DNA of 64,000 nucleotides from Roseicyclus sp. (GTDB lineage Bacteria; Pseudomonadota; Alphaproteobacteria; Rhodobacterales; Rhodobacteraceae). Under the pieces are notes generated by a model. It was not told the DNA's origin. It was given only the letters and a program-made list of their open reading frames with translations, and did no database searches. Below are positions 1 to 64,000 of the stretch, piece after piece. A program made the translations under genes and the position numbers. The DNA lies in the NCBI RefSeq assembly GCF_018402035.1, contig NZ_JAGYJN010000008.1, forward strand, positions 1 through 64,000. The letters run 5' to 3'. Numbering within the stretch: position 1 is the first letter of the stretch; every line of letters starts with the position of its first letter.

Positions 1-600
1 CTCGTCGCGCAGGCGCGGGCGCACGGGGGCTTTTAGCCCCGCCTTGCCCAAGGCTTCGGACAGGCGCACGGCGCGGTCGGATTTTGACCCGTCAGGCTCG
101 CCCAAGCTGAACCGGTTACCTTCGATATGCTTGACGACGCCCGGCTCGATCACTTCGGCGGCGGGATAAACCACGCAGCCCAAGACGCGGTCCGGGCCAA
201 AGCCGTTCCATTGCGCATCGCCCGGATCGACCGAGGCGAGCCTTGTGCCTTCAAGCGGGCCGCCATCCTTGTGGAAATACCACCATGGCACACCGTTGAC
301 GCCCGAGACGATGGTTGTTTCCGGCCCGATCAGCGGCGCCATCTTGCCCACGATGGGGGGCACGGAATGCGCCTTGAGCGTCACGATGACGTAATCTTGA
401 TGCCCAAGTGCTGCCGGATCATCGGAGGCGTTGACCTTGTAGGTCTTGCGCTCACCCTCTTCGATGAGCGTCAGGCCATTGGCCTGCATGGCTGCCAGAT
501 GCGGGCCACGGGCGACAAGGCTGACCTCGGCCCCGGCTTCGGCCAGTTTTGCACCCATGTAGCCGCCGATGGCGCCCGCGCCGAAAATACAGATCTTCAT
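1..600 (-). CDS. 2-dehydropantoate 2-reductase family protein (PanE/ApbA-like), partial
   Basis: The gene starts at ATG 600 and runs off the left edge of the window, so about 200 N-terminal residues are visible and the C-terminus is missing. The product opens with MKICIFGAGAIGGYMGAKL, the GxGxxG Rossmann dinucleotide-binding motif typical of ketopantoate reductases (NADPH reduction of 2-dehydropantoate to pantoate). A conserved stretch VTLKAHSVPPIV (about residues 73-84) is also seen in the family. Its start overlaps the stop of the upstream ligase gene by 4 bp (ATGA), so the two are translationally coupled. Because the partner is a CoA ligase and not panB/panC, the true substrate may be another 2-oxo acid; members of this family outside pantothenate operons are often promiscuous. 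Confidence 0.85.
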   Translation of the reverse strand, partial: MKICIFGAGAIGGYMGAKLAEAGAEVSLVARGPHLAAMQANGLTLIEEGERKTYKVNASDDPAALGHQDYVIVTLKAHSVPPIVGKMAPLIGPETTIVSGVNGVPWWYFHKDGGPLEGTRLASVDPGDAQWNGFGPDRVLGCVVYPAAEVIEPGVVKHIEGNRFSLGEPDGSKSDRAVRLSEALGKAGLKAPVRPRLRDE

Positions 601-2129
601 GCTTGTTCCACCAATCCCAGTTTCTCGGCCAGCCCGATGCGCTGGAGCTTTCCGGTCGCACCTTTCGGGATTTCGGCCAAGATCACCACCTTGCGCGGCA
701 CTTTGAAGGCGGCCAGCCGTTCGCCTGCAAAGGCGCGGATATCGGCCTCGGTCGCCTCCATGCCTTCGCGCAGCACGACGGCGGCACCTACCTCTTCGCC
801 GAGCTTGGCATGGGGGATGGCGAAGGTCACGACTTGTGCCACCGCAGGATGGGCTGACAGAACGCCATCGACCTCAAGCGGCGAGATCTTTTCGCCGCCA
901 CGGTTGATAATCTCCTTCAGCCGCCCGGTGAGCGAGAGATACCCCTCATCATCGAACTGGCCCTGATCGCCGGTGCGGAACCAGCGGCGGCCATCGGCCT
1001 CGAAAAAGTTCTTGGCATTCGCCTCGGGGTTGCCCTCGTAGCCCGGCGTCACATTGGGGCCGGAGATGACGATCTCGCCCACACCTTCGACAAGGCGGTT
1101 TTCGATCTCATGGGCGATGCGGACCAAGGGGCCAGCCTCGACGCCGACCGATCCGGGCTTTTGCGCGCGCGGCGGCAGGGGGTTGGAGGCCATTTGGTGG
1201 GCGGCTTCGGTCATGCCGTAGCCCTCGATCACCGGGGCGCCAAAGGTTGCGGCGAGTTGCTCCATCACCGGGCCGGGCAGCGAGGCCGAAGAGGAGCGCA
1301 AGAAGCGCAGCGGAACATTCTTGATCGTCTCGGCATTGCGCGAGGCGCGCGCGAGGATCGTTTGATGCATGGTCGGCACGGCGGTGTACCATGTGGGGCG
1401 CGCCTCCTCCATCCAGCTGAAGAACTTCATCGCGTCAAAGCCGGGCGCGCACCAGACCGACCCGCCAGCGGCAAGGCTGGAGGAGACGGCCGCGATCAGC
1501 CCGTGGATATGGAACAAGGGCATCACGTTGAGGCAGCGATCCGCGGGTGTCAGCGCCAGCGAGGCACCGATATGGCGGGCCGAGGCCGCGACGTTCGATT
1601 GCAACAGCGGCACGATCTTGGGACGCGAGGTGGTGCCGGAGGTGTGCAAGATCAGCGCGACGTCATCGGCATTGGGGGCGGCGGTGTCGGCTTGGCCTGC
1701 GCTGCCTTCAGCCGTGAGGGTAAAGCTGCCGGCGGGCAGACTTACGTCAAAGGACAGGCGGATCACCGTCAGGCCTTGCGCGATGGCGGCGGCATGGGCG
1801 GCACCTGTCTCGCCCTCGGCCAAGATGATGGCCTTGGCCTTGAGGTCATCGAGGTAAAAGGCGAATTCTTCTTGCTTATAGGCGGGGTTGAGCGGGCAGG
1901 TGGTGGCCACGCCCGCGACAGTCACGAAAGCCACGGCCATTTCGGGGCCATTGGGCAGCACGATGGCCACGCGGTCGCCGCGCCCGATGCCCGCGCCATG
2001 CAGCGCATCTGCGACATGGGCGGCTTGGTCGGCCAAGCCTGCATAGCTGAGCCAATCGCGGCCCGGTGCGCCGATTGCTTGCGCGCGTTGATCTTGCGCG
2101 CTGATCAGCGCGGCGAGTGTGTCTGTCAT
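597..2129 (-). CDS. Acyl-CoA ligase of the oxalate-CoA ligase (AAE3/Pcs60-like) group
   Basis: A 510-residue AMP-forming acyl-CoA synthetase (ANL superfamily). The P-loop-like motif LHTSGTTSRPK lies at residues 161-171, and EGYGMTEAAHQMASNPLPP further on resembles the signature region of oxalyl-CoA synthetases (plant AAE3, yeast Pcs60) more than that of fatty-acid or acetate ligases. The C-terminal PKGATGKLQR holds the adenylation lysine. I chose ATG 2129, not the ATG at 2153, because AAAGGAGG sits just upstream of 2129 inside the longer reading frame. The stop overlaps the panE-like start by 4 bp. Oxalate or another small dicarboxylic acid is the inferred substrate; no formyl-CoA transferase or oxalyl-CoA decarboxylase is visible here to confirm it. 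Confidence 0.85.
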   Translation of the reverse strand: MTDTLAALISAQDQRAQAIGAPGRDWLSYAGLADQAAHVADALHGAGIGRGDRVAIVLPNGPEMAVAFVTVAGVATTCPLNPAYKQEEFAFYLDDLKAKAIILAEGETGAAHAAAIAQGLTVIRLSFDVSLPAGSFTLTAEGSAGQADTAAPNADDVALILHTSGTTSRPKIVPLLQSNVAASARHIGASLALTPADRCLNVMPLFHIHGLIAAVSSSLAAGGSVWCAPGFDAMKFFSWMEEARPTWYTAVPTMHQTILARASRNAETIKNVPLRFLRSSSASLPGPVMEQLAATFGAPVIEGYGMTEAAHQMASNPLPPRAQKPGSVGVEAGPLVRIAHEIENRLVEGVGEIVISGPNVTPGYEGNPEANAKNFFEADGRRWFRTGDQGQFDDEGYLSLTGRLKEIINRGGEKISPLEVDGVLSAHPAVAQVVTFAIPHAKLGEEVGAAVVLREGMEATEADIRAFAGERLAAFKVPRKVVILAEIPKGATGKLQRIGLAEKLGLVEQA

Positions 2130-2183
2130 GGGTGTCCCTCCTTTGGTCGCCATCGCTTGCCCGACGACAGGGGCAATTTAGTG

Positions 2184-2263
2184 TTTTGTCAGCCCTTGGC
2201 CAGACTGGATATGCACATGGTGCTCTGAGCCGGATGCTGGCGCATTGTCAATTGCTGACAAAA
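2184..2263. promoter_or_regulatory. Divergent promoter region with operator-like inverted repeats
   Basis: The 178-bp gap between the divergent ligase and cuyA-like genes holds a 10-bp inverted repeat, TTTTGTCAGC at 2184-2193 and GCTGACAAAA at 2254-2263. The right copy is part of a local palindrome, TTGTCA (2245-2250), 5-bp centre, TGACAA (2256-2261). Paired sites of this form suit a dimeric regulator such as a GntR-family repressor acting on both genes. No regulator gene is adjacent, so this is inference from symmetry. Confidence 0.45.
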
Positions 2264-2307
2264 TATGCATCACTGCGCGCAACACCCTTATGGCGGAGCC
2301 CATGGTC

Positions 2308-3309
2308 ATGCATCTTTCCCGATTTCCCCGCGTCTTTCTTGCCCATTTGCCAACGCCGTTGGAGCGGATGGACCGCCTGAGCGCGGCTTTGGGCGGGCCA
2401 GAGATTTGGATCAAGCGCGATGATTGCACCGGCATGTCATCGGGGGGCAACAAGACGCGCAAGCTGGAATTCCTGATGGCCGAGGCGATGGCCGAGGGTG
2501 CTGATATGGTCATGACGCAAGGGGCCACGCAATCCAACCATGCCCGCCAGACCGCCGCATTCGCCGCAAAACTCGGCATGGGCTGCCACGTTCTTTTAGA
2601 AGATCGGACAGGCTACCAAGACCCCGATTATACCGAGAATGGCAATGTGCTGCTCGATCATCTGCATGGGTCCACGACCGAGGTGCATCCGGGCGGCACT
2701 GACATGCCCGCCGCGATGGAACGGGCAGCCGAGGCTGCGCGCGCCAAGGGGCGCAAGGTTTATACCATCCCCGGTGGCGGGTCGAACCCGACGGGCGCGC
2801 TGGGCTATGTGAATTGCGCGTTGGAGTTGTTGGGTCAGGTCAATGAGCGCGGGCTGGTGGTCGATCATCTGGTCACGGCGACGGGATCGTCCGGCACGCA
2901 AGCCGGGCTGGTGGCGGGGATGTGCGCGCTGAATGCGGGCATCCCGGTGCTTGGCATCGGCACCCGCGCGCCCAAGGAAAAGCAAGAACAGATGGTCTTT
3001 GATCTGGCCTGCCGCACGGCGGAAAAGCTGGGTTGCGCAGGGGTGGTCAAGCGCGAAGATGTGGTGGCCAATACCGATTACGTCGGCGCGGGCTATGGCC
3101 TGCCGCGTGAGGATACGCTGGAGGCGATCCGCATGTTTGCCGAATTGGAGGGGATTTTGCTTGATCCCGTCTATTCCGGCAAAGGGGCGGCGGGGCTGAT
3201 CGATTTGTGCCGCAAAGGGCATTTCAAGCAAGGCGAGCGGGTGGTGTTTTTGCACACCGGCGGCTCGGTCGGGCTATTTGCCTATAAGGGCGCATTGGCG
3301 CGCGGATGA
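2308..3309 (+). CDS. cuyA: PLP-dependent L-cysteate sulfo-lyase / D-cysteine desulfhydrase family protein
   Basis: A 333-residue fold-type II PLP enzyme of the ACC deaminase/D-cysteine desulfhydrase family. The sequence [22 protein letters not shown] near residue 35 contains the PLP lysine in SGGNKTRK, and [14 protein letters not shown] is the substrate/PLP-binding loop. The opening [19 protein letters not shown] closely resembles CuyA of roseobacters, which releases sulfite and ammonia from L-cysteate. Start 2308 is preferred over 2302 and 2245 because GGCGGAG lies 9 nt upstream and family proteins begin at MHL. The next gene overlaps by 4 bp. CuyA and D-cysteine desulfhydrase are hard to separate by eye, so the symbol is tentative. 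Confidence 0.7.
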
Positions 3310-3998
3310 GGACGGTCGGCATCCTTGGCGGCATGGGGCCAGAGGCGACGGTTCTTTTGATGCAAAAGATCATCGCGGCGGTGCCCGCGCGCGATGATGG
3401 CGATCATGTGCCGTTGATCGTGGATCAAAACCCCCAAGTGCCCAGCCGCATCGCGCGGTTGATCGAAGGCACGGGCGCGGACCCCGCGCCGGTGCTGGTG
3501 GCGATGGCAAAGCGGCTGGAGGGGGCGGGGGCCATGGCGCTCGCCATGCCGTGCAACACCGCGCATCATTATGCCGATGAGATCCGGGCGGCGGTCAGTG
3601 TTCCGTTTCTCGACATGGTTGCGGCCTCGGCGCGCGCGGCGTTGGCTGTGGCAGGGCTTGGCGGCAAGGTCGGGCTTTTGGCCTCGCCCGCCGTGGCGAA
3701 GGTGGGGCTTTTCGACCGTGCGCTGGGGGCGCTGGGGTTGGAGGTGATCCACCCTGATGATGGGGCGGCGATGCTGGCCGCGATCCGGTCTATCAAGGCG
3801 GAAGGCCCGAATGACGCCGCGCGCGGGGCGCTTTTGGCCGCATCTGGGGCGCTTTTGGCAAAGGGTGCTGAGGTGCAACTGATCGCCTGCACCGAGTTCT
3901 CGCTCATCCCCGAAGCGGTCGCGCCGGGGGTGCAGGCCATCGACACGCTGGATGTGCTGGTGGGCGAGATCGTGGGGTTCGCACGCGCCTCAGCCTAA
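3306..3998 (+). CDS. Aspartate/glutamate racemase family protein
   Basis: A 230-residue cofactor-independent racemase of the Asp/Glu superfamily. It begins [15 protein letters not shown], the family N-terminus, and carries the two catalytic cysteines in [10 protein letters not shown] (about residue 82) and IACTEFS (about residue 197). Its ATG overlaps the stop of the upstream CuyA-like gene (ATGA), so the two are translated as a pair. This suggests that it interconverts stereoisomers of the lyase substrate or of a related amino acid. The 3' end overlaps the 3' end of convergent oxyR by 9 bp. Confidence 0.85.
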
Positions 3999-4904
3999 GC
4001 GGGCCGCATCATACATCGCCTCGGCCGATTGGCGCACCACCTCGGCCAGATCGTGCAACTCGGCGGCCAGCGCGCTGGTGCTGCGCCAGATCATGCCGAC
4101 GGTGCGGGCTGGGCGCGTGGTCTCGAACCGTTGCACGGCGACGCTCGCCCCACGGGTTTCAACCCCGACTGCCATTTCGGGGATGAGCGTCACGCCCAAG
4201 CCTGCGCCCACCATCTGCACCAGCGTGGAGAGCGACGAGCCATCAAGCCCCGCGTGCCGTGCGCCGGTTCTCAGGCCGCAAACCTCGAGCGCTTGATCGC
4301 GGAAACAATGCCCCTCCTCCAAGAGCAAAAGCTGCATATCGGGCAGGGCGGCGGGGGCGGGGACGGGGCGACCTGCTTCGGCCTCGGGGCGGACGAGCAC
4401 GAAGCCCTCGGAGAAGAGCGCTACTTCGGTCAGGCCGGGTTCCGACACGGGAAGGGCGACCAGCGCGGTATCAAGCCGCCCATCGCGCAGCTCGGCGATC
4501 AGCCGCTCGGTCTGGGTTTCGCGCAGCTGGAGATCGACGCCGGGGTAGCGCGCGCCCAGATCGCGGATGAGCCGCGGCAGCAGGTAGGGCGCGATAGTGG
4601 GAATGACCCCCAGCCGCAGCCGCCCGCCCGGTCCATCGCGCCGGGTGCGGGCCACATCCTCCAACTCGCCCACGGCGCGCAAGATGTCGCGCGCGCGCGC
4701 CGCGATCTCCTCGCCCAGACCCGTTAGCCGCACTTGCCGCGCGCCGCGCTCGAACAGCTTGGCGCCCAAGCCATCCTCGAGCGCCTTGATCTGCATCGAT
4801 AATGCGGGCTGGGTGACGGAACAGGCCTCGGCCGCCTGTCCGAAATGGCGGAACCGGGCCAGCGCATCCACAAAGCGTAATTGGCGGAGGGTGATGTTTG
4901 TCAT
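3990..4904 (-). CDS. oxyR: Hydrogen peroxide-sensing LysR-type regulator OxyR
   Basis: A 304-residue LysR-type regulator. The N-terminal winged helix-turn-helix reads HFGQAAEACSVTQPALSMQIK (residues 20-40). The redox switch is visible as C200 and C209 in EEGHCFRDQALEVC, matching Cys199/Cys208 of E. coli OxyR in spacing and context. It is transcribed divergently from katG across 149 bp, the classic arrangement for direct control of catalase-peroxidase. A palindrome overlaps the oxyR start codon, which suggests autoregulation. Confidence 0.93.
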   Translation of the reverse strand: MTNITLRQLRFVDALARFRHFGQAAEACSVTQPALSMQIKALEDGLGAKLFERGARQVRLTGLGEEIAARARDILRAVGELEDVARTRRDGPGGRLRLGVIPTIAPYLLPRLIRDLGARYPGVDLQLRETQTERLIAELRDGRLDTALVALPVSEPGLTEVALFSEGFVLVRPEAEAGRPVPAPAALPDMQLLLLEEGHCFRDQALEVCGLRTGARHAGLDGSSLSTLVQMVGAGLGVTLIPEMAVGVETRGASVAVQRFETTRPARTVGMIWRSTSALAAELHDLAEVVRQSAEAMYDAARLG

Positions 4905-4949
4905 AAGATGAACTTATCATGACAATCAGGAAATACAACTTATCCTGAT
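4903..4949. promoter_or_regulatory. Candidate OxyR operator between oxyR and katG
   Basis: Two symmetric elements lie side by side. The first is ATAAG, 5-nt centre, CTTAT at 4903-4917, overlapping the oxyR start codon. The second is ATCAGGA (4925-4931), 11-nt spacer, TCCTGAT (4943-4949). AACTTATC occurs at 4911-4918 and again at 4937-4944. Dyads with T-N11-A character in tandem are expected for a tetrameric LysR-type protein such as OxyR. Assignment to OxyR follows from the flanking genes. Confidence 0.6.
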
Positions 4950-4996
4950 CGCTTTTCTTTGTTAAGCGCAATGCAGGACAGGGGAATCGCCCATAG

Positions 4997-7216
<2,220 letters not shown>

Positions 7217-7242
7217 TCGGATCAGCGATCAGCCAAGGATGC

Positions 7243-7275
7243 GGCCCGGGGGATGACCCCGGGCCGTTTTCTTTT
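7243..7275 (+). terminator. Rho-independent terminator of katG
   Basis: A perfect 9-bp stem, GGCCCGGGG / CCCCGGGCC, with loop GATGA, followed by GTTTTCTTTT. It lies 26 bp after the katG stop and just before the 3' end of the convergent DapA-like gene. Confidence 0.92.
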
Positions 7276-7278
7276 GGC

Positions 7279-8202
7279 CTAGGCGAGGATTGCGAGCTTT
7301 GCCGCCTGCCTTGTCATCAGCGTTTCAATCTCGGCCAGCGTTCCTGCTGACAGCGCGGGGCCGGGGCGGCGGACTGTGGCATGGGCAATCGCGCCGCGAC
7401 GGGCGAGGATATGTTTGCGGATCGACAGGCCCAGACCCGGCTGGCTTTCGTAGCGGATGAGCGGCAGATAGGCGTCGAAAAGATCGCGCGCCCGCCCTTC
7501 ATCGCCTTTTTTCACCAAGCGCACCACATCGGCCATCATCTCGGGGTAGGCAAAGCCCGTCATCGCGCCATCGGCACCGCGCAAGACTTCCTCGAGCAAG
7601 AATTGCCCGCCATTGCCGCACAGGATCGAGACACGGCGCGCGCCGCCTGCCTCTTGCGCGCGCAGGGTGGTGATCTTGTCGAGGCCCGGCCAATCCTCAT
7701 GCTTGAGCATGACGGCGGTGGGGCAGCTGTCGAAAATCGTGCGGATCACTTTGGCCGACATCTGCACGCCGGTGACCAGCGGGAAATCTTGGATCACCCA
7801 AGGTGTTTGGCCCAAGACATCGGCGACCATCTGGAAATAGCCGATGATCTGGTCATCAGTGCGCAGATGGCCGGGGGGGGCGACCATGACGCCAGCGGCC
7901 CCCTTGTCCATGGCGCTATCGGCCAGCGCCTTGATCGCGGCAAGGCCGGGGGCCGAGACGCCGACGATGATCGGCACGGATGCCCGCGCGGTGACACGCG
8001 CGATGACCACATCGCTTTCCTCGGCCGAGAGCTTGCCCGCCTCGCCCATGATGCCAAGGATGGTCAGGCCGGTCGCGCCCTTTTCCTCGTAGAAATCGAC
8101 CATGCGGTCGATGCTTTGCAGGTCGAGCGTGCCATCGGGCAGAAAAGGGGTGGCGGCGATGGTAAAGACACCGGCGGCGGTTTCATCGAGAAGTTTGGCC
8201 AT
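7279..8202 (-). CDS. DapA-superfamily (dihydrodipicolinate synthase-like) aldolase/lyase of unknown substrate
   Basis: A 307-residue class I aldolase-fold protein of the DHDPS/NAL family. The Schiff-base lysine is K167 in AVMLKHEDWPG. The residues that define true dihydrodipicolinate synthase are absent: GTTGE is GIMGE at 50-54 (both threonines lost), and the catalytic tyrosine of LYNVP is Gln138 in VIQDFP. It therefore should not make dihydrodipicolinate; another pyruvate-derived or 2-oxo acid reaction is likely. It is the last gene of the hydantoinase operon and starts 1 bp after the racemase-like gene stops, so it probably handles a later intermediate of that pathway. Confidence 0.85.
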   Translation of the reverse strand: MAKLLDETAAGVFTIAATPFLPDGTLDLQSIDRMVDFYEEKGATGLTILGIMGEAGKLSAEESDVVIARVTARASVPIIVGVSAPGLAAIKALADSAMDKGAAGVMVAPPGHLRTDDQIIGYFQMVADVLGQTPWVIQDFPLVTGVQMSAKVIRTIFDSCPTAVMLKHEDWPGLDKITTLRAQEAGGARRVSILCGNGGQFLLEEVLRGADGAMTGFAYPEMMADVVRLVKKGDEGRARDLFDAYLPLIRYESQPGLGLSIRKHILARRGAIAHATVRRPGPALSAGTLAEIETLMTRQAAKLAILA

Positions 8203-8203
8203 A

Positions 8204-8878
8204 TCAGGCTCCGGGTTTATGGGTCTGTGACAAGGCGATCCGGCCCAGCGCCATGGCGACGGCGGCTTGGCAGGGGTCGATCACCGGGATCTGTAGCAGT
8301 TGTTCCAGAGCAGAGCGATAGCGCGCCATGCCCGCGCAGCCAAGGATTAGCACCTCGGCCCCGTCTTGGTCACGCAGTGCGCGGCCCGTATCGATCAGGC
8401 GGTTTTGCGTGATGGCGGGATCGGCGAGTTCCGCCACCCCCAGACCAAGCGCGCGGTCGCCCGCCAAACGATCCAGCACCCCCATCGCGCCCAAGCTGCG
8501 CAGATGGCGCGGGATAGAGGCAGGCAAGATCGCGATGATGCCAAAGCGCTGGCCAAGGGTCAGCGCGGTCGCAACGGCGGCCTCTTGTATGCCCAAGACG
8601 GGTTTGGCGGTGCGAGAGCGCAGCGCATGCACACCGGGATCGCCGAAACAGGCGATGACAAAGCCCGCAGCCTCGGGTTCCAGCGACGCGGCCAGCCGCA
8701 GCATCGGCGTGATGGTTTCATCGGCCTGCGCTTGGGTCTCAATACCCGGCGGCCCCTCGGCCAAGGTGAGGCAGGAGATCGGTGCGCCCATGCCTTGCAA
8801 GGGTGCGATGGCTGTAGCGATCCCGTCGGTGACGGTCTGGCTGGAATTGGGGTTGATGACGAAAAGCGTGCCTGTCAT
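8204..8878 (-). CDS. Asp/Glu/hydantoin racemase family protein
   Basis: A 224-residue member of the hydantoin racemase (HyuE-like) group. It starts TLFVINPNSSQTVTDGI, where INPNSS is the family hallmark. The two catalytic cysteines are in VIACFGDPGVHALR (about residue 76) and LILGCAGMARY (about residue 181). Hydantoin racemases interconvert D- and L-5-substituted hydantoins. Its start overlaps the VOC gene by 4 bp, and the DapA-like gene follows after 1 bp, so it sits mid-operon. Its presence beside a hydantoinase supports hydantoin-type substrates, but no N-carbamoylase is seen. Confidence 0.85.
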   Translation of the reverse strand: MTGTLFVINPNSSQTVTDGIATAIAPLQGMGAPISCLTLAEGPPGIETQAQADETITPMLRLAASLEPEAAGFVIACFGDPGVHALRSRTAKPVLGIQEAAVATALTLGQRFGIIAILPASIPRHLRSLGAMGVLDRLAGDRALGLGVAELADPAITQNRLIDTGRALRDQDGAEVLILGCAGMARYRSALEQLLQIPVIDPCQAAVAMALGRIALSQTHKPGA

Positions 8879-9270
8879 GCGCCCACCCGCGTGGTTTGCT
8901 GGATCTCGATCTGATACCCCTCGGGGTCGCGAAAGACGAAGGCGCGAATGCCGAGATTGTCATTTTGGAACATTTTTGAGAGCGCATCCACCCCAATCTC
9001 GCCTAAATAGTCATACCAAGCTTGCACATCCGCAACCCGGATGCAGAGTTGGACGCATTTCTCGGGCTGCCAGTTGTTCATCCCCTTGGCCTCATCAACC
9101 AGCCCCACATGCGCGCCCGGTGCGATGCGCAAGATCTTGGCCAGATCGCCCTGATCGATGGCCAAGGGCAGGCCCAGCACATCGCGGTAAAAAGCGAAGG
9201 CGCGCGGCAGGTCGCGGTAATAAAGAAAGGTGATCGCCAGCTCATGCGGCGCATCGGGGCGAGGGGTCAT
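8875..9270 (-). CDS. VOC-superfamily (glyoxalase/dioxygenase fold) protein
   Basis: A 131-residue protein with the paired beta-alpha-beta-beta-beta layout of the vicinal oxygen chelate fold. TFLYYRDLPRAFAFYRDVLGLP (from residue 14) and FRDPEGYQIEIQQT near the C-terminus are typical. The glutamate in IEIQQ and the histidine at position 9 are possible metal ligands. Start ATG 9270 overlaps the hydantoinase stop by 4 bp, and its own stop overlaps the racemase start by 4 bp, so it is firmly part of that operon. The reaction cannot be read from sequence; an isomerase, epimerase or ring-opening role would fit the context. Confidence 0.8.
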   Translation of the reverse strand: MTPRPDAPHELAITFLYYRDLPRAFAFYRDVLGLPLAIDQGDLAKILRIAPGAHVGLVDEAKGMNNWQPEKCVQLCIRVADVQAWYDYLGEIGVDALSKMFQNDNLGIRAFVFRDPEGYQIEIQQTTRVGA

Positions 9271-10682
9271 TGCGCTTGTCCTGTGAGATCGCGGGGTGTT
9301 GTGCCAATGGCGGGGCGGTCGATCCAGCGGCCAGCACCCGGTTGGCCAAGGTATTCGCCATCGCGCATGACCGCTTGGCCGCGCAGGAATACGGCCGTGG
9401 GAAAGCCAGTGACGGTCGTGCCCTCCCACGGGTTGTAGCCCACATTGTCGTGCAGGTCGTTGGCACCATAGGTGCGGCTTTGTGCCGGATCCCACAGCAC
9501 CAGATCAGCGTCATATCCGGGCGCGATCCGGCCTTTGCCGCGCAGGCCGTAAAGCGAAGCGGGCGCTTCACAGTTGAGGCGCGCAAAGCTTGCCAGCCCC
9601 AGATGGCCACGGTTGACCATTGCATCGAACATCAAGGGCAAGCGCGGCTCGAGCCCCGGCATGCCATTGGCGATGGCGGGAAAGGGCGCATCAAAGCCAT
9701 TGGCGAATTTCCCCGTTGCGTCAAAGCGATAGGGCGCGTGATCAGAGGAGACGATTTGAATATGCCCCGCCGCGATCCCGGCCCAAAGGGCGGTTTGGTC
9801 GGTGCGGGTGCGTTGCGGGGGCGAGCACATCCATTTCGCCCCTTCCATGCCGGGGCGGTCCAGCACATCTTCGGTTTGGAACAGGTAATGGGGGCAGGTT
9901 TCGGCCCAGATGGGCGCACCGCGCGCGCGGGCATTGGCGATCTCGGCGACCGCCTCGGCGGTCGAGACATGGAAGATCATCACGGGCGCGCGGGCAATTT
10001 CGGCCAGATGGCACATGCGCGCCACCGCCTCGATTTCCGCCGCGCGGGGGCGGGAGGCGGCGTGGTCAATGGGCCTTGTCCGCCCCTCGGCCAAAAGCTG
10101 CGCGCGGGCATCGGCAATGATCGCGTCATTCTCGGCATGGATGCAGGTCAGCGCACCGGCCGGACCCGCGATGCGCAGCACCTTGAGGATGGCCGCGTCG
10201 GATAAGCCGATATTGTAGGTCGTGAACAGCTTGATCGAGCGATGACCGGCGGCAATCAGCGCGCGCAGATCATCCGCGAAATCCGCCACATCGGGATCGC
10301 TGATCAAGATGTGAAAGGCGTGATCGATGGCCGCCCCGCGCGCGGCGCGTGCCGCGTAATCGGCCATGGCGTCGCGCAAGCGCTGGCCCTTGGCCTGTGC
10401 GGCGAAAGAGATGGTGCTGGTGGTTCCCCCCATCGCGGCAGATCTGGTGGCGGTCTCGAATGTGTCGGCATTCATCAGCCCCATGCCCGACATCTGTTCG
10501 ATATGGCAATGCGGATCCACGCCGCCGGGGGTGATGATCAGGCCCGTGGCGTTTATTTCCTGCGCGCCGGTCAGCCCATGGCCCAAGGCCGCGATCCGCC
10601 CATCGGTGATGGCGATATCGGCTGGCACGACTGCGCCGCCCGTAACGACGCGCCCGCCGGTGATGAGTGTTTCAAAGCGCAT
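9267..10682 (-). CDS. Dihydropyrimidinase / D-hydantoinase-like amidohydrolase
   Basis: A 471-residue cyclic amidohydrolase. The two-metal site is complete: H58 and H60 in DPHCHIEQ, carboxylated Lys151 in SIKLF, H182 in CIHAEND, H238 in FHVST and Asp314 in SSDHAPY. Members hydrolyse the ring amide of dihydropyrimidines, hydantoins or allantoin; dihydropyrimidinase/hydantoinase is favoured by overall length and the CIHAEN motif. It is the first gene of a four-gene minus-strand operon with VOC, racemase-like and DapA-like genes, all overlapping or 1 bp apart. A phosphomannomutase gene ends 58 bp upstream. Confidence 0.85.
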   Translation of the reverse strand: MRFETLITGGRVVTGGAVVPADIAITDGRIAALGHGLTGAQEINATGLIITPGGVDPHCHIEQMSGMGLMNADTFETATRSAAMGGTTSTISFAAQAKGQRLRDAMADYAARAARGAAIDHAFHILISDPDVADFADDLRALIAAGHRSIKLFTTYNIGLSDAAILKVLRIAGPAGALTCIHAENDAIIADARAQLLAEGRTRPIDHAASRPRAAEIEAVARMCHLAEIARAPVMIFHVSTAEAVAEIANARARGAPIWAETCPHYLFQTEDVLDRPGMEGAKWMCSPPQRTRTDQTALWAGIAAGHIQIVSSDHAPYRFDATGKFANGFDAPFPAIANGMPGLEPRLPLMFDAMVNRGHLGLASFARLNCEAPASLYGLRGKGRIAPGYDADLVLWDPAQSRTYGANDLHDNVGYNPWEGTTVTGFPTAVFLRGQAVMRDGEYLGQPGAGRWIDRPAIGTTPRDLTGQAQ

Positions 10683-10740
10683 GACGCCCCCCTGACGGGG
10701 GCAGCATGGGGGTGGCGTGGCGGCTTGTCCAGACCGGCGC

Positions 10741-12117
10741 TTACGCGCCGATCAGTCCGCGCATTTCGGCCAGTTTCTCGGCCACCCGTTCGGGCTTGCC
10801 GCGCGCCTCGATGTTCAGGCGGAGGAGCGGCTCGGTGTTGGAGGCGCGCAGGTTGAAGCGCCAGTCAGCGAAGGAGAGGCTGAGCCCGTCGGCCTCATCG
10901 CGGGCCAAGGCCAAGGGTGCATAGCGCGCCTCGATCGCTTGGATCACGGCGGCTTGGTCATCCACGCGGAAATTCACCTCGCCCGAGGAGGGGTAGGCGG
11001 CGCGTAGGTTGGTGAGCAAATCCTTGAGGCTTTGGCCACGGCGGCTGATCAACTCGATCATCAGCAGCATCGGGATCATGCCGCTGTCGCAGGCCATGAA
11101 ATCGCGGAAATAGTGATGCGCGCTCATCTCGCCGCCATAGACGGCACCGGTGTCGCGCATCACCTGTTTGATGAAGGAATGGCCGCATTTGGATTGGATG
11201 GCTTGGCCACCCAAAGCGGTGACGCGGTCTTGCGTGGCCCAGACAACACGCGGGTCATGCACGATCTTTTGGCCCGGTTCCTTGGCCAAAAACGCCTCGG
11301 CCAGAAGGGCTACGACATATTCGCCGGGGACGAACCCGCCCTCGTGATCGAAGAAAAAGCAGCGGTCGAAATCGCCATCCCATGCCACGCCCATATCGGC
11401 GCCATGTGCCACCACCGGCCCTGCGGTCAGCGGTTGGTTCTCATCGAGCAGCGGGTTGGGGATGCCAGCGGGAAAGCTGCCATCGGGGGCGTGGTGGATG
11501 CGGATGATCTCGAGCGGTGCGCCGGTGGCGTCCAGCGCTGTGGCCAGCGCGTCAAAGCTGGGGCCAGCCGCGCCATGACCTGCATTGACCAAGAGCTTCA
11601 TCGGCTTGAGCGCGGCAAGATCGACGAATTCCATCAGCTTGGCGACATAAGCCGCACGGGTGGCGCTGGCATCCATGATCTGGCCGCCGGGACGGGCGGG
11701 GGCGAAATCACCGCTTTCGGCCAGCGATTTGATCGCGGCCATGCCATCGGCTTGGCCAATCGGGGCCGAGCCGCGCTTGACCATCTTCATGCCGTTGTAA
11801 TCCATCGGATTATGGCTGGCCGTCACGCAGATACCGCCGCAGGCGTCGAGATGGGTGGTGGCGAAATAGGTCTCCTCCGTGCCGGAGAGGCCAAGATCGA
11901 GGACCGTGACACCGGCATCGCTCAGCCCTTGCGCCACGGCATTGGCCAGCGTGACGGAGGAGGGGCGCACATCGCGGCCCAGCACCACGCGGGTGGCCCC
12001 CATCACCTCGCCGAAGGCGCGGCCGATGCGATAGGCGATATCGCTGTTTAATTCGGTCTCGAGGCGGCCACGAATATCATAGGCCTTGAAGCAAGTGAGC
12101 GGCGCAATACGCGACAT
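10741..12117 (-). CDS. Phosphomannomutase/phosphoglucomutase
   Basis: A 458-residue alpha-D-phosphohexomutase that interconverts hexose 1- and 6-phosphates for nucleotide-sugar supply. The phosphoserine loop VTASHNPMDYNG has the catalytic serine at residue 101. DGDFDRCFFFD is the magnesium-binding loop, GGEMSAHHYF the sugar-binding loop and RASNTEPLLRLN the phosphate-binding loop. These match the AlgC/ManB type. I took ATG 12117 because the product then begins directly with the conserved TCFKAYDIRG; the ATG at 12138 only adds a short non-conserved lead. Confidence 0.92.
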   Translation of the reverse strand: MSRIAPLTCFKAYDIRGRLETELNSDIAYRIGRAFGEVMGATRVVLGRDVRPSSVTLANAVAQGLSDAGVTVLDLGLSGTEETYFATTHLDACGGICVTASHNPMDYNGMKMVKRGSAPIGQADGMAAIKSLAESGDFAPARPGGQIMDASATRAAYVAKLMEFVDLAALKPMKLLVNAGHGAAGPSFDALATALDATGAPLEIIRIHHAPDGSFPAGIPNPLLDENQPLTAGPVVAHGADMGVAWDGDFDRCFFFDHEGGFVPGEYVVALLAEAFLAKEPGQKIVHDPRVVWATQDRVTALGGQAIQSKCGHSFIKQVMRDTGAVYGGEMSAHHYFRDFMACDSGMIPMLLMIELISRRGQSLKDLLTNLRAAYPSSGEVNFRVDDQAAVIQAIEARYAPLALARDEADGLSLSFADWRFNLRASNTEPLLRLNIEARGKPERVAEKLAEMRGLIGA

Positions 12118-12223
12118 GGAAACACCCTGACATGACATGTTGTGCGCGCTTTAGCCCATCATGAGCCTTTGCGCAAAGCGGCAAGCGTATCGCGGCGCTT
12201 TTGGCGTGATTGCCTGTGGCGCG

Positions 12224-12263
12224 GGAGGTGGCCTCCGGCGGGAGTATTTAAGAAGCAAAGATG
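12224..12263. repeat. Dispersed hairpin-plus-tail intergenic element, copy 1
   Basis: The element holds GGAGG, loop TGG, CCTCC, then GGCGGGAGTATTTAAGAAG. It resembles the element at 33683-33732: a GC-rich hairpin, a short G-rich block, ATTT and an A-rich AGAAG tail. It lies in the 204-bp divergent gap between the phosphomannomutase and membrane-protein genes. I see no clear promoter elsewhere in that gap. Confidence 0.4.
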
Positions 12264-12321
12264 GTGCGAAATTCGGCGAGGGGTGGTGTTTTCGCGGGCG
12301 TGGCGGGCTAGCTTGGCGCGC

Positions 12322-13008
12322 ATGTTGATCGTGAGCGACACCACCATTGCCAATCGCCGTGTTCTGGAAACCCGCGCGCTGCCCAAGAAGTTCTTTGGGC
12401 GGGTGCAGCTTGTGCCCAAGGCGGCGGGGGTTGGCCTCTGGCTGCGACTGCTCGTGGAGATGCAGCTTTTGCGCTATCTCGCGGCCTTGTTGCCCTTTGT
12501 TGCCATTCCGCTTTTGTCGCGCGATTTGGCGCTGCCGGTGACGCAGGCGCCGCTCGCGATGTTGGTCGTGATTGCCTTGGTCGAAATGAAGGTGCTGCGC
12601 CTGTCAAAAGCGGGGCGCGCGCGCGCGGTGGCTGAGGATGAGGCGGCGCGCAGGCTTGATACCTTGGCCTTTCGTGCGCGTGCGGCGCTGCGCCTGATCG
12701 CGGCGCGCCAAGGGATCGCGGAGGGGGAGTTGCGCTTGGTGATCGAGCAATCGGAATTGGCGCGGATCGCGCCCTTGACGCTGGTTTCGGTGCAATGCGC
12801 CCAGCCTGCGCCGCGGCTTTTGTCGCTGGATGCGGGGGATCGCGCGGCATTGGCGGGGCTTTTCGATGCCGCGCTGAGCGAGCGGGATCTTTTGGCGGTC
12901 AATCACCGCGAGGATCGCTATATCCGCGATATTGCGCAAGAGGCGCGCGCGGTCTCGGCCCATGCGCGGCTGGCGGCCGCCTTGGACAAGCGGAGGGCAG
13001 GGGCATGA
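12322..13008 (+). CDS. Hypothetical membrane protein preceding a MoxR ATPase
   Basis: A 228-residue protein I do not recognise by name. Two adjacent hydrophobic stretches (about residues 38-60 and 70-88, LLRYLAALLPFVAIPLL and APLAMLVVIALVEM) look like membrane spans. They are followed by a soluble region rich in Arg and Ala with likely helices. It overlaps the MoxR ATPase gene by 4 bp, and that gene overlaps the vWA gene by 4 bp, so all three should form one expression unit. A role as the membrane partner of the MoxR-vWA pair is inference from context only. Confidence 0.75.
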   Translation: MLIVSDTTIANRRVLETRALPKKFFGRVQLVPKAAGVGLWLRLLVEMQLLRYLAALLPFVAIPLLSRDLALPVTQAPLAMLVVIALVEMKVLRLSKAGRARAVAEDEAARRLDTLAFRARAALRLIAARQGIAEGELRLVIEQSELARIAPLTLVSVQCAQPAPRLLSLDAGDRAALAGLFDAALSERDLLAVNHREDRYIRDIAQEARAVSAHARLAAALDKRRAGA

Positions 13009-14108
13009 GCGTGAATGCGACGCGGATTTCGGCAGGCGAGGCCTTGGCCGTGCTGACGGCAGGATGGGAGGCGCAAAAGGCCGGGGGGCTTGTGGCAAGC
13101 TGGATGCTGCATGGCCGGCCCGGTGTGGGCAAGACCGAGGTGGTGCAAAGCTTGGCTGACCGGGTCGGGGCCAAGCTGTTCGATCTGCGCCTGACCACGA
13201 TCGAGCCGCAGGATTTGCGCGGGCTGCCCTATTTCGATCATCAGGCGGCAAAAACCATCTGGTACCGGCCCGAGGATCTGCCCGATACCGATGCGCCCGC
13301 GATCTTGTTTCTCGATGAGTTGACCGCTGCCTCGCCCGCGTTGCAGCCCACGGTTTACGGGCTGTTGCAAGAGCGCCGGGTGGGGCGGCACCGCTTGCCC
13401 GCCTCGGTCATGATCGTGGCGGCGGGCAACCAGGTTGAGGATGGGGCCATTGCCTATGAGATGGGCACGGCGCTAAGCGATCGGTTGATCCATATGATCG
13501 TACAGGCAAACCCTGAGGATTGGCTGACGCATTATGCTGTGGCTGCGGGGATTCACCCAAGCGTTGCGGCCTTCATTCGCACGCGGCCCGATCTGCTCGA
13601 GACGACGGAGGCCACGCTGCGACGGGGGCAGATGATCGCCTGCACGCCGCGCAGCTGGACGCGCGTGAGCCGCATCATGGAGGCCGTGCCTGACCGCGCG
13701 CGGCGGGCTGTGATGATCGCGGGCACGGTGGGGGATGCTGCGGCGGCAGAGTTTGCGCTATTGGCCGATGAGATTGCGGCCACGGTGCAGATCGGCGCGA
13801 TGATGGCGGCCCCGCGCCGCGAGCGCGCCATGATGTATCCGCGCACGCTGCATGGGCTCAGCGCGCTGGTTTATGGGCTGGTCGGTGCGGTGCAGCGCGA
13901 TAATCTGGGCGTGGCCATCGAGATATTGGCCGATTTGCGCGGTCTGTCTGGGCCGGGCTTTGGTGGCCTGCCGGTGGGTGAGTTGGCAACCTTCGGGTTC
14001 GAGATGCTGATCGGACGGGCGCTGGAGCGGGGTTGGGAAGAGGGTTTTGCCCAGAGCCCCGATTACGCCGCCTATGCCGCCGCGCGGCAGGCCGCCGGGC
14101 TACCGTGA
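13005..14108 (+). CDS. MoxR-family AAA+ ATPase
   Basis: A 367-residue AAA+ protein. Walker A is HGRPGVGKTEV (about residues 37-47) and Walker B is AILFLDELTAAS (about 100-111), with sensor-like VAAGNQ after it. MoxR ATPases work with vWA proteins as chaperones that insert metal cofactors or assemble complexes, and the vWA gene follows here with a 4-bp overlap. The ATG at 13005 overlaps the upstream stop codon. The target complex is not evident from neighbours. Confidence 0.88.
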   Translation: MSVNATRISAGEALAVLTAGWEAQKAGGLVASWMLHGRPGVGKTEVVQSLADRVGAKLFDLRLTTIEPQDLRGLPYFDHQAAKTIWYRPEDLPDTDAPAILFLDELTAASPALQPTVYGLLQERRVGRHRLPASVMIVAAGNQVEDGAIAYEMGTALSDRLIHMIVQANPEDWLTHYAVAAGIHPSVAAFIRTRPDLLETTEATLRRGQMIACTPRSWTRVSRIMEAVPDRARRAVMIAGTVGDAAAAEFALLADEIAATVQIGAMMAAPRRERAMMYPRTLHGLSALVYGLVGAVQRDNLGVAIEILADLRGLSGPGFGGLPVGELATFGFEMLIGRALERGWEEGFAQSPDYAAYAAARQAAGLP

Positions 14109-15325
14109 GCGGCCATAGTCAGCGCGCCGCCCGCGCGCTTGCGCATTTGGTCGAGGTCGATCCGGCGCTGGCAGCTCTCGCGCTGTGGTGCCGCCACCGC
14201 GATGGGGAGGGGGCCACGCGGACGGATGGCGACACGATCAGCTATGGCCCCGGTTTCGACACGCTGGGCCTGCCCGAACAGGTGGGGCTGGTGGCCCATC
14301 ACGTGCTGCATGTGGCGCTGCGCCATTCCGACCGGCAGGCGGGGTTGGCCGAGCGGCTGGGCGAAGGCTTTGATCCATCGCTTTATGGTTTGGCGGCGGA
14401 TGGGATCATCAATGAGGTGCTGATCTTGGCGGGGCATGCGGTGCTGCGTCCGGCGGTCATGCTGACCGAATTGCTGGCTGAGGCAGGCATGCCCGCGCCA
14501 TCGGCGGTGGCAGCACTCGAGCGCTGGGATGCTGACCGTCTGGCCATGGCGTTGCATGCCGATGCCAAACGCGCCGAGCGCCTGCGCGAATGGGGTGCCA
14601 CGCGCGGTTTCGCGGTCGATCTGGGTTTGGGCGCGCCCGATGAGGCAGGCGAGACGCAAAAGGCCGCTGATTGGCGCAACCAGATCTTGCGCGCGCTGGA
14701 GGCTGGGCGGCGCGCAGGCAGCGGTATTGGGCGGCTGGGCGCGATCTTGGCCGATCTGGCCCCGCCATCCGTGCCATGGGAGTTGGTCTTGCGCGGGCTT
14801 TTGGCGCGCGCCTTGACCGAGCGGCCCCATCTGAGTTGGCGGCGACCCGCGCGCGCTTGGCTGGCCCAGATGGCCGAGGCTGAACGCCGAGGCGGGCCGG
14901 TGCCGGTCTATCAGCCGGGGCGCGCACGGATGGATGCGCGGCCAAGGTTGGTGGTTGGGCTTGATACATCCTCGTCCATCGATGCGCAGGCGATGGCGCT
15001 TTTCGCGGCTGAGGCCGAAGGGATCGCACGGCGCACGGGCGCCGAGGTGCATCTGATGGGCTTTGACGAGACGGTGTTTTTGACGCGCCGCCTTGATCCG
15101 GCGGGGTGGCAGGGGTTGCAGGATCTGGCCCTGCGCCGGGGCGGGGGCACGGATTACGCCGATCTGTTCGATAAGGCGGGCAGGCTTGCGCCCGCGATGC
15201 TGGTGGTGCTGAGCGATCTTGATGCGCAACTGCCGCAAAAGCCGGGGTTTCCGGTGCTCTGGGCGGTGCCGCGCAAGGTGGCGGAACCGCCCTATGGCCG
15301 GGTGCTGGTGATTGGGGAGGGGTAG
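14105..15325 (+). CDS. vWA-like protein with degenerate metallopeptidase domain (DUF2201-type)
   Basis: A 406-residue protein starting at GTG 14105, overlapping the MoxR stop. The N-terminal part carries VAHHVLHVALRH (residues 64-75), which aligns with the HExxH zinc-peptidase motif of this family, but the expected glutamate is His66. The C-terminal part has VVGLDTSSSID, a DxSxS metal-ion-dependent adhesion site, and the fold of a von Willebrand A domain (VVLSDLDAQ later). It is the usual partner of the preceding MoxR ATPase. Loss of the catalytic glutamate suggests a binding role and not proteolysis. It ends 1 bp before the convergent betA stop. Confidence 0.82.
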   Translation: MSGHSQRAARALAHLVEVDPALAALALWCRHRDGEGATRTDGDTISYGPGFDTLGLPEQVGLVAHHVLHVALRHSDRQAGLAERLGEGFDPSLYGLAADGIINEVLILAGHAVLRPAVMLTELLAEAGMPAPSAVAALERWDADRLAMALHADAKRAERLREWGATRGFAVDLGLGAPDEAGETQKAADWRNQILRALEAGRRAGSGIGRLGAILADLAPPSVPWELVLRGLLARALTERPHLSWRRPARAWLAQMAEAERRGGPVPVYQPGRARMDARPRLVVGLDTSSSIDAQAMALFAAEAEGIARRTGAEVHLMGFDETVFLTRRLDPAGWQGLQDLALRRGGGTDYADLFDKAGRLAPAMLVVLSDLDAQLPQKPGFPVLWAVPRKVAEPPYGRVLVIGEG

Positions 15326-15326
15326 G

Positions 15327-16997
15327 CTATTCGGCCGCTTTGCGCGCGTGGCTTTCGCGCTGGGCGCTTTGCCAATCAGGGGCGATCCACGGGTCGAGGT
15401 TCGCAGGTGCCAAGGGCGCGCGGCCAAGGATGTGATCGGCGGCTTTCTCGCCCACCATGATCGATGGCGCGTTGAGATTGCCATTGGGGATTTGCGGGAA
15501 GATCGAACTGTCGGCCAGCCGCAGCCCTTTCACACCGATCACGCGGGTCTGGGCATCAACGACCGCCATCGGATCATCCGCGCGCCCCATCCGGGCGGTG
15601 CCGCAGGGGTGATAGGCGCTTTCGGCATGTTCGCGGATCACGGCATCGAGCGCCGCATCGCTTTGTGCATCTGCGCCCGGCTGAATTTCGTGATCCACGT
15701 AACCAGCCATCGGCTCTGTCGCGAAAATCTCGCGCGTGAGGCGGATGGCGGTGCGGAATTCATCCCAATCATCGGGATGGGACATGTAGTTGAACTGAAT
15801 GCGCGGCGCGTCCTTGGGATCGGCTGAGCGTAAGGTAACCGCGCCCCGGCTTTTCGAGCGCATGGGGCCGACATGGGCCTGAAACCCGTGGCCGTTTGCG
15901 GCGGTTTTGCCGTCATAGCGCACGGCGATGGGCAGGAAGTGATACTGAATATCGGGGTAGGCGATCCCCGCGCGCGACCGGATAAAGCCGCAGGCCTCGA
16001 AATTATTGGACGCACCCAAGCCCTTGCGCGTCAAAAGCCATTGCGCGCCCACCAGCGCCTTGCCCCAGAGCGACCAATAGGGCGCAAGGCTGACGGGTTT
16101 GGTGGCGGCGAATTGAACGTAAATTTCCAGATGATCTTGCAGGTTTGCGCCCACGCCCGCGCGGTCGGCGATGACGGTAATGCCATGCTCTGCCAGATGC
16201 TTGGCTGGGCCAATGCCGCTGAGCATCAAGATCTTGGGCGAATTGATGGACCCCGCCGACAGCACCACCTCGGCGCGTGCGGTGATGATCTGGCCACCTA
16301 CCAGCCGCACACCTGTGGCGCGGCCATCGGTGATCTCGACCTTCTCGACCAGACCGCGTGCCATGGTGCAGTTGCCGGTCTTTAGCGCAGGCCGCAGATA
16401 AGCCTTGGCCGCTGACCAGCGTTCACCTTGCCATACGGTCATCTCGAAGGCGCCAAAACCCTCTTGCCGTGCGCCGTTGTAATCATCGGTCGCGCCATAG
16501 CCCGCATTGGCACCGGCTTGGATGAAGGCATCGAACAGCGGGTTCTTGCGCGGGCCGCGCGTGATATGCAGCGGGCCGTCAAAGCCGCGAAAGGCCGGAT
16601 CGCCCGCATCGCCATGCCAAGTTTCCGCACGTTTGAAATAGGGCAGCACATCCGCATAGGCCCAGCCATCGGCCCCCATCTCGGCCCATGTGTCGAAATC
16701 ATGCGCATGCCCCCGCACATAGATCATGCCGTTGATCGAGGATGACCCGCCCAAAACCTTGCCGCGCGGGCAGGCCATGACACGCCCGCCCATATGCGGC
16801 TCGGGCTCGGTCACATAGCCCCAGTCATAGCGCGCCATGTTCATCGGGTAGGAAAGCGCGGCGGGCATGTTGATGAAAGGCCCCCAATCCGACCCGCCAT
16901 GTTCGACCACGATCACGGATTTGCCCGCTTGGGCCAGCCGATAGGCGATGGCACAGCCCGCGCTGCCTGCGCCGACGACGACGTAATCAGCTTCCAT
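15327..16997 (-). CDS. betA: Choline dehydrogenase (GMC oxidoreductase)
   Basis: A 556-residue FAD-dependent GMC oxidoreductase that oxidises choline to betaine aldehyde. [17 protein letters not shown] (from residue 5) is the FAD-binding Rossmann motif, and [19 protein letters not shown] is GMC signature 1. [18 protein letters not shown] is signature 2, and [11 protein letters not shown] holds the active-site histidine. Start ATG 16997 shares one base with the betB stop (TGATG); a TTG codon lies directly before it. It is the last gene of betI-betC-betB-betA. Confidence 0.95.
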
Positions 16998-18451
16998 CAA
17001 TAGGCGGCCTCCACCGGGGTCATGCCGACATAGACGGTCTTGAGTTGGGAATAGGCTTCCAGCGCCGCGCGGGAGTTCTCGCGCCCGACGCCCGAGCCTT
17101 TGACGCCGCCAAAGGGAACTTCGACAGGGGTGAGGTTATATTGGTTGATCCAGACAGATCCGGCGTCGATCGCATGCACGACCCGGTGGCCGCGTGTCAG
17201 GTCTTGGGTAAACACCGCGCCCGACAGGCCCAGATCGGTGGCATTGGCGCGCGTGATGACCTCGGCCTCGGTGTCGAAATCAAGCACCGACATGACGGGG
17301 CCAAAAATCTCTTCGCGCGCGATGGTCATCGCGTCGGTGACATCGGCAAAGACCGTGGGCGCGATATAGCAGCCGGGGCGGTTCAGGCGGGCACCGCCCG
17401 CGACCAGACGCGCGCCTTCGGCCTTGCCTTTTTCGATGTAGGCACAGGTGATGGAAAGCTGTTCTTCGCTGACCATCGGGCCGAAAGTCGTGGCCGCGTC
17501 GCGCGGGTCGCCGATCACGGCATTGGCCAGACGGGCGGTGAGACGGTCGAGAAACGCCTGTTTGATGCCCCTTTGCACGAAAACCCGTGTGCCGTTGGAG
17601 CAGACTTGGCCCGTGGCAAAGAAATTGGCGTTGATCGCCGCCGAAACTGCACTTTCCAGATCGGCATCGTCAAAGATGATGAGGGGTGACTTGCCGCCCA
17701 ATTCCATCGTCACATGCTTCATCTGCGCCGCCGCCCCGGCATAGACTTTTTTGCCCGTCTCGGCCGACCCGGTGAGCGAGACCTTGGCCACGCGGGCATC
17801 CTCGACCAGTGCGCGGCCCACGGTTCCCGCCCCTTGGATCACGTTGAAAACACCGGGCGGTGCGCCCGCTTCGATCAGGATTTCGGCCAGTTTCAGCGCG
17901 CAAAGCGGCGTTTGTTCGCTGGGTTTGAAGACCATCGTGTTGCCACAGATCAGCGCGGGTGCCGCTTTCCATGCCGCGACTTGGGTGGGATAGTTCCACG
18001 CGCCAAGGCCCACGCAAACGCCCAAAGGGATGCGCATCGTATAGGCCCAATCCGCCCCCAAAGGCACATGCTCGCCCGTAAGTGTGCCCGCAAGCCCGCC
18101 GAAATATTCCAGCGCATCGGCGGCTGATGTGGCATCGGCCACCAGCGTTTCGGAAATGGGCTTGCCGGTGTCCAGCGTCTCAAGCTCCGACAGCGCTTGG
18201 TTGCGGGCGCGGATGATATCGGCCGCGCGGCGCAGGATGCGGCCACGCTCAACAGGCTTAAGCGCGGCCCATGGTCCTTGGGCGGCTTTCGCGGCGGCCA
18301 GCGCCGCTTCGATCACGTGCGTCGTGGCCTCGTGCACCTCGGCGATGGTCTCGCCCGTGCCGGGAAAGATCACCTGCATGGCCGTTCCCTTGGTATCTTC
18401 CAGATAGGTGCCGTTTACGAAATGGCTGGCTTGCGGTTGGGCTTGCATCAT
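16997..18451 (-). CDS. betB: Betaine aldehyde dehydrogenase
   Basis: A 484-residue NAD(P)-dependent aldehyde dehydrogenase giving glycine betaine. The general base Glu250 is in [10 protein letters not shown] and the nucleophile Cys284 in [14 protein letters not shown], which is the BetB form of the active site. [19 protein letters not shown] near the C-terminus is also typical. AGAGAGGGGGG precedes two adjacent ATG codons (18451 and 18448); either may be used. It lies 24 bp after betC and abuts betA. Confidence 0.96.
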
Positions 18452-18475
18452 TCCCCCCTCTCTTTGGTTTTGGGG

Positions 18476-19984
18476 CTATTCGCCCCTTGGATACCGTTGA
18501 TTTTCCTCAAGGACATTGAGGTCCATATGGTTGCGCATGAACCGCTCTGAGGCAGCGCGGAGCGGTTGGAAATCCCACGGGTAATAGGCCCCGTTGCGCA
18601 GGCTTTCATAGACCACCCAGCGGCGCGCTTGGCTTTCGCGCACGGCGGCGTCAAAACCTTCGAGATCCCAGCGGGTCGCAGCGAGCAGGCGGAAATGCTC
18701 GAGCGTTTTGGCATATGCCCCGTCATCGGCAAGGTTGGTCATTTCCTGCGGGTCGGCGTCGAGATCAAAGAGTTGCTCGGGATCGGCGGCGCAGTTGGTG
18801 TATTTCCACCGCCCTTGGCGCAAGCCCACCAGCGGCGTGATGCTGGCCTCGGCTGCGTATTCCATTGCCACGGGGCTTGTCCGGGGGCGACCATGGGCCA
18901 GCGGCACGAGGCTTTCGCCATCGGTCCATGGCATGACCTCGGCCATGGATACGCCCGCCAAATCGCACAGCGTGGGGCAAAGATCGATGGTCGAGACCGG
19001 ATCAAGGATCAGCCCCGGCGCGATACCGGGGGCCGCGATCATCAGGGGCACGCGGGCCGATCCCTCGTAGAAGTTCATCTTGAACCACAAGCCCCGCTCG
19101 CCCAGCATATCGCCATGGTCCGAGACAAAGACCACGATCGCCGCTTGCCGCGTGCGCTCTAGCACATCGAGGATGCTGCCGATCTTGTCGTCGAGATACG
19201 AGATATTGGCGAAATAGGCGCGGCGCGAGCGGGCGATGTCATCCGCGGTGATGTCGAAATTGCGCCAGTCATTGGCATCGAAAATGCGCTGTGCGTGGGG
19301 GTCGTGTTCGGCATAGGGAAGGGCCGCAACCTCGGGCTGGAGATGGGCGCAATCGGCGTAAAGATCCCAGTATTTGCGCCGGGCGACGTAAGGGTCGTGG
19401 GGATGGGTAAAGCTGACGGTTAGGCACCATGGCCGCGCGTCGCCGCCGCGCGCGAGGTCATAGAGCTTTTGCTCGGCGGCAAAGGCCACCTCGTCATCAT
19501 ATTCCATCTGGTTGGTGATCTCGGCCACGCCTGCGCCGGTGACGCTGCCCATATTGTGATACCACCAATCGATCCGCTCACCCGGTTTGCGGTAATCGGG
19601 CGTCCAGCCGAAATCGGCGGGGTAGATGTCGGTGGTTAGGCGCTGTTCAAAGCCGTGCAACTGATCCGGGCCGACGAAATGCATCTTGCCCGAGAGGCAT
19701 GTTTGATAGCCCGCACGGCGCAGATGGTGGGCATAGGTTGGAATTGAGGAGGCAAACTCCGCCGCGTTGTCATAGACCCCCGTGCGCGAGGGCAATTGCC
19801 CCGACATGAAGCTGGCGCGCGCAGGCGCGCAAAGCGGGCTTGCCGTATAGCTCTTGGCAAAGCGCACCGACCGCGCGGCCAGCCGCTTGAGATGGGGCGC
19901 ATGCAGCCAATCGGCCGGGCCATCGGGAAAAAGCGTCCCGTTCAACTGGTCGACCATCACGATCAAGATATTGGGATGCGTCAT
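18476..19984 (-). CDS. betC: Choline-sulfatase
   Basis: A 502-residue type I sulfatase that releases choline from choline-O-sulfate. The nucleophile, to be converted to formylglycine, is Cys52 in TASPLCAPARASFMSG (C-x-P-x-R). Metal ligands are visible in NILIVMVDQLNG and later in FVSDHGDMLGERGLW. Length and C-terminal content match BetC of rhizobia. The start overlaps the betI stop by 4 bp. Together with betB and betA it allows choline sulfate to serve as a betaine, carbon or sulfur source. Confidence 0.94.
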   Translation of the reverse strand: MTHPNILIVMVDQLNGTLFPDGPADWLHAPHLKRLAARSVRFAKSYTASPLCAPARASFMSGQLPSRTGVYDNAAEFASSIPTYAHHLRRAGYQTCLSGKMHFVGPDQLHGFEQRLTTDIYPADFGWTPDYRKPGERIDWWYHNMGSVTGAGVAEITNQMEYDDEVAFAAEQKLYDLARGGDARPWCLTVSFTHPHDPYVARRKYWDLYADCAHLQPEVAALPYAEHDPHAQRIFDANDWRNFDITADDIARSRRAYFANISYLDDKIGSILDVLERTRQAAIVVFVSDHGDMLGERGLWFKMNFYEGSARVPLMIAAPGIAPGLILDPVSTIDLCPTLCDLAGVSMAEVMPWTDGESLVPLAHGRPRTSPVAMEYAAEASITPLVGLRQGRWKYTNCAADPEQLFDLDADPQEMTNLADDGAYAKTLEHFRLLAATRWDLEGFDAAVRESQARRWVVYESLRNGAYYPWDFQPLRAASERFMRNHMDLNVLEENQRYPRGE

Positions 19985-20562
19985 GCGCGATGTCCTGTGG
20001 CAAGGGCAAGATACCCCTCAAGCGTCGCGATGGCATCGGCCGCGTCTGGTGGGCCTGCCTCGGTCAAGGCGAGGCGGATATAGACGCCATCGATCAGCGC
20101 CGCCGTGGTGCGCGCGACGCCTGTTGGGTCGGCGCAAAGCGGGCGCAGCGCATGGGTGAGGTTCGACACCAGCCTGTGTTGATACACACGCAAAAGCCGT
20201 GCGGCCTGTGGTTGGGTCTGGGCCAGAACGTAGAAGTTGAGCCATGCCGCCACCACCTCGGGCTGGAAATTCCGGCCCCCGAAACTGGCCTGCATCAGCG
20301 CCGAAAGCCGCGCGCGCGGTGTGCGGGCAAGGGCCAATGCGCGCCGCGCCTCGGCCCCGAATTCCGAGAGAATCGCCCGCATCGCGGCAAGGAAAAGCTC
20401 ATCTTTCGAGCCAAAATAATGATGCGCCAGCGCCGAGGAGACCCCCGCCGCACTTGCAATCTGGCCCATCGTGACGTCGAGTGAGCCTTTCCGCCCGATC
20501 TCACCGATCGTGGCGTTGACAAGGGCGTCTTTACGCAGTGCCATCACACCTAGCCGCGGCAT
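19981..20562 (-). CDS. betI: TetR-family transcriptional repressor BetI
   Basis: A 193-residue TetR-type regulator. The helix-turn-helix is in VTMGQIASAAGVSSALAHHYFGSKDELF (about residues 28-55), where the recognition helix and HHYFGSK match BetI. Start ATG 20562 (MPRLG) is supported by AAGGAG a few bases upstream; a longer frame exists to 20619 but it runs through the operator-like palindrome. BetI represses the bet genes and is released by choline. It heads the betI-betC-betB-betA operon and is divergent from choX. Confidence 0.93.
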   Translation of the reverse strand: MPRLGVMALRKDALVNATIGEIGRKGSLDVTMGQIASAAGVSSALAHHYFGSKDELFLAAMRAILSEFGAEARRALALARTPRARLSALMQASFGGRNFQPEVVAAWLNFYVLAQTQPQAARLLRVYQHRLVSNLTHALRPLCADPTGVARTTAALIDGVYIRLALTEAGPPDAADAIATLEGYLALATGHRA

Positions 20563-20606
20563 CGGATACTCCTTAGGGTTGCGCTGTCGCAGAAGATCGG
20601 ATTTTA

Positions 20607-20620
20607 ATTGACTGGTCAAT
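20607..20620. promoter_or_regulatory. Candidate BetI operator
   Basis: A 14-bp palindrome, ATTGAC-TG-GTCAAT, in the 89-bp gap between divergent betI and choX. Its position lets one bound repressor dimer block both promoters. The TTGA...TCAA character fits known BetI sites in outline. Assignment rests on location and symmetry. Confidence 0.6.
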
Positions 20621-20651
20621 CAACAAACGACCGCAACAGGGAGAACCGTAA

Positions 20652-21602
20652 ATGAGCTTGATCACCCGTACCGCTTGTAGCGTGCTTGCATTGGGCCTGA
20701 CCACCGGGGCGGCCTTGGCCGGTGGGCATAACGATTGTGACACCGTGCGTTTTTCCGATGTCGGCTGGACCGATATCACCGCGACCACGGCGGCGACCTC
20801 TGTCGTACTGGAGGCCTTGGGCTATGAGACCGAGACGCTCGTTTTGTCGGTGCCTGTCACCTATACCTCGCTTGCCTCGGGCGACATCGACATCTTCCTG
20901 GGCAATTGGATGCCGACGATGGAGGCCGATATCGCGCCTTACCGCGATGCAGGCACCGTCGATACCGTGCGCGCCAATCTGGAAGGGGCGAAATACACGC
21001 TGGCCACCAATGCGCATGGTGCCGCGATGGGGATCGCTGATTTCGCCGATATCGCGGGTGCTGCCGATGCGCTGGAAAGCCAGATCTACGGGATCGAGCC
21101 CGGCAATGATGGCAACCGCCTGATCATGGACATGATCGCGGCTGATGCTTTCGGGCTTGCTGGGGCGGAATTCGATGTGGTCGAAAGCTCGGAACAAGGC
21201 ATGCTGGCCCAAGTTGCGCGCGCGGTCGATCGTGGAGAACCGATCGTCTTCCTCGCTTGGGAGCCGCATCCGATGAATGCCAATTTCGATCTGACCTATC
21301 TGACAGGCGGTGATGATTGGTTCGGCCCCGATCTGGGCGGTGCTACGGTCTTTACCAACACGCGTGCGGGCTACGCGGCGGCTTGCCCCAATGTTGGCGC
21401 GCTGTTGAACAATCTGGTTTTCACGCTTGCGATGGAAAACGAGATCATGGGCGCGATCTTGAACGATGGGGCCGATCCGATCGATGCGGCCACGGCTTGG
21501 ATGTCGGCCAATCCCGATCTCGTCATGGGCTGGCTTGATGGTGTGACCACCGTCGATGGTGGCGATGCGCGCGCGGCGATGACCACCGCATTGGGCCTGT
21601 GA
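20652..21602 (+). CDS. choX: Choline ABC transporter, periplasmic substrate-binding protein
   Basis: A 316-residue secreted binding protein. The N-terminal signal peptide (SVLALGLTTGAALA) ends near residue 23, with likely cleavage before GGH. The mature part shows the ChoX aromatic-box tryptophans and tyrosine in context: VGWTDITATTAAT, FLGNWMPTME, AKYTLATN and LAWEPHPMN. These cage the trimethylammonium group of choline. It lies divergent from betI and upstream of choW, separated by a gap with a stable hairpin. Confidence 0.94.
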   Translation: MSLITRTACSVLALGLTTGAALAGGHNDCDTVRFSDVGWTDITATTAATSVVLEALGYETETLVLSVPVTYTSLASGDIDIFLGNWMPTMEADIAPYRDAGTVDTVRANLEGAKYTLATNAHGAAMGIADFADIAGAADALESQIYGIEPGNDGNRLIMDMIAADAFGLAGAEFDVVESSEQGMLAQVARAVDRGEPIVFLAWEPHPMNANFDLTYLTGGDDWFGPDLGGATVFTNTRAGYAAACPNVGALLNNLVFTLAMENEIMGAILNDGADPIDAATAWMSANPDLVMGWLDGVTTVDGGDARAAMTTALGL

Positions 21603-21623
21603 TCGTCTGATCGCGGCGAAAAG

Positions 21624-21649
21624 GCGGTGCGCATGATGGTGCGCACCGC
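21624..21649 (+). promoter_or_regulatory. Intercistronic stem-loop between choX and choW
   Basis: A perfect 9-bp stem, GCGGTGCGC (21624-21632) / GCGCACCGC (21641-21649), with an 8-nt loop and no T tract after it. It lies 22 bp after the choX stop and 28 bp before choW. Such a hairpin would protect upstream mRNA and raise binding-protein level over permease, as in other ABC operons. The role is inferred. Confidence 0.6.
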
Positions 21650-21676
21650 ACCCACGCCTGTCAAAGGACATGCCCG

Positions 21677-22630
21677 ATGCTGCGATGGCTGACCGAGTGC
21701 GATCAGGGCTGGCCCGAGGGTATGGGCCCGCTTGGCGCCTTGTCGGAATGTAAGATCCGCATCGGTGACGCGGCCGAAGCGGGGTTTGATTGGCTTCAGG
21801 TCAATCTGGCCGGGCTTTTTGACGCGCTGGCGCTGGCGCTTGAGGTGATGATCGAGGTGATCCTCGCGCTGTTGCAAGAACCGCCCAACACCGGCTGGCT
21901 TTATGATCTGCGCCGGTCTGAGATCGACTACCTTTACCCGCCCGAATGGCACCCGATCTTGATAACCGTGATCTTTGTCGTGCTGGCCTATCGGCTGCAT
22001 CGTGGTTGGCGGGTGCCGATGCTTTTGGCCGCTGGCCTATTGTTCATCATCAACCAAGGTTACTGGGATGAGACGACCGAAAGCCTGACACTGGTCACGG
22101 CGGCTTGCGTCGTCTGCATGGGATTGGGCGTGCCCATCGGGATCGCGGCGGCGCATCGGCCAAGGCTTTATGCCGCGATGCGGCCCGTGCTGGATTTGAT
22201 GCAAACGCTACCGACCTTTGTCTATCTGATCCCGGCCATCGTGTTTTTCGGCATCGGCATGGTGCCGGGGCTGATCGCGACCGTGATCTTTGTGTTGCCC
22301 GCGCCGATCCGGCTGACGCATTTGGGGATATCCTCAACCCCGACCGCATTGCTGGAGGCCGCTGATGCCTTTGGGGCTACGCCGCGCCAAAAGCTGTGGA
22401 AGGTCGAGTTGCCCTATGCCACGCCACAGATCATGGCCGGGCTGAACCAGACGATCATGCTATCGCTGTCGATGGTGGTCATCGCGGCGCTTGTGGGGGC
22501 AAATGGGCTGGGCGTGCCGGTGGTGCGCGCGCTCAATCAGGTGAACACCGGTTTGGGCTTTGAGGCGGGGCTGATCATCGTGGTGGTGGCGATCTTGCTC
22601 GACCGTCTATTGCGGGTGAGCCGCAGATGA
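21677..22630 (+). CDS. choW: Choline ABC transporter permease
   Basis: A 317-residue inner-membrane permease of the OpuAB/ProW type. An N-terminal soluble stretch of about 90 residues precedes five or six hydrophobic segments, for example ILITVIFVVLAYRL, MLLAAGLLFII and LTLVTAACVVCMGLGVPIGIAAA. The EAA-like coupling loop is EAADAFGATPRQKLWKVELPYA. The gene overlaps choV by 4 bp, so permease and ATPase are made together. Confidence 0.94.
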   Translation: MLRWLTECDQGWPEGMGPLGALSECKIRIGDAAEAGFDWLQVNLAGLFDALALALEVMIEVILALLQEPPNTGWLYDLRRSEIDYLYPPEWHPILITVIFVVLAYRLHRGWRVPMLLAAGLLFIINQGYWDETTESLTLVTAACVVCMGLGVPIGIAAAHRPRLYAAMRPVLDLMQTLPTFVYLIPAIVFFGIGMVPGLIATVIFVLPAPIRLTHLGISSTPTALLEAADAFGATPRQKLWKVELPYATPQIMAGLNQTIMLSLSMVVIAALVGANGLGVPVVRALNQVNTGLGFEAGLIIVVVAILLDRLLRVSRR

Positions 22631-23640
22631 GCGTTGCTGTCCGCTTTCACAATGTCTGCATCATGTTCGGCGACAATCCCGCGCCCGCGCTGGTGCGCGC
22701 AGATGCGGGGGAAACACGGGCCGAGATCCAAGCGGCGACGGGGCATGTCTTGGGCGTGCATGATTGCACGCTGAGCGTGGAGGCGGGGGAAATCCTTGTC
22801 CTGATGGGCCTGTCGGGGTCGGGCAAATCGACATTGCTGCGCGCGGTCAACGCGCTCAACCCCGTGGCGCGCGGCCATGTCGAGGTGCGCTTGGGCGATG
22901 CGATGGTGAATGTGACCGAGGCGCGGGGGGCAAATTTGCGCCATCTGCGCCAGACCGCGGTGGCCATGGTCTTTCAACAATTCGGCCTTTTGCCTTGGCG
23001 CAGCGTGGCCGAGAATGTGGGGCTAGGGCTGGAATTGGCGGGGGTCGATGGCAGCGCGCGCCGTGAGCGGGTTGAGCGCCAGCTGGAACTGGTGGGCCTG
23101 TCAGACCGCGCCGATGCGTTGGTGGGTGAGCTTTCGGGCGGCATGCAGCAGCGCGTGGGGCTGGCGCGCGCCTTTGCGACCGAGGCGCCGATCTTGCTGA
23201 TGGATGAACCGTTCTCGGCGCTTGACCCGCTGATCCGGACGAAGCTGCAAGATGAATTGCTTGACCTGCAGCGCGATCTGAAGCGCACGATCATCTTTGT
23301 CAGCCATGATCTAGACGAGGCGTTCAAGATCGGCAACCGCATCGCGATCATGGAAGGGGGGCGCATCATTCAATGCGGCACCCCGCGCGAGATTTTCTCG
23401 CAGCCTGCCACGGCTTATGTTGCGGAATTTGTTGCGAATATGAACCCGCTCGGCGTCTTGACCGCGCGCGATGTGATGGGGCAGGGCGCGGGTGGCGTGG
23501 TGTCTATCTCCCCTGAGACACCTCTGCGCGCAATCTTGGCGCGCTTTGCCAAAGACCCCGCCCCCTTGGCGGTAGAGGAGGCGGGCGTTGTGATTGGCAC
23601 GGTCACGCCCGAAAGCGTGACCGCAAGGCTGGGTGCCTGA
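22627..23640 (+). CDS. choV: Choline ABC transporter ATP-binding protein
   Basis: A 337-residue ABC ATPase of the glycine betaine/choline uptake group. Walker A is GLSGSGKST (about residues 59-67), the Q-loop lies in MVFQQFGLLPW, the signature is LSGGMQQRVGLARA and Walker B is ILLMDEPFSALD. The N-terminal extension and the C-terminal segment after the ATPase core follow the ProV/OpuAA layout. The ATGA overlap couples it to choW. A pair of large palindromes follows the stop codon. Confidence 0.95.
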   Translation: MSVAVRFHNVCIMFGDNPAPALVRADAGETRAEIQAATGHVLGVHDCTLSVEAGEILVLMGLSGSGKSTLLRAVNALNPVARGHVEVRLGDAMVNVTEARGANLRHLRQTAVAMVFQQFGLLPWRSVAENVGLGLELAGVDGSARRERVERQLELVGLSDRADALVGELSGGMQQRVGLARAFATEAPILLMDEPFSALDPLIRTKLQDELLDLQRDLKRTIIFVSHDLDEAFKIGNRIAIMEGGRIIQCGTPREIFSQPATAYVAEFVANMNPLGVLTARDVMGQGAGGVVSISPETPLRAILARFAKDPAPLAVEEAGVVIGTVTPESVTARLGA

Positions 23641-23646
23641 GGCGCT

Positions 23647-23697
23647 GAATTTTCGTACGAAAATTCAAATGCCCGATTATTCGTACGAATAATCGGG
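23647..23697. terminator. Two perfect palindromes between convergent choV and gcdH
   Basis: The first is a 20-bp perfect palindrome (23647-23666, arms GAATTTTCGT / ACGAAAATTC). Four bases later comes a 26-bp perfect palindrome (23672-23697, arms CCCGATTATTCGT / ACGAATAATCGGG) followed by TTT. Both share the core TTCGTACGAA. Placed 6 bp after choV and 2 bp before the gcdH stop, they most likely act as a bidirectional terminator. Two separate palindromes with a common core are more than termination needs. Confidence 0.65.
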
Positions 23698-23699
23698 TT

Positions 23700-24914
23700 T
23701 CAGAAAAACGCCTGAAGCCCGGTTTGGGCGCGACCAAGGATCAGCGCATGCACATCATGCGTGCCCTCATAGGTATTCACCGTCTCAAGGTTCTGAGCGT
23801 GGCGCATGACATGATATTCCGCCATGATCCCGTTGCCGCCATGCATATCGCGCGCGGCCCGCGCGATATCGAGCGCCTTGCCGCAATTGTTGCGCTTGAT
23901 TAGCGAAATCACCTCGGGCGCGCAGCTCCCATCCTCAAGCATGCGGCCAGCACGCAGTGCGGCTTGAAGCCCCAGCGCGATCTCGGTCTGCATATCGGCG
24001 AGCTTTTTCTGAAAGAGCTGTGTCTGCGCCAAGGGGCGGTCAAATTGCACCCGGTCCAACCCATATTGCCGCGCGCGGTGCCAGCAATCCTCGGCCGCAC
24101 CCATGACACCCCAAGCGATGCCATAGCGCGCCCGGTTGAGGCAGCCAAACGGCCCTTTGAGGCCCTCAACCCCGGGCAGCAGTGCATCCTCTGGCACCGC
24201 CACATCCTTCATCACGATCTCACCCGTGACCGATGCACGAAGCGAGAGCTTGCCGCCGATCTTGGGGGCGCTGAGTCCCGCCATGCCTTTCTCAAGGATA
24301 AAGCCACGGATTTTGCCGCCATGTGCCTCGGATTTGGCCCAAACGACGAAAACATCGGCGATGGGGCTGTTGGAAATCCACATCTTGGCCCCGTTCAGCA
24401 CATAGCCGTCGGCGGTTTTGCGGGCCACGGTCTTCATGCCTGCCGGGTCCGATCCGGCATCGGGTTCGGTCAGCCCGAAACAGCCGATCAGCTTGCCCGC
24501 CGCCAGACCGGGCAGGTATTTTTGCCGCTGCGCTTCCGAGCCATAGGCATGGATGGGATACATCACGAGGCTTGATTGCACGCTCATCATCGAGCGATAG
24601 CCGCTATCGACGCGCTCAACCTCGCGCGCGACAAGCCCGTATGCCACATAGCCCGCCCCCAGCCCGCCGTATGCCTCGGGGATGGTGACGCCCAAAAGCC
24701 CCATCTCACCCATCTCGGCAAAGATCTCGGGCGCGACACGTTCGTTCAAGTACGCGTCACTGACACGCGGCATCAGCTTGTCTTGCGCATAGGCCCGCGC
24801 GCTCTCGGCGATCATACGCTCTTCTTCGCTGAGCTGTGCGGCGAGGTGGAACGGATCGGCCCAGTCGAACGGTGCGAGCGAGGGGCCGTTATAGCGGGTC
24901 TGTCCGTCGGGCAT
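23700..24914 (-). CDS. gcdH: Glutaryl-CoA dehydrogenase (acyl-CoA dehydrogenase family)
   Basis: A 404-residue flavoprotein that oxidises and decarboxylates glutaryl-CoA to crotonyl-CoA in lysine/tryptophan breakdown. The catalytic base is Glu383 in [20 protein letters not shown], the exact GCDH-type C-terminal motif. [13 protein letters not shown] and [18 protein letters not shown] are FAD/substrate loops. ATG 24914 is chosen because AAAGGAGA lies just upstream; the frame stays open to 25046 but that part has no family similarity. It is convergent with choV across the palindrome pair. Confidence 0.92.
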
Positions 24915-25103
24915 GGCGCGGTCTCCTTTGGGCTGGCACCGATTCATATCATTTGCAGCGATTGTGCAAGGCTTTGGCAATGGGGTGACGCTGGTTCGGC
25001 GGATGTTAGGAGTTTTGGGCTCATGGAGGAGATTATGAAAATGCAACTAATGACGTCGATCCACTCGCATGTGATAGCAAAGGTTTAATATTTTTAGACA
25101 TAT

Positions 25104-26336
25104 TCACGACTTATCCACAGATGCGGGCGCGATGTCGCGGATCAGTGTCGGGATATGGTCCTTGAAGCGGAAGAAGCCGGCGCTGGCATGGGGCCATGCG
25201 GCTTGGTCATAGGGGCGGATGCGTCGGATCAGGGCAATCCCGACCTCTGCCAGCATCGCATCCAAGACGCCGACGGCGTGGGCTGCCGGGCCGGTGGGCG
25301 CATAAGCCGTCACGATCTGGGTCAGCCCAAGATCCAAGGCCCAGGCCGTGATTGCGGCCGGATCATCGCTGAGCGGGCCGGGCGCGCCCATGCGACCCGA
25401 CCAGCGCGCGCGGGCATCGGTCATCGCTTCCTGCGTAAAGGCCACGACAGGCTGTGCCACGGGCAAGGGCGAGCGGCCTGCAACCGAGATCAGCGCCGCA
25501 TGGCCAAGGATCGGGCCAGGGTGATCGTCGAAAAGAAACCCCGGCGAGAGGTCTTCTTCGGTCAACAAGATACCCGTGGGCAGATCGGGATTGGGGCGCG
25601 CGTCGGCTGGCAAAGGGCGGCGCGGCGGGTGTGGCGGGCCAGAAAGCGGGGCGGCATCGCTGACCAGACCTTTGGGGGCAAAGCGCCCCTCGGTATAGCG
25701 CGCGATATTGTTGGGCCGCGCAAGGTAATGCTTGCCCGGTGTTTGCAAACCCGCGACCCAGCGCCATGACAGCGTGTTGGACGCCGGATCGCCGTCGAGC
25801 AGATGGCGCATAAACAGATCGGCCCCCGCCTCCCACGGCAGGCGCAAGGTGAAGATCCAGATCGAGGCCATCCACATCCGCGCGTGATTGTGCAAATACC
25901 CTGTCGCGACCAATTCGCGCATCCATGCATCAAAGCAATCGATCCCCGTCTGCCCTGCGGTGGCTGCAGCCAAGCGGTCATCATGACGACCATCGGCCAA
26001 GACACGCGCAAGCCCGGTGCGATAATCCGCCCAGACCTGCGGCCGCATTTCGAGCCAGCCTTTCCAATAGGTCCGCCAGACGACCTCTTGGATGAATTTC
26101 TCGGCTGCCATGGCGGAATGGCGGCCCAAAACGGCGGCAAGCACCTCGGGCTCGGTGATCAGCCGATGGCGCAGATAGGGCGACAGGCCCGAGACATGCG
26201 GATGGTTTTGCGCGGCCAGATCGAAATTGCGCCGTGCGGCATAGTCGCGCCCTGCGACGGGAACAAAGCGGCGCAACCGTTCCAGCGCATGGGTGCGCGT
26301 GGCCGGGATGGGGGTGTTTTCAGCTGTTTTGGTCAT
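25104..26336 (-). CDS. Cryptochrome/photolyase family protein with FAD domain first
   Basis: A 410-residue protein. Residues about 15-230 form the helical FAD-binding domain of photolyases: [52 protein letters not shown] and [15 protein letters not shown] are its characteristic blocks. This domain normally follows an N-terminal alpha/beta domain, but here it starts almost at the N-terminus. About 160 C-terminal residues (from [14 protein letters not shown] to [11 protein letters not shown]) resemble that alpha/beta domain, including [13 protein letters not shown] and the closing FFRFKDHIP. The domain order looks swapped. DNA repair or blue-light sensing is possible. Start ATG 26336; a TTG lies 9 bp upstream. 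Confidence 0.8.
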
Positions 26337-26457
26337 TGCGGGCAAGCTAGGCGGGCGTCAGGTCATGTCCATCGAATTCGCCCCGTGCCCTTGCAGCCCC
26401 CCCAACCCACCACTAAGACTGAGGGGTAACAGCCATTCGCATTCGGGGCAGGCCGCT

Positions 26458-27090
26458 ATGATTGATCCTATTGACCATTACATGAACAACCTTGTGCCGA
26501 TGGTGGTCGAACAGACCAGCCGGGGCGAGCGGGCCTATGATATCTTCTCGCGGCTTTTGAAAGAGCGGATCATCTTTCTGTCCGGCCCGGTGCATGACGG
26601 CATGGCAAGCTTGATCGTCGCACAGCTTTTGCACCTTGAGGCCGAGAATCCGTCCAAGGAAATCTCGATGTATATCAACTCGCCCGGTGGCGTGGTGACC
26701 TCGGGTCTGTCGATCTACGACACGATGCAATACATCAAGCCCAAGGTCTCGACCTTGGTTGTTGGTCAAGCGGCCTCCATGGGCTCGCTTTTGCTGACGG
26801 CTGGCGAAAAGGGCATGCGCTTTTCGCTGCCCAATAGCCGGATCATGGTTCACCAGCCCTCGGGCGGGTATCAGGGGCAGGCGACCGATATCATGATCCA
26901 CGCCAAAGAGACCCAAAAGCTCAAGGATCGGCTGAACCAGATCTATGTCAAGCACACCGGCCAAAGTTTTGAGGCTGTGGTCGAAGGGCTTGAGCGCGAC
27001 AATTTCATGGATGCCGAACAGGCCAAGGCTTGGGGCTTAATCGACGAAATCGTGGAAACCCGCGTTCCCGCCGGTGGCGAAACCAAGTGA
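26458..27090 (+). CDS. clpP: ATP-dependent Clp protease proteolytic subunit
   Basis: A 210-residue serine peptidase that forms the double heptameric chamber of ClpXP. The catalytic triad is visible as Ser107 in GQAASMGS, His132 in MVHQPSGG and Asp181 in [11 protein letters not shown]. Start ATG 26458 ([14 protein letters not shown]) matches alphaproteobacterial ClpP; the reading frame is open upstream but overlaps the divergent photolyase-like gene. clpX follows after 146 bp. Confidence 0.97.
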
Positions 27091-27125
27091 TTGGTCCGCT
27101 TTCCCCACTGAAATTTGCGGGGATT

Positions 27126-27155
27126 TTGACATTGTGGTGCCCGGTCGCCTGTTCT
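27126..27155 (+). promoter_or_regulatory. Candidate sigma-70-type promoter for clpX
   Basis: A perfect -35 box TTGACA (27126-27131) is followed 18 bp later by the weak -10 candidate TGTTCT (27150-27155), in the 146-bp gap between clpP and clpX. This would allow clpX transcription apart from clpP. The -10 match is poor, so confidence is limited. Confidence 0.4.
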
Positions 27156-27236
27156 AGGCTTTCGGGGACAGTGTGTGCGCGCCGCTGCGCGGGCACATTG
27201 GCAATATGGTCCGACAGACCGGTTGAGGTGTAGAGC

Positions 27237-28505
27237 ATGGCGAATTCATCCAGTAGCGACACGAAGAACACGCTTTATTGTTCGTTCTGCGGCAAAAGCC
27301 AGCATGAGGTGCGCAAGCTGATCGCCGGGCCGACGGTGTTTATCTGCGATGAATGCGTCGAGCTTTGCATGGATATCATCCGCGAAGAGACCAAGACTTC
27401 GGGGCTGAAATCGGCGGGCGGCGTGCCCACCCCGCTTGAGATTTGCGATGTGCTTGATGATTACGTCATCGGTCAGCGCCACGCTAAGCGCGTGCTGTCC
27501 GTGGCGGTGCATAACCACTACAAGCGTCTGAACAATGCGGGCAAATCCGATATCGAGCTGTCGAAATCGAATATCTTGCTGATCGGCCCCACGGGCTGTG
27601 GCAAGACGCTGTTGGCCCAGACCTTGGCGCGTATCTTGGATGTGCCTTTCACCATGGCCGACGCCACCACGCTGACCGAAGCGGGCTATGTGGGCGAGGA
27701 TGTCGAGAACATCATCCTTAAGCTGTTGCAGGCCAGCGAATACAATGTCGAACGGGCGCAGCGCGGCATCGTCTATATCGACGAGGTCGATAAGATCACG
27801 CGCAAATCCGACAACCCCTCGATCACCCGCGATGTCTCGGGCGAGGGGGTGCAGCAGGCACTTTTGAAGATCATGGAGGGCACGGTCGCCTCCGTGCCGC
27901 CGCAAGGTGGGCGCAAGCATCCGCAGCAAGAGTTTTTGCAGGTCGATACGACCAATATCTTGTTCATCTGCGGCGGGGCTTTCGCGGGCCTCGACAAGAT
28001 CATCGCGCAGCGCGGCAAGGGCAGCGCGATGGGCTTTGGTGCCGATGTGCGCGATCCTGAATCCAAATCGGTGGGCGAGTATTTCAAAGAGCTTGAACCC
28101 GAGGATCTGTTGAAATTTGGCCTGATCCCAGAATTCGTTGGCCGTCTGCCTGTGTTGGCCACGCTCGAGGATTTGGACGAGGCCGCACTTGTCACCATCC
28201 TGACCGAGCCGAAGAATGCGCTGGTCAAGCAATACCAGCGCCTGTTCGAGCTTGAGGATGTGAAGCTGAAGTTCACCGATGACGCGCTGACGGCCATCGC
28301 CAAACGCGCCATCATGCGCAAGACCGGCGCGCGGGGTTTGCGTTCGATCATGGAAGATATCTTGCTCAACACCATGTTCGACCTGCCCAGCACCGAAGGC
28401 GTGGAAGAGGTGGTGGTCAATGTGGAGGCCGTAACCTCGGAGGCGCAGCCCTTGTTGATCTATTCCGAGCAGCGGAAAAAGGGCGAACCCGCCAGCGCGG
28501 GGTGA
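27237..28505 (+). CDS. clpX: ATP-dependent Clp protease ATP-binding subunit ClpX
   Basis: A 422-residue AAA+ unfoldase that feeds substrates to ClpP. The N-terminal zinc-binding domain shows YCSFCGKS and [10 protein letters not shown] (four cysteines). Walker A is [10 protein letters not shown] and Walker B is [11 protein letters not shown]. The family block [15 protein letters not shown] and the C-terminal [18 protein letters not shown] (sensor 2) are intact. Length equals the usual ClpX. It lies downstream of clpP in the same direction. Confidence 0.98.
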
Positions 28506-28516
28506 CGGGCCATCGG

Positions 28517-28540
28517 TCACCGCATCGTTGCGGTGATTAT
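28517..28540. terminator. Hairpin terminator between convergent clpX and glycosyltransferase gene
   Basis: A perfect 8-bp stem, TCACCGCA / TGCGGTGA, with loop TCGT, followed by TTAT, starts 12 bp after the clpX stop. The short T run makes it a moderate terminator; it could serve both converging genes. Confidence 0.6.
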
Positions 28541-29556
28541 CTGAGCCACAAATTCTCGCGCTTCAGCGTATTGCGGATGACTTGTTCGCGCTTGGGCAGG
28601 TTTTCGCGGTCAAACAGCGCGCGGGCTTTGGCGCCCTTGCCCTGATAGATCATCCGCTTGATCGGCTCATGGGCCTTGAGCACTTTTTTGATGCGGTTGG
28701 GGGTGGTGATCTCTTCCAACAGGTCGACGACCGCTTGATCCTCGCGCGCATAGGCCAAGGGAAGGACGCGGTAGTGGCAGCTATGGCTGCCATCCAGCCA
28801 TCCCGGTGCCAGAGCATCGCGCCCACCGCCGAAGGACTGGATCACCAAGGGCAGTGCCACCTGATCAAGCCATGGGTCAAGCGATTGGCACACAAGCTCT
28901 GCCGGGGGGGTGTCGCGGATCGCCAGCGCGTATTCGGTAAAGCGCGTGCCAAAGGCCGCCGGGTCGCGATAGTAGAAAAACCCTGCGTTGAAATAGAGAT
29001 AGTGTCGCCAATATTCGGCGGGCCAGCGCGGATCGAGCGAGGCTTTGAAATCAAGGCCGAACTTGTCGTAGAGCGATTGCCATGTCGCCGTGTAGCCGGG
29101 GCCATAAAGCTCAAGCTGTGGCCATGTCCCCTCGACCCTGAGGCTGGCTGTGGGGCGGTCGAAATCAAAGGGCACATCCGACAGATCGCCGGTGATCAGC
29201 GTGTCGGTGTCAAAAAAGACAAAAGGTTGATCGGCGGGCAGTGAAGCGAGCGCTTCGATCTTGTTGCCATAGGGGTAGCTTTCGCCGAAATGTCGGTTCT
29301 CAAAGGGCAGGATCGTGGCGCCGAAGTCTTCGGTCAAAAGGCTGCGCGCCTCTGTGTCGGTGATGCGCGGATCGCGCGACCAGCGCGCGCCCGGCTGTGG
29401 CTCCGCGACAAAGAATTGCCCCTTGAAGTTGCGGTTAAAGCGCCGAAAGCTGGCGGCAAAAAGCACGGCCTCATAGGTCAGCCGCCCGGCTTGCGCCACG
29501 ATCATGACGTTGAAATCTTTTTGCTTTTTGCCTGATTTGGCTTTGTGTTTTTGCAT
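28537..29556 (-). CDS. Putative GT-A type glycosyltransferase of unknown acceptor
   Basis: A 339-residue protein without a name I can assign. FVFFDTDTLITGDL (about residue 115) is a DxD motif in the context used by GT-A glycosyltransferases to bind a metal-nucleotide sugar. The N-terminus KDFNVMIVAQAGRLTYEAVLFAASF looks like the first Rossmann strand and helix. YFNAGFFYYRDPAAFG fits the acceptor region of such enzymes. No signal peptide or membrane span is seen. Start ATG 29556 (MQKHKAK) is chosen over 29577. It lies 43 bp downstream of the ExoY-like gene on the same strand, which suggests a shared role in surface polysaccharide assembly. Confidence 0.7.
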   Translation of the reverse strand: MQKHKAKSGKKQKDFNVMIVAQAGRLTYEAVLFAASFRRFNRNFKGQFFVAEPQPGARWSRDPRITDTEARSLLTEDFGATILPFENRHFGESYPYGNKIEALASLPADQPFVFFDTDTLITGDLSDVPFDFDRPTASLRVEGTWPQLELYGPGYTATWQSLYDKFGLDFKASLDPRWPAEYWRHYLYFNAGFFYYRDPAAFGTRFTEYALAIRDTPPAELVCQSLDPWLDQVALPLVIQSFGGGRDALAPGWLDGSHSCHYRVLPLAYAREDQAVVDLLEEITTPNRIKKVLKAHEPIKRMIYQGKGAKARALFDRENLPKREQVIRNTLKRENLWLR

Positions 29557-29599
29557 TGCTCTACGCCCCCCAGTCACCCTTGCCCGTCGCTTTGGGCAA

Positions 29600-30301
29600 T
29601 CAGGTGCCGCGCATCCGCCAGACCGTCACCATGGTCCGCCAAAAGATCCACAGATCAAGCGATAGGCTGGCGTTGCGGATATAGTCGATATCGGCAATCG
29701 TCTTGCGCCGGGTCGCTTCGATCCCTTGCGCATAGCCAAGCTGGATCTGGGCCAGCCCGCTGATGCCCGGTCGCACGCTGTAGCGATGGCGGTAATCGGG
29801 GATGGCGTGGATGTAGTGATGGGCATGGGCGAAATAATCGGGGCGCGGGCCGATCAAGCTCATCTCGCCGAGATAGACGTTCAAGACTTGCGGCAATTCA
29901 TCAAAGCGCGTCAGCCGCAAGAAGCGGCCCAAGGGCGTAATGCGGTGCATCTCAAGCGGGTCGTCAGGCCCCCGCCGCACGGTCGGGTTGCCAACCATCG
30001 TGCGGAATTTCAATGCGCGAAACGGTTTGCAATCACGCCCCATGCGCTTTTGGCGGAAAAACAGCGGGCCGGGATTATAGATCGGGTTCAACACCAAGAG
30101 CCAGATCAACACAAAGAGCATCGCAGGCAGCAAGAAGATGGTACAAAATCCAAGGTCCAAGGCGCGCTTGCTGGCCCGATAGAACAGCGACGGCTTTTCC
30201 CCTTGGTTCCAAGCGGGGACGGCCTCTGTTTGGATCGACCCAAAATCGGGAATGAGTGTCACAGGTCGCGTCCCCAGAAAAGTGCGCGCGAAAGATCGCA
30301 C
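29600..30301 (-). CDS. ExoY-like undecaprenyl-phosphate sugar-phosphotransferase
   Basis: A 233-residue member of the bacterial sugar transferase family that starts lipid-linked polysaccharide synthesis by moving a hexose-1-phosphate to undecaprenyl phosphate. One membrane segment (about residues 50-73, LGFCTIFLLPAMLFVLIWLLVL) precedes the catalytic part. Family blocks PLFFRQKRMGRDCKPFRALKFRTM, LRLTRFDELPQVLNVYLGEMSLIGPRP and VRPGISGLAQI are all present. The start given is GTG 30301; a GTG about 40 bp downstream is an alternative. Confidence 0.88.
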   Translation of the reverse strand: MRSFARTFLGTRPVTLIPDFGSIQTEAVPAWNQGEKPSLFYRASKRALDLGFCTIFLLPAMLFVLIWLLVLNPIYNPGPLFFRQKRMGRDCKPFRALKFRTMVGNPTVRRGPDDPLEMHRITPLGRFLRLTRFDELPQVLNVYLGEMSLIGPRPDYFAHAHHYIHAIPDYRHRYSVRPGISGLAQIQLGYAQGIEATRRKTIADIDYIRNASLSLDLWIFWRTMVTVWRMRGT

Positions 30302-30433
30302 CTATTCTCTTTAGCTAGTGCAAAGTTACGCAATCGACAACACGCAAGCAGGTGAATTTACCCATGCCGGCAAAGATTGCCCGCCTTATCGGTCAGCGGT
30401 GGTTAAGGTTGCATAAAAATACAACCCTAAGGG

Positions 30434-30452
30434 GCAAAACCCGCGGTTTTGC
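30434..30452 (-). terminator. Hairpin downstream of tRNA-Tyr
   Basis: Arms GCAAAACC and GGTTTTGC enclose loop CGC, 34 bp past the 3' end of tRNA-Tyr. On the minus strand the hairpin is followed by a pyrimidine-rich stretch and then TATTTTTATG. It is the only clear structure in the 184-bp gap between the ExoY-like gene start and the tRNA. Termination or 3' processing of the tRNA transcript is the likely role. Confidence 0.5.
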
Positions 30453-30485
30453 GGCGCGTTGGCTTGCATGATTCGATGGGGGGAA

Positions 30486-30569
30486 TGGTGGGCGACCCTG
30501 GAATCGAACCAGGCATGGGTCTCCCCGGCGGAGTTACAGTCCGCTGCCGCACCTTGCAGCACGTCGCCC
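30486..30569 (-). tRNA. tRNA-Tyr (anticodon GTA)
   Basis: Read on the minus strand: 7-bp acceptor stem GGGCGAC / GTCGCCC, anticodon stem GCGGA / TCCGC with loop CTGTAAC (anticodon GTA), a long class II variable arm, T arm CCTGG-TTCGATT-CCAGG, discriminator A and an encoded CCA. Total length is 84 nt. All arms pair. Confidence 0.95.
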
Positions 30570-30691
30570 GACGCGAGGGCTGGATAATCACGGGGGCAGG
30601 GGCCGTCAACCGCGAAATCGCGTGGGCGCTGCCCCTTGGCATTCGGCCTTGGCGCGCGTAACCCGTGATGCAAGGAACAAGGGCGCTGGAA

Positions 30692-31474
30692 ATGACGAAA
30701 AAACCCACTTGGGTCATCGACAAAGAAAAGGCCAAGCGCGCCTCGGCGGCGGAAACCGTGTGGCTTTTCGGCCTGCATGCAGTGCGCGATGCGCTGCTCA
30801 ACCCTGCACGCACGCGTCTGCGCCTGATCGTCACGCGCAATGCCGCCGACAAGCTGGCCGATGCCATCGCGCAGGCGGGCATGGAGCCCGAGATTGCCGA
30901 TCCGCGCAAATTCACCGCGCCGCTTGATCCCGGCTCGGTCCATCAAGGGGCCGCACTCGAGGTGCGCGCGCTCGATTGGGGCAGCTTGGAGGATGTAGCG
31001 ATGGCGCCGGGTGCGGGCCTGCCACGGCTGGTGCTGCTCGACCGGGTCAGCGATCCGCATAATGTGGGTGCGATTCTGCGCTCGGCCGAGGTGTTCGGCG
31101 CGCGCGCGGTGATCGCCCCCGCCCGGCACGCCGCACCCGAGACAGGTGCGCTGGCCAAGACCGCCTCGGGCGCGCTGGAGCGTCAGCCCTATCTGCGGGT
31201 GCCGAATTTGGGCAATGCAATCGAGGCGCTGAAAAACATGGGCTTTGTCTGTGTGGGGCTTGATGGTGCAGCCGAGGTCGATCTGGGTGTGATCGCGGCA
31301 GAGCTGTCGGATCGTCCAGTGGCCTTGGTCCTTGGTGCCGAGGGGCCGGGCCTGCGCGAGCGGACGCGCGAGCTGTGCGATTATCTGGTGCGTATTCCTG
31401 CAGCTGGTGATTTTGGCTCGCTCAATGTCTCGAATGCGGCGGCGGTATCGCTCTATGCGATCACACAAGCCTAA
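30692..31474 (+). CDS. SpoU-family RNA 2'-O-methyltransferase (RlmB/TrmH-like)
   Basis: A 260-residue SPOUT methyltransferase. The N-terminal part (VWLFGLHAVRDALLNPARTRLRLIV) is the RNA-substrate-binding domain typical of RlmB. The trefoil-knot domain carries the three motifs LLDRVSDPHNVGAILRSAEVFGA, ALVLGAEGPGLRE and IPAAGDFGSLNVSNAAAV. The presence of the substrate-binding domain favours 23S rRNA Gm2251 methylation over tRNA Gm18. ATG 30692 is taken; GTG 30665 and ATG 30668 in the same frame are alternatives, the latter closer to tRNA-Tyr. Confidence 0.88.
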   Translation: MTKKPTWVIDKEKAKRASAAETVWLFGLHAVRDALLNPARTRLRLIVTRNAADKLADAIAQAGMEPEIADPRKFTAPLDPGSVHQGAALEVRALDWGSLEDVAMAPGAGLPRLVLLDRVSDPHNVGAILRSAEVFGARAVIAPARHAAPETGALAKTASGALERQPYLRVPNLGNAIEALKNMGFVCVGLDGAAEVDLGVIAAELSDRPVALVLGAEGPGLRERTRELCDYLVRIPAAGDFGSLNVSNAAAVSLYAITQA

Positions 31475-31489
31475 AGGACCGCCAAGCGG

Positions 31490-31795
31490 ATGCAGACCAA
31501 GATCGCCACCTGTTCCTATTGCGGGCGTCGCCAAGCGCTGCAACTGACAGCGCGCGGTGGGCATGAATTGGCTTGCGGTGCCTGTGGCGCGCCGCTGCAC
31601 GAGATGAAGTGGCTCAAGCCACCCATGCCCGCGCAACCCAAAAAGCGCAGTGCACAGCGCCCGGCCCCGCATGGGTCGGTGCAGCCCGCCCCGCATGATG
31701 AGGCGCGCATGCGCAGGCCGATCAAACGGCGCAAATCATTTTGGAAGAAAGCCTTTGAAGAGGTGTTCGAGGTGATCGAGGACATCTTTGACTGA
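31490..31795 (+). CDS. Small zinc-ribbon protein of unknown function
   Basis: A 101-residue protein. Two knuckles, CSYCG (residues 8-12) and CGACG (29-33), make a C4 zinc ribbon. A basic, proline-rich linker with many Lys/Arg follows (PAQPKKRSAQRPAPHG), then an acidic amphipathic C-terminal helix (FWKKAFEEVFEVIEDIFD). It starts 15 bp after the methyltransferase stop and is probably cotranscribed with it. Nucleic-acid or protein contact by the ribbon is plausible; I do not recognise the family. Confidence 0.75.
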   Translation: MQTKIATCSYCGRRQALQLTARGGHELACGACGAPLHEMKWLKPPMPAQPKKRSAQRPAPHGSVQPAPHDEARMRRPIKRRKSFWKKAFEEVFEVIEDIFD

Positions 31796-31798
31796 TCC

Positions 31799-31970
31799 GC
31801 GCCTGTGCCGCCCATCCGCCTGTCCGGGATCACATTTTTGTTTTCGCTCTACAAAATCCGCGCAGGCACCACATCTGTCGGTTGCAGGCGGTTTGGAACA
31901 TCGTCTGCGCAACACTGTCCCTCGTTCCATCACCTGCGCCCGCGTCATTTCGGCTGCGGGCGCTTTTTTG
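31799..31970 (+). other. Noncoding gap with hairpin and rho-independent terminator; possible small RNA
   Basis: The 192-bp gap between the zinc-ribbon gene and the CoA-binding gene ends in a strong terminator: GCGCCCGC (31936-31943), 12-nt loop, GCGGGCGC (31956-31963), TTTTTT. Upstream of it, GTTGC...GCAAC with an inner AGGCG/CGTCT pairing (about 31879-31911) can form another hairpin. The terminator lies 140 bp past the last stop codon, far for a simple 3' end, so an sRNA or long 3' UTR is possible. No reading frame is convincing. Confidence 0.5.
31936..31969 (+). terminator. Rho-independent terminator upstream of the CoA-binding protein gene
   Basis: Perfect 8-bp GC-rich stem GCGCCCGC / GCGGGCGC followed by six T. 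It separates the rlmB-like/zinc-ribbon transcript from the next gene, which starts 19 bp further on. Confidence 0.85.
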
Positions 31971-31987
31971 TTCTGGTAAAAGGGGGC

Positions 31988-32461
31988 ATGACACAAGATC
32001 CCTCAGATAATCTGCTGCGCGATATCTTGCGCAAGTCCCGCGTTTTCGCGCTTGTCGGCGTGTCGCCCAACCCCGTGCGGCCCAGCCATTTCGTGGGCCG
32101 CTACCTTGGGCTCAAGGGCTACAAGGTCGTGCCGGTCAACCCCGGCCATGCCGGTGAGCGGCTTTGGGGCCAAGAGGTGCACGCAAGCCTGTCGGATATT
32201 CCCGAACCCGTCGATGTGGTCGATATCTTTCGCCGCTCCGACGCCGTGCCGGGGATCGTGGATGAGGTGCTGGCGATGGACCCTTTGCCCAAGGTCATCT
32301 GGATGCAGATCGGCGTGACCCACCCGGAGGCTGCGGCACGGGCGGAAGCGGCGGGCCTGACCGTGATCCAAGATCGCTGCCCTAAGATCGAATATCAGCG
32401 GCTTTTCGGCGAGCTGCGCATGGGCGGCTTCAACACCGGGATCATTTCCTCGAAGCTGTGA
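31988..32461 (+). CDS. CoA-binding domain protein (YccU-like)
   Basis: A 157-residue single-domain protein of the CoA_binding_2 type, related to the nucleotide-binding domain of succinyl-CoA synthetase alpha chain. FALVGVSPNPVRPSHFVGRYLGLKGYKVVPVNP (from residue 20) is the Rossmann-type CoA site, and VIWMQIGVTHPEAAARAEAAGLTVIQDRCPKIEY is the conserved second half. Start ATG 31988 follows AAAAGGGGG. The biological role of these proteins is poorly defined. The gene is followed by the palindrome array and is convergent with hisE. Confidence 0.9.
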   Translation: MTQDPSDNLLRDILRKSRVFALVGVSPNPVRPSHFVGRYLGLKGYKVVPVNPGHAGERLWGQEVHASLSDIPEPVDVVDIFRRSDAVPGIVDEVLAMDPLPKVIWMQIGVTHPEAAARAEAAGLTVIQDRCPKIEYQRLFGELRMGGFNTGIISSKL

Positions 32462-32467
32462 GGGGGG

Positions 32468-32560
32468 CGGAAAACCCGGGTTTTCCGCGTGGGAAATCTC
32501 GAGATTTCCCAAAAGGAAAACTGTGGTTTTCCCGGGCGAAAAACTTAAGCTTTTCGCCCG
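32468..32560. repeat. Array of four back-to-back palindromes between convergent genes
   Basis: Four inverted repeats fill almost the whole 101-bp gap. (1) 32468-32487, perfect 20 bp, arms CGGAAAACCC / GGGTTTTCCG. (2) 32491-32510, perfect 20 bp, arms GGGAAATCTC / GAGATTTCCC. (3) 32515-32532, arms GGAAAAC / GTTTTCC with centre TGTG. (4) 32533-32560, arms CGGGCGAAAA / TTTTCGCCCG around CTTAAG with one mismatched pair. Each has a GC-rich outer part and an A-tract/T-tract around a short symmetric centre. Arms of (1) and (3) can also pair with each other. One would suffice as a bidirectional terminator. Confidence 0.75.
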
Positions 32561-32562
32561 CC

Positions 32563-32880
32563 TTAGCCGCGGCTCGCTTTTTCCGCGATCCCTGATTGGC
32601 CCTCGCGGCGATCAAGCTCTGCCAAGACATCGTCAAGCGTGATATCGCGCGCGGTCAGCATCACCAAGAGGTGGTAGAGCACATCGGCCGCCTCAGAGGT
32701 CAGGCGCGCGCGGTCGCCGCGCACAGCCTCCACAATGGCCTCAACGGCTTCTTCACCGAATTTCTCGGCGCATTTCTCGGGGCCCTTGGCCAAAAGCTTG
32801 GCGGTCCAAGAGCTTTCGGGATCGGCGCCTTTGCGCGCGGCGATGGTGGCGGCAAGGCGGGTGAGTGTATTCTCGCTCAT
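32563..32880 (-). CDS. hisE: Phosphoribosyl-ATP pyrophosphatase
   Basis: A 105-residue all-alpha NTP pyrophosphohydrolase catalysing the second step of histidine synthesis. The MazG-like metal site is in [18 protein letters not shown] and [16 protein letters not shown], both hallmark HisE blocks. Stand-alone HisE (not fused to HisI) is usual in alphaproteobacteria. The ATG overlaps the hisF stop by 4 bp. Last gene of the his block. Confidence 0.96.
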
Positions 32881-33638
32881 GTCAACCTCACGGGGATGCC
32901 GGCGGCATGCATATGGGCCTTGGCCTCGGCAATCGAATAGGTGCCGAAGTGAAAAATAGAGGCCGCGAGCACAGCGCTTGCGCCGCCTTCGGTCACGCCT
33001 TCGACGAGGTGGTCAAGCGTGCCAACGCCGCCCGAGGCGATCACGGGCACGGATACAGCATCGGCCACTGCACGGGTCAGCGGCAGGTTAAAGCCCGATT
33101 TCGTCCCGTCGCGGTCCATCGAGGTCAGAAGGATCTCGCCCGCCCCTTTGGCCGCGACCAGACGCGCGAATGCCACCGCGTCGATGCCCGTGGCTTTGCG
33201 CCCGCCATGGGTGAAGATCTCCCATTTTCCCGGCGCGACGGTCTTGGCATCGATCGCCACAACGATGCATTGGCTGCCGAATTTGTCGGCGGCGCGCGCC
33301 ACCACATCGGGGTCGGCCACAGCGGCTGAGTTGAAGCTGACCTTGTCGGCACCCGCAAGCAGGAGGTTGCGCACATCATCGACCGTGCGCACGCCGCCGC
33401 CGATGGTCAGCGGCATAAAGCATTGCTCGGCCGTGCGGGTGGCCAGATCATACATTGTGCCGCGGTTTTCATGCGTGGCCTGGATGTCGAGGAAACACAG
33501 CTCATCCGCGCCTGCCGCATCATAGGCGCGCGCCTGTTCCACCGGGTCGCCCGCATCGACCAGATCGACGAAGTTCACGCCCTTGACCACGCGGCCATCG
33601 GCGACATCGAGACAGGGGATGATGCGGGTCTTGAGCAT
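32877..33638 (-). CDS. hisF: Imidazole glycerol phosphate synthase cyclase subunit
   Basis: A 253-residue beta-alpha barrel that, with HisH, makes imidazole glycerol phosphate and AICAR. The catalytic Asp11 is in [15 protein letters not shown], and the second aspartate in [21 protein letters not shown] and [12 protein letters not shown] are the phosphate-binding loops. Start ATG 33638 is at [11 protein letters not shown], the normal N-terminus. Coupled to hisE by overlap; 94 bp separate it from hisA. Confidence 0.97.
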
Positions 33639-33682
33639 GGGGGTCTCATACGCCAATGGCGGTGGCAGGGGAAGCGGTAGGA

Positions 33683-33732
33683 GCGAGGGGCCAGCCCCTC
33701 GCGCTCCCCGGGATATTTGTGAAACAGAGAAG
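33683..33732. repeat. Dispersed hairpin-plus-tail intergenic element, copy 2 (hisA-hisF gap)
   Basis: A strong hairpin GCGAGGGGC / GCCCCTCGC (33683-33702) is followed by GCTCCCCGGGATATTTGTGAAACAGAGAAG up to the hisA stop region (given here as two parts: GC block to 33712, then GATATTTGTGAAACAGAGAA). The tail resembles that at 12237-12257. On the minus strand it lies between hisA and hisF within the operon, so it may act as a processing or attenuation site. Confidence 0.5.
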
Positions 33733-34452
33733 CTAGGACGCGAGAGCCGACAGCGCTTGGCCGAGATCGAGCGCCCCGTCATAAAGCGCGCGGCCCGAGA
33801 TCGCGCCCGCGATGACGCCCGTGTCACGCAGCGCGATTAGATCGGCGAGCGAGGAGACGCCGCCCGAGGCGATCACGGGGATGGATGTGGCGCGCGCCAG
33901 ATCGGCCGTGGCCTGCACATTCGGCCCGCCCATCGCGCCGTCGCGGTCGATATCGGTGTAGATGATGGCGGCAACGCCGGCATCTTCGAACTGGCGGGCA
34001 AGGTCGGTGACCATGACATCGGTTTCCTCGGCCCAGCCCTTGGTCGCCACGCGGCCCTTGCGCGCGTCGATGCCCACGGCGATCTGGCCGGGGAATGCAG
34101 CGGCGGCTTGGCGCACGAGATCGGGGTTCTCCACCGCGACCGTGCCAAGGATGACGCGGGCGATGCCACGGGTCAGCCACATCTCGATCGTGGCGAGATC
34201 GCGGATACCACCGCCAAGCTGGGCGGGCACATCTGTGGCAGCCAAGATCGCCTCGACGGCTGCGCCATTCACGGGCTGGCCCGCAAAGGCACCGTTCAAA
34301 TCAACCAGATGCAGCCATGCACAGCCCGCCTCTTGAAAGCTGCGCGCTTGGGCGGCGGGATCGGTGTTGAACACGGTCGCCTGATCCATTTCGCCGCGCA
34401 CAAGGCGGACGGCCTGACCATCCTTGAGGTCGATGGCGGGGTAGAGGATCAT
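33733..34452 (-). CDS. hisA: 1-(5-phosphoribosyl)-5-[(5-phosphoribosylamino)methylideneamino]imidazole-4-carboxamide isomerase
   Basis: A 239-residue beta-alpha barrel isomerase (ProFAR isomerase), homologous to HisF. The catalytic Asp8 is in [16 protein letters not shown] and the second aspartate in [23 protein letters not shown]-like [10 protein letters not shown] and [10 protein letters not shown] bind the two phosphates. ATG 34452 gives the standard N-terminus; the frame is open to 34476 without support. Confidence 0.97.
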
Positions 34453-34597
34453 GGCGCTTGTTCCTTTCGCGGTCATTTAGGGCGCTTTTGTCAAAGGGGC
34501 GCGGGATCGGCAAGTCCGGCATTTGGCGCAACGTCATGCTGGACAGAATCCCCCGTCGCGCGGCTAGATCGATGCACAATTTTTGGGAGGAAATGGT

Positions 34598-34993
34598 ATG
34601 CGGTTATTTTTGAGCAGCGCCGCGGCGCTGATGGTGATGGCAACTGCTGCCATGGCCGATCCCCTGATCGGCGATTGGCGGACGGCTGCTGATGACAACG
34701 GCAATAGCGGGATCATCCGGATCACGCAGTGTGGCACCTCGCTTTGCGGCACGCTGGTGCAATCCTTCGACAGCGCGGGCAATCCGATGCAGTCCGAGAA
34801 TACTGGCCGCCAGTTGATCTGGGATACCAACCCAACCGGCGAGGCCGGGCAGTATCGCGGCATGCTGCATTCGCCCGATCGCGGCCGCGATTATCGCTCG
34901 CGGCTGGCCTTGTCGGGCGATGCCTTGAGCGTGTCGGGCTGTGTCATGGGGGGTGCGATCTGCCGCGAGGGCGGCACCTGGCAGCGTAACTGA
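34598..34993 (+). CDS. Exported DUF2147-type protein
   Basis: A 131-residue protein with a signal peptide (LFLSSAAALMVMATAAMA, cleavage likely before DPLIGDW). The mature domain has four or more cysteines (CGTSLCGTLV, GCVMGGAICREGGTW) and GDWRTAADDNGNSGIIRI, the start typical of DUF2147 beta-barrel-like proteins. GGGAGGAAA just upstream supports ATG 34598. It lies in opposite orientation between hisH and hisA, interrupting the his block. Function is unknown; a periplasmic binding role is possible. Confidence 0.8.
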   Translation: MRLFLSSAAALMVMATAAMADPLIGDWRTAADDNGNSGIIRITQCGTSLCGTLVQSFDSAGNPMQSENTGRQLIWDTNPTGEAGQYRGMLHSPDRGRDYRSRLALSGDALSVSGCVMGGAICREGGTWQRN

Positions 34994-35009
34994 CCAAAAG
35001 CGCCGGGGC

Positions 35010-35648
35010 TTAGGGCCGCCAATTCAGGAAATTGGCGATCAACCTCAGCCCCGCGCGCTGGCTTTTCTCAGGGTGAAACTGGGTTCCCACCACATTGGCG
35101 CGGCCAATGATGGCGGTGACCGGCCCGCCGTAATCGACATGCGCCAAAAGATCGGCAGGGTCATCCACGCGCATGGCATAGGAATGGACGAAATAGGCGT
35201 GATCGCCGGTCTCAATCCCCGCAAGCACCGGATGGGGCTGGTCGATCACCAGATCGTTCCAACCCATATGCGGCACCTTCAGCGCCGGGTCAGCTGGGGC
35301 GATGCGCGTCACCTCGCCCTGCACCCAGTCAAACCCCGCCACATCCGCGTATTCGCGGCCCCAAGTCGCCAGCATTTGCATGCCAACGCAGATGCCAAGA
35401 AACGGCACACCGCGCGCCTCGACCGCCTCGCGGATCGCCGCCTCCAGCCCATCGATCGCCTGTAGCCCCCGGCGGCAGGCAGGAAAGGCCCCATCACCGG
35501 GCAGCACGATACGGGTCGCCCGCGCGACTGTGTCTGGGTCGGATGTCACCACCACCGGGCCATGCCCGCCCTCGGCCGCCATGCGTTGAAAGGCTTTCTC
35601 GGCCGAGTGCAGGTTGCCTGAATCGTAATCGATCAAGACCGTGGTCAT
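35010..35648 (-). CDS. hisH: Imidazole glycerol phosphate synthase glutaminase subunit
   Basis: A 212-residue class I glutamine amidotransferase that supplies ammonia to HisF. The nucleophile is Cys87 in VPFLGICVGMQML, and the His-Glu pair is in GTQFHPEKSQ. VLPGDGAFPAC forms the oxyanion region. ATG 35648 starts MTTVLIDYDSGNL, the normal N-terminus. It follows hisB by 4 bp. The divergent DUF2147 gene separates it from hisA. Confidence 0.97.
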   Translation of the reverse strand: MTTVLIDYDSGNLHSAEKAFQRMAAEGGHGPVVVTSDPDTVARATRIVLPGDGAFPACRRGLQAIDGLEAAIREAVEARGVPFLGICVGMQMLATWGREYADVAGFDWVQGEVTRIAPADPALKVPHMGWNDLVIDQPHPVLAGIETGDHAYFVHSYAMRVDDPADLLAHVDYGGPVTAIIGRANVVGTQFHPEKSQRAGLRLIANFLNWRP

Positions 35649-35652
35649 GCGC

Positions 35653-36240
35653 TCACAACGTTCCCTTGGTGGAGGGGATGGCATCGCCGCTGCGCGGATC
35701 GGCTTCCAGTGCCTCGCGCAGCGCACGCGCCACGGCCTTGAACGCTGCCTCGGCAATGTGGTGGCTGTTGATGCCTGCAAGCTTGCTGACATGCAGCGTG
35801 ATGCCGCCATGGGTCGAGAGCGCTTGGAAAAACTCGCGCACCAGTTCCGTGTCGAAACCGCCGATCTTGGGCGTGGGGAATGCGACATCCCACACCAGAT
35901 AGGGCCGCCCCGACAGGTCGAGCGCCGCGCGCAGCAGCGCGTCATCCATCGCAAGGTGAAAGCTGCCATAGCGGCGGATGCCGCGCTTGTCGCCCATGGC
36001 TTTTGACAGCGCTTGACCCAGTGCAATGCCCACATCCTCGACCGTGTGGTGGTCGTCGATATGTAGATCGCCGGTGGCGCTGATGGTGATGTCGATCAGC
36101 GCGTGGCGCGCCAACTGGTCGAGCATATGGTCGAAAAAGCCCACGCCGGTTGTGATGTCACGACGGCCCGTACCATCGAGATCGACCGACACGGTGATAT
36201 CGGTTTCATTGGTCTTGCGGGTGATCTGGGCGGTGCGCAT
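35653..36240 (-). CDS. hisB: Imidazoleglycerol-phosphate dehydratase
   Basis: A 195-residue Mn-dependent dehydratase of histidine synthesis. The two repeated half-sites are seen as [15 protein letters not shown] with [16 protein letters not shown], and [12 protein letters not shown] with [14 protein letters not shown]; the HHxxE motifs bind the metals. It is the monofunctional form, without the phosphatase domain of enteric HisB. It leads hisB-hisH on the minus strand; 65 bp separate it from the DUF1972 gene upstream. Confidence 0.97.
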
Positions 36241-36305
36241 CGGCCTGCTCCCTCTGGGGTCTTGGGGCGGGTATAGACGCGTGTTGGCGCAGGTGAAAGA
36301 CCCGG

Positions 36306-37406
36306 CTAAAGGCCCAAGAGACGGAAATAGGCATCTGTGACATCTGCCCACCGGTAGCGGCGTGCCGCGATGGCGTGTAATTTGTCGGCCATCGCTGCCC
36401 CAAATGCGGTCTCGTCGAAGGCATAAAGGCAGGCGCGCAGCCCCTCTGCGCTATTGAAGAACGTGGCCTGCCCCTCGGTCGTGGCGCGGTTATAGCTGCA
36501 ATCCCATGCCGCGATGGGCAGGCGCGCGCCCATCATGGTGACAAGCGCGGGGTTCGTGCCGCCTGCGGCATGGCCATGGATATAGCACATTGCCCCAGCC
36601 CGGATTGCAGCAAGCTTTGCGGGGTCATATTCGGCCGCGCACAGATGCAGTTTGGGATGGGCACGGTAGCGTGCGGCCAGCGCTTGGCCATGGCGCGTAT
36701 CGGCCCAATTGGACAGGACCACCAGCGGCGGCAAGCTTGGATCGCTTGCGAAAAGCGCAAGGATGAGGGCGAGATTATTCTCTGGCTCGGCGCGCGCCAT
36801 GGCCAGCGCATAGCGCGGGGGCAAGGCAAGATCGGCGATGGCGATGGGCGGCTGGGGGGCGGTATCCTCAAAGCCATAGGGGATTTCGACAGGATCACGC
36901 CCATAGCGGTCGCGGATATGGCGCGCGATCTCGGGGTTGTCGGCGACAAGGTGATGCGACCAGCGCGCAGCCGCCACCTCGGAGCGTTGCAGCACCCTGC
37001 GCGCCACGCCGCCCCATTTCGCGCGCTGCCATTCCAGCCCGTCGATATTGGTGACGATCCGCATGGGAAAAGCCGCGCGTAACGCGGGCAGGGCAAGCGC
37101 GCCCGAGACGCCCAGCAAAAGCGCCGCTTGATGCCCACTGCGCGCGGCTTGCAACAGCGAGAGCGCGTCATAGGGGATGGATTGCGCCCCATTGGCCCTG
37201 AGCGGCAAGTAGCGCAGCGCGGCACCGAGATAGGTTGCAGGATGGGGCTGCGCGGTCTGAGGCGCGCTGCACCACACGGTCAGACGGTGTGCCTTACCCG
37301 CTTTTGCGGCGGCGCGTACCAATTCCTCGGCCAAGGTTTCAAAGCCGCCATAGCGCGCGGGCACGCCCACGGTGCCGATGATCGCGATCTTACCGCTCTG
37401 CCCCAT
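36306..37406 (-). CDS. DUF1972-type glycosyltransferase (rhamnosyltransferase-like)
   Basis: A 366-residue GT-B type glycosyltransferase. The N-terminus [25 protein letters not shown] is the DUF1972 signature. The C-terminal half contains [20 protein letters not shown], equivalent to the EPSxGGTNP/EGxP donor-site region of GT4 enzymes. No membrane span is visible, so it should act at the cytoplasmic face on lipid-linked or nucleotide sugars. ATG 37406 is chosen; the frame is open to 37550 but that part lacks similarity and approaches the tRNA-Gly terminator. No other polysaccharide gene is adjacent, though two lie near 29 kb. Confidence 0.82.
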
Positions 37407-37550
37407 CAGCGGTGCGATCCGGGCGGGGGTGCGAATTGACGGGGGGGTGGCTGTCGTCTCATAGACCCGGCGCTTTTCATCTATCGGGTAAACATATGCG
37501 CGAAAGATGTTCGGGATCAATGCACCGTCTGTGCGCAGCGCCACCGCCAA

Positions 37551-37580
37551 ACGAAAAGACCCGGGTCTTGCGACCCGGGC
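37551..37580 (-). terminator. Rho-independent terminator of tRNA-Gly
   Basis: CCCGGGTC (37560-37567), loop TTGC, GACCCGGG (37572-37579). On the minus strand the stem is followed by TCTTTTCG. It lies 10 bp downstream of tRNA-Gly. Confidence 0.85.
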
Positions 37581-37589
37581 CTTTGCGAC

Positions 37590-37664
37590 TGGAGCGGGTG
37601 ATGAGATTCGAACTCACGACCCTTACCTTGGCAAGGTAATGCTCTACCCCTGAGCTACACCCGC
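37590..37664 (-). tRNA. tRNA-Gly (anticodon GCC)
   Basis: On the minus strand: acceptor GCGGGTG / CACCCGC, D arm GCTC / GAGC, anticodon stem TTACC / GGTAA with loop TTGCCAA (anticodon GCC), T arm GTGAG-TTCGAAT-CTCAT (one G-T pair), discriminator T and encoded CCA. Length 75 nt. Confidence 0.96.
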
Positions 37665-37820
37665 TCTGTGGAGGCGGGTATTAGTGGCAACTGCCCGACG
37701 GTGCAAGGGGGAAATTGCGGGTCGGGGGTGGGTTTTCTGCGGGCATGATCGGCGGCTTTGACGCATAGCGAAACGCGATGCGCCATGGCCCGTAGGGTGG
37801 GGTTTTGTCCCACTCTCCCC

Positions 37821-38582
37821 TTAGCGACCACTTGCGATGGCTGCCGCCAATTCTCCCCTTGCGGCACGATCATCGACCGGCAAAAGCCTTATGCCGTTCT
37901 CGCCCCGCGCGGTTGCGAATATCTGGAATTGGGCAAAGAGGTTCGTGTCCCCCTCGGATGATTGGATTTCCAGTGATCTTGCGTCCGAAATGCGGAAACG
38001 AACAGGCCCCCTTGCGGTGATGACACTTGAGGTGAATGTGCCGCCTGCATCCAATTCGCGGTCCACATTCACGCGCAGGGATTGCCCTGTCGTCACTTGG
38101 CTGACAATCACGAGGAAAACGCCCTCGGGCAGCCGTAAGTTGCCGTTGCGCTCAAGACCAAGCTCTGCGTACCAAAACGCGGGTTCCGCGCGCACCGTCT
38201 CGTAAAAGGCACTTCGTGGCCCGTCCAAATTGGTGAAACGCATGTTGCGCAGCGCGATCTGCGAGCGGTTGGCCACTTCGCTTTCCAACTCCCCGCGCAG
38301 CCTGTCGGGCAGATCAACGCCGCCGATCAACTTGGCGCTTCCGGTGAAGGTGGCGGTTTCTTGTTCGCGCAAGCTAGAGCTGGCCACGCCAAAGCGTGCC
38401 GGGTCGATGCGCCCGATGGGACGCGTTGTCCCCTCTTGCCGGTTCCAAAGCATGACTTGGCCCAATTGCAAATTGGCCTGATCAATCACACCACGCGACG
38501 TCAGCGCCGTGCCAAGCTGCATATTCGCGACACATCCGCCGAGCACAAGAAACAGGGCGCAAACCAATCCGATCCGAAACAT
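37821..38582 (-). CDS. Putative lipoprotein of unknown function
   Basis: A 253-residue protein with a lipobox: MFRIGLVCALFLVLGGC, so cleavage and acylation are expected at Cys17. No known domain is evident; the mature part is rich in beta-type alternation (AKLIGGVDLP, FLVIVSQVTTGQSLRVNVDREL) and has no further membrane segment. It would sit on the periplasmic side of the inner or outer membrane. It stands alone, with tRNA-Gly 156 bp downstream and pyc ending 109 bp upstream on the same strand. Confidence 0.78.
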   Translation of the reverse strand: MFRIGLVCALFLVLGGCVANMQLGTALTSRGVIDQANLQLGQVMLWNRQEGTTRPIGRIDPARFGVASSSLREQETATFTGSAKLIGGVDLPDRLRGELESEVANRSQIALRNMRFTNLDGPRSAFYETVRAEPAFWYAELGLERNGNLRLPEGVFLVIVSQVTTGQSLRVNVDRELDAGGTFTSSVITARGPVRFRISDARSLEIQSSEGDTNLFAQFQIFATARGENGIRLLPVDDRAARGELAAAIASGR

Positions 38583-38691
38583 TTACTCACCTCACCGCTG
38601 ACAAACACCCGCTCACGGTGGCGTGATTGCCAGGTTGAGTCAATGTTACGTTACGGCAACATGCCCTGCCCATGGGTATGTCTTTGACGCA

Positions 38692-41600
38692 TCACTCCAA
38701 TTCGATCAGCAAATCCTTCGCGTCGATCTGGCCGCCGGGGGTGACATGGACCGCACGGACCACTGCATCGCGCTCGGCGTGCAGGCCGGTTTCCATCTTC
38801 ATTGCCTCGATGGTCAGCATCAGGTCGCCCATCTTGAGCTTTTGGCCCGGCTGGACCGCGACGGAGGCGACAACGCCGGGCATTGGTGCACCGATATGGT
38901 TGGGATTGCCGATCTCGGCCTTTGGGCGCTTGATCACGGTCGCGCCCAGCTTGCGGTTGGGCACGCGGATGGTGCGGGGCTGGCCGTTCAACTCGAAGAA
39001 CACCTTAACCTCGCCCTCGGCGGTGGTTTCGCCCACGGCTTGCAGCTGGATGTTCAGCGTGACGCCGGGGTCAATCTCGGCCTCGATCTCTTCGCCGGGT
39101 TCCATCCCGTAAAAGAAGGTCCGCGTGGGCAGCGTGCGCACCGGGCCGTAATCCTTGTGGCGCATCGCGTAGTCGGAAAACACCTTCGGATACATCAGAT
39201 AGCCCATCAGGTCTTCGCCATCGATCTCTTCGTCGAGCTTGGCAGCAACCTCGGCGCGGGTTTTTTCCAGATCGATGGGGGCGACATGCAGGCCGGGGCG
39301 ATCCAAGATCGGGGTCTCGTCCTTGAGAACCTTTTTCAGGATACCGGGCGGAAAGCCGCCCGGCGGCTGGCCCAGATTGCCGCGCATCATGTCGATCACG
39401 CTGTCGGGGAAAGCGACCTCCTTGGCAGGGTCTTCGACATCGGCGCGCGTCAGCCCTTGGGAGACCATCATCAGCGCCATGTCGCCCACCACCTTGGAGG
39501 AGGGCGTGACCTTGACGATATCGCCGAACATGCGGTTCACATCGGCATACATCTGCGCGACCTCGTGCCAGCGATCTTCCAACCCCATGGAACGCGCCTG
39601 CGCCTTAAGGTTGGTGAACTGGCCGCCCGGCATTTCGTGCAGATACACCTCCGAGGCGGGGGCCTGCATGCCGCTCTCGAAGGCTGCGTAATGGGCGCGC
39701 ACGGCCTCCCAATAATCGCTGATCTCGCGGATGGCGCGGATATCAAGGCCCGTGTCGCGGTCGGTGAATTGCAGCGATTCCACGATGGTGCCAAGCGTCG
39801 CTTGGCTGGTGTTGCCCGAGAGCGCATCCATCGCGCAATCGACGGCATCAACCCCCGCCGCCGCTGCCGTCAAGATCGTGCCGCAGGCCACGCCCGCCGT
39901 GTCATGGGTGTGGAAATGGATGGGCAGATCAACCGCATCTTTCAGCGCGGGGATCAGCACGGCGGCGGATGCGGGCTTCAAAAGCCCCGCCATATCCTTT
40001 AGCCCCAGCACATGGGCGCCTGCGGCCTCCAGCTCCTTGGCCATTTTGACGTAGTATTTCAGGTCATACTTGGCCCGGTCGGGATCAAGGATATTGCCGG
40101 TGTAGCAGATCGTGCCTTCGCAGATTTTGCCGGTGTCGAGAACCGCATCCATCGACACACGCATATTCTCGACCCAGTTCAGGCTGTCGAAGACGCGGAA
40201 GATGTCGACGCCGCTTTCCGCCGCCTGCCGTACGAAAGCTTGGACCACGTTGTCGGGATAGATCGTGTAGCCCACGCCATTGGCACCGCGCAAAAGCATC
40301 TGGGTCATGATGTTGGGCATTGCCGCCCGAATATCGCGCAATCGTTGCCACGGGCATTCCTGCAAGAAGCGGTAGGCGACATCGAATGTCGCGCCCCCCC
40401 AACATTCCACGCTGAACAACTCGGGCAGCTTGGCGGCATAGGCGGGGGCCACGCGGATCATGTCGATTGAACGCATCCGGGTTGCCAAAAGCGACTGATG
40501 CCCGTCGCGCATCGTGCTGTCAGTGATCAAAAGCCGCTTTTGATCCTTCATCCATTTGGCCACGGCCAACGGCCCTTGTTCGTCGAGCAATTGCCGTGTC
40601 CCTGCGGGGTAGCTGTCGCTGCGCGCGGCGGGGGCTTTGGGTGGCTTCACATCGGCGCGCGGGCGGGGGCGGCCCTCGGTCTCGGGGTGGCCGTTGACCG
40701 TGATATCGGCGATGTAGGTTAGAATGCGGGTTGCGCGGTCGCGGCGCGGCTTGAAATCGAACAGCGCGGGCGTCGTGTCGATGAACTTGGTCGTGTATTG
40801 GTAATTCAAGAAGGTCGGATGCTTGAGCAGGTTGATCACGAAATCGATATTCGTGCTGACGCCCCGGATGCGAAACTCGCGCAGCGCGCGATCCATCCGC
40901 GCAATCGCGGCCTCGGGCGTGGGTGCCCAAGCGGTGACTTTCTCAAGCAGGCTGTCGTAATAGCGCGTGATAACAGCGCCTGAATAGGCCGTGCCGCCGT
41001 CAAGGCGGATGCCCATCCCCGTGGCACCCCGATAGGCGGTGATGCGGCCGTAATCGGGGATGAAATTATTGGCCGGATCTTCGGTCGTCACCCGGCACTG
41101 GATCGCGTGACCGTCAAGCTTGACGTCATATTGGCTGGCCACGCCTGTCGCCTCGACCAGTGATTTGCCCTCGGCGATCAGGATTTGCGCGCGCACGATG
41201 TCGATGCCTGTCACCTCTTCGGTGACGGTATGTTCGACCTGCACGCGCGGGTTCACTTCGATGAAGTAGAATTTGCCGCTGTCCATATCCATCAAGAATT
41301 CGACGGTGCCCGCGCATTCGTAGTTCACATGCGCGCAGATCTTCTTGCCAAGCAGACAGATCTCGTCGCGCTGGCTTTGCGACAGATAGGGGGCGGGGGC
41401 GCGTTCCACGACCTTTTGGTTGCGGCGCTGGACCGAGCAATCACGCTCATAGAGGTGATAGATATTGCCCATGCTATCGCCAAGGATCTGCACCTCGACA
41501 TGGCGGGCGCGCAGGATCATCTTTTCCAGATACCCTTCGCCATTGCCAAAGGCGGCCTCGGCCTCGCGGCGGCCCTCGCGGACCTTTTCTTCCAATTCGG

Positions 41601-42132
41601 CCGGGCCCATGATCGGGCGCATCCCGCGCCCACCACCACCCCATGAGGCCTTGAGCATCAGGGGATAGCCCACCGCCTCGGCCTCGGCACGGATTGCGTC
41701 CATGTCATCGCCCAGCACCTCGGTCGCGGGGATGACGGGCACACCGGCCGCCATCGCCACGCGCCGCGCGCTCGCCTTGTCGCCAAGCGCGCGCATCGTG
41801 TCGGCCTTGGGGCCGATGAAGGTGATCCCGTTGGCCACACAGGCATCGACGAAATCCGGGTTCTCCGACAAAAGCCCATAGCCCGGATGGATCGCATCCG
41901 CCCCCGATAGCTTGGCCACGCGGATGATCTCAGGGATCGAGAGATAGGCCGCCACGGGGCCAAGCCCCTCGCCGATCTTATAGGCCTCATCTGCCTTGAA
42001 GCGGTGCAAGCTCAGCTTGTCTTCTTCGGCATAGATGGCGACAGTCCGTTTTCCCAATTCATTGGCCGCGCGCATGACGCGAATGGCGATCTCGCCACGG
42101 TTGGCGATGAGGATTTTCTTGAATTCGGACAT
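38692..42132 (-). CDS. pyc: Pyruvate carboxylase
   Basis: A 1146-residue single-chain biotin enzyme that makes oxaloacetate. Domains in order: biotin carboxylase (KKILIANRGEIAIRV at 5; ATP-grasp GGGGRGMR; FYFIEVNPRVQVEHTVTEE), carboxyltransferase (ITDSTMRDGHQSLLATR; FHTHDTAGVACGTI) and biotin carrier with EAMKMET, biotinyl-Lys at 1112. Start ATG 42132 gives the normal N-terminus; the frame upstream to 42231 is non-conserved and overlaps operator-like palindromes. It is monocistronic here. Confidence 0.98.
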   Translation of the reverse strand: MSEFKKILIANRGEIAIRVMRAANELGKRTVAIYAEEDKLSLHRFKADEAYKIGEGLGPVAAYLSIPEIIRVAKLSGADAIHPGYGLLSENPDFVDACVANGITFIGPKADTMRALGDKASARRVAMAAGVPVIPATEVLGDDMDAIRAEAEAVGYPLMLKASWGGGGRGMRPIMGPAELEEKVREGRREAEAAFGNGEGYLEKMILRARHVEVQILGDSMGNIYHLYERDCSVQRRNQKVVERAPAPYLSQSQRDEICLLGKKICAHVNYECAGTVEFLMDMDSGKFYFIEVNPRVQVEHTVTEEVTGIDIVRAQILIAEGKSLVEATGVASQYDVKLDGHAIQCRVTTEDPANNFIPDYGRITAYRGATGMGIRLDGGTAYSGAVITRYYDSLLEKVTAWAPTPEAAIARMDRALREFRIRGVSTNIDFVINLLKHPTFLNYQYTTKFIDTTPALFDFKPRRDRATRILTYIADITVNGHPETEGRPRPRADVKPPKAPAARSDSYPAGTRQLLDEQGPLAVAKWMKDQKRLLITDSTMRDGHQSLLATRMRSIDMIRVAPAYAAKLPELFSVECWGGATFDVAYRFLQECPWQRLRDIRAAMPNIMTQMLLRGANGVGYTIYPDNVVQAFVRQAAESGVDIFRVFDSLNWVENMRVSMDAVLDTGKICEGTICYTGNILDPDRAKYDLKYYVKMAKELEAAGAHVLGLKDMAGLLKPASAAVLIPALKDAVDLPIHFHTHDTAGVACGTILTAAAAGVDAVDCAMDALSGNTSQATLGTIVESLQFTDRDTGLDIRAIREISDYWEAVRAHYAAFESGMQAPASEVYLHEMPGGQFTNLKAQARSMGLEDRWHEVAQMYADVNRMFGDIVKVTPSSKVVGDMALMMVSQGLTRADVEDPAKEVAFPDSVIDMMRGNLGQPPGGFPPGILKKVLKDETPILDRPGLHVAPIDLEKTRAEVAAKLDEEIDGEDLMGYLMYPKVFSDYAMRHKDYGPVRTLPTRTFFYGMEPGEEIEAEIDPGVTLNIQLQAVGETTAEGEVKVFFELNGQPRTIRVPNRKLGATVIKRPKAEIGNPNHIGAPMPGVVASVAVQPGQKLKMGDLMLTIEAMKMETGLHAERDAVVRAVHVTPGGQIDAKDLLIELE

Positions 42133-42180
42133 AACAACAGCTCTCCATCTCGCAGATGCAGAATGTGTAAGCCGTGTGAC

Positions 42181-42232
42181 GCCGTTGGGCAACGGCTTTA
42201 CGTTGGCATGTGCCAATGATTGCAGGTGCAAT
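42181..42232. promoter_or_regulatory. Three short inverted repeats upstream of pyc
   Basis: GCCGTTG-GG-CAACGGC (42181-42196), TTGGCA-TG-TGCCAA (42203-42216) and ATTGCA-GG-TGCAAT (42219-42232) follow each other in the 186-bp gap upstream of pyc. The last two have the same design (6-bp arms, 2-bp centre) and centres 16 bp apart. This looks like a two-site operator for a dimeric regulator. Further up, CGTTTGCGAAGTGCG (42267-42281) has a similar TTTGC core. No regulator gene adjoins. Confidence 0.5.
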
Positions 42233-42318
42233 TGTATGGATCACGCGTGCTGCGTTGCGGCAATATCGTTTGCGAAGTGCGATATGACAGTAATCCGCCC
42301 CGCCACGGCGGCGCGCAA

Positions 42319-43464
42319 TTAACCCGGTGTTGCCAAGCGCCCGGCCAAATCACTCAGGCGCGCCACGCCCATCTGGGCCATGTTGCTTGCCATATCCTTG
42401 ACCAGCATATCATGCAGATGCGCAGGCCCCGCCGCGCCCAACGCCCCAAGGGCATAATGCCAAGCGCGCCCCATCATCACGAAATGCGCCCCCAGCGCCA
42501 GCGCGCGCAGGATATCAAGCCCACCCTCGATCCCGCTGTCAAAGATCAGGGGCAAGCGCGTCGCCCCCCGCACCATGCGCAAGGCATCAAGGCTGGCGGG
42601 TGCGCCATCGAATTGCCGGCCCGCATGGTTCGACACCCAGATCGCATCGACGCCCATGGTTTCGGCCTTTGTGGCCACCTCGGCCTCCATCACGCCTTTC
42701 AGGATCAGATGCCCCTGCCATGCTTCGCGCAGCGCCTGCACATATTCCCAATCAGGGGCCGCGCGCAGCAAATAGCCCACATGCGCGGTCGAGGGCAGGG
42801 GGCCGGTTTTCTTTTGATCGGCGTAGCTGTCCATCAGGCGCATCCGGGGCATGCCCGTGGCCTGTATGCCCAAGCCCCAAGCCGGGCAGCGCGCCACCTG
42901 TGCCAAAAGGCGCGGGGTCAGCCGTGGCGGCTGTACCAGCCCACCGCGCGTTTGGCGTTCCCGGCGCGAGGCGGCAGGCACATCGACAGTCAGCACAAGC
43001 GTGTGAAACCCCGCCCCCTTGGCGCGCGCCAGCATATCGTCGCGGATCTTGGTGTCGCGCGGCGGATACATCTGGAACCAGCCTTGATCGCCGATATGAG
43101 CGGCCACCTCTTCAGGGGTGCGGGTGGCGACCGTTGATAGGCCATAGGGAATTCCCGCTTGCGCCGCATGGCGGGCCAGCATCCGCTCGGCATCGGGCCA
43201 AATCAGCCCCGACATGCCCAAGGGTGCAATCCCGAATGGGGCCGGGTAATCGCGGCCCAAAAAGCGCGTGCTCAGATCGGTTTTGATCTCGCCCCTGAGT
43301 GCGGCGGGATGAAACAGCACCGCATCCAGTGCGGCGCGATTGCGCCGGGTGATCGCCTCGCTGCCTGTCGCGCTATCGAGATATTCCCACACGAAATGCG
43401 GGATGCGCGCGCGGGCGCGGGATTTCAGATCGGACAAGGCGGGGTAGCGTGCATGTAAATCCAT
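42319..43464 (-). CDS. FMN-dependent alpha-hydroxy-acid dehydrogenase (L-lactate dehydrogenase/LldD-like)
   Basis: A 381-residue FMN enzyme of the glycolate oxidase/lactate dehydrogenase family, which oxidises an L-2-hydroxy acid to a 2-oxo acid. LILKGVMEAEVATKAETMGVDAIWVSNHAGRQFDGAP holds the FMN lysine and the catalytic His-Arg pair; the usual NHGGRQLD is NHAGRQFD here. LIFDSGIEGGLDILRALALGA is the phosphate-binding block. ATG 43464 starts MDLHARYPALSDLK. It lies upstream of pyc on the same strand; lactate to pyruvate to oxaloacetate would be a logical path, but cotranscription is uncertain given the 186-bp gap. Confidence 0.88.
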   Translation of the reverse strand: MDLHARYPALSDLKSRARARIPHFVWEYLDSATGSEAITRRNRAALDAVLFHPAALRGEIKTDLSTRFLGRDYPAPFGIAPLGMSGLIWPDAERMLARHAAQAGIPYGLSTVATRTPEEVAAHIGDQGWFQMYPPRDTKIRDDMLARAKGAGFHTLVLTVDVPAASRRERQTRGGLVQPPRLTPRLLAQVARCPAWGLGIQATGMPRMRLMDSYADQKKTGPLPSTAHVGYLLRAAPDWEYVQALREAWQGHLILKGVMEAEVATKAETMGVDAIWVSNHAGRQFDGAPASLDALRMVRGATRLPLIFDSGIEGGLDILRALALGAHFVMMGRAWHYALGALGAAGPAHLHDMLVKDMASNMAQMGVARLSDLAGRLATPG

Positions 43465-43642
43465 AGCGCGGACAAAATCCCGCGATCCGCGCTTTGTCCA
43501 GTGCCGTTCGCGATCTGCGCGCGGGCTCTTTCGCGCGTCATCTCTGCGCAAATAGGCAGAAGCGATGCAAGAAAGGGTTAAAATCAGAACATTATGCGAA
43601 CAAAGCTTTCAAGCGGCGCGGAACCGCACTATTCTGGCACGC

Positions 43643-46093
43643 ATGAGCAGTTTCGATGATTCAGATGCCTTCGCGGCGGCGGCCTCCCTTTCGCTATCGG
43701 CGCGCGCGATGGCCGCGCGGCCCATGCCTTATCTTGACGGGTTGAACCCCGCCCAACGCCAAGCTGTCGAGGCGTTGGAGGGGCCGGTCTTGATGCTGGC
43801 AGGCGCAGGCACCGGCAAGACCCGCGCGCTGACCGCGCGGATCGCGCATCTGTTGACCACAGGCACGGCGCGCCCGAACGAGATCTTGGCCGTCACCTTC
43901 ACCAACAAGGCCGCGCGCGAGATGAAACTGCGGGTGGCCAGCCTGTTGGGCCAGCCAGTCGAGGGGATGCCGTGGCTGGGCACCTTTCACGCGATCTGTG
44001 TGAAACTTCTGCGCCGCCATGCGGAGTTGGTGGGGCTGAAATCTAATTTCACCATTCTCGACACCGATGATCAGCTGCGGCTCATCAAACAGTTGATTGT
44101 GGCCAGCGAGATCGATGAGAAACGCTGGCCTGCGCGGCAAATGGCAGGGATCATCGATGGTTGGAAGAACCGCGCGCTGACACCCGATAAGCTGCCTGCC
44201 GCCGAGGCGGGGGCTTTCGACCGCAAGGGGCCCGCGCTTTACGCGCAATACCAAACCCGGCTGCGCGAACTGAACGCCGTCGATTTCGGTGATCTGTTGT
44301 TGCACATGATCACGATCTTTCAGGCCCATCCCGACCTGCTTGGCCAATACCAGCGCTGGTTTCGCTACATCTTGGTCGACGAATACCAAGACACTAATAT
44401 CGCACAGTATTTATGGCTGCGCCTCTTGGCGGGGGGGCATTCCAATATCTGCGTCGTGGGCGATGATGATCAGTCGATCTATGGCTGGCGCGGGGCCGAG
44501 GTGGGCAATATCCTTCGGTTTGAAAAGGATTTTCCGGGCGCTGTGGTGATCCGGCTGGAGGAAAACTATCGCTCGACCGCGCATATTCTGGAAGCGGCCA
44601 ATGGCGTGATCGCGCATAACCGCGAACGCTTGGGCAAAACCCTGCGCAGCGTGGGCGGCGATGGCCACAAGGTCCGGCTGATCGGCCATTGGGATGGCGA
44701 GGAAGAGGCGCGCTGGATCGGTGAAGAGCTTGAAGCGCTGTCGCGCGGCACGCGCGGCATTGACCCCATCGGGCTTGATGGCATGGCGATCCTCGTGCGC
44801 GCCTCGCATCAGATGCGGGCGTTCGAGGATCGGTTTTTGACCATCGGCCTGCCTTACCGCGTCATCGGCGGCCCGCGCTTTTACGAGCGGATGGAGATCC
44901 GCGATGCCATGGCCTATTTCCGTGTCGTGGTCAGCCCCGATGACGATCTGGCCTTTGAGCGGATCGTGAACACACCCAAACGCGGCTTGGGCGACAAGGC
45001 GCAATCGGCGATCCAGAAACTCGCCCGCAGCAACGGGATCAGCTTGCTTGAGGGCGCGCGGCTGGCCGTCGAGAGCGGCGCAATCGGTGGCAAAGGGGCC
45101 AAGGAACTCAAAACCTTGATCGATGCCGTCGCGCGCTGGCGCAAGCTGATGCTGGGCGGCCTGCAGCCCATCGGTCTGGGTGGCGCCGATGATGACCTTT
45201 TGGTCGAGGAGGATCACCCCACCCCCAAGATCGGCCATATCGCGCTGGCCGAGATGATCCTCGACGAGTCGGGCTACACGGCCATGTGGCAAAACGACAA
45301 GACGCCCGAGGCACCGGGGCGGCTTGAAAACCTCAAGGAATTGGTCAAAGCGTTGGAATTGTTTGAAAACCTTCAAGGGTTTCTCGAACATGTCAGCCTG
45401 ATCATGGACAATGCCCAAGATGATGAAGAACAAAAAGTCACCCTCATGACGCTGCATGCGGCCAAAGGGTTGGAGTTTCCCGCCGTGTTCCTGCCGGGCT
45501 GGGAGGATGGGTTGTTCCCCTCGCAACGCGCGATGGATGAGACGGGGCTTAAGGGTCTCGAGGAAGAGCGGCGTCTGGCCTATGTCGGCATCACGCGGGC
45601 TGAAGCGGTCTGTACCATCAGCTTTGCGGGCAACCGCCGCGTTTATGGTCAATGGCAAAGCCAAATGCCCTCGCGCTTCATCGACGAGCTGCCGCAAACC
45701 CATGTCGAGGTGCTGACGCCGCCCGGCCTACATGGGCATGGCGGCATGGCGGCCAGCGCCAGCCCTGTTGCCGCGGCGATGGGTGGTGCGACCCTGCATG
45801 AAGCGGCAGCGCGGGCCGATGTCTATAATTCACCGGGCTGGAAGCGGTTGCAGACCAACACCGCCCGCCCCGGCCTGCGCCAACCGACCGAGGCGCGGCA
45901 TATGACCATCGATGCCGAAGCGATCAGCGCCTTTGCCATCGGCGACCGGGTGTTTCACCAGAAATTCGGCTATGGCGCTGTGGTGTCGGTCGAGGGTGAC
46001 AAGCTGGGCGTCGATTTTGACAAGGCCGGGGCCAAGCATGTGGTTGCGGGGTATCTTGTCGCCGCCAACCGCGCCGATGATGTGCCGTTCTAA
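43643..46093 (+). CDS. uvrD: ATP-dependent DNA helicase UvrD/PcrA
   Basis: An 816-residue superfamily 1A helicase for mismatch and excision repair. All motifs are visible: LNPAQRQAV (Q motif), AGAGTGKTRAL (Walker A), VTFTNKAAREMK (Ia), LVDEYQDTN (Walker B), VVGDDDQSIYGWRGA (III), LEENYRST (IV), VTLMTLHAAKGLEFPAVFLPGWEDG (V) and YVGITRAE (VI). The C-terminal FAIGDRVFHQKFGYGAVVSVEGDKLGVDF is the Tudor-like PcrA/UvrD tail that contacts RNA polymerase. ATG 43643 is chosen; an upstream ATG at 43565 adds non-conserved residues. Confidence 0.96.
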   Translation: MSSFDDSDAFAAAASLSLSARAMAARPMPYLDGLNPAQRQAVEALEGPVLMLAGAGTGKTRALTARIAHLLTTGTARPNEILAVTFTNKAAREMKLRVASLLGQPVEGMPWLGTFHAICVKLLRRHAELVGLKSNFTILDTDDQLRLIKQLIVASEIDEKRWPARQMAGIIDGWKNRALTPDKLPAAEAGAFDRKGPALYAQYQTRLRELNAVDFGDLLLHMITIFQAHPDLLGQYQRWFRYILVDEYQDTNIAQYLWLRLLAGGHSNICVVGDDDQSIYGWRGAEVGNILRFEKDFPGAVVIRLEENYRSTAHILEAANGVIAHNRERLGKTLRSVGGDGHKVRLIGHWDGEEEARWIGEELEALSRGTRGIDPIGLDGMAILVRASHQMRAFEDRFLTIGLPYRVIGGPRFYERMEIRDAMAYFRVVVSPDDDLAFERIVNTPKRGLGDKAQSAIQKLARSNGISLLEGARLAVESGAIGGKGAKELKTLIDAVARWRKLMLGGLQPIGLGGADDDLLVEEDHPTPKIGHIALAEMILDESGYTAMWQNDKTPEAPGRLENLKELVKALELFENLQGFLEHVSLIMDNAQDDEEQKVTLMTLHAAKGLEFPAVFLPGWEDGLFPSQRAMDETGLKGLEEERRLAYVGITRAEAVCTISFAGNRRVYGQWQSQMPSRFIDELPQTHVEVLTPPGLHGHGGMAASASPVAAAMGGATLHEAAARADVYNSPGWKRLQTNTARPGLRQPTEARHMTIDAEAISAFAIGDRVFHQKFGYGAVVSVEGDKLGVDFDKAGAKHVVAGYLVAANRADDVPF

Positions 46094-46096
46094 GCT

Positions 46097-46693
46097 TCAA
46101 AGCCCCAGCATTGGATAGAGCGAGGCGACCAGCAATAGCGCCATGGTGATGTTGAAGGCGCGCAATCGTCCCGGCCCGTCCAGCCAGCGGCGCAGCTGTG
46201 TGCCCATCGCGGCCCACACCGTCACCGATGGCAGGTTGATGACCGCAAACACCATAGCCACCGCAAGCGCGCCCCAATAGCCGCTTTGTTCAGGCGCAAA
46301 ATTCGTCTGTGCATAGATCGCCATATACCATGCCTTGGGATTGACCCATTGAAAGGCTGCCGCTTGCACAAAGCTAAAGGGGCGGCCCGTGGCATCGCGC
46401 GCACCGGGTGCGGCGGCATTGGCGATTTTCCATGCCAGCCACAACAGATAGGCGGCGCTCGCGATCATCAACGCGGTTTTCAGCCATGGGATCGCCGTAA
46501 AAAGCTGCAACAGCCCAAGCCCCACCAGCGCCACCATCAGCGCATGCCCGCCCGAAATGCCCAGCATATGCGGCACCGTACGCCGGAGGCCGAAATTCGC
46601 GCCCGAGGCCAAGAGCATGATATTATTCGGTCCCGGCGTGATCGACGAGGCAAAGGCGAAAAGGATCAAGGCAAGGATCAGATCAAGTGTCAT
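46097..46693 (-). CDS. LysE-family exporter
   Basis: A 198-residue inner-membrane protein with about six hydrophobic segments. The N-terminal FAFASSITPGPNNIMLLASGANFG holds the signature SxxPGPNN of the LysE/RhtB family, and AFQWVNPKAWYM is the second conserved block. Such proteins export amino acids or related metabolites; the substrate cannot be inferred. It is convergent with uvrD (3-bp gap) and starts 60 bp downstream of the sRNA terminator. Confidence 0.9.
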   Translation of the reverse strand: MTLDLILALILFAFASSITPGPNNIMLLASGANFGLRRTVPHMLGISGGHALMVALVGLGLLQLFTAIPWLKTALMIASAAYLLWLAWKIANAAAPGARDATGRPFSFVQAAAFQWVNPKAWYMAIYAQTNFAPEQSGYWGALAVAMVFAVINLPSVTVWAAMGTQLRRWLDGPGRLRAFNITMALLLVASLYPMLGL

Positions 46694-46743
46694 CGCGCAG
46701 CGCCATCATATCGGGGGTGCGGCAGCTATGACGGGCATTTCCC

Positions 46744-46789
46744 AAAAAGAAAAGGCGGTGACGCCTGAGGGAGGTCAGGTGTCACCGCC
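46744..46789 (-). terminator. Terminator ending the DUF1127-sRNA transcript
   Basis: Stem GGCGGTGAC / GTCACCGCC plus inner CCTGA / TCAGG with loop CCTCCC, followed on the minus strand by TTTTCTTTTTGGG. It doubles as the last motif-bearing hairpin of the array. Confidence 0.88.
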
Positions 46790-47036
46790 TACGTTCAGCG
46801 CCAAGGGAGGAGAAGGCGCCGATCTTGCGTGCAAGGCGCAGGGCGCGCTTGCGGAATAAGGCGGCGGCGGGGCCTAGGGAGGAGGAGGCCCCACCGCCGG
46901 ACGTCACGGTTCCCCAAGGGAGGAGGAGAGGAACCGATCAGCATGGCCCGTTGCCGGGCCGGGTCGTGCTGGGCCCATCCTAGGGAGGAGGGGGATGGAC
47001 CCGCTAGCCAAGCAATCCCAAGGGAGGAAGGGATGC
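46744..47036 (-). ncRNA. Array of six stem-loops with CUCCUCCC-type loops (CcsR-like sRNA cluster)
   Basis: Downstream of the DUF1127 gene on the same strand, six hairpins each show a loop complementary to GGGAGG: H1 47012-47036, H2 46971-47002, H3 46907-46936, H4 46863-46898, H5 46798-46819 and H6 46754-46789. Exact CCTCCTCCC occurs in H2, H3 and H4; H1 has CTTCCTCCC, H5 TCTCCTCCC and H6 only CCTCCC. On the plus strand H1, H3 and H5 read CCAAGGGAGG, while H2 and H4 read CCTAGGGAGG, suggesting duplication of a two-hairpin unit. Between H2 and H3 a hairpin without the motif (46945-46960) may be a processing site. R. sphaeroides CcsR1-4, made with a DUF1127 mRNA under RpoH control, is the known parallel. 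The motif equals the anti-Shine-Dalgarno sequence. Confidence 0.85.
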
Positions 47037-47087
47037 CGAGCCATTCTTTTGTGCCGCCGCAAGGCCGCACATTATTTCTGCCGCGCG

Positions 47088-47321
47088 TTAGCCGCGCTTG
47101 CCGTAGGCCGCTTCGAGCGCGATGCTGCGCAGCATCGAAGCGTTGAGGCCAAGATCGGCCAGCTCGCGCGTCGAGAGCGCTTGCAATTCTGTCAGCGTCT
47201 CACGATAGACGCGGTGGGCCCGCCATGCGGCGACGATGTCTTTGCCGATTTCGGTCAGGCGCGCGCCGAGGCCCATGCCGTTGGAGATCGTGCGGTTGCT
47301 CGTTACATATGCCATTTTCAT
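47088..47321 (-). CDS. Small DUF1127 protein (CcaF1-like)
   Basis: A 77-residue basic protein. The C-terminal half AWRAHRVYRETLTELQALSTRELADLGLNASMLRSIALEAAYG is the DUF1127 motif (YRxxxxELxxLxxRELxDLGL), an arginine-rich helical element. In R. sphaeroides the homologous RSP_6037 protein (CcaF1) binds RNA and affects the maturation of the CcsR sRNAs encoded after it. The same order is seen here: gene, hairpin array, terminator. A hairpin at 47051-47070 lies between stop codon and H1. Start ATG 47321 is used; ATG 47315 is an alternative. Confidence 0.9.
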   Translation of the reverse strand: MKMAYVTSNRTISNGMGLGARLTEIGKDIVAAWRAHRVYRETLTELQALSTRELADLGLNASMLRSIALEAAYGKRG

Positions 47322-47419
47322 CACTTTCTTGCTTGGGCGGGCGAGCGCCGAATTGCGCTTTGGCTCGTCTCAGATTTGTTCGTTTCATCCCCGCCTTGTC
47401 ATTGAAGATAGCCATATGC

Positions 47420-47468
47420 TGCATTTGCACAATGCACGATGCCTCAATGCTGCTTTGCAGCAAATGCA
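47420..47468. promoter_or_regulatory. Symmetric element in the divergent DUF1127 / MFS promoter region
   Basis: TGCATTTGC (47420-47428) and GCAAATGCA (47460-47468) form a 9-bp inverted repeat, with an inner GCTGC-TTT-GCAGC just before the right arm. The element sits 10 bp before the MFS start and about 100 bp upstream of the DUF1127 start, so it could control either. I could not identify a convincing RpoH-type promoter by eye. Confidence 0.4.
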
Positions 47469-47477
47469 TAGCTGGAG

Positions 47478-48704
47478 ATGACGTTGCGGAAGCCCCCCCT
47501 TGACATCACGGCCTTGGCTGGTGGCGCGTTTCGCGATGCGCAGTTCCGTCTTTTCTTCATCGGGATCTTCTTTGCGGTGCAGGCGATCTGGGTGCAGCGT
47601 GTCACGCTTGGCTGGCTGGCATGGGAGCGGACGGGCTCTGCCGCGTTCGTGGGGCTTGTCGCGGGTTTAAGCCTTGCGCCCGCCTTGGTTTTGGGCCCGC
47701 TTTTCGGGGTAATGACCGACCGGGTCGACATCCGCCGCGCATCGTTTTCGACCAATGCGCTGATGGCCTTGGTCTTGGCGCTTTTGGCAATCAGCCTGCC
47801 CTATACGGGGTCTTTCGCGCTGGCCTTAGCGGCTTTTGCCATCGGTTTGATCTCGGCTGCGCATCATCCGGTGCGCATGTCCTTGGGGCCGCGCCTCGTG
47901 CCAGTGTCCGAGGTGCGCCATGTCGTCAGCGTGGCGGCCCTGAATTTCAACCTTGCCCGGCTGGTGGCCCCGGTGATCGCGGGGGCGGTGATTGCCAATC
48001 TGGGGGCAGGGGTGGCGTTGTGGGTATCTGTCCTTTGCTATGTGCCGATGCTGATCGTGTTGCCGCGTTTGCGCCCGCGCGCGCTGCCGCCACGCCCGCG
48101 CGCGTCGGTGTTCGCTGATCTGCGTGAAGGGTTGGTGTATGCCGTGCGCGCGCCTGTCGTGCGGCTGGCGCTGGCCATTACCTTGATCTTTTCAACCATC
48201 GTGCGCGGCGCGCTCGAGGTGTTGCCGGTTCTGGCCGATGGTGCCTATGGGCGCGGGGCTGCGGGTTTGGGTGTGTTGACGGCTGCTGCCGGTGCGGGGG
48301 CGGTATCCTCGGCCATGCTCAAGGCGTCGGGCATCGGGGCCTCGGGGGCAAGCATCCCGCCTGTGGTCTTGTGGGCTGCGGCCTTGGGGCAGGGGGCGGT
48401 GATCGCCATGGGGTTGTCGCCGGGTTGGTACCCGGCGATCTTGGCCACGGCGGTGGCGGGATTTTGCGCCACATGGGTCGGTGTGTCGATGCAATCGGCG
48501 ATCCAGACCGACCTGCCCGATGAATATCGCGGTCGCGTGATGAGCTTATGGGTGGTGGCCGGTTTCGGTGCCGTGGCGCTGGGCGCCTTCGGGATCGGCG
48601 GCTTGGGCGAGGTGCTTGGGATCGGCACGGCGCTGGTCTTGGCCGGGGCCGGCGGCATCATCGTCTTGGGCGCGCTCATTCTGGGGGTGCAAGCCCGGCG
48701 CTGA
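47478..48704 (+). CDS. MFS transporter (EntS/MFS_3-like)
   Basis: A 408-residue inner-membrane protein with about twelve hydrophobic segments. The N-terminal FRDAQFRLFFIGIFFAVQAIWVQRVTLGWLAWERTGSAA and LFGVMTDRVDIRR (the motif A region between TM2 and TM3) are typical of the MFS_3 exporters. DLPDEYRGRVMSLWVV is the family C-terminal motif. Substrate unknown. CTGGAG lies upstream of ATG 47478. It is divergent from DUF1127 and 49 bp upstream of mrp. Confidence 0.88.
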   Translation: MTLRKPPLDITALAGGAFRDAQFRLFFIGIFFAVQAIWVQRVTLGWLAWERTGSAAFVGLVAGLSLAPALVLGPLFGVMTDRVDIRRASFSTNALMALVLALLAISLPYTGSFALALAAFAIGLISAAHHPVRMSLGPRLVPVSEVRHVVSVAALNFNLARLVAPVIAGAVIANLGAGVALWVSVLCYVPMLIVLPRLRPRALPPRPRASVFADLREGLVYAVRAPVVRLALAITLIFSTIVRGALEVLPVLADGAYGRGAAGLGVLTAAAGAGAVSSAMLKASGIGASGASIPPVVLWAAALGQGAVIAMGLSPGWYPAILATAVAGFCATWVGVSMQSAIQTDLPDEYRGRVMSLWVVAGFGAVALGAFGIGGLGEVLGIGTALVLAGAGGIIVLGALILGVQARR

Positions 48705-48753
48705 GCGATTATGTCATGGCGCAAGAGCGATCCCGCAACAGGACAGGCGCATC

Positions 48754-49836
48754 ATGACACAGACCCGCGAAACTATTCTTGAGGCGTTGCGCAGCCTGAC
48801 CTTGCCCGATGGCGGCGACCCGGTCAGCCGCGATATGGTACGCGCGCTCAAGGTCGAGGGTGGCCGCGTGAGCTTCGTGCTCGAGGCCGAAAGCCCCGAC
48901 ATGGCGCGCAAGATGGAACCTGTGCGGCTGGCCTGCGAGGGGTTGGTGCGCAAGCTGGCCGGTGTCGAACAGGTCAGCGTGGCTTTGACCGCCCATGGTC
49001 CGGCACCCAAGGCACCGCCTGCATCTGCGCCGCCAAACCTCAAGATCGGGGGCCATCCCACGCCGCAGGCCGGGCCGATGAACCCAACCGGCGTCAAGCG
49101 CATCATCGCGGTCGGCTCGGGCAAGGGTGGGGTGGGCAAATCCACCGTCGCCTCGAACCTCGCCGTGGCTTTGGCGCGCGCGGGCAAACGGGTAGGCTTG
49201 CTCGATGCCGATATCTATGGCCCCAGTCAGCCGCGCATGATGGGGGTGAACAAGCGCCCCGCCTCGCCTGATGGGAAAACGATCATCCCGCTGCATGGGC
49301 ATGGCGTCACGCTGATGTCGATTGGCTTTATGCTGCCCGAGGAAAAAGCCGTGGTGTGGCGCGGTCCGATGCTGATGGGCGCGCTTCAGCAAATGCTGAC
49401 GCAGGTCGAATGGGGCGATCTCGATGTGTTGATCGTCGATCTGCCGCCCGGCACCGGCGATGTGGCGATGACCTTGTGCCAGCGTTCTGATGTGAGCGGG
49501 GCAATCGTGGTCTCGACCCCGCAGGATGTGGCACTTTTGGATGCGCGCAAGGCCCTCAATATGTTCGAGTTGCTCAAGACGCCGATCTTGGGCTTGATCG
49601 AGAATATGGGCGTCTATCATTGCCCCAATTGCGGGCATGAGGCGCATATCTTTGGCCAAGGTGGCGTGAAGGCCGAGGCGGAAAAGCTCGGCCTGCCGTT
49701 CTTGGGATCGCTTCCCATCGACCTCGATACGCGTCTGGCGGGCGATGCGGGCACGCCGATTGCCGCGGGCGACGGCCCAATGGCGCAGGCCTATGGTGCG
49801 CTGGCCGCGCGTCTGATCGCGGGCGGCTTGGTCTGA
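48754..49836 (+). CDS. mrp: Mrp/ApbC-family iron-sulfur cluster carrier ATPase
   Basis: A 360-residue protein. An N-terminal DUF59-like domain (residues 1-80) is joined by a Pro/Ala-rich linker to a P-loop domain with the deviant Walker A GSGKGGVGKST (121-131), switch I LLDADIYGPSQPRM and VDLPPGTGDVAMTL. The cluster-binding pair is in YHCPNCGHEAHIF. It loads Fe-S clusters onto apoproteins. ATG 48754 follows CAGGACAGG. It is the last gene before the dcw leader region. Confidence 0.94.
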   Translation: MTQTRETILEALRSLTLPDGGDPVSRDMVRALKVEGGRVSFVLEAESPDMARKMEPVRLACEGLVRKLAGVEQVSVALTAHGPAPKAPPASAPPNLKIGGHPTPQAGPMNPTGVKRIIAVGSGKGGVGKSTVASNLAVALARAGKRVGLLDADIYGPSQPRMMGVNKRPASPDGKTIIPLHGHGVTLMSIGFMLPEEKAVVWRGPMLMGALQQMLTQVEWGDLDVLIVDLPPGTGDVAMTLCQRSDVSGAIVVSTPQDVALLDARKALNMFELLKTPILGLIENMGVYHCPNCGHEAHIFGQGGVKAEAEKLGLPFLGSLPIDLDTRLAGDAGTPIAAGDGPMAQAYGALAARLIAGGLV

Positions 49837-50053
49837 TCTCATCCCCGCCGAGGGGGTGATTCGCACCATATTCAGGTGAAATCACCACAGATTAGCGTTT
49901 TCGCGGCCGTGCTGGACGAAATCTGGGATCTGCTCCCATTTTCACCCAGCGCTGTCTTTAATCTATATCTTGGGGTTGTAGGCCGCGAGGCTACAACAGC
50001 TGCCCTTGATTGGGGTGTCGTGGCTTGCCCATGCGGCGTGTTTTGGCCGACTG

Positions 50054-50087
50054 TCCCATGAAATGGGAATAATTCCCAAAAAAAGGG
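50054..50087. promoter_or_regulatory. Candidate MraZ-type or promoter box upstream of mraZ
   Basis: TCCCAT (50054-50059), ATGGGA (50063-50068), TTCCCA (50073-50078) and AAGGG at about 50083 repeat at roughly 10-bp spacing. MraZ of other bacteria binds TGGGA-type repeats with about 10-bp period at the dcw promoter. Here orientation alternates, unlike the E. coli direct repeats. The region lies some 300 bp upstream of mraZ, near the expected leader start. Confidence 0.4.
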
Positions 50088-50289
50088 TTTACATGGGCGT
50101 CCGTGCCATGGCATTTAATCACCACTGGCAGACGAGTAAAAAAACGGGCCGCAAAGGCCTGAACCAAAAACAAAAAACGGCAGGTTCATACAGGCATCTC
50201 TCACGCCAGAAAAAGAGATCCGGCGCGCAAGCGAGCAGACATCCCCCCAGGTGGCCTGCGCAGTCGGACACCCAGAGATGGGACGAGAG

Positions 50290-50330
50290 CGGCGGATTGA
50301 GCAGTGGCAGCTTGCTCAATCCGCCGTTTC
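50290..50330 (+). terminator. Leader hairpin/terminator upstream of mraZ
   Basis: A perfect 14-bp stem (50290-50303, starting CGGCGGATTG, pairs with 50313-50326), 9-nt loop GTGGCAGCT, then TTTCC. It ends 58 bp before the mraZ start. The short T run suggests partial termination, releasing a leader RNA while letting some polymerase into the dcw operon. Confidence 0.65.
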
Positions 50331-50384
50331 CATTCCCGGCGGTCGGTTTGCGACCGAAACGTGGCAGCAAAAGGGCAAAGTCCC

Positions 50385-50906
50385 GTGGAACGTGAGTTCA
50401 CCGGCGTCAGCCGGAACAAGATGGATGGAAAAGGCCGGGTCTCGATCCCGGTCAAGTTTCGTCGTGTCTTGCAGAACTGCGATACCGAATATGCACCCGG
50501 CGGCGTGTTGCGAATGCATGTCACCTTTGGCGATCCCACCAAGAAATTTATCGAATGCTGGTCGGCCGACGCCTATGGGCGGCTTTTGTCGCGCATCAGC
50601 CGGATGAAATCGGGCTCGGCCGAGGCCCGCATCATGGCCTATTACTACAAAACCATGTCCGAGACGCTCACGCTTGATGAGACGGGCCGGATCGTTTTGT
50701 CACAGGAATTGCGCGAAAAGATCGCGCTTGATGACGAAGCAGCCTTTGAGGGGCATGGCGAGAAATTCCATATTCTCAGCCCGGCCCAGGCCGATGCACA
50801 GGCCGCGACCTTTGCGGCACTTCTGGCCGAGCTTGGGCGCGATGATGCGCATTTCGATGCGCTCTCGCTTTTGCCGGATGAACCAGCACCGATGGATGCG
50901 GAATGA
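50385..50906 (+). CDS. mraZ: Transcriptional regulator MraZ
   Basis: A 173-residue protein with two SpoVT/AbrB-like DNA-binding repeats: [19 protein letters not shown] (about residue 11) and [19 protein letters not shown] (about 97). MraZ forms a ring and regulates its own dcw cluster. The start is GTG 50385 ([14 protein letters not shown]); there is no better ATG before the conserved first repeat. The stop overlaps rsmH by 4 bp. Confidence 0.94.
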
Positions 50907-51901
50907 CCTCTGCCAGCGCGACACCACCGCGCCGCGCGCCGCATATTCCCGTTTTGTTGCGCGCCCTTCTCGATACGGTGGCCCCGGTGCAGGGCGTTTG
51001 GCTTGATGGCACCTTTGGCGCGGGCGGCTATAGCCGTGGCCTTCTGGGCGCCGGTGCCGCGCAGGTGATCGGTGTTGACCGCGACCCGCTGGCCTTTGAT
51101 CTGGCCGCAGCTTGGGCCGATGAATATGGCGACCGCTTGCATCTGGTGCAGGGCACGTTTTCCGATCTCGACCAATTGGCAGGGCAGCCGCTTGACGGTG
51201 TCGCGCTCGATCTGGGTGTCTCCTCGATGCAGCTTGATCGCCCCGAGCGTGGCTTTTCCTTCATGAATGACGGCCCGCTTGATATGCGGATGGGGCAGGC
51301 GGGTGTGTCTGCTGCCGATATCGTCAACCAAGCGCCCGAGGCGTTGATTGCCGATATTCTCTATCATTACGGTGAAGAACATGCCGCGCGCCGCATTGCG
51401 CGCACGATCATTGCCGAACGCGCCAAGGCGCCGATCACATCAACGCTGCAACTGGCCCGGCTGATCGAAGGGTGCTTGCCGCGCAAGAAACCCGGTCAAA
51501 GCCACCCCGCCACGCGCAGTTTTCAGGCCATCCGTATCGCGGTGAATGACGAGCTGCGCCAGCTTGTCGATGGGCTAGAGGCGGCGGAACGCGCGCTGAG
51601 ACCCGGCGGCAAGCTGGCCGTCGTCACCTTTCACTCGCTCGAGGATCGCGTGGTCAAACGCTTCTTGGCCGAACGCGCCAGCACCGGAGGCGGCGGGTCA
51701 CGCCATGCCCCCGAGGCGCAAGAGCAAACCCCCGGTTTCGTGTTGACGCCGAAAAAGGCCATCGCGCCCGATGAGGTCGAATTGGCCGATAATCCGCGTG
51801 CGCGCTCGGCGCGCCTGCGGGTTGCGACGCGCACCGATGCGCCCGCCCGCCCTGTTGATCGCGCGCGCCTTGGCCTTCCCCTTTTGCCGGAGGTGTTGTG
51901 A
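50903..51901 (+). CDS. rsmH: 16S rRNA (cytosine1402-N4)-methyltransferase
   Basis: A 332-residue SAM-dependent methyltransferase. [31 protein letters not shown] (SAM motif I), [19 protein letters not shown] and [14 protein letters not shown] are the standard RsmH blocks. It methylates C1402 in the decoding centre of 16S rRNA. Overlaps mraZ by 4 bp and shares one base with the ftsL start. Confidence 0.97.
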
Positions 51902-52257
51902 TGCGTGGGTTTCTCACCTTGTGTGGCATGCTTACGGTCATCGCCTTGGGCTATTGGGCCTATCATCAGGCGATCTTGACCCAACAGGCCGAACGCCGGG
52001 TCGAGCGTTTGCAGGCCCAGATTGGCGCCGAGCGCGAGCGCATGGCGATCTTGACTGCTGAATGGGCCTATCTTAACCGTCCTGACCGTCTGCGTGAGCT
52101 TGGCTTTATCAATTTCGAGCGGCTTGGCCTTTTGCCCATGTCGCCCGATCAATTCGGCCGCGCGACGCAAATCCCCTATCCGCTGCCGGTGATCGAGGAT
52201 AGCGAGCCCGAGATCATTTTGGATAGCGCCTCCATCGGCGAGGAGCAGATCCCATGA
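51901..52257 (+). CDS. ftsL: Cell division protein FtsL
   Basis: A 118-residue bitopic membrane protein. Residues 2-20 (RGFLTLCGMLTVIALGYWAYH) form one membrane span, followed by a periplasmic coiled coil (QQAERRVERLQAQIGAERERMAIL). The alphaproteobacterial motif EWAYLNRPDRLRELG follows. GGAGGTG lies just upstream of ATG 51901, which shares a base with the rsmH stop. FtsL links FtsB/FtsQ with FtsW/FtsI at the divisome. Overlaps ftsI by 4 bp. Confidence 0.93.
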   Translation: MRGFLTLCGMLTVIALGYWAYHQAILTQQAERRVERLQAQIGAERERMAILTAEWAYLNRPDRLRELGFINFERLGLLPMSPDQFGRATQIPYPLPVIEDSEPEIILDSASIGEEQIP

Positions 52258-54035
52258 CGCAGCGCACGCCATTGCGCCCCTTGGCGCGGATCCTTGACGC
52301 CCGCCAGCGCGGGGAAAACCCCGCCTTGATCGAGCGCGAAAACCTGCGCCAGCGCCACGAGGCGGCGCGCGACCGTCTGCGCCAGCGCACCGAGGGGCGA
52401 ATGCTTTTGGTGGCGGTGGTGTTTCTGTTGGCCTTCGGCTCGGTCGGCGCGCGGATGGCGGCGCTTGCCACCTCCGAGGCGTCAGAGCCTGCGGTGGCCC
52501 AGATCACCAGCACGATCCACACCACCCGCGCTGATATCGTCGACCGCGAGGGCCGCGTTCTGGCCACGAATTTCGCCACCAATGCGCTTTACGCCCATCC
52601 TCATGAGATCGTTGATGCGCGCGCCGCCGCCGATGGTTTGGCGCAAATTTTTCCTGAATTAGACGCCGACGCGCTGCATGCGCGGCTTGATTCTGATCGT
52701 CGTTTCCTGTGGCTGCGTCGCTATCTCAGCCCCGAGCAAGAACAACAGGTGCATGATCTGGGCGAGCCGGGGCTGCTTTTCGGCCCGCGCGAGATGCGGC
52801 TTTATCCCAATGGCCGATTGGCGGCGCATATCCTTGGCGGGGCGGGCTTTGGCCAAGAGGCGGTCGATGCCGCCGAGGTGATCGGCGTGGCCGGGATCGA
52901 GGCGGTGTTCGACGAAACCCTGCGCGATCCGGGCCGCAGCGCGCCCTTGCAGCTTTCTATCGACCTTTCCGTGCAAGCGGGCCTTGAAGAAGTGCTGGCC
53001 GGCGGCATGATGCTGATGAATGCGCGCGGGGCGGCCGCGGTGCTGATGGATGCCAATTCAGGCGAGATCATCGCCATGGCAAGCCTGCCCGATTTCGACC
53101 CCAACGCCCGGCCTGCACCTGCGCTATCGGGCGATCCGGCCGATAGCCCCTTGTTTAACCGCGCGGTGCAGGGCGTCTATGAACTTGGCAGCGTGCTCAA
53201 GGCCTTCCCGATCGCGCAGGCGATTGAGATGGGGCAGATCACCCCCGACGACATGATCGATACCCGCGGGCCGATGCGGGTGGGGCGCTTTCGGATCAGC
53301 GATTATCGCAGCAAGGGCCCGTTGCAATCGGTTAGCGACGTGTTCATCCACTCCTCCAACATCGGCACGGCGCGCATCGCGCAGGCCATCGGCGGCGAGG
53401 CACAGCGCGAATTCCTCTCGGCGCTGGGCCTGCTTGAACCCGCGTCAATCGAGATCATCGAGGCGCGCAATGCCCGCCCCCTGATCCCTGCGCGCTGGGG
53501 CGAATTGGCGACGATGACGATTTCCTATGGCCATGGGCTGTCGACCTCGCTGGTGCATCTGGCGGGCGCCTATGCGACCATGGTCAATGGCGGCACAAAG
53601 GTGGTGCCGACGCTGTTGCGCCAAGACCGCCCGCAGATCGGCGCGCGGATCATTTCCGAGGCGACCAGTGCGCAGTTGCGCGCGATGATGCGTGCCACCG
53701 TGCTGGAAGGCACCGCGACCTTTGCCGAGGTCGAGGGGTATGCCGTGGGTGGCAAGACCGGCACCGCCGATCTGCCGCGCCCCACGGGGGGCTATTACGA
53801 GGATCGCAATATCAACACCTTCGCCGCCGCCTTTCCGATGCATGCGCCACGCTATGTGCTGATCACCATGTTGCAAGAACCCGTCGAGACATCGGGGCCA
53901 GAGCCACGCCGCACTGCGGGCTGGACCGTGGTTCCCGTGGCCGCCGAGATCATTCGCCGCAGCGCGCCGATCTTGGGCCTGCGACCCGAGATTGAACCGG
54001 GCCCCATGGATGCGCTATCGAGCAGTTCACGGTGA
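52254..54035 (+). CDS. ftsI: Peptidoglycan transpeptidase FtsI (penicillin-binding protein 3)
   Basis: A 593-residue class B penicillin-binding protein. A cytoplasmic head of about 48 residues precedes one membrane span (MLLVAVVFLLAFGSVGARMA). The periplasmic part holds the dimerisation domain (RADIVDREGRVLATN) and the transpeptidase with the nucleophile motif SVLK in YELGSVLKAF, SSN in IHSSNIGTA and KTG in VGGKTGTAD. It cross-links septal peptidoglycan with FtsW. Confidence 0.96.
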   Translation: MTQRTPLRPLARILDARQRGENPALIERENLRQRHEAARDRLRQRTEGRMLLVAVVFLLAFGSVGARMAALATSEASEPAVAQITSTIHTTRADIVDREGRVLATNFATNALYAHPHEIVDARAAADGLAQIFPELDADALHARLDSDRRFLWLRRYLSPEQEQQVHDLGEPGLLFGPREMRLYPNGRLAAHILGGAGFGQEAVDAAEVIGVAGIEAVFDETLRDPGRSAPLQLSIDLSVQAGLEEVLAGGMMLMNARGAAAVLMDANSGEIIAMASLPDFDPNARPAPALSGDPADSPLFNRAVQGVYELGSVLKAFPIAQAIEMGQITPDDMIDTRGPMRVGRFRISDYRSKGPLQSVSDVFIHSSNIGTARIAQAIGGEAQREFLSALGLLEPASIEIIEARNARPLIPARWGELATMTISYGHGLSTSLVHLAGAYATMVNGGTKVVPTLLRQDRPQIGARIISEATSAQLRAMMRATVLEGTATFAEVEGYAVGGKTGTADLPRPTGGYYEDRNINTFAAAFPMHAPRYVLITMLQEPVETSGPEPRRTAGWTVVPVAAEIIRRSAPILGLRPEIEPGPMDALSSSSR

Positions 54036-54054
54036 ATGCGGATGGGGTGGGGCA

Positions 54055-55539
54055 ATGGCCGCTTTGACACGGCAGCTTTCAGAGCTTGGCCTGACGCCAC
54101 GCGCGGGTGGCGATGTGGCTGTCACAGGGCTGGCGATTGACAGCCGCAAGGTCGCCGCTGGTGCCTTGTTCGCGGCACTTCCCGGCACGCAAACCCATGG
54201 CGCTGCATTTATCGAGACAGCATTGCAACATGGCGCTGCCGCGATCCTGACTGATCGCGAAGGGGCGGCACTTGCCGCCGATGGCTTGGCCAAAACCCCC
54301 GCGACAGTTGTGGTCGTCGAAGATGCGCGCGCGGCCCTCGCCCATGCGGCGGCCCTGTGGTTTGCGGCCCAGCCTGACTGTGTCGTGGCGGTTACCGGCA
54401 CCAACGGCAAGACCAGCGTCGCCAGCTTTGCACGCCAGATCTGGGCGCTGTTGGGCCATGAGGCGGTCAATATCGGCACCACCGGGGTCGAGGGGGCCTA
54501 TGCCGCGCCGGGGCTGCATACCACGCCCGATCCCCTGACGCTCCAGCGCGTATTGGCCGAAATGGCAGGTGCCGGTGTCAGCCATGTGGCGATGGAGGCC
54601 TCGTCGCACGGGCTTGATCAGCGCCGGATGGAGGCGGTGCGGCTCGCGGCTGCCGGTTTCACCAATCTGACGCAAGACCATCTCGATTATCACGGCGACA
54701 TGGAAACCTATTTCCAAGCCAAGCTGCGCCTTTTCTCGGAATTGCTGCCCGAAGACGGGATCGCGGTCATCAATCTTGACGACAGCTATGGCGCGCGCGT
54801 TGCCGCCGCCTGCAAAGCCCGCGAGATTGAGGTGATCGGTGTCGCCCAATATGCAGAAGATGCCGCGCTCAAGATCACCGGGCGGCGCTTGGATGAGACA
54901 GGTCAGGATGTGCTGTTTCGCTGGCAGGGCGAGCCGGTGCAGGCGCGTCTGCCCCTGATCGGGGCTTTTCAGGCGATGAATGTGCTGACAGCGGCGGGGC
55001 TTGTCATCGCGGCGGGTGAAGCGCCCGCGGCAGTTTTCGCGGTCTTGCCGCGCCTTACCGGTGTGCGCGGGCGGATGCAGATGGCGGGCCGCCGGGCCAA
55101 TGGCGCGCCGGTTTTCGTCGATTACGCCCATACGCCCGATGCGCTGGAAACCGCGCTCAGGGCGTTGCGCCCGCATGTCATGGGCCGTTTGATCGTGGTC
55201 TTTGGTGCAGGCGGCGACCGTGACCGTGGCAAGCGCCCCTTGATGGGCAAGGCCGCCGCCGATCATGCCGATGTTGTCTTTGTGACAGATGACAACCCAA
55301 GATCCGAGGAACCATCGGCTATTCGTGCCGCAATTCTGCAAGCCTGCCCGCAGGCGCGCGAGGTGGGCGACCGCGCCGAGGCGATCTTGCGCGGGGTTGA
55401 TGCGCTTGCACCGGGCGATGCGCTGTTGATCGCGGGCAAGGGCCATGAAAGCGGGCAGATCGTGGGCGATGTGGTCTATCCTTTCGATGATGTCGAGCAA
55501 GCAAGCCTTGCCATCGCCGCCTTGGAGGGCCGTATATGA
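54055..55539 (+). CDS. murE: UDP-MurNAc-tripeptide synthetase (meso-diaminopimelate-adding)
   Basis: A 494-residue Mur ligase. The ATP site is VAVTGTNGKTSVASF (about residue 112). TNLTQDHLDYHGDMETYFQAKLRLF is the central-domain signature with the carbamylated lysine region. The C-terminal FVTDDNPRSEEP contains DNPR, the motif that selects meso-diaminopimelate over lysine, as expected for a Gram-negative. ATG 54055 lies 20 bp after ftsI; a longer frame to 53992 overlaps ftsI. Overlaps murF by 4 bp. Confidence 0.97.
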   Translation: MAALTRQLSELGLTPRAGGDVAVTGLAIDSRKVAAGALFAALPGTQTHGAAFIETALQHGAAAILTDREGAALAADGLAKTPATVVVVEDARAALAHAAALWFAAQPDCVVAVTGTNGKTSVASFARQIWALLGHEAVNIGTTGVEGAYAAPGLHTTPDPLTLQRVLAEMAGAGVSHVAMEASSHGLDQRRMEAVRLAAAGFTNLTQDHLDYHGDMETYFQAKLRLFSELLPEDGIAVINLDDSYGARVAAACKAREIEVIGVAQYAEDAALKITGRRLDETGQDVLFRWQGEPVQARLPLIGAFQAMNVLTAAGLVIAAGEAPAAVFAVLPRLTGVRGRMQMAGRRANGAPVFVDYAHTPDALETALRALRPHVMGRLIVVFGAGGDRDRGKRPLMGKAAADHADVVFVTDDNPRSEEPSAIRAAILQACPQAREVGDRAEAILRGVDALAPGDALLIAGKGHESGQIVGDVVYPFDDVEQASLAIAALEGRI

Positions 55540-56960
55540 GCGCGCTTTGGACAAGTGCTGAGGCCGCCGCCGCCACCGGCGGGCAGGTCGTGGGCGATTG
55601 GGCGGTCACGGGCCTGTCGATCGACAGCCGGACCATCGCGCCGGGTGAAATGTTCGTGGCGCTTTCGGCCGCGCGCGATGGGCATGATTTCGTGGCCGAT
55701 GCTTTGGCGCGTGGGGCGGCCGCTGCAATGGTGGCCCATGTGCCTGAGGGCGTCGATCCGGCCAAGCTGTTGATCGTGGGCGATGTGATGGATGGCCTGC
55801 GCGCCTTGGGCGCGGCGGGGCGCGCGCGCACCCGTGCGAAAGTTATCGCCGTCACCGGATCGGTCGGCAAAACCACGGTCAAAGAAATGCTGCGCGCGGC
55901 CCTTGCCCCGCAGGGTCGGACCCATGCCGCCGAGGCGAGTTTCAACAACCATTGGGGCGTGCCGATTACGCTGGCGCGCATGCCTGCTGACACCGATTTC
56001 GCGGTGATCGAGATCGGCATGAACCATCCCGGCGAGATTGCGCCGCTGTCCCATCTTGCCCGGCCTGATATCGCCATCGTTACCACCGTCGCCCCCGCCC
56101 ATCTGGAAGCTTTCGGCGTAATCGAGGGGATCGCGCATGAAAAAGCCGCGATTTATGATGGGCTTGTCCCCGGCGGCATCGCGCTTGCCCATGCCGATAT
56201 CGACACCGCCCAGATCCTTTTCGACAAGGCGCATGCCGTGGGCGCGCGCTTGGTGCGTTTTGGTGCGCGTGACGGGGTCGAGGCGCGGATGATCTCGGCC
56301 CAAGTCGCCGATAGTGCCACGGTGATCAAGGCCGATATCCTTGACACCGCGCGGGTGTTCAAGATCGGCGCGCCGGGGCGGCATTACGCGATGAATGCGC
56401 TGATTGCACTGACGGCGGCGGAACTGGCCGGGGCCGATGCGACCCAAGCTGCGATCACCTTGGCAGGTTGGACACCCTATCAAGGGCGCGGCACGCGTGA
56501 ACGCCTGACGCTAGGCGGGCGCGAGGATTTGGTCGTTGAAATGATCGATGACGCGTTCAACGCCAATCCCGCCTCCATCGCTGCCGCGCTTGAGATGTTG
56601 GCCGCAGCCGAGCCCGAGGGGCGCGGGCGGCGGATCGCGGTTCTGGGCGACATGCTGGAGCTTGGGCCGACCGGTCCAGCGCTGCATGCCGCCATCGCCG
56701 ATCACCCCGCCATGGCGCGCATCGCGCTGGTGCATACGGTGGGGCCGTTGATGGCGCATCTGCATGCGGCCTTGCCCGGTGCGATCCGTGGCCATCACAG
56801 CGACAGCGCCGAAGAGATGGCCGCGCATTTGCCCCAAGGGCTGAAGGCGGGGGATATCGTGCTGCTCAAGGGCTCAAAGGGGATCAGGGTCTCTCGCGTA
56901 GTTGACGCGCTGCGCAAACTCGGGCAAGCGGCAGTGGGCAACAAACAGGGACACCGCTAG
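55536..56960 (+). CDS. murF: UDP-MurNAc-tripeptide:D-Ala-D-Ala ligase
   Basis: A 474-residue Mur ligase adding D-Ala-D-Ala. The N-terminal VTGLSIDSRTIAPGEMFVALSAARDGHDFVADAL is the UDP-substrate domain, VIAVTGSVGKTTVKEML the ATP loop, and EASFNNHWGVPITLARM the MurF-specific block. DDAFNANPASIAAAL and LGDMLELG follow in the C-terminal domain. Its start overlaps murE and mraY begins immediately after its stop. Confidence 0.97.
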   Translation: MSALWTSAEAAAATGGQVVGDWAVTGLSIDSRTIAPGEMFVALSAARDGHDFVADALARGAAAAMVAHVPEGVDPAKLLIVGDVMDGLRALGAAGRARTRAKVIAVTGSVGKTTVKEMLRAALAPQGRTHAAEASFNNHWGVPITLARMPADTDFAVIEIGMNHPGEIAPLSHLARPDIAIVTTVAPAHLEAFGVIEGIAHEKAAIYDGLVPGGIALAHADIDTAQILFDKAHAVGARLVRFGARDGVEARMISAQVADSATVIKADILDTARVFKIGAPGRHYAMNALIALTAAELAGADATQAAITLAGWTPYQGRGTRERLTLGGREDLVVEMIDDAFNANPASIAAALEMLAAAEPEGRGRRIAVLGDMLELGPTGPALHAAIADHPAMARIALVHTVGPLMAHLHAALPGAIRGHHSDSAEEMAAHLPQGLKAGDIVLLKGSKGIRVSRVVDALRKLGQAAVGNKQGHR

Positions 56961-58043
56961 ATGTTGTATTGGCTGACCGCGTTCTCCGATGGCGGGGATG
57001 TCTTCAACCTGTTTCGCTACATCACCTTTCGTGCAGGCGGGGCATTCTTTACAGCACTGGTCTTTGGCTTTGTCTTTGGCCAGCCCTTGATCAATGCGCT
57101 GAGGCGGAAATATTCCGGCGGCCAGCCGATCCGCGCCGATGGCCCGGCCCACCATATCTCCAAGGCGGGAACGCCGACCATGGGGGGGTTGTTGATCCTT
57201 GCCGCGCTGACATTGTCCACGCTGATGTGGGCGCGGCTTGATAACCCCTATGTCTGGATCGTGCTTTTGACCACGGTCGCCTTTGGCCTGATCGGCTTTG
57301 CCGATGACTGGGCCAAGGTCAGCCGCAACACCAGCGCGGGCCTCTCGGGGCGGGTGCGGCTCTTGATTGGCTTCGTGATCGCCGCGATGGCTGCAACGGC
57401 TTGCGTCTATATCCACCCCGCACCGCTGGCGGCCCAACTGGCAGTGCCGGTGTTCAAGGATGTGCTGATCAACATGGGCTGGCTGTTTTTGCCTTTTGCG
57501 ATGCTGGTGATCGTGGGGTCGGCCAATGCCGTGAACCTGACCGATGGGTTGGACGGTTTGGCGATCATGCCAGTGATGATCGCGGCAGGCACGTTGGGCG
57601 TGATCGCCTATGCCGTGGGGCGGGTGGATTTCACCGAATATCTCGATGTGCATTACGTTCCCGGCACGGGTGAGTTGCTGATCTTCACCGCCGGGCTGAT
57701 CGGCGGCGGCCTTGGGTTTTTGTGGTATAATGCGCCGCCCGCCGCTGTGTTCATGGGCGATACCGGATCGCTCGCGCTGGGCGGCGCGCTGGGGGCCATC
57801 GCTGTTGCCACCAAGCACGAGATCGTGCTGGCCATCGTCGGTGGCCTTTTCGTGGCCGAAGCCGTCAGCGTGATCGTGCAGGTTCTTTACTTCAAGGCGA
57901 CCGGCAAGCGCGTCTTCCTGATGGCGCCGATCCACCACCATTTCGAGAAAAAAGGCTGGGCCGAGCCGCAGGTGGTGATCCGGTTCTGGATCATCTCGCT
58001 GATCTTGGCGCTGATCGGTCTGGCGACGTTGAAGCTGCGCTGA
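56961..58043 (+). CDS. mraY: Phospho-MurNAc-pentapeptide transferase
   Basis: A 360-residue polytopic inner-membrane enzyme that makes lipid I from UDP-MurNAc-pentapeptide and undecaprenyl phosphate. About ten hydrophobic segments are present. The catalytic aspartates are in [25 protein letters not shown] and [14 protein letters not shown]; the loop motif is [24 protein letters not shown]. It starts directly after murF. Confidence 0.98.
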
Positions 58044-58065
58044 TGCAGCGCTTGGGGGGCAGGCC

Positions 58066-59463
58066 ATGATACCGGTTCAAGGCGTCGAGGGGCAGCGGGT
58101 CGCGGTGCTGGGGCTTGGCCGGTCGGGTCTGGCCACCGCGCGGGCCTTGCGCGCAGGCGGGGCCGAAGCGTTGTGCTGGGACGATGGCGCGCCCGCCCGC
58201 GCGGTGGCCGAGGCCGAGGGTTTCACCATCTGGGATCCGATGGCCCCTGACGCCTTTGTCGGTGTGGCCGCACTGATTACCTCGCCCGGCATTCCGCATC
58301 TCTACCCCGCCCCGCACCGCGCGATTGCTGCTGCCCGCATGGCGGGTGTGCCGGTCGATAATGATGTGGGGCTGTTTTTCCGCTCGCTCGGCATGGGCGC
58401 GTGGGATGATATGGAGGAGCCGCCCAAGGTTGTGGCAATCACCGGGTCAAACGGGAAATCCACGACATCGGCCTTGATCGCCCATATCCTCAAGGTTGCG
58501 GGGCGGCCCGTGCAACTGGCTGGCAATATCGGGCGCGGTGTGCTGGATATCGACCCGCCCGAGGATGGCGGCGTGGTGGTGTTGGAGCTGAGCTCCTACC
58601 AGATTGAGCTTGCCCGCGCGCTGACGCCCGATGTGGCGGTGTTCATCAATCTTTCACCCGATCATCTGGACCGTCACGGCGGCATGGGTGGCTATTTCGC
58701 GGCCAAACGGCGGCTTTTTTCCGAGGGTGGGCCGGATCGCGCCGTGATCGGCGTGGACGAGATCGAGGGGCAGTATATCGCCAACCAACTGGCCGAAGGG
58801 CCGGGCGATGCCCGCGTCATCCGTGTCTCGCAGGCCAAACTTTCGGGGCCGGGATGGGATCTGGTGGCGCGCAAGGGCTGGCTGTCGGAGATGCGCAAGG
58901 GCCGCCAAGTCGCCTCCATCGACCTGCGCGGCGTCCCCGGCCTTCCCGGTGCGCATAACCACCAAAACGCCGCCTGCGCCTATGGCGCCTGCCGCGCGTT
59001 GGGCCTATCGCCCAAGGAGATCGAGACCGCCTTTCACAGCTTTGAAGGGCTGCCCCATCGCAGCCAACGGGTGGCCGAAATCGGTGGCGTGTCCTTCGTC
59101 AACGACAGCAAGGCCACGAATGTGGATGCCGCCGTCAAAGCGCTGGCCGCTTTTTCGCGCATCCGCTGGATCTGTGGCGGGCTGGAGAAAGAGGGGGGGA
59201 TGGCGGCGCTGGCCCCTGCGGCAGGCGAAGTGATCAAAGCCTATGTCATCGGGCGCGAGGCCGCCGCTTTCGCCCTGCATCTGGGCGATGTCCCGCATGA
59301 GGTCTGCGGCGACATGGCGACCGCCGTGGCCCGCGCAGCCGCCGAGGCCACGCCGGGCGACACGGTGCTCTTGGCCCCTGCGGCGGCGAGTTTCGACCAA
59401 TACGACAGCTTCGAGCATCGTGGGCGCGATTTCATGGAGCAGGTGGGCAGGCTGCAACCATAA
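58066..59463 (+). CDS. murD: UDP-MurNAc-L-Ala:D-glutamate ligase
   Basis: A 465-residue Mur ligase. [17 protein letters not shown] (from residue 11) is the N-terminal UDP-binding motif, [21 protein letters not shown] the ATP loop, and [24 protein letters not shown] the central block. [17 protein letters not shown] is the MurD C-terminal signature. Followed by a 133-bp gap before ftsW that holds a weak CCCCCGCGGGTATTT sequence but no gene. Confidence 0.97.
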
Positions 59464-59596
59464 TCTTGATGCTGATATCGCGGGCAAGAGCCAAGCTAGG
59501 ACTAGCCCCCGCGGGTATTTCGGAGTAGTGTCACCACCAGACCCGGCAAACGGGCGATCCTGAGGCAGACAAGAACAAGACGGGCGGGCAGTCCCC

Positions 59597-60763
59597 ATGA
59601 CGGAAATCGCGCATGGCACGGTGATCGTGCAATCTGGCGAAGCTGTTCTTCCACGTTGGTGGCGGACAGTCGACCGGGTCACGATCTTTTGCATCTTTTC
59701 CCTTTTCGGCATCGGCATCTTGCTGGGCTTTGCGGCCTCCACCCCCTTGGCCGAGCGCAACGGGCTTGATCCTTTCTATTATGTCACGCGGCAGGCGGCA
59801 TTTGGTGGTTTGGCGCTGATGGTGATGCTGGTTGTGTCCATGCTGAACCCGGTGATGATCCGCCGGCTTGGCGTGATCGGCTTTTTCGGCGCGGTCTTCG
59901 CACTGGCCATGCTGCCCGCCTTTGGCACAGATTTCGGCCAAGGGGCGGTGCGCTGGTTCTCGCTTGGCTTTGCCTCGGTGCAACCGGCCGAGTTTCTCAA
60001 GCCGGTGTTCGTGATCTTCACCGCATGGATGATCGCGGCCAGCCAAGAGATTGGCGGCCCGCCGGGCAAGAGCGTTTCGCTCTTCACCATGATCGTGATC
60101 GTGGGCTTTTTGGTCATGCAGCCCGATTTCGGCCAAGGCGCGCTGATCGTCTTTGCATGGTCGGTGATCTATTTCGTCTCGGGCGCGCCGATGCTGGTCT
60201 TGTTCAGCGTCATGGCATTGGTGGCGGCAGGCGGGGTTTATGCCTATGCCAATTCCGAGCATGTGGCGCGCCGTATCGACGGTTTCCTGTCGACCGAGAT
60301 CGACCCCACCACCCAGATCGGCTATGCCACCGACGCGATCCGCAATGGCGGGTTGTTTGGCGCAGGTCTGGGCGAGGGGACGGTCCGCTGGACGCTACCG
60401 GATGCGCATACCGATTTCATCATCGCGGTCGCCGCCGAGGAATATGGCGTGGTCATGGTCTATCTGATCATCGCGCTGTTCGTCACCATCGCGCTACGCT
60501 CCTATTTCCGCCTGATGCGCGAGCGCGACACCTTTATCCGCTTGGCGGGCACGGGGCTGGTCAGTCTTTTGGCGCTACAGGCTTTTATCAATCTGGGCGT
60601 GGCGGTGCGTATTCTGCCCGCCAAGGGGATGACGCTGCCTTTCGTCAGCTATGGCGGATCGTCGCTGATCGCGATGGGGATCGCGGTGGGTATGCTGCTC
60701 GCCTTTACCCGGTCGCGGCCGCAGGGCGAGATCGGCGATTACCTTTTGTCACGCCAGCGGTGA
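59597..60763 (+). CDS. ftsW: Lipid II polymerase FtsW
   Basis: A 388-residue SEDS-family inner-membrane glycosyltransferase with about ten spans. Family blocks [44 protein letters not shown] and [30 protein letters not shown] are intact. It polymerises septal glycan with FtsI. The start gives an N-terminal cytoplasmic segment of about 28 residues. murG follows 4 bp later. Confidence 0.96.
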
Positions 60764-60767
60764 GCCG

Positions 60768-61871
60768 ATGACACCGACCAGCGCACATTTGATCATCGCG
60801 GCCGGCGGCACGGGCGGGCATATGTTCCCGGCCCAAGCGCTGGCCGAGGTGATGCTGCGCCGGGGCTGGAAGGTGACATTATCCACCGATGCGCGCGGTG
60901 CGCGCTACACTGATGGGTGCTCGCATGCCGTGGCTGTGCGCGAGGTGGCCTCGGCCACATTCGCGCGTGGGGGCGTCTTTGGCAAACTGCTGGCACCTTT
61001 GCGCATTGCGGGCGGCATCTTGGCCGCGACGCTGCGCATGTGGCGCGAAAAGCCCGATGTGGTCGTTGGCTTTGGCGGCTATCCCACGATCCCTGCGCTG
61101 GCTGCGGCATGGATCACGCGCACGCCTTGCATGATCCATGAGCAAAACGGTGTCTTGGGCCGGGTCAATCGCCTGTTTGCGCGGCGCGTCGATATTGTGG
61201 CGTGCGGGACATGGCCCACCACGCTTCCCCAAGGGCTAGAGGGGGTGCATACTGGCAACCCGGTGCGCGCCGCCGTGTTAGAGCGCGCAGGCGCGCCCTA
61301 TCTGCCGCCGGGCGATTGGCCGATGAGCCTTTTGGTCATCGGCGGCAGCCAAGGCGCGCGCATCTTGTCCGATATGGTGCCTGCGGCCATCGCCCGCCTG
61401 CCCGAGGGGTTGCGCGCGCATCTCAGGGTCGCACAGCAAGCCCGTGCCGAAGACCTGCAACGCGTGATCGAAGCCTATGGCGCAATCGGTGTGCGCGGAG
61501 AAATCGATACCTTCTTTCGCGATATCCCCCGCCGCCTGTCCGAGGCGCAGCTGGTGATCAGCCGCGCGGGTGCCTCATCTGTGGCCGATATCTCGGTCAT
61601 TGGGCGGCCCGCGATCTTGATCCCCTATGCGCAAGCCACCGCCGATCATCAAAGCGCCAATGCCAGCGGTCTTGTTGCAGCCGGTGGCGCGGTGGTGATA
61701 TCGGAACAATCGCTTTCGCCCGACAGTTTGGCGCAGGCGATACACTCCATTCTTACCGAACCGGCCAAGGCCGATCAGATGGCGCAAGCGGCTTTGTCGC
61801 TGGGCCTGCCCGATGCGGCCCAAAGGCTTGCGGCACTGGTCGAGGAACTGGCCCAGAAAGGCGCTGCATGA
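60768..61871 (+). CDS. murG: UDP-GlcNAc:lipid I N-acetylglucosamine transferase MurG
   Basis: A 367-residue GT-B glycosyltransferase producing lipid [31 protein letters not shown] is the N-terminal G loop; [17 protein letters not shown] and [16 protein letters not shown] follow. The C-terminal half has [14 protein letters not shown] and [35 protein letters not shown], the UDP-GlcNAc site. Overlaps murC by 4 bp. Confidence 0.97.
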
Positions 61872-63283
61872 CACCTGCGATTACGAAACTGCCGACCAAG
61901 CTCGGGGCGATCCATTTCGTGGGTATCGGTGGCATCGGTATGTCGGGGATCGCCGAGGTGCTTTTGAACCATGGCTATCAGGTGCAAGGCTCGGATCTCA
62001 AAGCCTCCAAGATCACCGAACGGCTCGAGGGTTTGGGCGCGCGCGTCTTTATCGGGCAAAAAGCCGAGAACCTTGAGGCCGCCGAGGTGGTGGTGATCTC
62101 GTCAGCCATTAAGCCCGGCAATCCCGAGCTTGATGCCGCGCGGCTGCGGGGTCTGCCCGTTGTGCGCCGGGCTGAAATGCTGGCCGAGTTGATGCGCCTG
62201 CGCTCGAACATTGCGATTGCGGGCACACATGGCAAGACGACAACCACCACCATGGTGGCCACGCTTTTGGATGCGGGCGGCGTTGATCCGACGGTGATCA
62301 ATGGCGGCGTGATCCATGCCTATGGCTCGAACGCGCGGGTGGGCCAAGGCGACTGGATGGTGGTCGAGGCTGACGAGTCCGATGGCACCTTCAACCGCCT
62401 GCCTGCGACTATCGCCATCGTCACAAATATCGACCCCGAGCATATGGAGCATTGGGGCACGATCGAGAACTTGCGCAAAGGCTTTCTCGATTTCGTCTCG
62501 AACATCCCCTTTTACGGGCTGGCCGTGTGCTGCACTGATCATCCGGAGGTGCAAGCGCTGGTGGGCCGCATCACGGATCGCCGTGTCGTGACCTTTGGCT
62601 TTAACGCACAGGCCGATGTGCGCGCGGTCAATCTGAGCTATAAATCGGGCATCGCGCATTTCGACATCGCGCTACAGGCCGAGGGGCAGGTGATCGAGGG
62701 TTGCACCCTACCGATGCCGGGCGATCACAATGTCTCTAATGCTTTGGCGGCCGTGGCCGTGGCCCGCCATCTGGGCATGAAGGCCGATGAAATTCGCGGT
62801 GCATTGGCGGGTTTCAAGGGCGTGAACCGCCGCTTCACCAAGGTGGGCGAGGTGGGCGGCATCACCATCATCGACGATTACGGCCATCACCCGGTCGAGA
62901 TCGCCGCCGTGCTGAAAGCCGCGCGTCAAGCCAGCGAGGGCCGCGTGATCGCGGTGCATCAACCCCATCGCTATACCCGCCTGTCCAGCCTGTTCGAGGA
63001 TTTCTGCACCTGCTTCAACGAGGCCGATGTGGTTGGCATCGCCGAGATTTATGCGGCGGGCGAAGATCCAATCCCCGGTGCGGGGCGCGACGATCTGGTG
63101 GCGGGGCTGATCCGTCATGGCCACCGCCATGCCCGCGCTGTTGTGTCCGAGGATGATCTGGAGCGGCTGGTGCGCGAACAGGCGCGGCCGGGCGATATGG
63201 TCGTCTGTTTGGGCGCTGGCACCATCTCGGCTTGGGCGCAGGGCTTGGCCGCGCGGCTCAAAGATCTCGATGCACGCGGCTAG
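61868..63283 (+). CDS. murC: UDP-MurNAc:L-alanine ligase
   Basis: A 471-residue Mur ligase. [28 protein letters not shown] is the N-terminal UDP domain and [20 protein letters not shown] the ATP loop. [32 protein letters not shown] and [20 protein letters not shown] are MurC signatures. ATG 61868 overlaps the murG stop. A 66-bp gap without a reading frame separates it from murB. Confidence 0.97.
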
Positions 63284-63349
63284 GGGGCAGATGTTGCGCG
63301 GGCTGCGCCTTGCTGGACAGCGCGCCAGCGCAGCGCGAGCAACCCGGCA

Positions 63350-64000
63350 ATGACCGCGATCCAAGATATCCCCCTGCGTGGGCGCGCGACGCCTAACCGG
63401 CCCTTGGCCGATTTGACATGGTTGCGCGTGGGTGGTCCCGCCGATTGGTTGATCCAGCCCGCCGATGCGGATGATCTGGCGATGTTTCTGGCGGCACTTG
63501 CCCCCGATGTGCCGGTCTTTCCCATGGGGGTCGGCTCGAACCTGATCGTGCGTGATGGCGGGATTGCGGGGGTGGTGATCCGGCTTGGGCGCGGCTTCAA
63601 CGCGATCATGATCGATGGCGATCTGGTGACAGCCGGGGCGGCGGCGCTTGATGCGCATGTCGCAATCAAGGCGGCCGAGGCGGGGCGCGATCTGACCTTC
63701 CTGCGCACAATCCCCGGCTCTGTCGGTGGCGCGCTCAGGATGAATGCGGGTTGTTACGGGCGCTATGTGGCCGATCATTTCGTTTCAGCCCGTGTGATTC
63801 ACCGCGATGGGCGCGCGGAAACACTGGGGCAGGGCGATATCGGTTTTGCCTATCGCCAGACCGATCTGCCCCCCGATAGCATCGTGACCGAGGTCACCTT
63901 TCATGCCCCTGCCGGTGATCCCGAAGCGCTTGCTTCACTGATGGCCGACCAGATCGCCAAGCGCGACGCGACCCAACCCACCAAGGACCGCAGCGCCGGA
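63350..64000 (+). CDS. murB: UDP-N-acetylenolpyruvoylglucosamine reductase, partial
   Basis: A FAD enzyme reducing enolpyruvyl-UDP-GlcNAc to UDP-MurNAc; 217 codons are visible and the gene runs off the right edge. It starts [34 protein letters not shown], with the FAD-binding [23 protein letters not shown] and [21 protein letters not shown]. The last block indicates a type IIa MurB. It continues the dcw order after murC. Confidence 0.96.

Follow-up and report, generated by a model that had tools for sequence, protein, structure and literature searches.

A probable ccaF1-CcsR operon of the Roseicyclus lineage with three two-hairpin units of anti-Shine-Dalgarno-type loops

Introduction

In R. 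(Cereibacter) sphaeroides, four CcsRs have been described (PMC10253847). CcsR1-4 derive from the 3' UTR of ccaF1 and an RpoHI/RpoHII promoter, their maturation involves RNase E and CcaF1, and they contact Hfq (PMC10253847, PMC8625941, PMC8307010). The part played by CcaF1 is complicated: according to one of these papers it promotes RNase E-mediated CcsR maturation, and according to another increased amounts of it interfere. RSs0680a consists of two stem-loops, each with an anti-Shine-Dalgarno motif (PMC3927594), and the view of DUF1127 proteins as RNA or protein binders is described as debated (PMC12501420).

Here, we analysed a 64,000-nt stretch of Roseicyclus sp. DNA (NZ_JAGYJN010000008.1, positions 1 to 64,000; "the window"), one locus of which resembles the R. 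sphaeroides system (ccaF1 being RSP_6037, the CcsRs RSs0680a and homologues, RF02791) in several respects. Both have a DUF1127 gene upstream and two-hairpin units with CCUCCUCCC-type loops, although only three of the six loops in the window carry the exact nine-base motif. Likewise, the single promoter for gene and sRNAs and the terminator at the end have their likeness in the window, where both are predicted.

The likeness of such loops to the 3' end of 16S rRNA is well established, and cuckoo RNAs reportedly comprise two to four adjacent hairpins each, with CCUCCUCCC in the loops, and were found with a thermodynamic matcher (Reinkensmeier and Giegerich 2015). The cuckoo family, or CIN1 locus, agrees with the window in its adjacent hairpins, shared loop motif and variable stems, but against the reported two to four hairpins per RNA, the window has six in one presumed precursor. 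The cuckoo/CIN1 locus is associated with short DUF1127 genes (PMC10253847). The loop motif is also common to alpha-r14/ar14 (NfeR1, SmelA075; RF02344), which has it in each of three hairpin loops, but NfeR1 is an sRNA with its own RpoD-type promoter (PMC10746234). In RNAIII, CyaR and AbcR1, a C-rich loop pairs with ribosome-binding sites (PMC3927594). Their likeness to the window lies in the loop only, and homology is not claimed. These three RNAs are not known to have an array or a DUF1127 gene.

Results

Six motif hairpins follow a DUF1127 gene

The minus-strand ORF in front of the array encodes a DUF1127 protein (PF06568, E 1.6e-11, 44.2 bits against a Pfam cut-off of 23.3). Its start was assigned by conservation in relatives to the ATG at 47315 (MAYV...) rather than to 47321 or 47324. 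The protein shares 93% identity with its counterpart in Rhodobacterales bacterium LSUCC0031 and 50% with that of Cereibacter ovatus, and the closest named relatives by DUF1127 similarity, among the best 80 of 151, belong to Roseicyclus, Roseibacterium persicicum and other Rhodobacterales. A second DUF1127 gene found in the same genome is without CCTCCC across its 3.1-kb locus. Four viral contigs (IMG/VR, L045-L048) encode a DUF1127 relative that matches part of the query at 48-50% identity; both strands of the fetched loci lack CCTCCC.

Six hairpins with CCTCCC in every loop occupy 46753-47043 of the minus strand, 3' of the gene (Table 1). The motif starts at 47027, 46988, 46923, 46882, 46810 and 46774, each time within a hairpin; the minus strand of the entire window holds 13 copies, six in the array and seven outside. 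Exact CCTCCTCCC occurs in three of the six loops (46983-46991, 46918-46926, 46877-46885), whereas hairpin 5 reads CTCCTCCC, hairpin 1 TTCCTCCC and hairpin 6 has CCTCCC alone. None of 1000 dinucleotide shuffles of the 300-nt stretch gave six motifs (mean 0.94, maximum 4), and the six hairpins below -10 kcal/mol compare with a mean of 0.17 (maximum 2) in the first 300 shuffles. The 348-nt 3' UTR folds at -176.3 kcal/mol (z -6.2). An initial annotation, made from the sequence alone, had proposed a CcsR-like array behind a DUF1127 gene with six anti-Shine-Dalgarno-type loops, three of them exact, and the Pfam match, the loop counts and the shuffles bear it out on both points. Mechanically called ORFs overlap the array on both strands, those on the plus strand reaching 136 aa; they were set aside because the covariation described below is that of a minus-strand RNA.

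Table 1 Features of the locus in the window
Feature	Position	Strand	Basis
Promoter-like element: TTGTGC (47432-47427), 16 nt, TATCTT (47410-47405)	47405..47432	-	Conserved block, 11 genus sequences
Inverted repeat CTGC-AAA-GCAG, 5' of promoter-like element	47450..47460	-	Conserved in alignment
DUF1127 gene, ccaF1-like, 75 aa (MAYVTSNRTISN...AAYGKRG)	47088..47315	-	Pfam PF06568; conserved start
Hairpin 1 (unit 1), loop TTCCTCCCTT	47005..47043	-	Fold; covariation helix 1
Hairpin 2 (unit 1), loop CCCTCCTCCCTA, exact motif	46968..47004	-	Fold; covariation helix 2
Spacer hairpin 1, GGCCCG-GCAA-CGGGCC, motif-free	46945..46960	-	Fold; helix 3, 100% of cells paired
Hairpin 3 (unit 2), loop TCCTCCTCCCTT, exact motif	46907..46936	-	Helix 4; CcsR1 match 46859-46944
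Hairpin 4 (unit 2), loop CCTCCTCCCT, exact motif	46862..46899	-	Helix 5; CcsR1 match 46859-46944
Spacer hairpin 2, motif-free	46831..46852	-	Fold; aligns poorly between species
Hairpin 5 (unit 3), loop TTCTCCTCCCTT	46795..46822	-	Helix 6; CcsR1 match 46750-46828
Hairpin 6 (unit 3), 46753-46790, loop CCTCCC, then TTTTCTTTTT	46744..46790	-	Helix 7

The hairpins form three two-hairpin units

Motif centres in the window are spaced 39, 65, 41, 72 and 36 nt apart, and from this short/long alternation the hairpins were paired as 1+2, 3+4 and 5+6, with a motif-free hairpin standing between pairs (46945-46960 and 46831-46852). In C. ovatus (L080), spacings of 39, 92, 38, 65, 40, 65 and 40 nt give four pairs from eight hairpins. 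The RF02791 CcsR1 model spans hairpins 5+6 (46750-46828, 30.3 bits, E 2.5e-5) and hairpins 3+4 (46859-46944, 26.3 bits, E 3.7e-4), each time over positions 1-83 of 83. As one CcsR consists of two hairpins and the model covers a pair, the six hairpins correspond to three CcsRs. The two-hairpin unit recognised at the outset is thus supported by spacing, spacer hairpins and model alike, while the covariance-model search suggested along with it gave matches for pairs 3+4 and 5+6 only: pair 1 (hairpins 1+2) was unmatched by the CcsR1 model, and the two matches, although significant, lie far under the gathering score of 65.3 bits, which is missed through divergence of the stems from CcsR1-4. The same model gives four matches at the C. 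ovatus locus, the first of which (83.8 bits) is above the gathering score. For RF02344 ar14, the window yields sub-threshold matches of 30.8 (46854-46945, E 8.7e-4) and 25.7 bits against a gathering threshold of 58.8, a threshold that two matches in L125 and one in L073, both of them Loktanella arrays, do reach. Across the window, Rfam at gathering level finds one tRNA only.

Contrary to the initial annotation, the array is not expanded: its three units are fewer than the four of R. sphaeroides and C. ovatus. Tandem Repeats Finder detected no unit repeat in it, and stem likeness is 0.29 at lag 2 and 0.31 at lag 1, so that next-but-one stems are no more alike than neighbours. If duplication of units was the origin of the window array, it is old. 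An alternation of CCAA and CCTA beside the loops, taken earlier as a record of such duplication, holds for the first five hairpins, but the sixth reads CCTGA and relatives vary; spacing and spacer hairpins are the better evidence.

Stems covary within the genus

A paired-motif pattern matches 12 of 13 genus genomes (own included) and has no match in G008, a genome 73% complete. By eye, the genus loci fall into seven arrays of six hairpins (window included), three of eight and one of 12 (L051), and Roseicyclus mahoneyensis DSM 16097 is a member of the genus with six; L052 has at least 11 before the contig end cuts its array, and the first loop of the eight-hairpin L057 is degenerate. Across the seven six-hairpin species, 96.5% of 488 cells were paired, a percentage biased towards the structure because it was derived from the same alignment, and 12 of 70 pairs had changed on both sides. 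Slid versions reached at most 49.2% paired cells and three two-sided pairs, and none of 500 shuffles attained either value. Ten of the 80 predicted pairs had been removed beforehand, four long-range and six in the badly aligned spacer 2; of these six, three had two-sided changes and five had broken cells, and their removal raises the percentage paired. With all 80 pairs, 17 show two-sided change. Two-sided changes are located in hairpins 1, 2 and 6 (six pairs in helix 7) and in spacer 1; in hairpins 3-5 (helices 4-6), every change is one-sided. The stems are thus conserved and covarying, as first proposed. With this locus, a known stress-RNA operon is also represented in the Roseicyclus lineage, by a member whose array is rather short for the family.

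Conserved upstream element and shared neighbours

In the alignment of 11 genus sequences, a block at about 47400-47470 is highly conserved. Of the 81 regions upstream of such genes (best 80 of 151 relatives plus window), 65 contain ATTGTGCA. At the matching place, C. ovatus and Gemmobacter aestuarii read TTG-N17-CCCCATGTT, which resembles the sigma-32 pattern. The window, unlike Cereibacter with CCCCATGTT, has GGCTATCTT as its -10 region, and RpoH control of the window locus is therefore not secured; CTTGA-type RpoH patterns tried upstream of the window gene were absent. A TTG within the -35 element is important to RpoHI and RpoHII alike (PMC3441632).

CTGC-N3-4-GCAG occurs in 58 of the 81 upstream regions (best 80 of 151 relatives plus window). 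In the window, an inverted repeat TGCTGCAAAGCAGCA lies at 47448-47462, 5' of the promoter-like element, and may resemble a PhaR site. Among neighbours identified by tblastn in the fetched flanks of the best 80 of 151 relatives, UvrD-like genes were found at 53 of 80 loci, LysE-type at 30 and MFS at 20. A UvrD-like neighbour is common to the window and both Cereibacter loci examined, and common neighbours support orthology with these loci.

Array length varies across the family

For the family, 80 named loci from a GTDB genome scan (best 80 of 151 relatives) were combined with the window into 81 regions. Motif hairpins were found by a distance rule in 78 of the 80 loci; the exceptions are L068, with eight hairpins outside the rule, and L124, which stops at a contig edge. 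In the 81 regions (best 80 of 151 plus window), 691 of 700 CCTCCC sites within the array rule lie in hairpins, by a loose test. In the remainder of these GC-rich loci, the test likewise accepts 60 of 109 CCTCCC sites. Hairpin energies separate array sites from other sites (median -18.65 versus -9.1). Among 78 arrays with at least four hairpins (best 80 of 151 plus window; L068, L124 and the two-hairpin L091 excluded), three have fewer than six hairpins, 15 have six and 60 have more, counted with a detector that is off by about one at times (in L050, a spurious seventh was included). This places the window at the low end. Numbers range from two (L091) to 23 (L073) in the loci examined (best 80 of 151). 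The longest array among the best 80 of 151, in Loktanella atrilutea DSM 29326 (L073:2699-3700), has its 23 hairpins in tandem behind a DUF1127 gene.

Strict short/long alternation was seen in 28 of the 78 arrays (best 80 of 151 relatives plus window), and pairs are therefore not universal. Next-but-one stems were more alike than neighbours in 51 of 75 arrays with at least six hairpins (same set of best 80 of 151 plus window). The L. atrilutea array repeats a 174-nt four-hairpin unit in 3.7 copies (94% matches), that of Roseicyclus sp. Amp-Y-6 (12 hairpins) a 104-nt unit in 4.6 copies (94%) and that of C. ovatus a 105-nt unit in 2.3 copies (96%). Judged from these repeats, recent array growth is the copying of a unit of about 104 nt or, in Loktanella, of the 174-nt four-hairpin unit.

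In a broader genome search, at least one pair of exact motifs in tandem, at a distance of 18-48 nt, was present in 83 of 120 family genomes (one per genus, own included), against 19 of 120 for the reversed pattern, which also arises within longer true-motif runs. A class-wide pattern of three exact motifs matched none of 289 genomes, being too strict and missing this genome too. Exact-motif tandems occur at several places in some genomes, three in G025 (L147) and two in G411 (L133), and these are possibly paralogous arrays. In another genome (G019, L040:597-2755), four DUF1127-like open frames succeed one another on the minus strand, the first and the third each followed by motif pairs, a layout of gene and hairpin modules in alternation.

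The last hairpin and the 3' end

In the window, TTTTCTTTTT, a T-tract, directly follows hairpin 6, which is the only terminator candidate identified and probably serves as motif hairpin and intrinsic terminator at once, as initially annotated. In C. ovatus, by contrast, inspection by eye shows an extra TCTCCC-loop hairpin before a T-rich end, with TTTT also behind its eighth motif hairpin. The further suggestion that terminator reuse is lineage-specific does not hold, since a T-tract behind the last motif hairpin is common: 55 of 79 loci (from the best 80 of 151 relatives) have one by a loose test, which asks for no more than four T in a stretch of about 14 nt and errs both ways. For example, L080 is counted despite a further terminator-like hairpin downstream, and L082 and L050 are uncounted despite a visible T-tract after the true last hairpin. 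Such T-tracts, here and in those 55 of 79 loci, would suit hairpins that merely stabilise and terminate the 3' end of the DUF1127 mRNA, with the loop sequence as a by-product. We regard this as very improbable: a terminator has no need of a motif kept at 700 sites in 81 regions, 691 of them in hairpins with diverging stems, nor of arrays of up to 23 hairpins and tandem exact motifs in 83 of 120 genera.

Candidate targets

In the regions upstream of 85 ORFs called mechanically, complementarity to the motif hardly exceeded that at random positions (five six-base duplexes versus one), too small a difference to speak for or against target pairing. Outside the array, GGGAGGAGG occurs at five sites in the genome. 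Three of them precede a possible start codon, an ATG at a distance of 6 nt, a GTG at 8 nt and the TTG of a 19-codon frame at 9 nt; the other two precede none. The ORF of the ATG-linked site (L001:1487-1509) follows an ECF-sigma-like ORF and a 133-aa ORF (names by eye); its protein was matched in 10 of 13 genus genomes, nine of which, own included, keep GGGAGGA. This site is a possible CcsR target and a weak lead, as its conservation may reflect coding constraint, given the overlap with the upstream ORF end, or a strong ribosome-binding site. The sole GGATCACCTCCTTT site found in this genome lies outside 16S, by context, and a longer 16S-type pattern matched none of the 13 genus genomes.

Discussion

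With a probability of roughly 85%, we read the locus as the ccaF1-CcsR operon (CIN1/"cuckoo") of the Roseicyclus lineage, processed into target-pairing sRNAs. The gene, the hairpins and their unit structure, the covariation, the conserved upstream element and the shared neighbours are observed here; for transcription, processing, Hfq and target pairing, we draw on published R. sphaeroides work. By analogy, a single stress-type transcript would start at a promoter near 47405-47432, run through the DUF1127 gene and three two-hairpin CcsRs and end at hairpin 6. RNase E would then cleave the 3' UTR, with a contribution from the DUF1127 protein, and the resulting sRNAs would expose C-rich loops of the anti-Shine-Dalgarno type. 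Probably together with Hfq, these sRNAs would base-pair with ribosome-binding sites of the GGAGG type on some mRNAs and reduce the translation or stability of these mRNAs during stress. The likely function is thus that of a stress transcript processed into sRNAs that would pair with ribosome-binding sites.

The array could also act mainly as one multivalent unprocessed RNA, whose loops (six here, up to 23 elsewhere) titrate many mRNAs, an RNA-binding protein (e.g. the DUF1127 protein) or G-rich sRNAs, with loop number setting the capacity. The loop motif is kept while stems change, hairpin number runs from two (L091) to 23 (L073) with near-identical recent copies (94-96%), and RNA sponges exist in bacteria in general (PMC12559287, on a different sRNA). 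Nevertheless, processing of the R. sphaeroides array releases individual CcsRs whose effects are known, and the spacer hairpins between units in the window and in C. ovatus fit cutting into monomers, which makes the multivalent RNA improbable and favours the processed CcsR operon.

Among the titles and abstract beginnings listed in a literature search, with key papers outside its reach, none dealt with array length variation or a 23-hairpin array, which is no proof of novelty. More speculatively, and in our estimate with the odds against it, these anti-Shine-Dalgarno arrays might be a copy-number-variable element of Rhodobacteraceae, in which blocks of two or four hairpins duplicate unequally and thereby determine how much of a general translation-dampening RNA is made, or its valency, and so tune the stress response by length. 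If true, lineages would adjust their stress response via array length, with six hairpins here, 12 in Amp-Y-6 and 23 in L. atrilutea. The locus fixes the array unit as two motif hairpins plus one spacer hairpin, and the series from two to 23 hairpins with its fresh copies offers a natural test of whether CcsRs act through the dose of monomers or through valency, and a way to ask what the DUF1127 protein does with the array.
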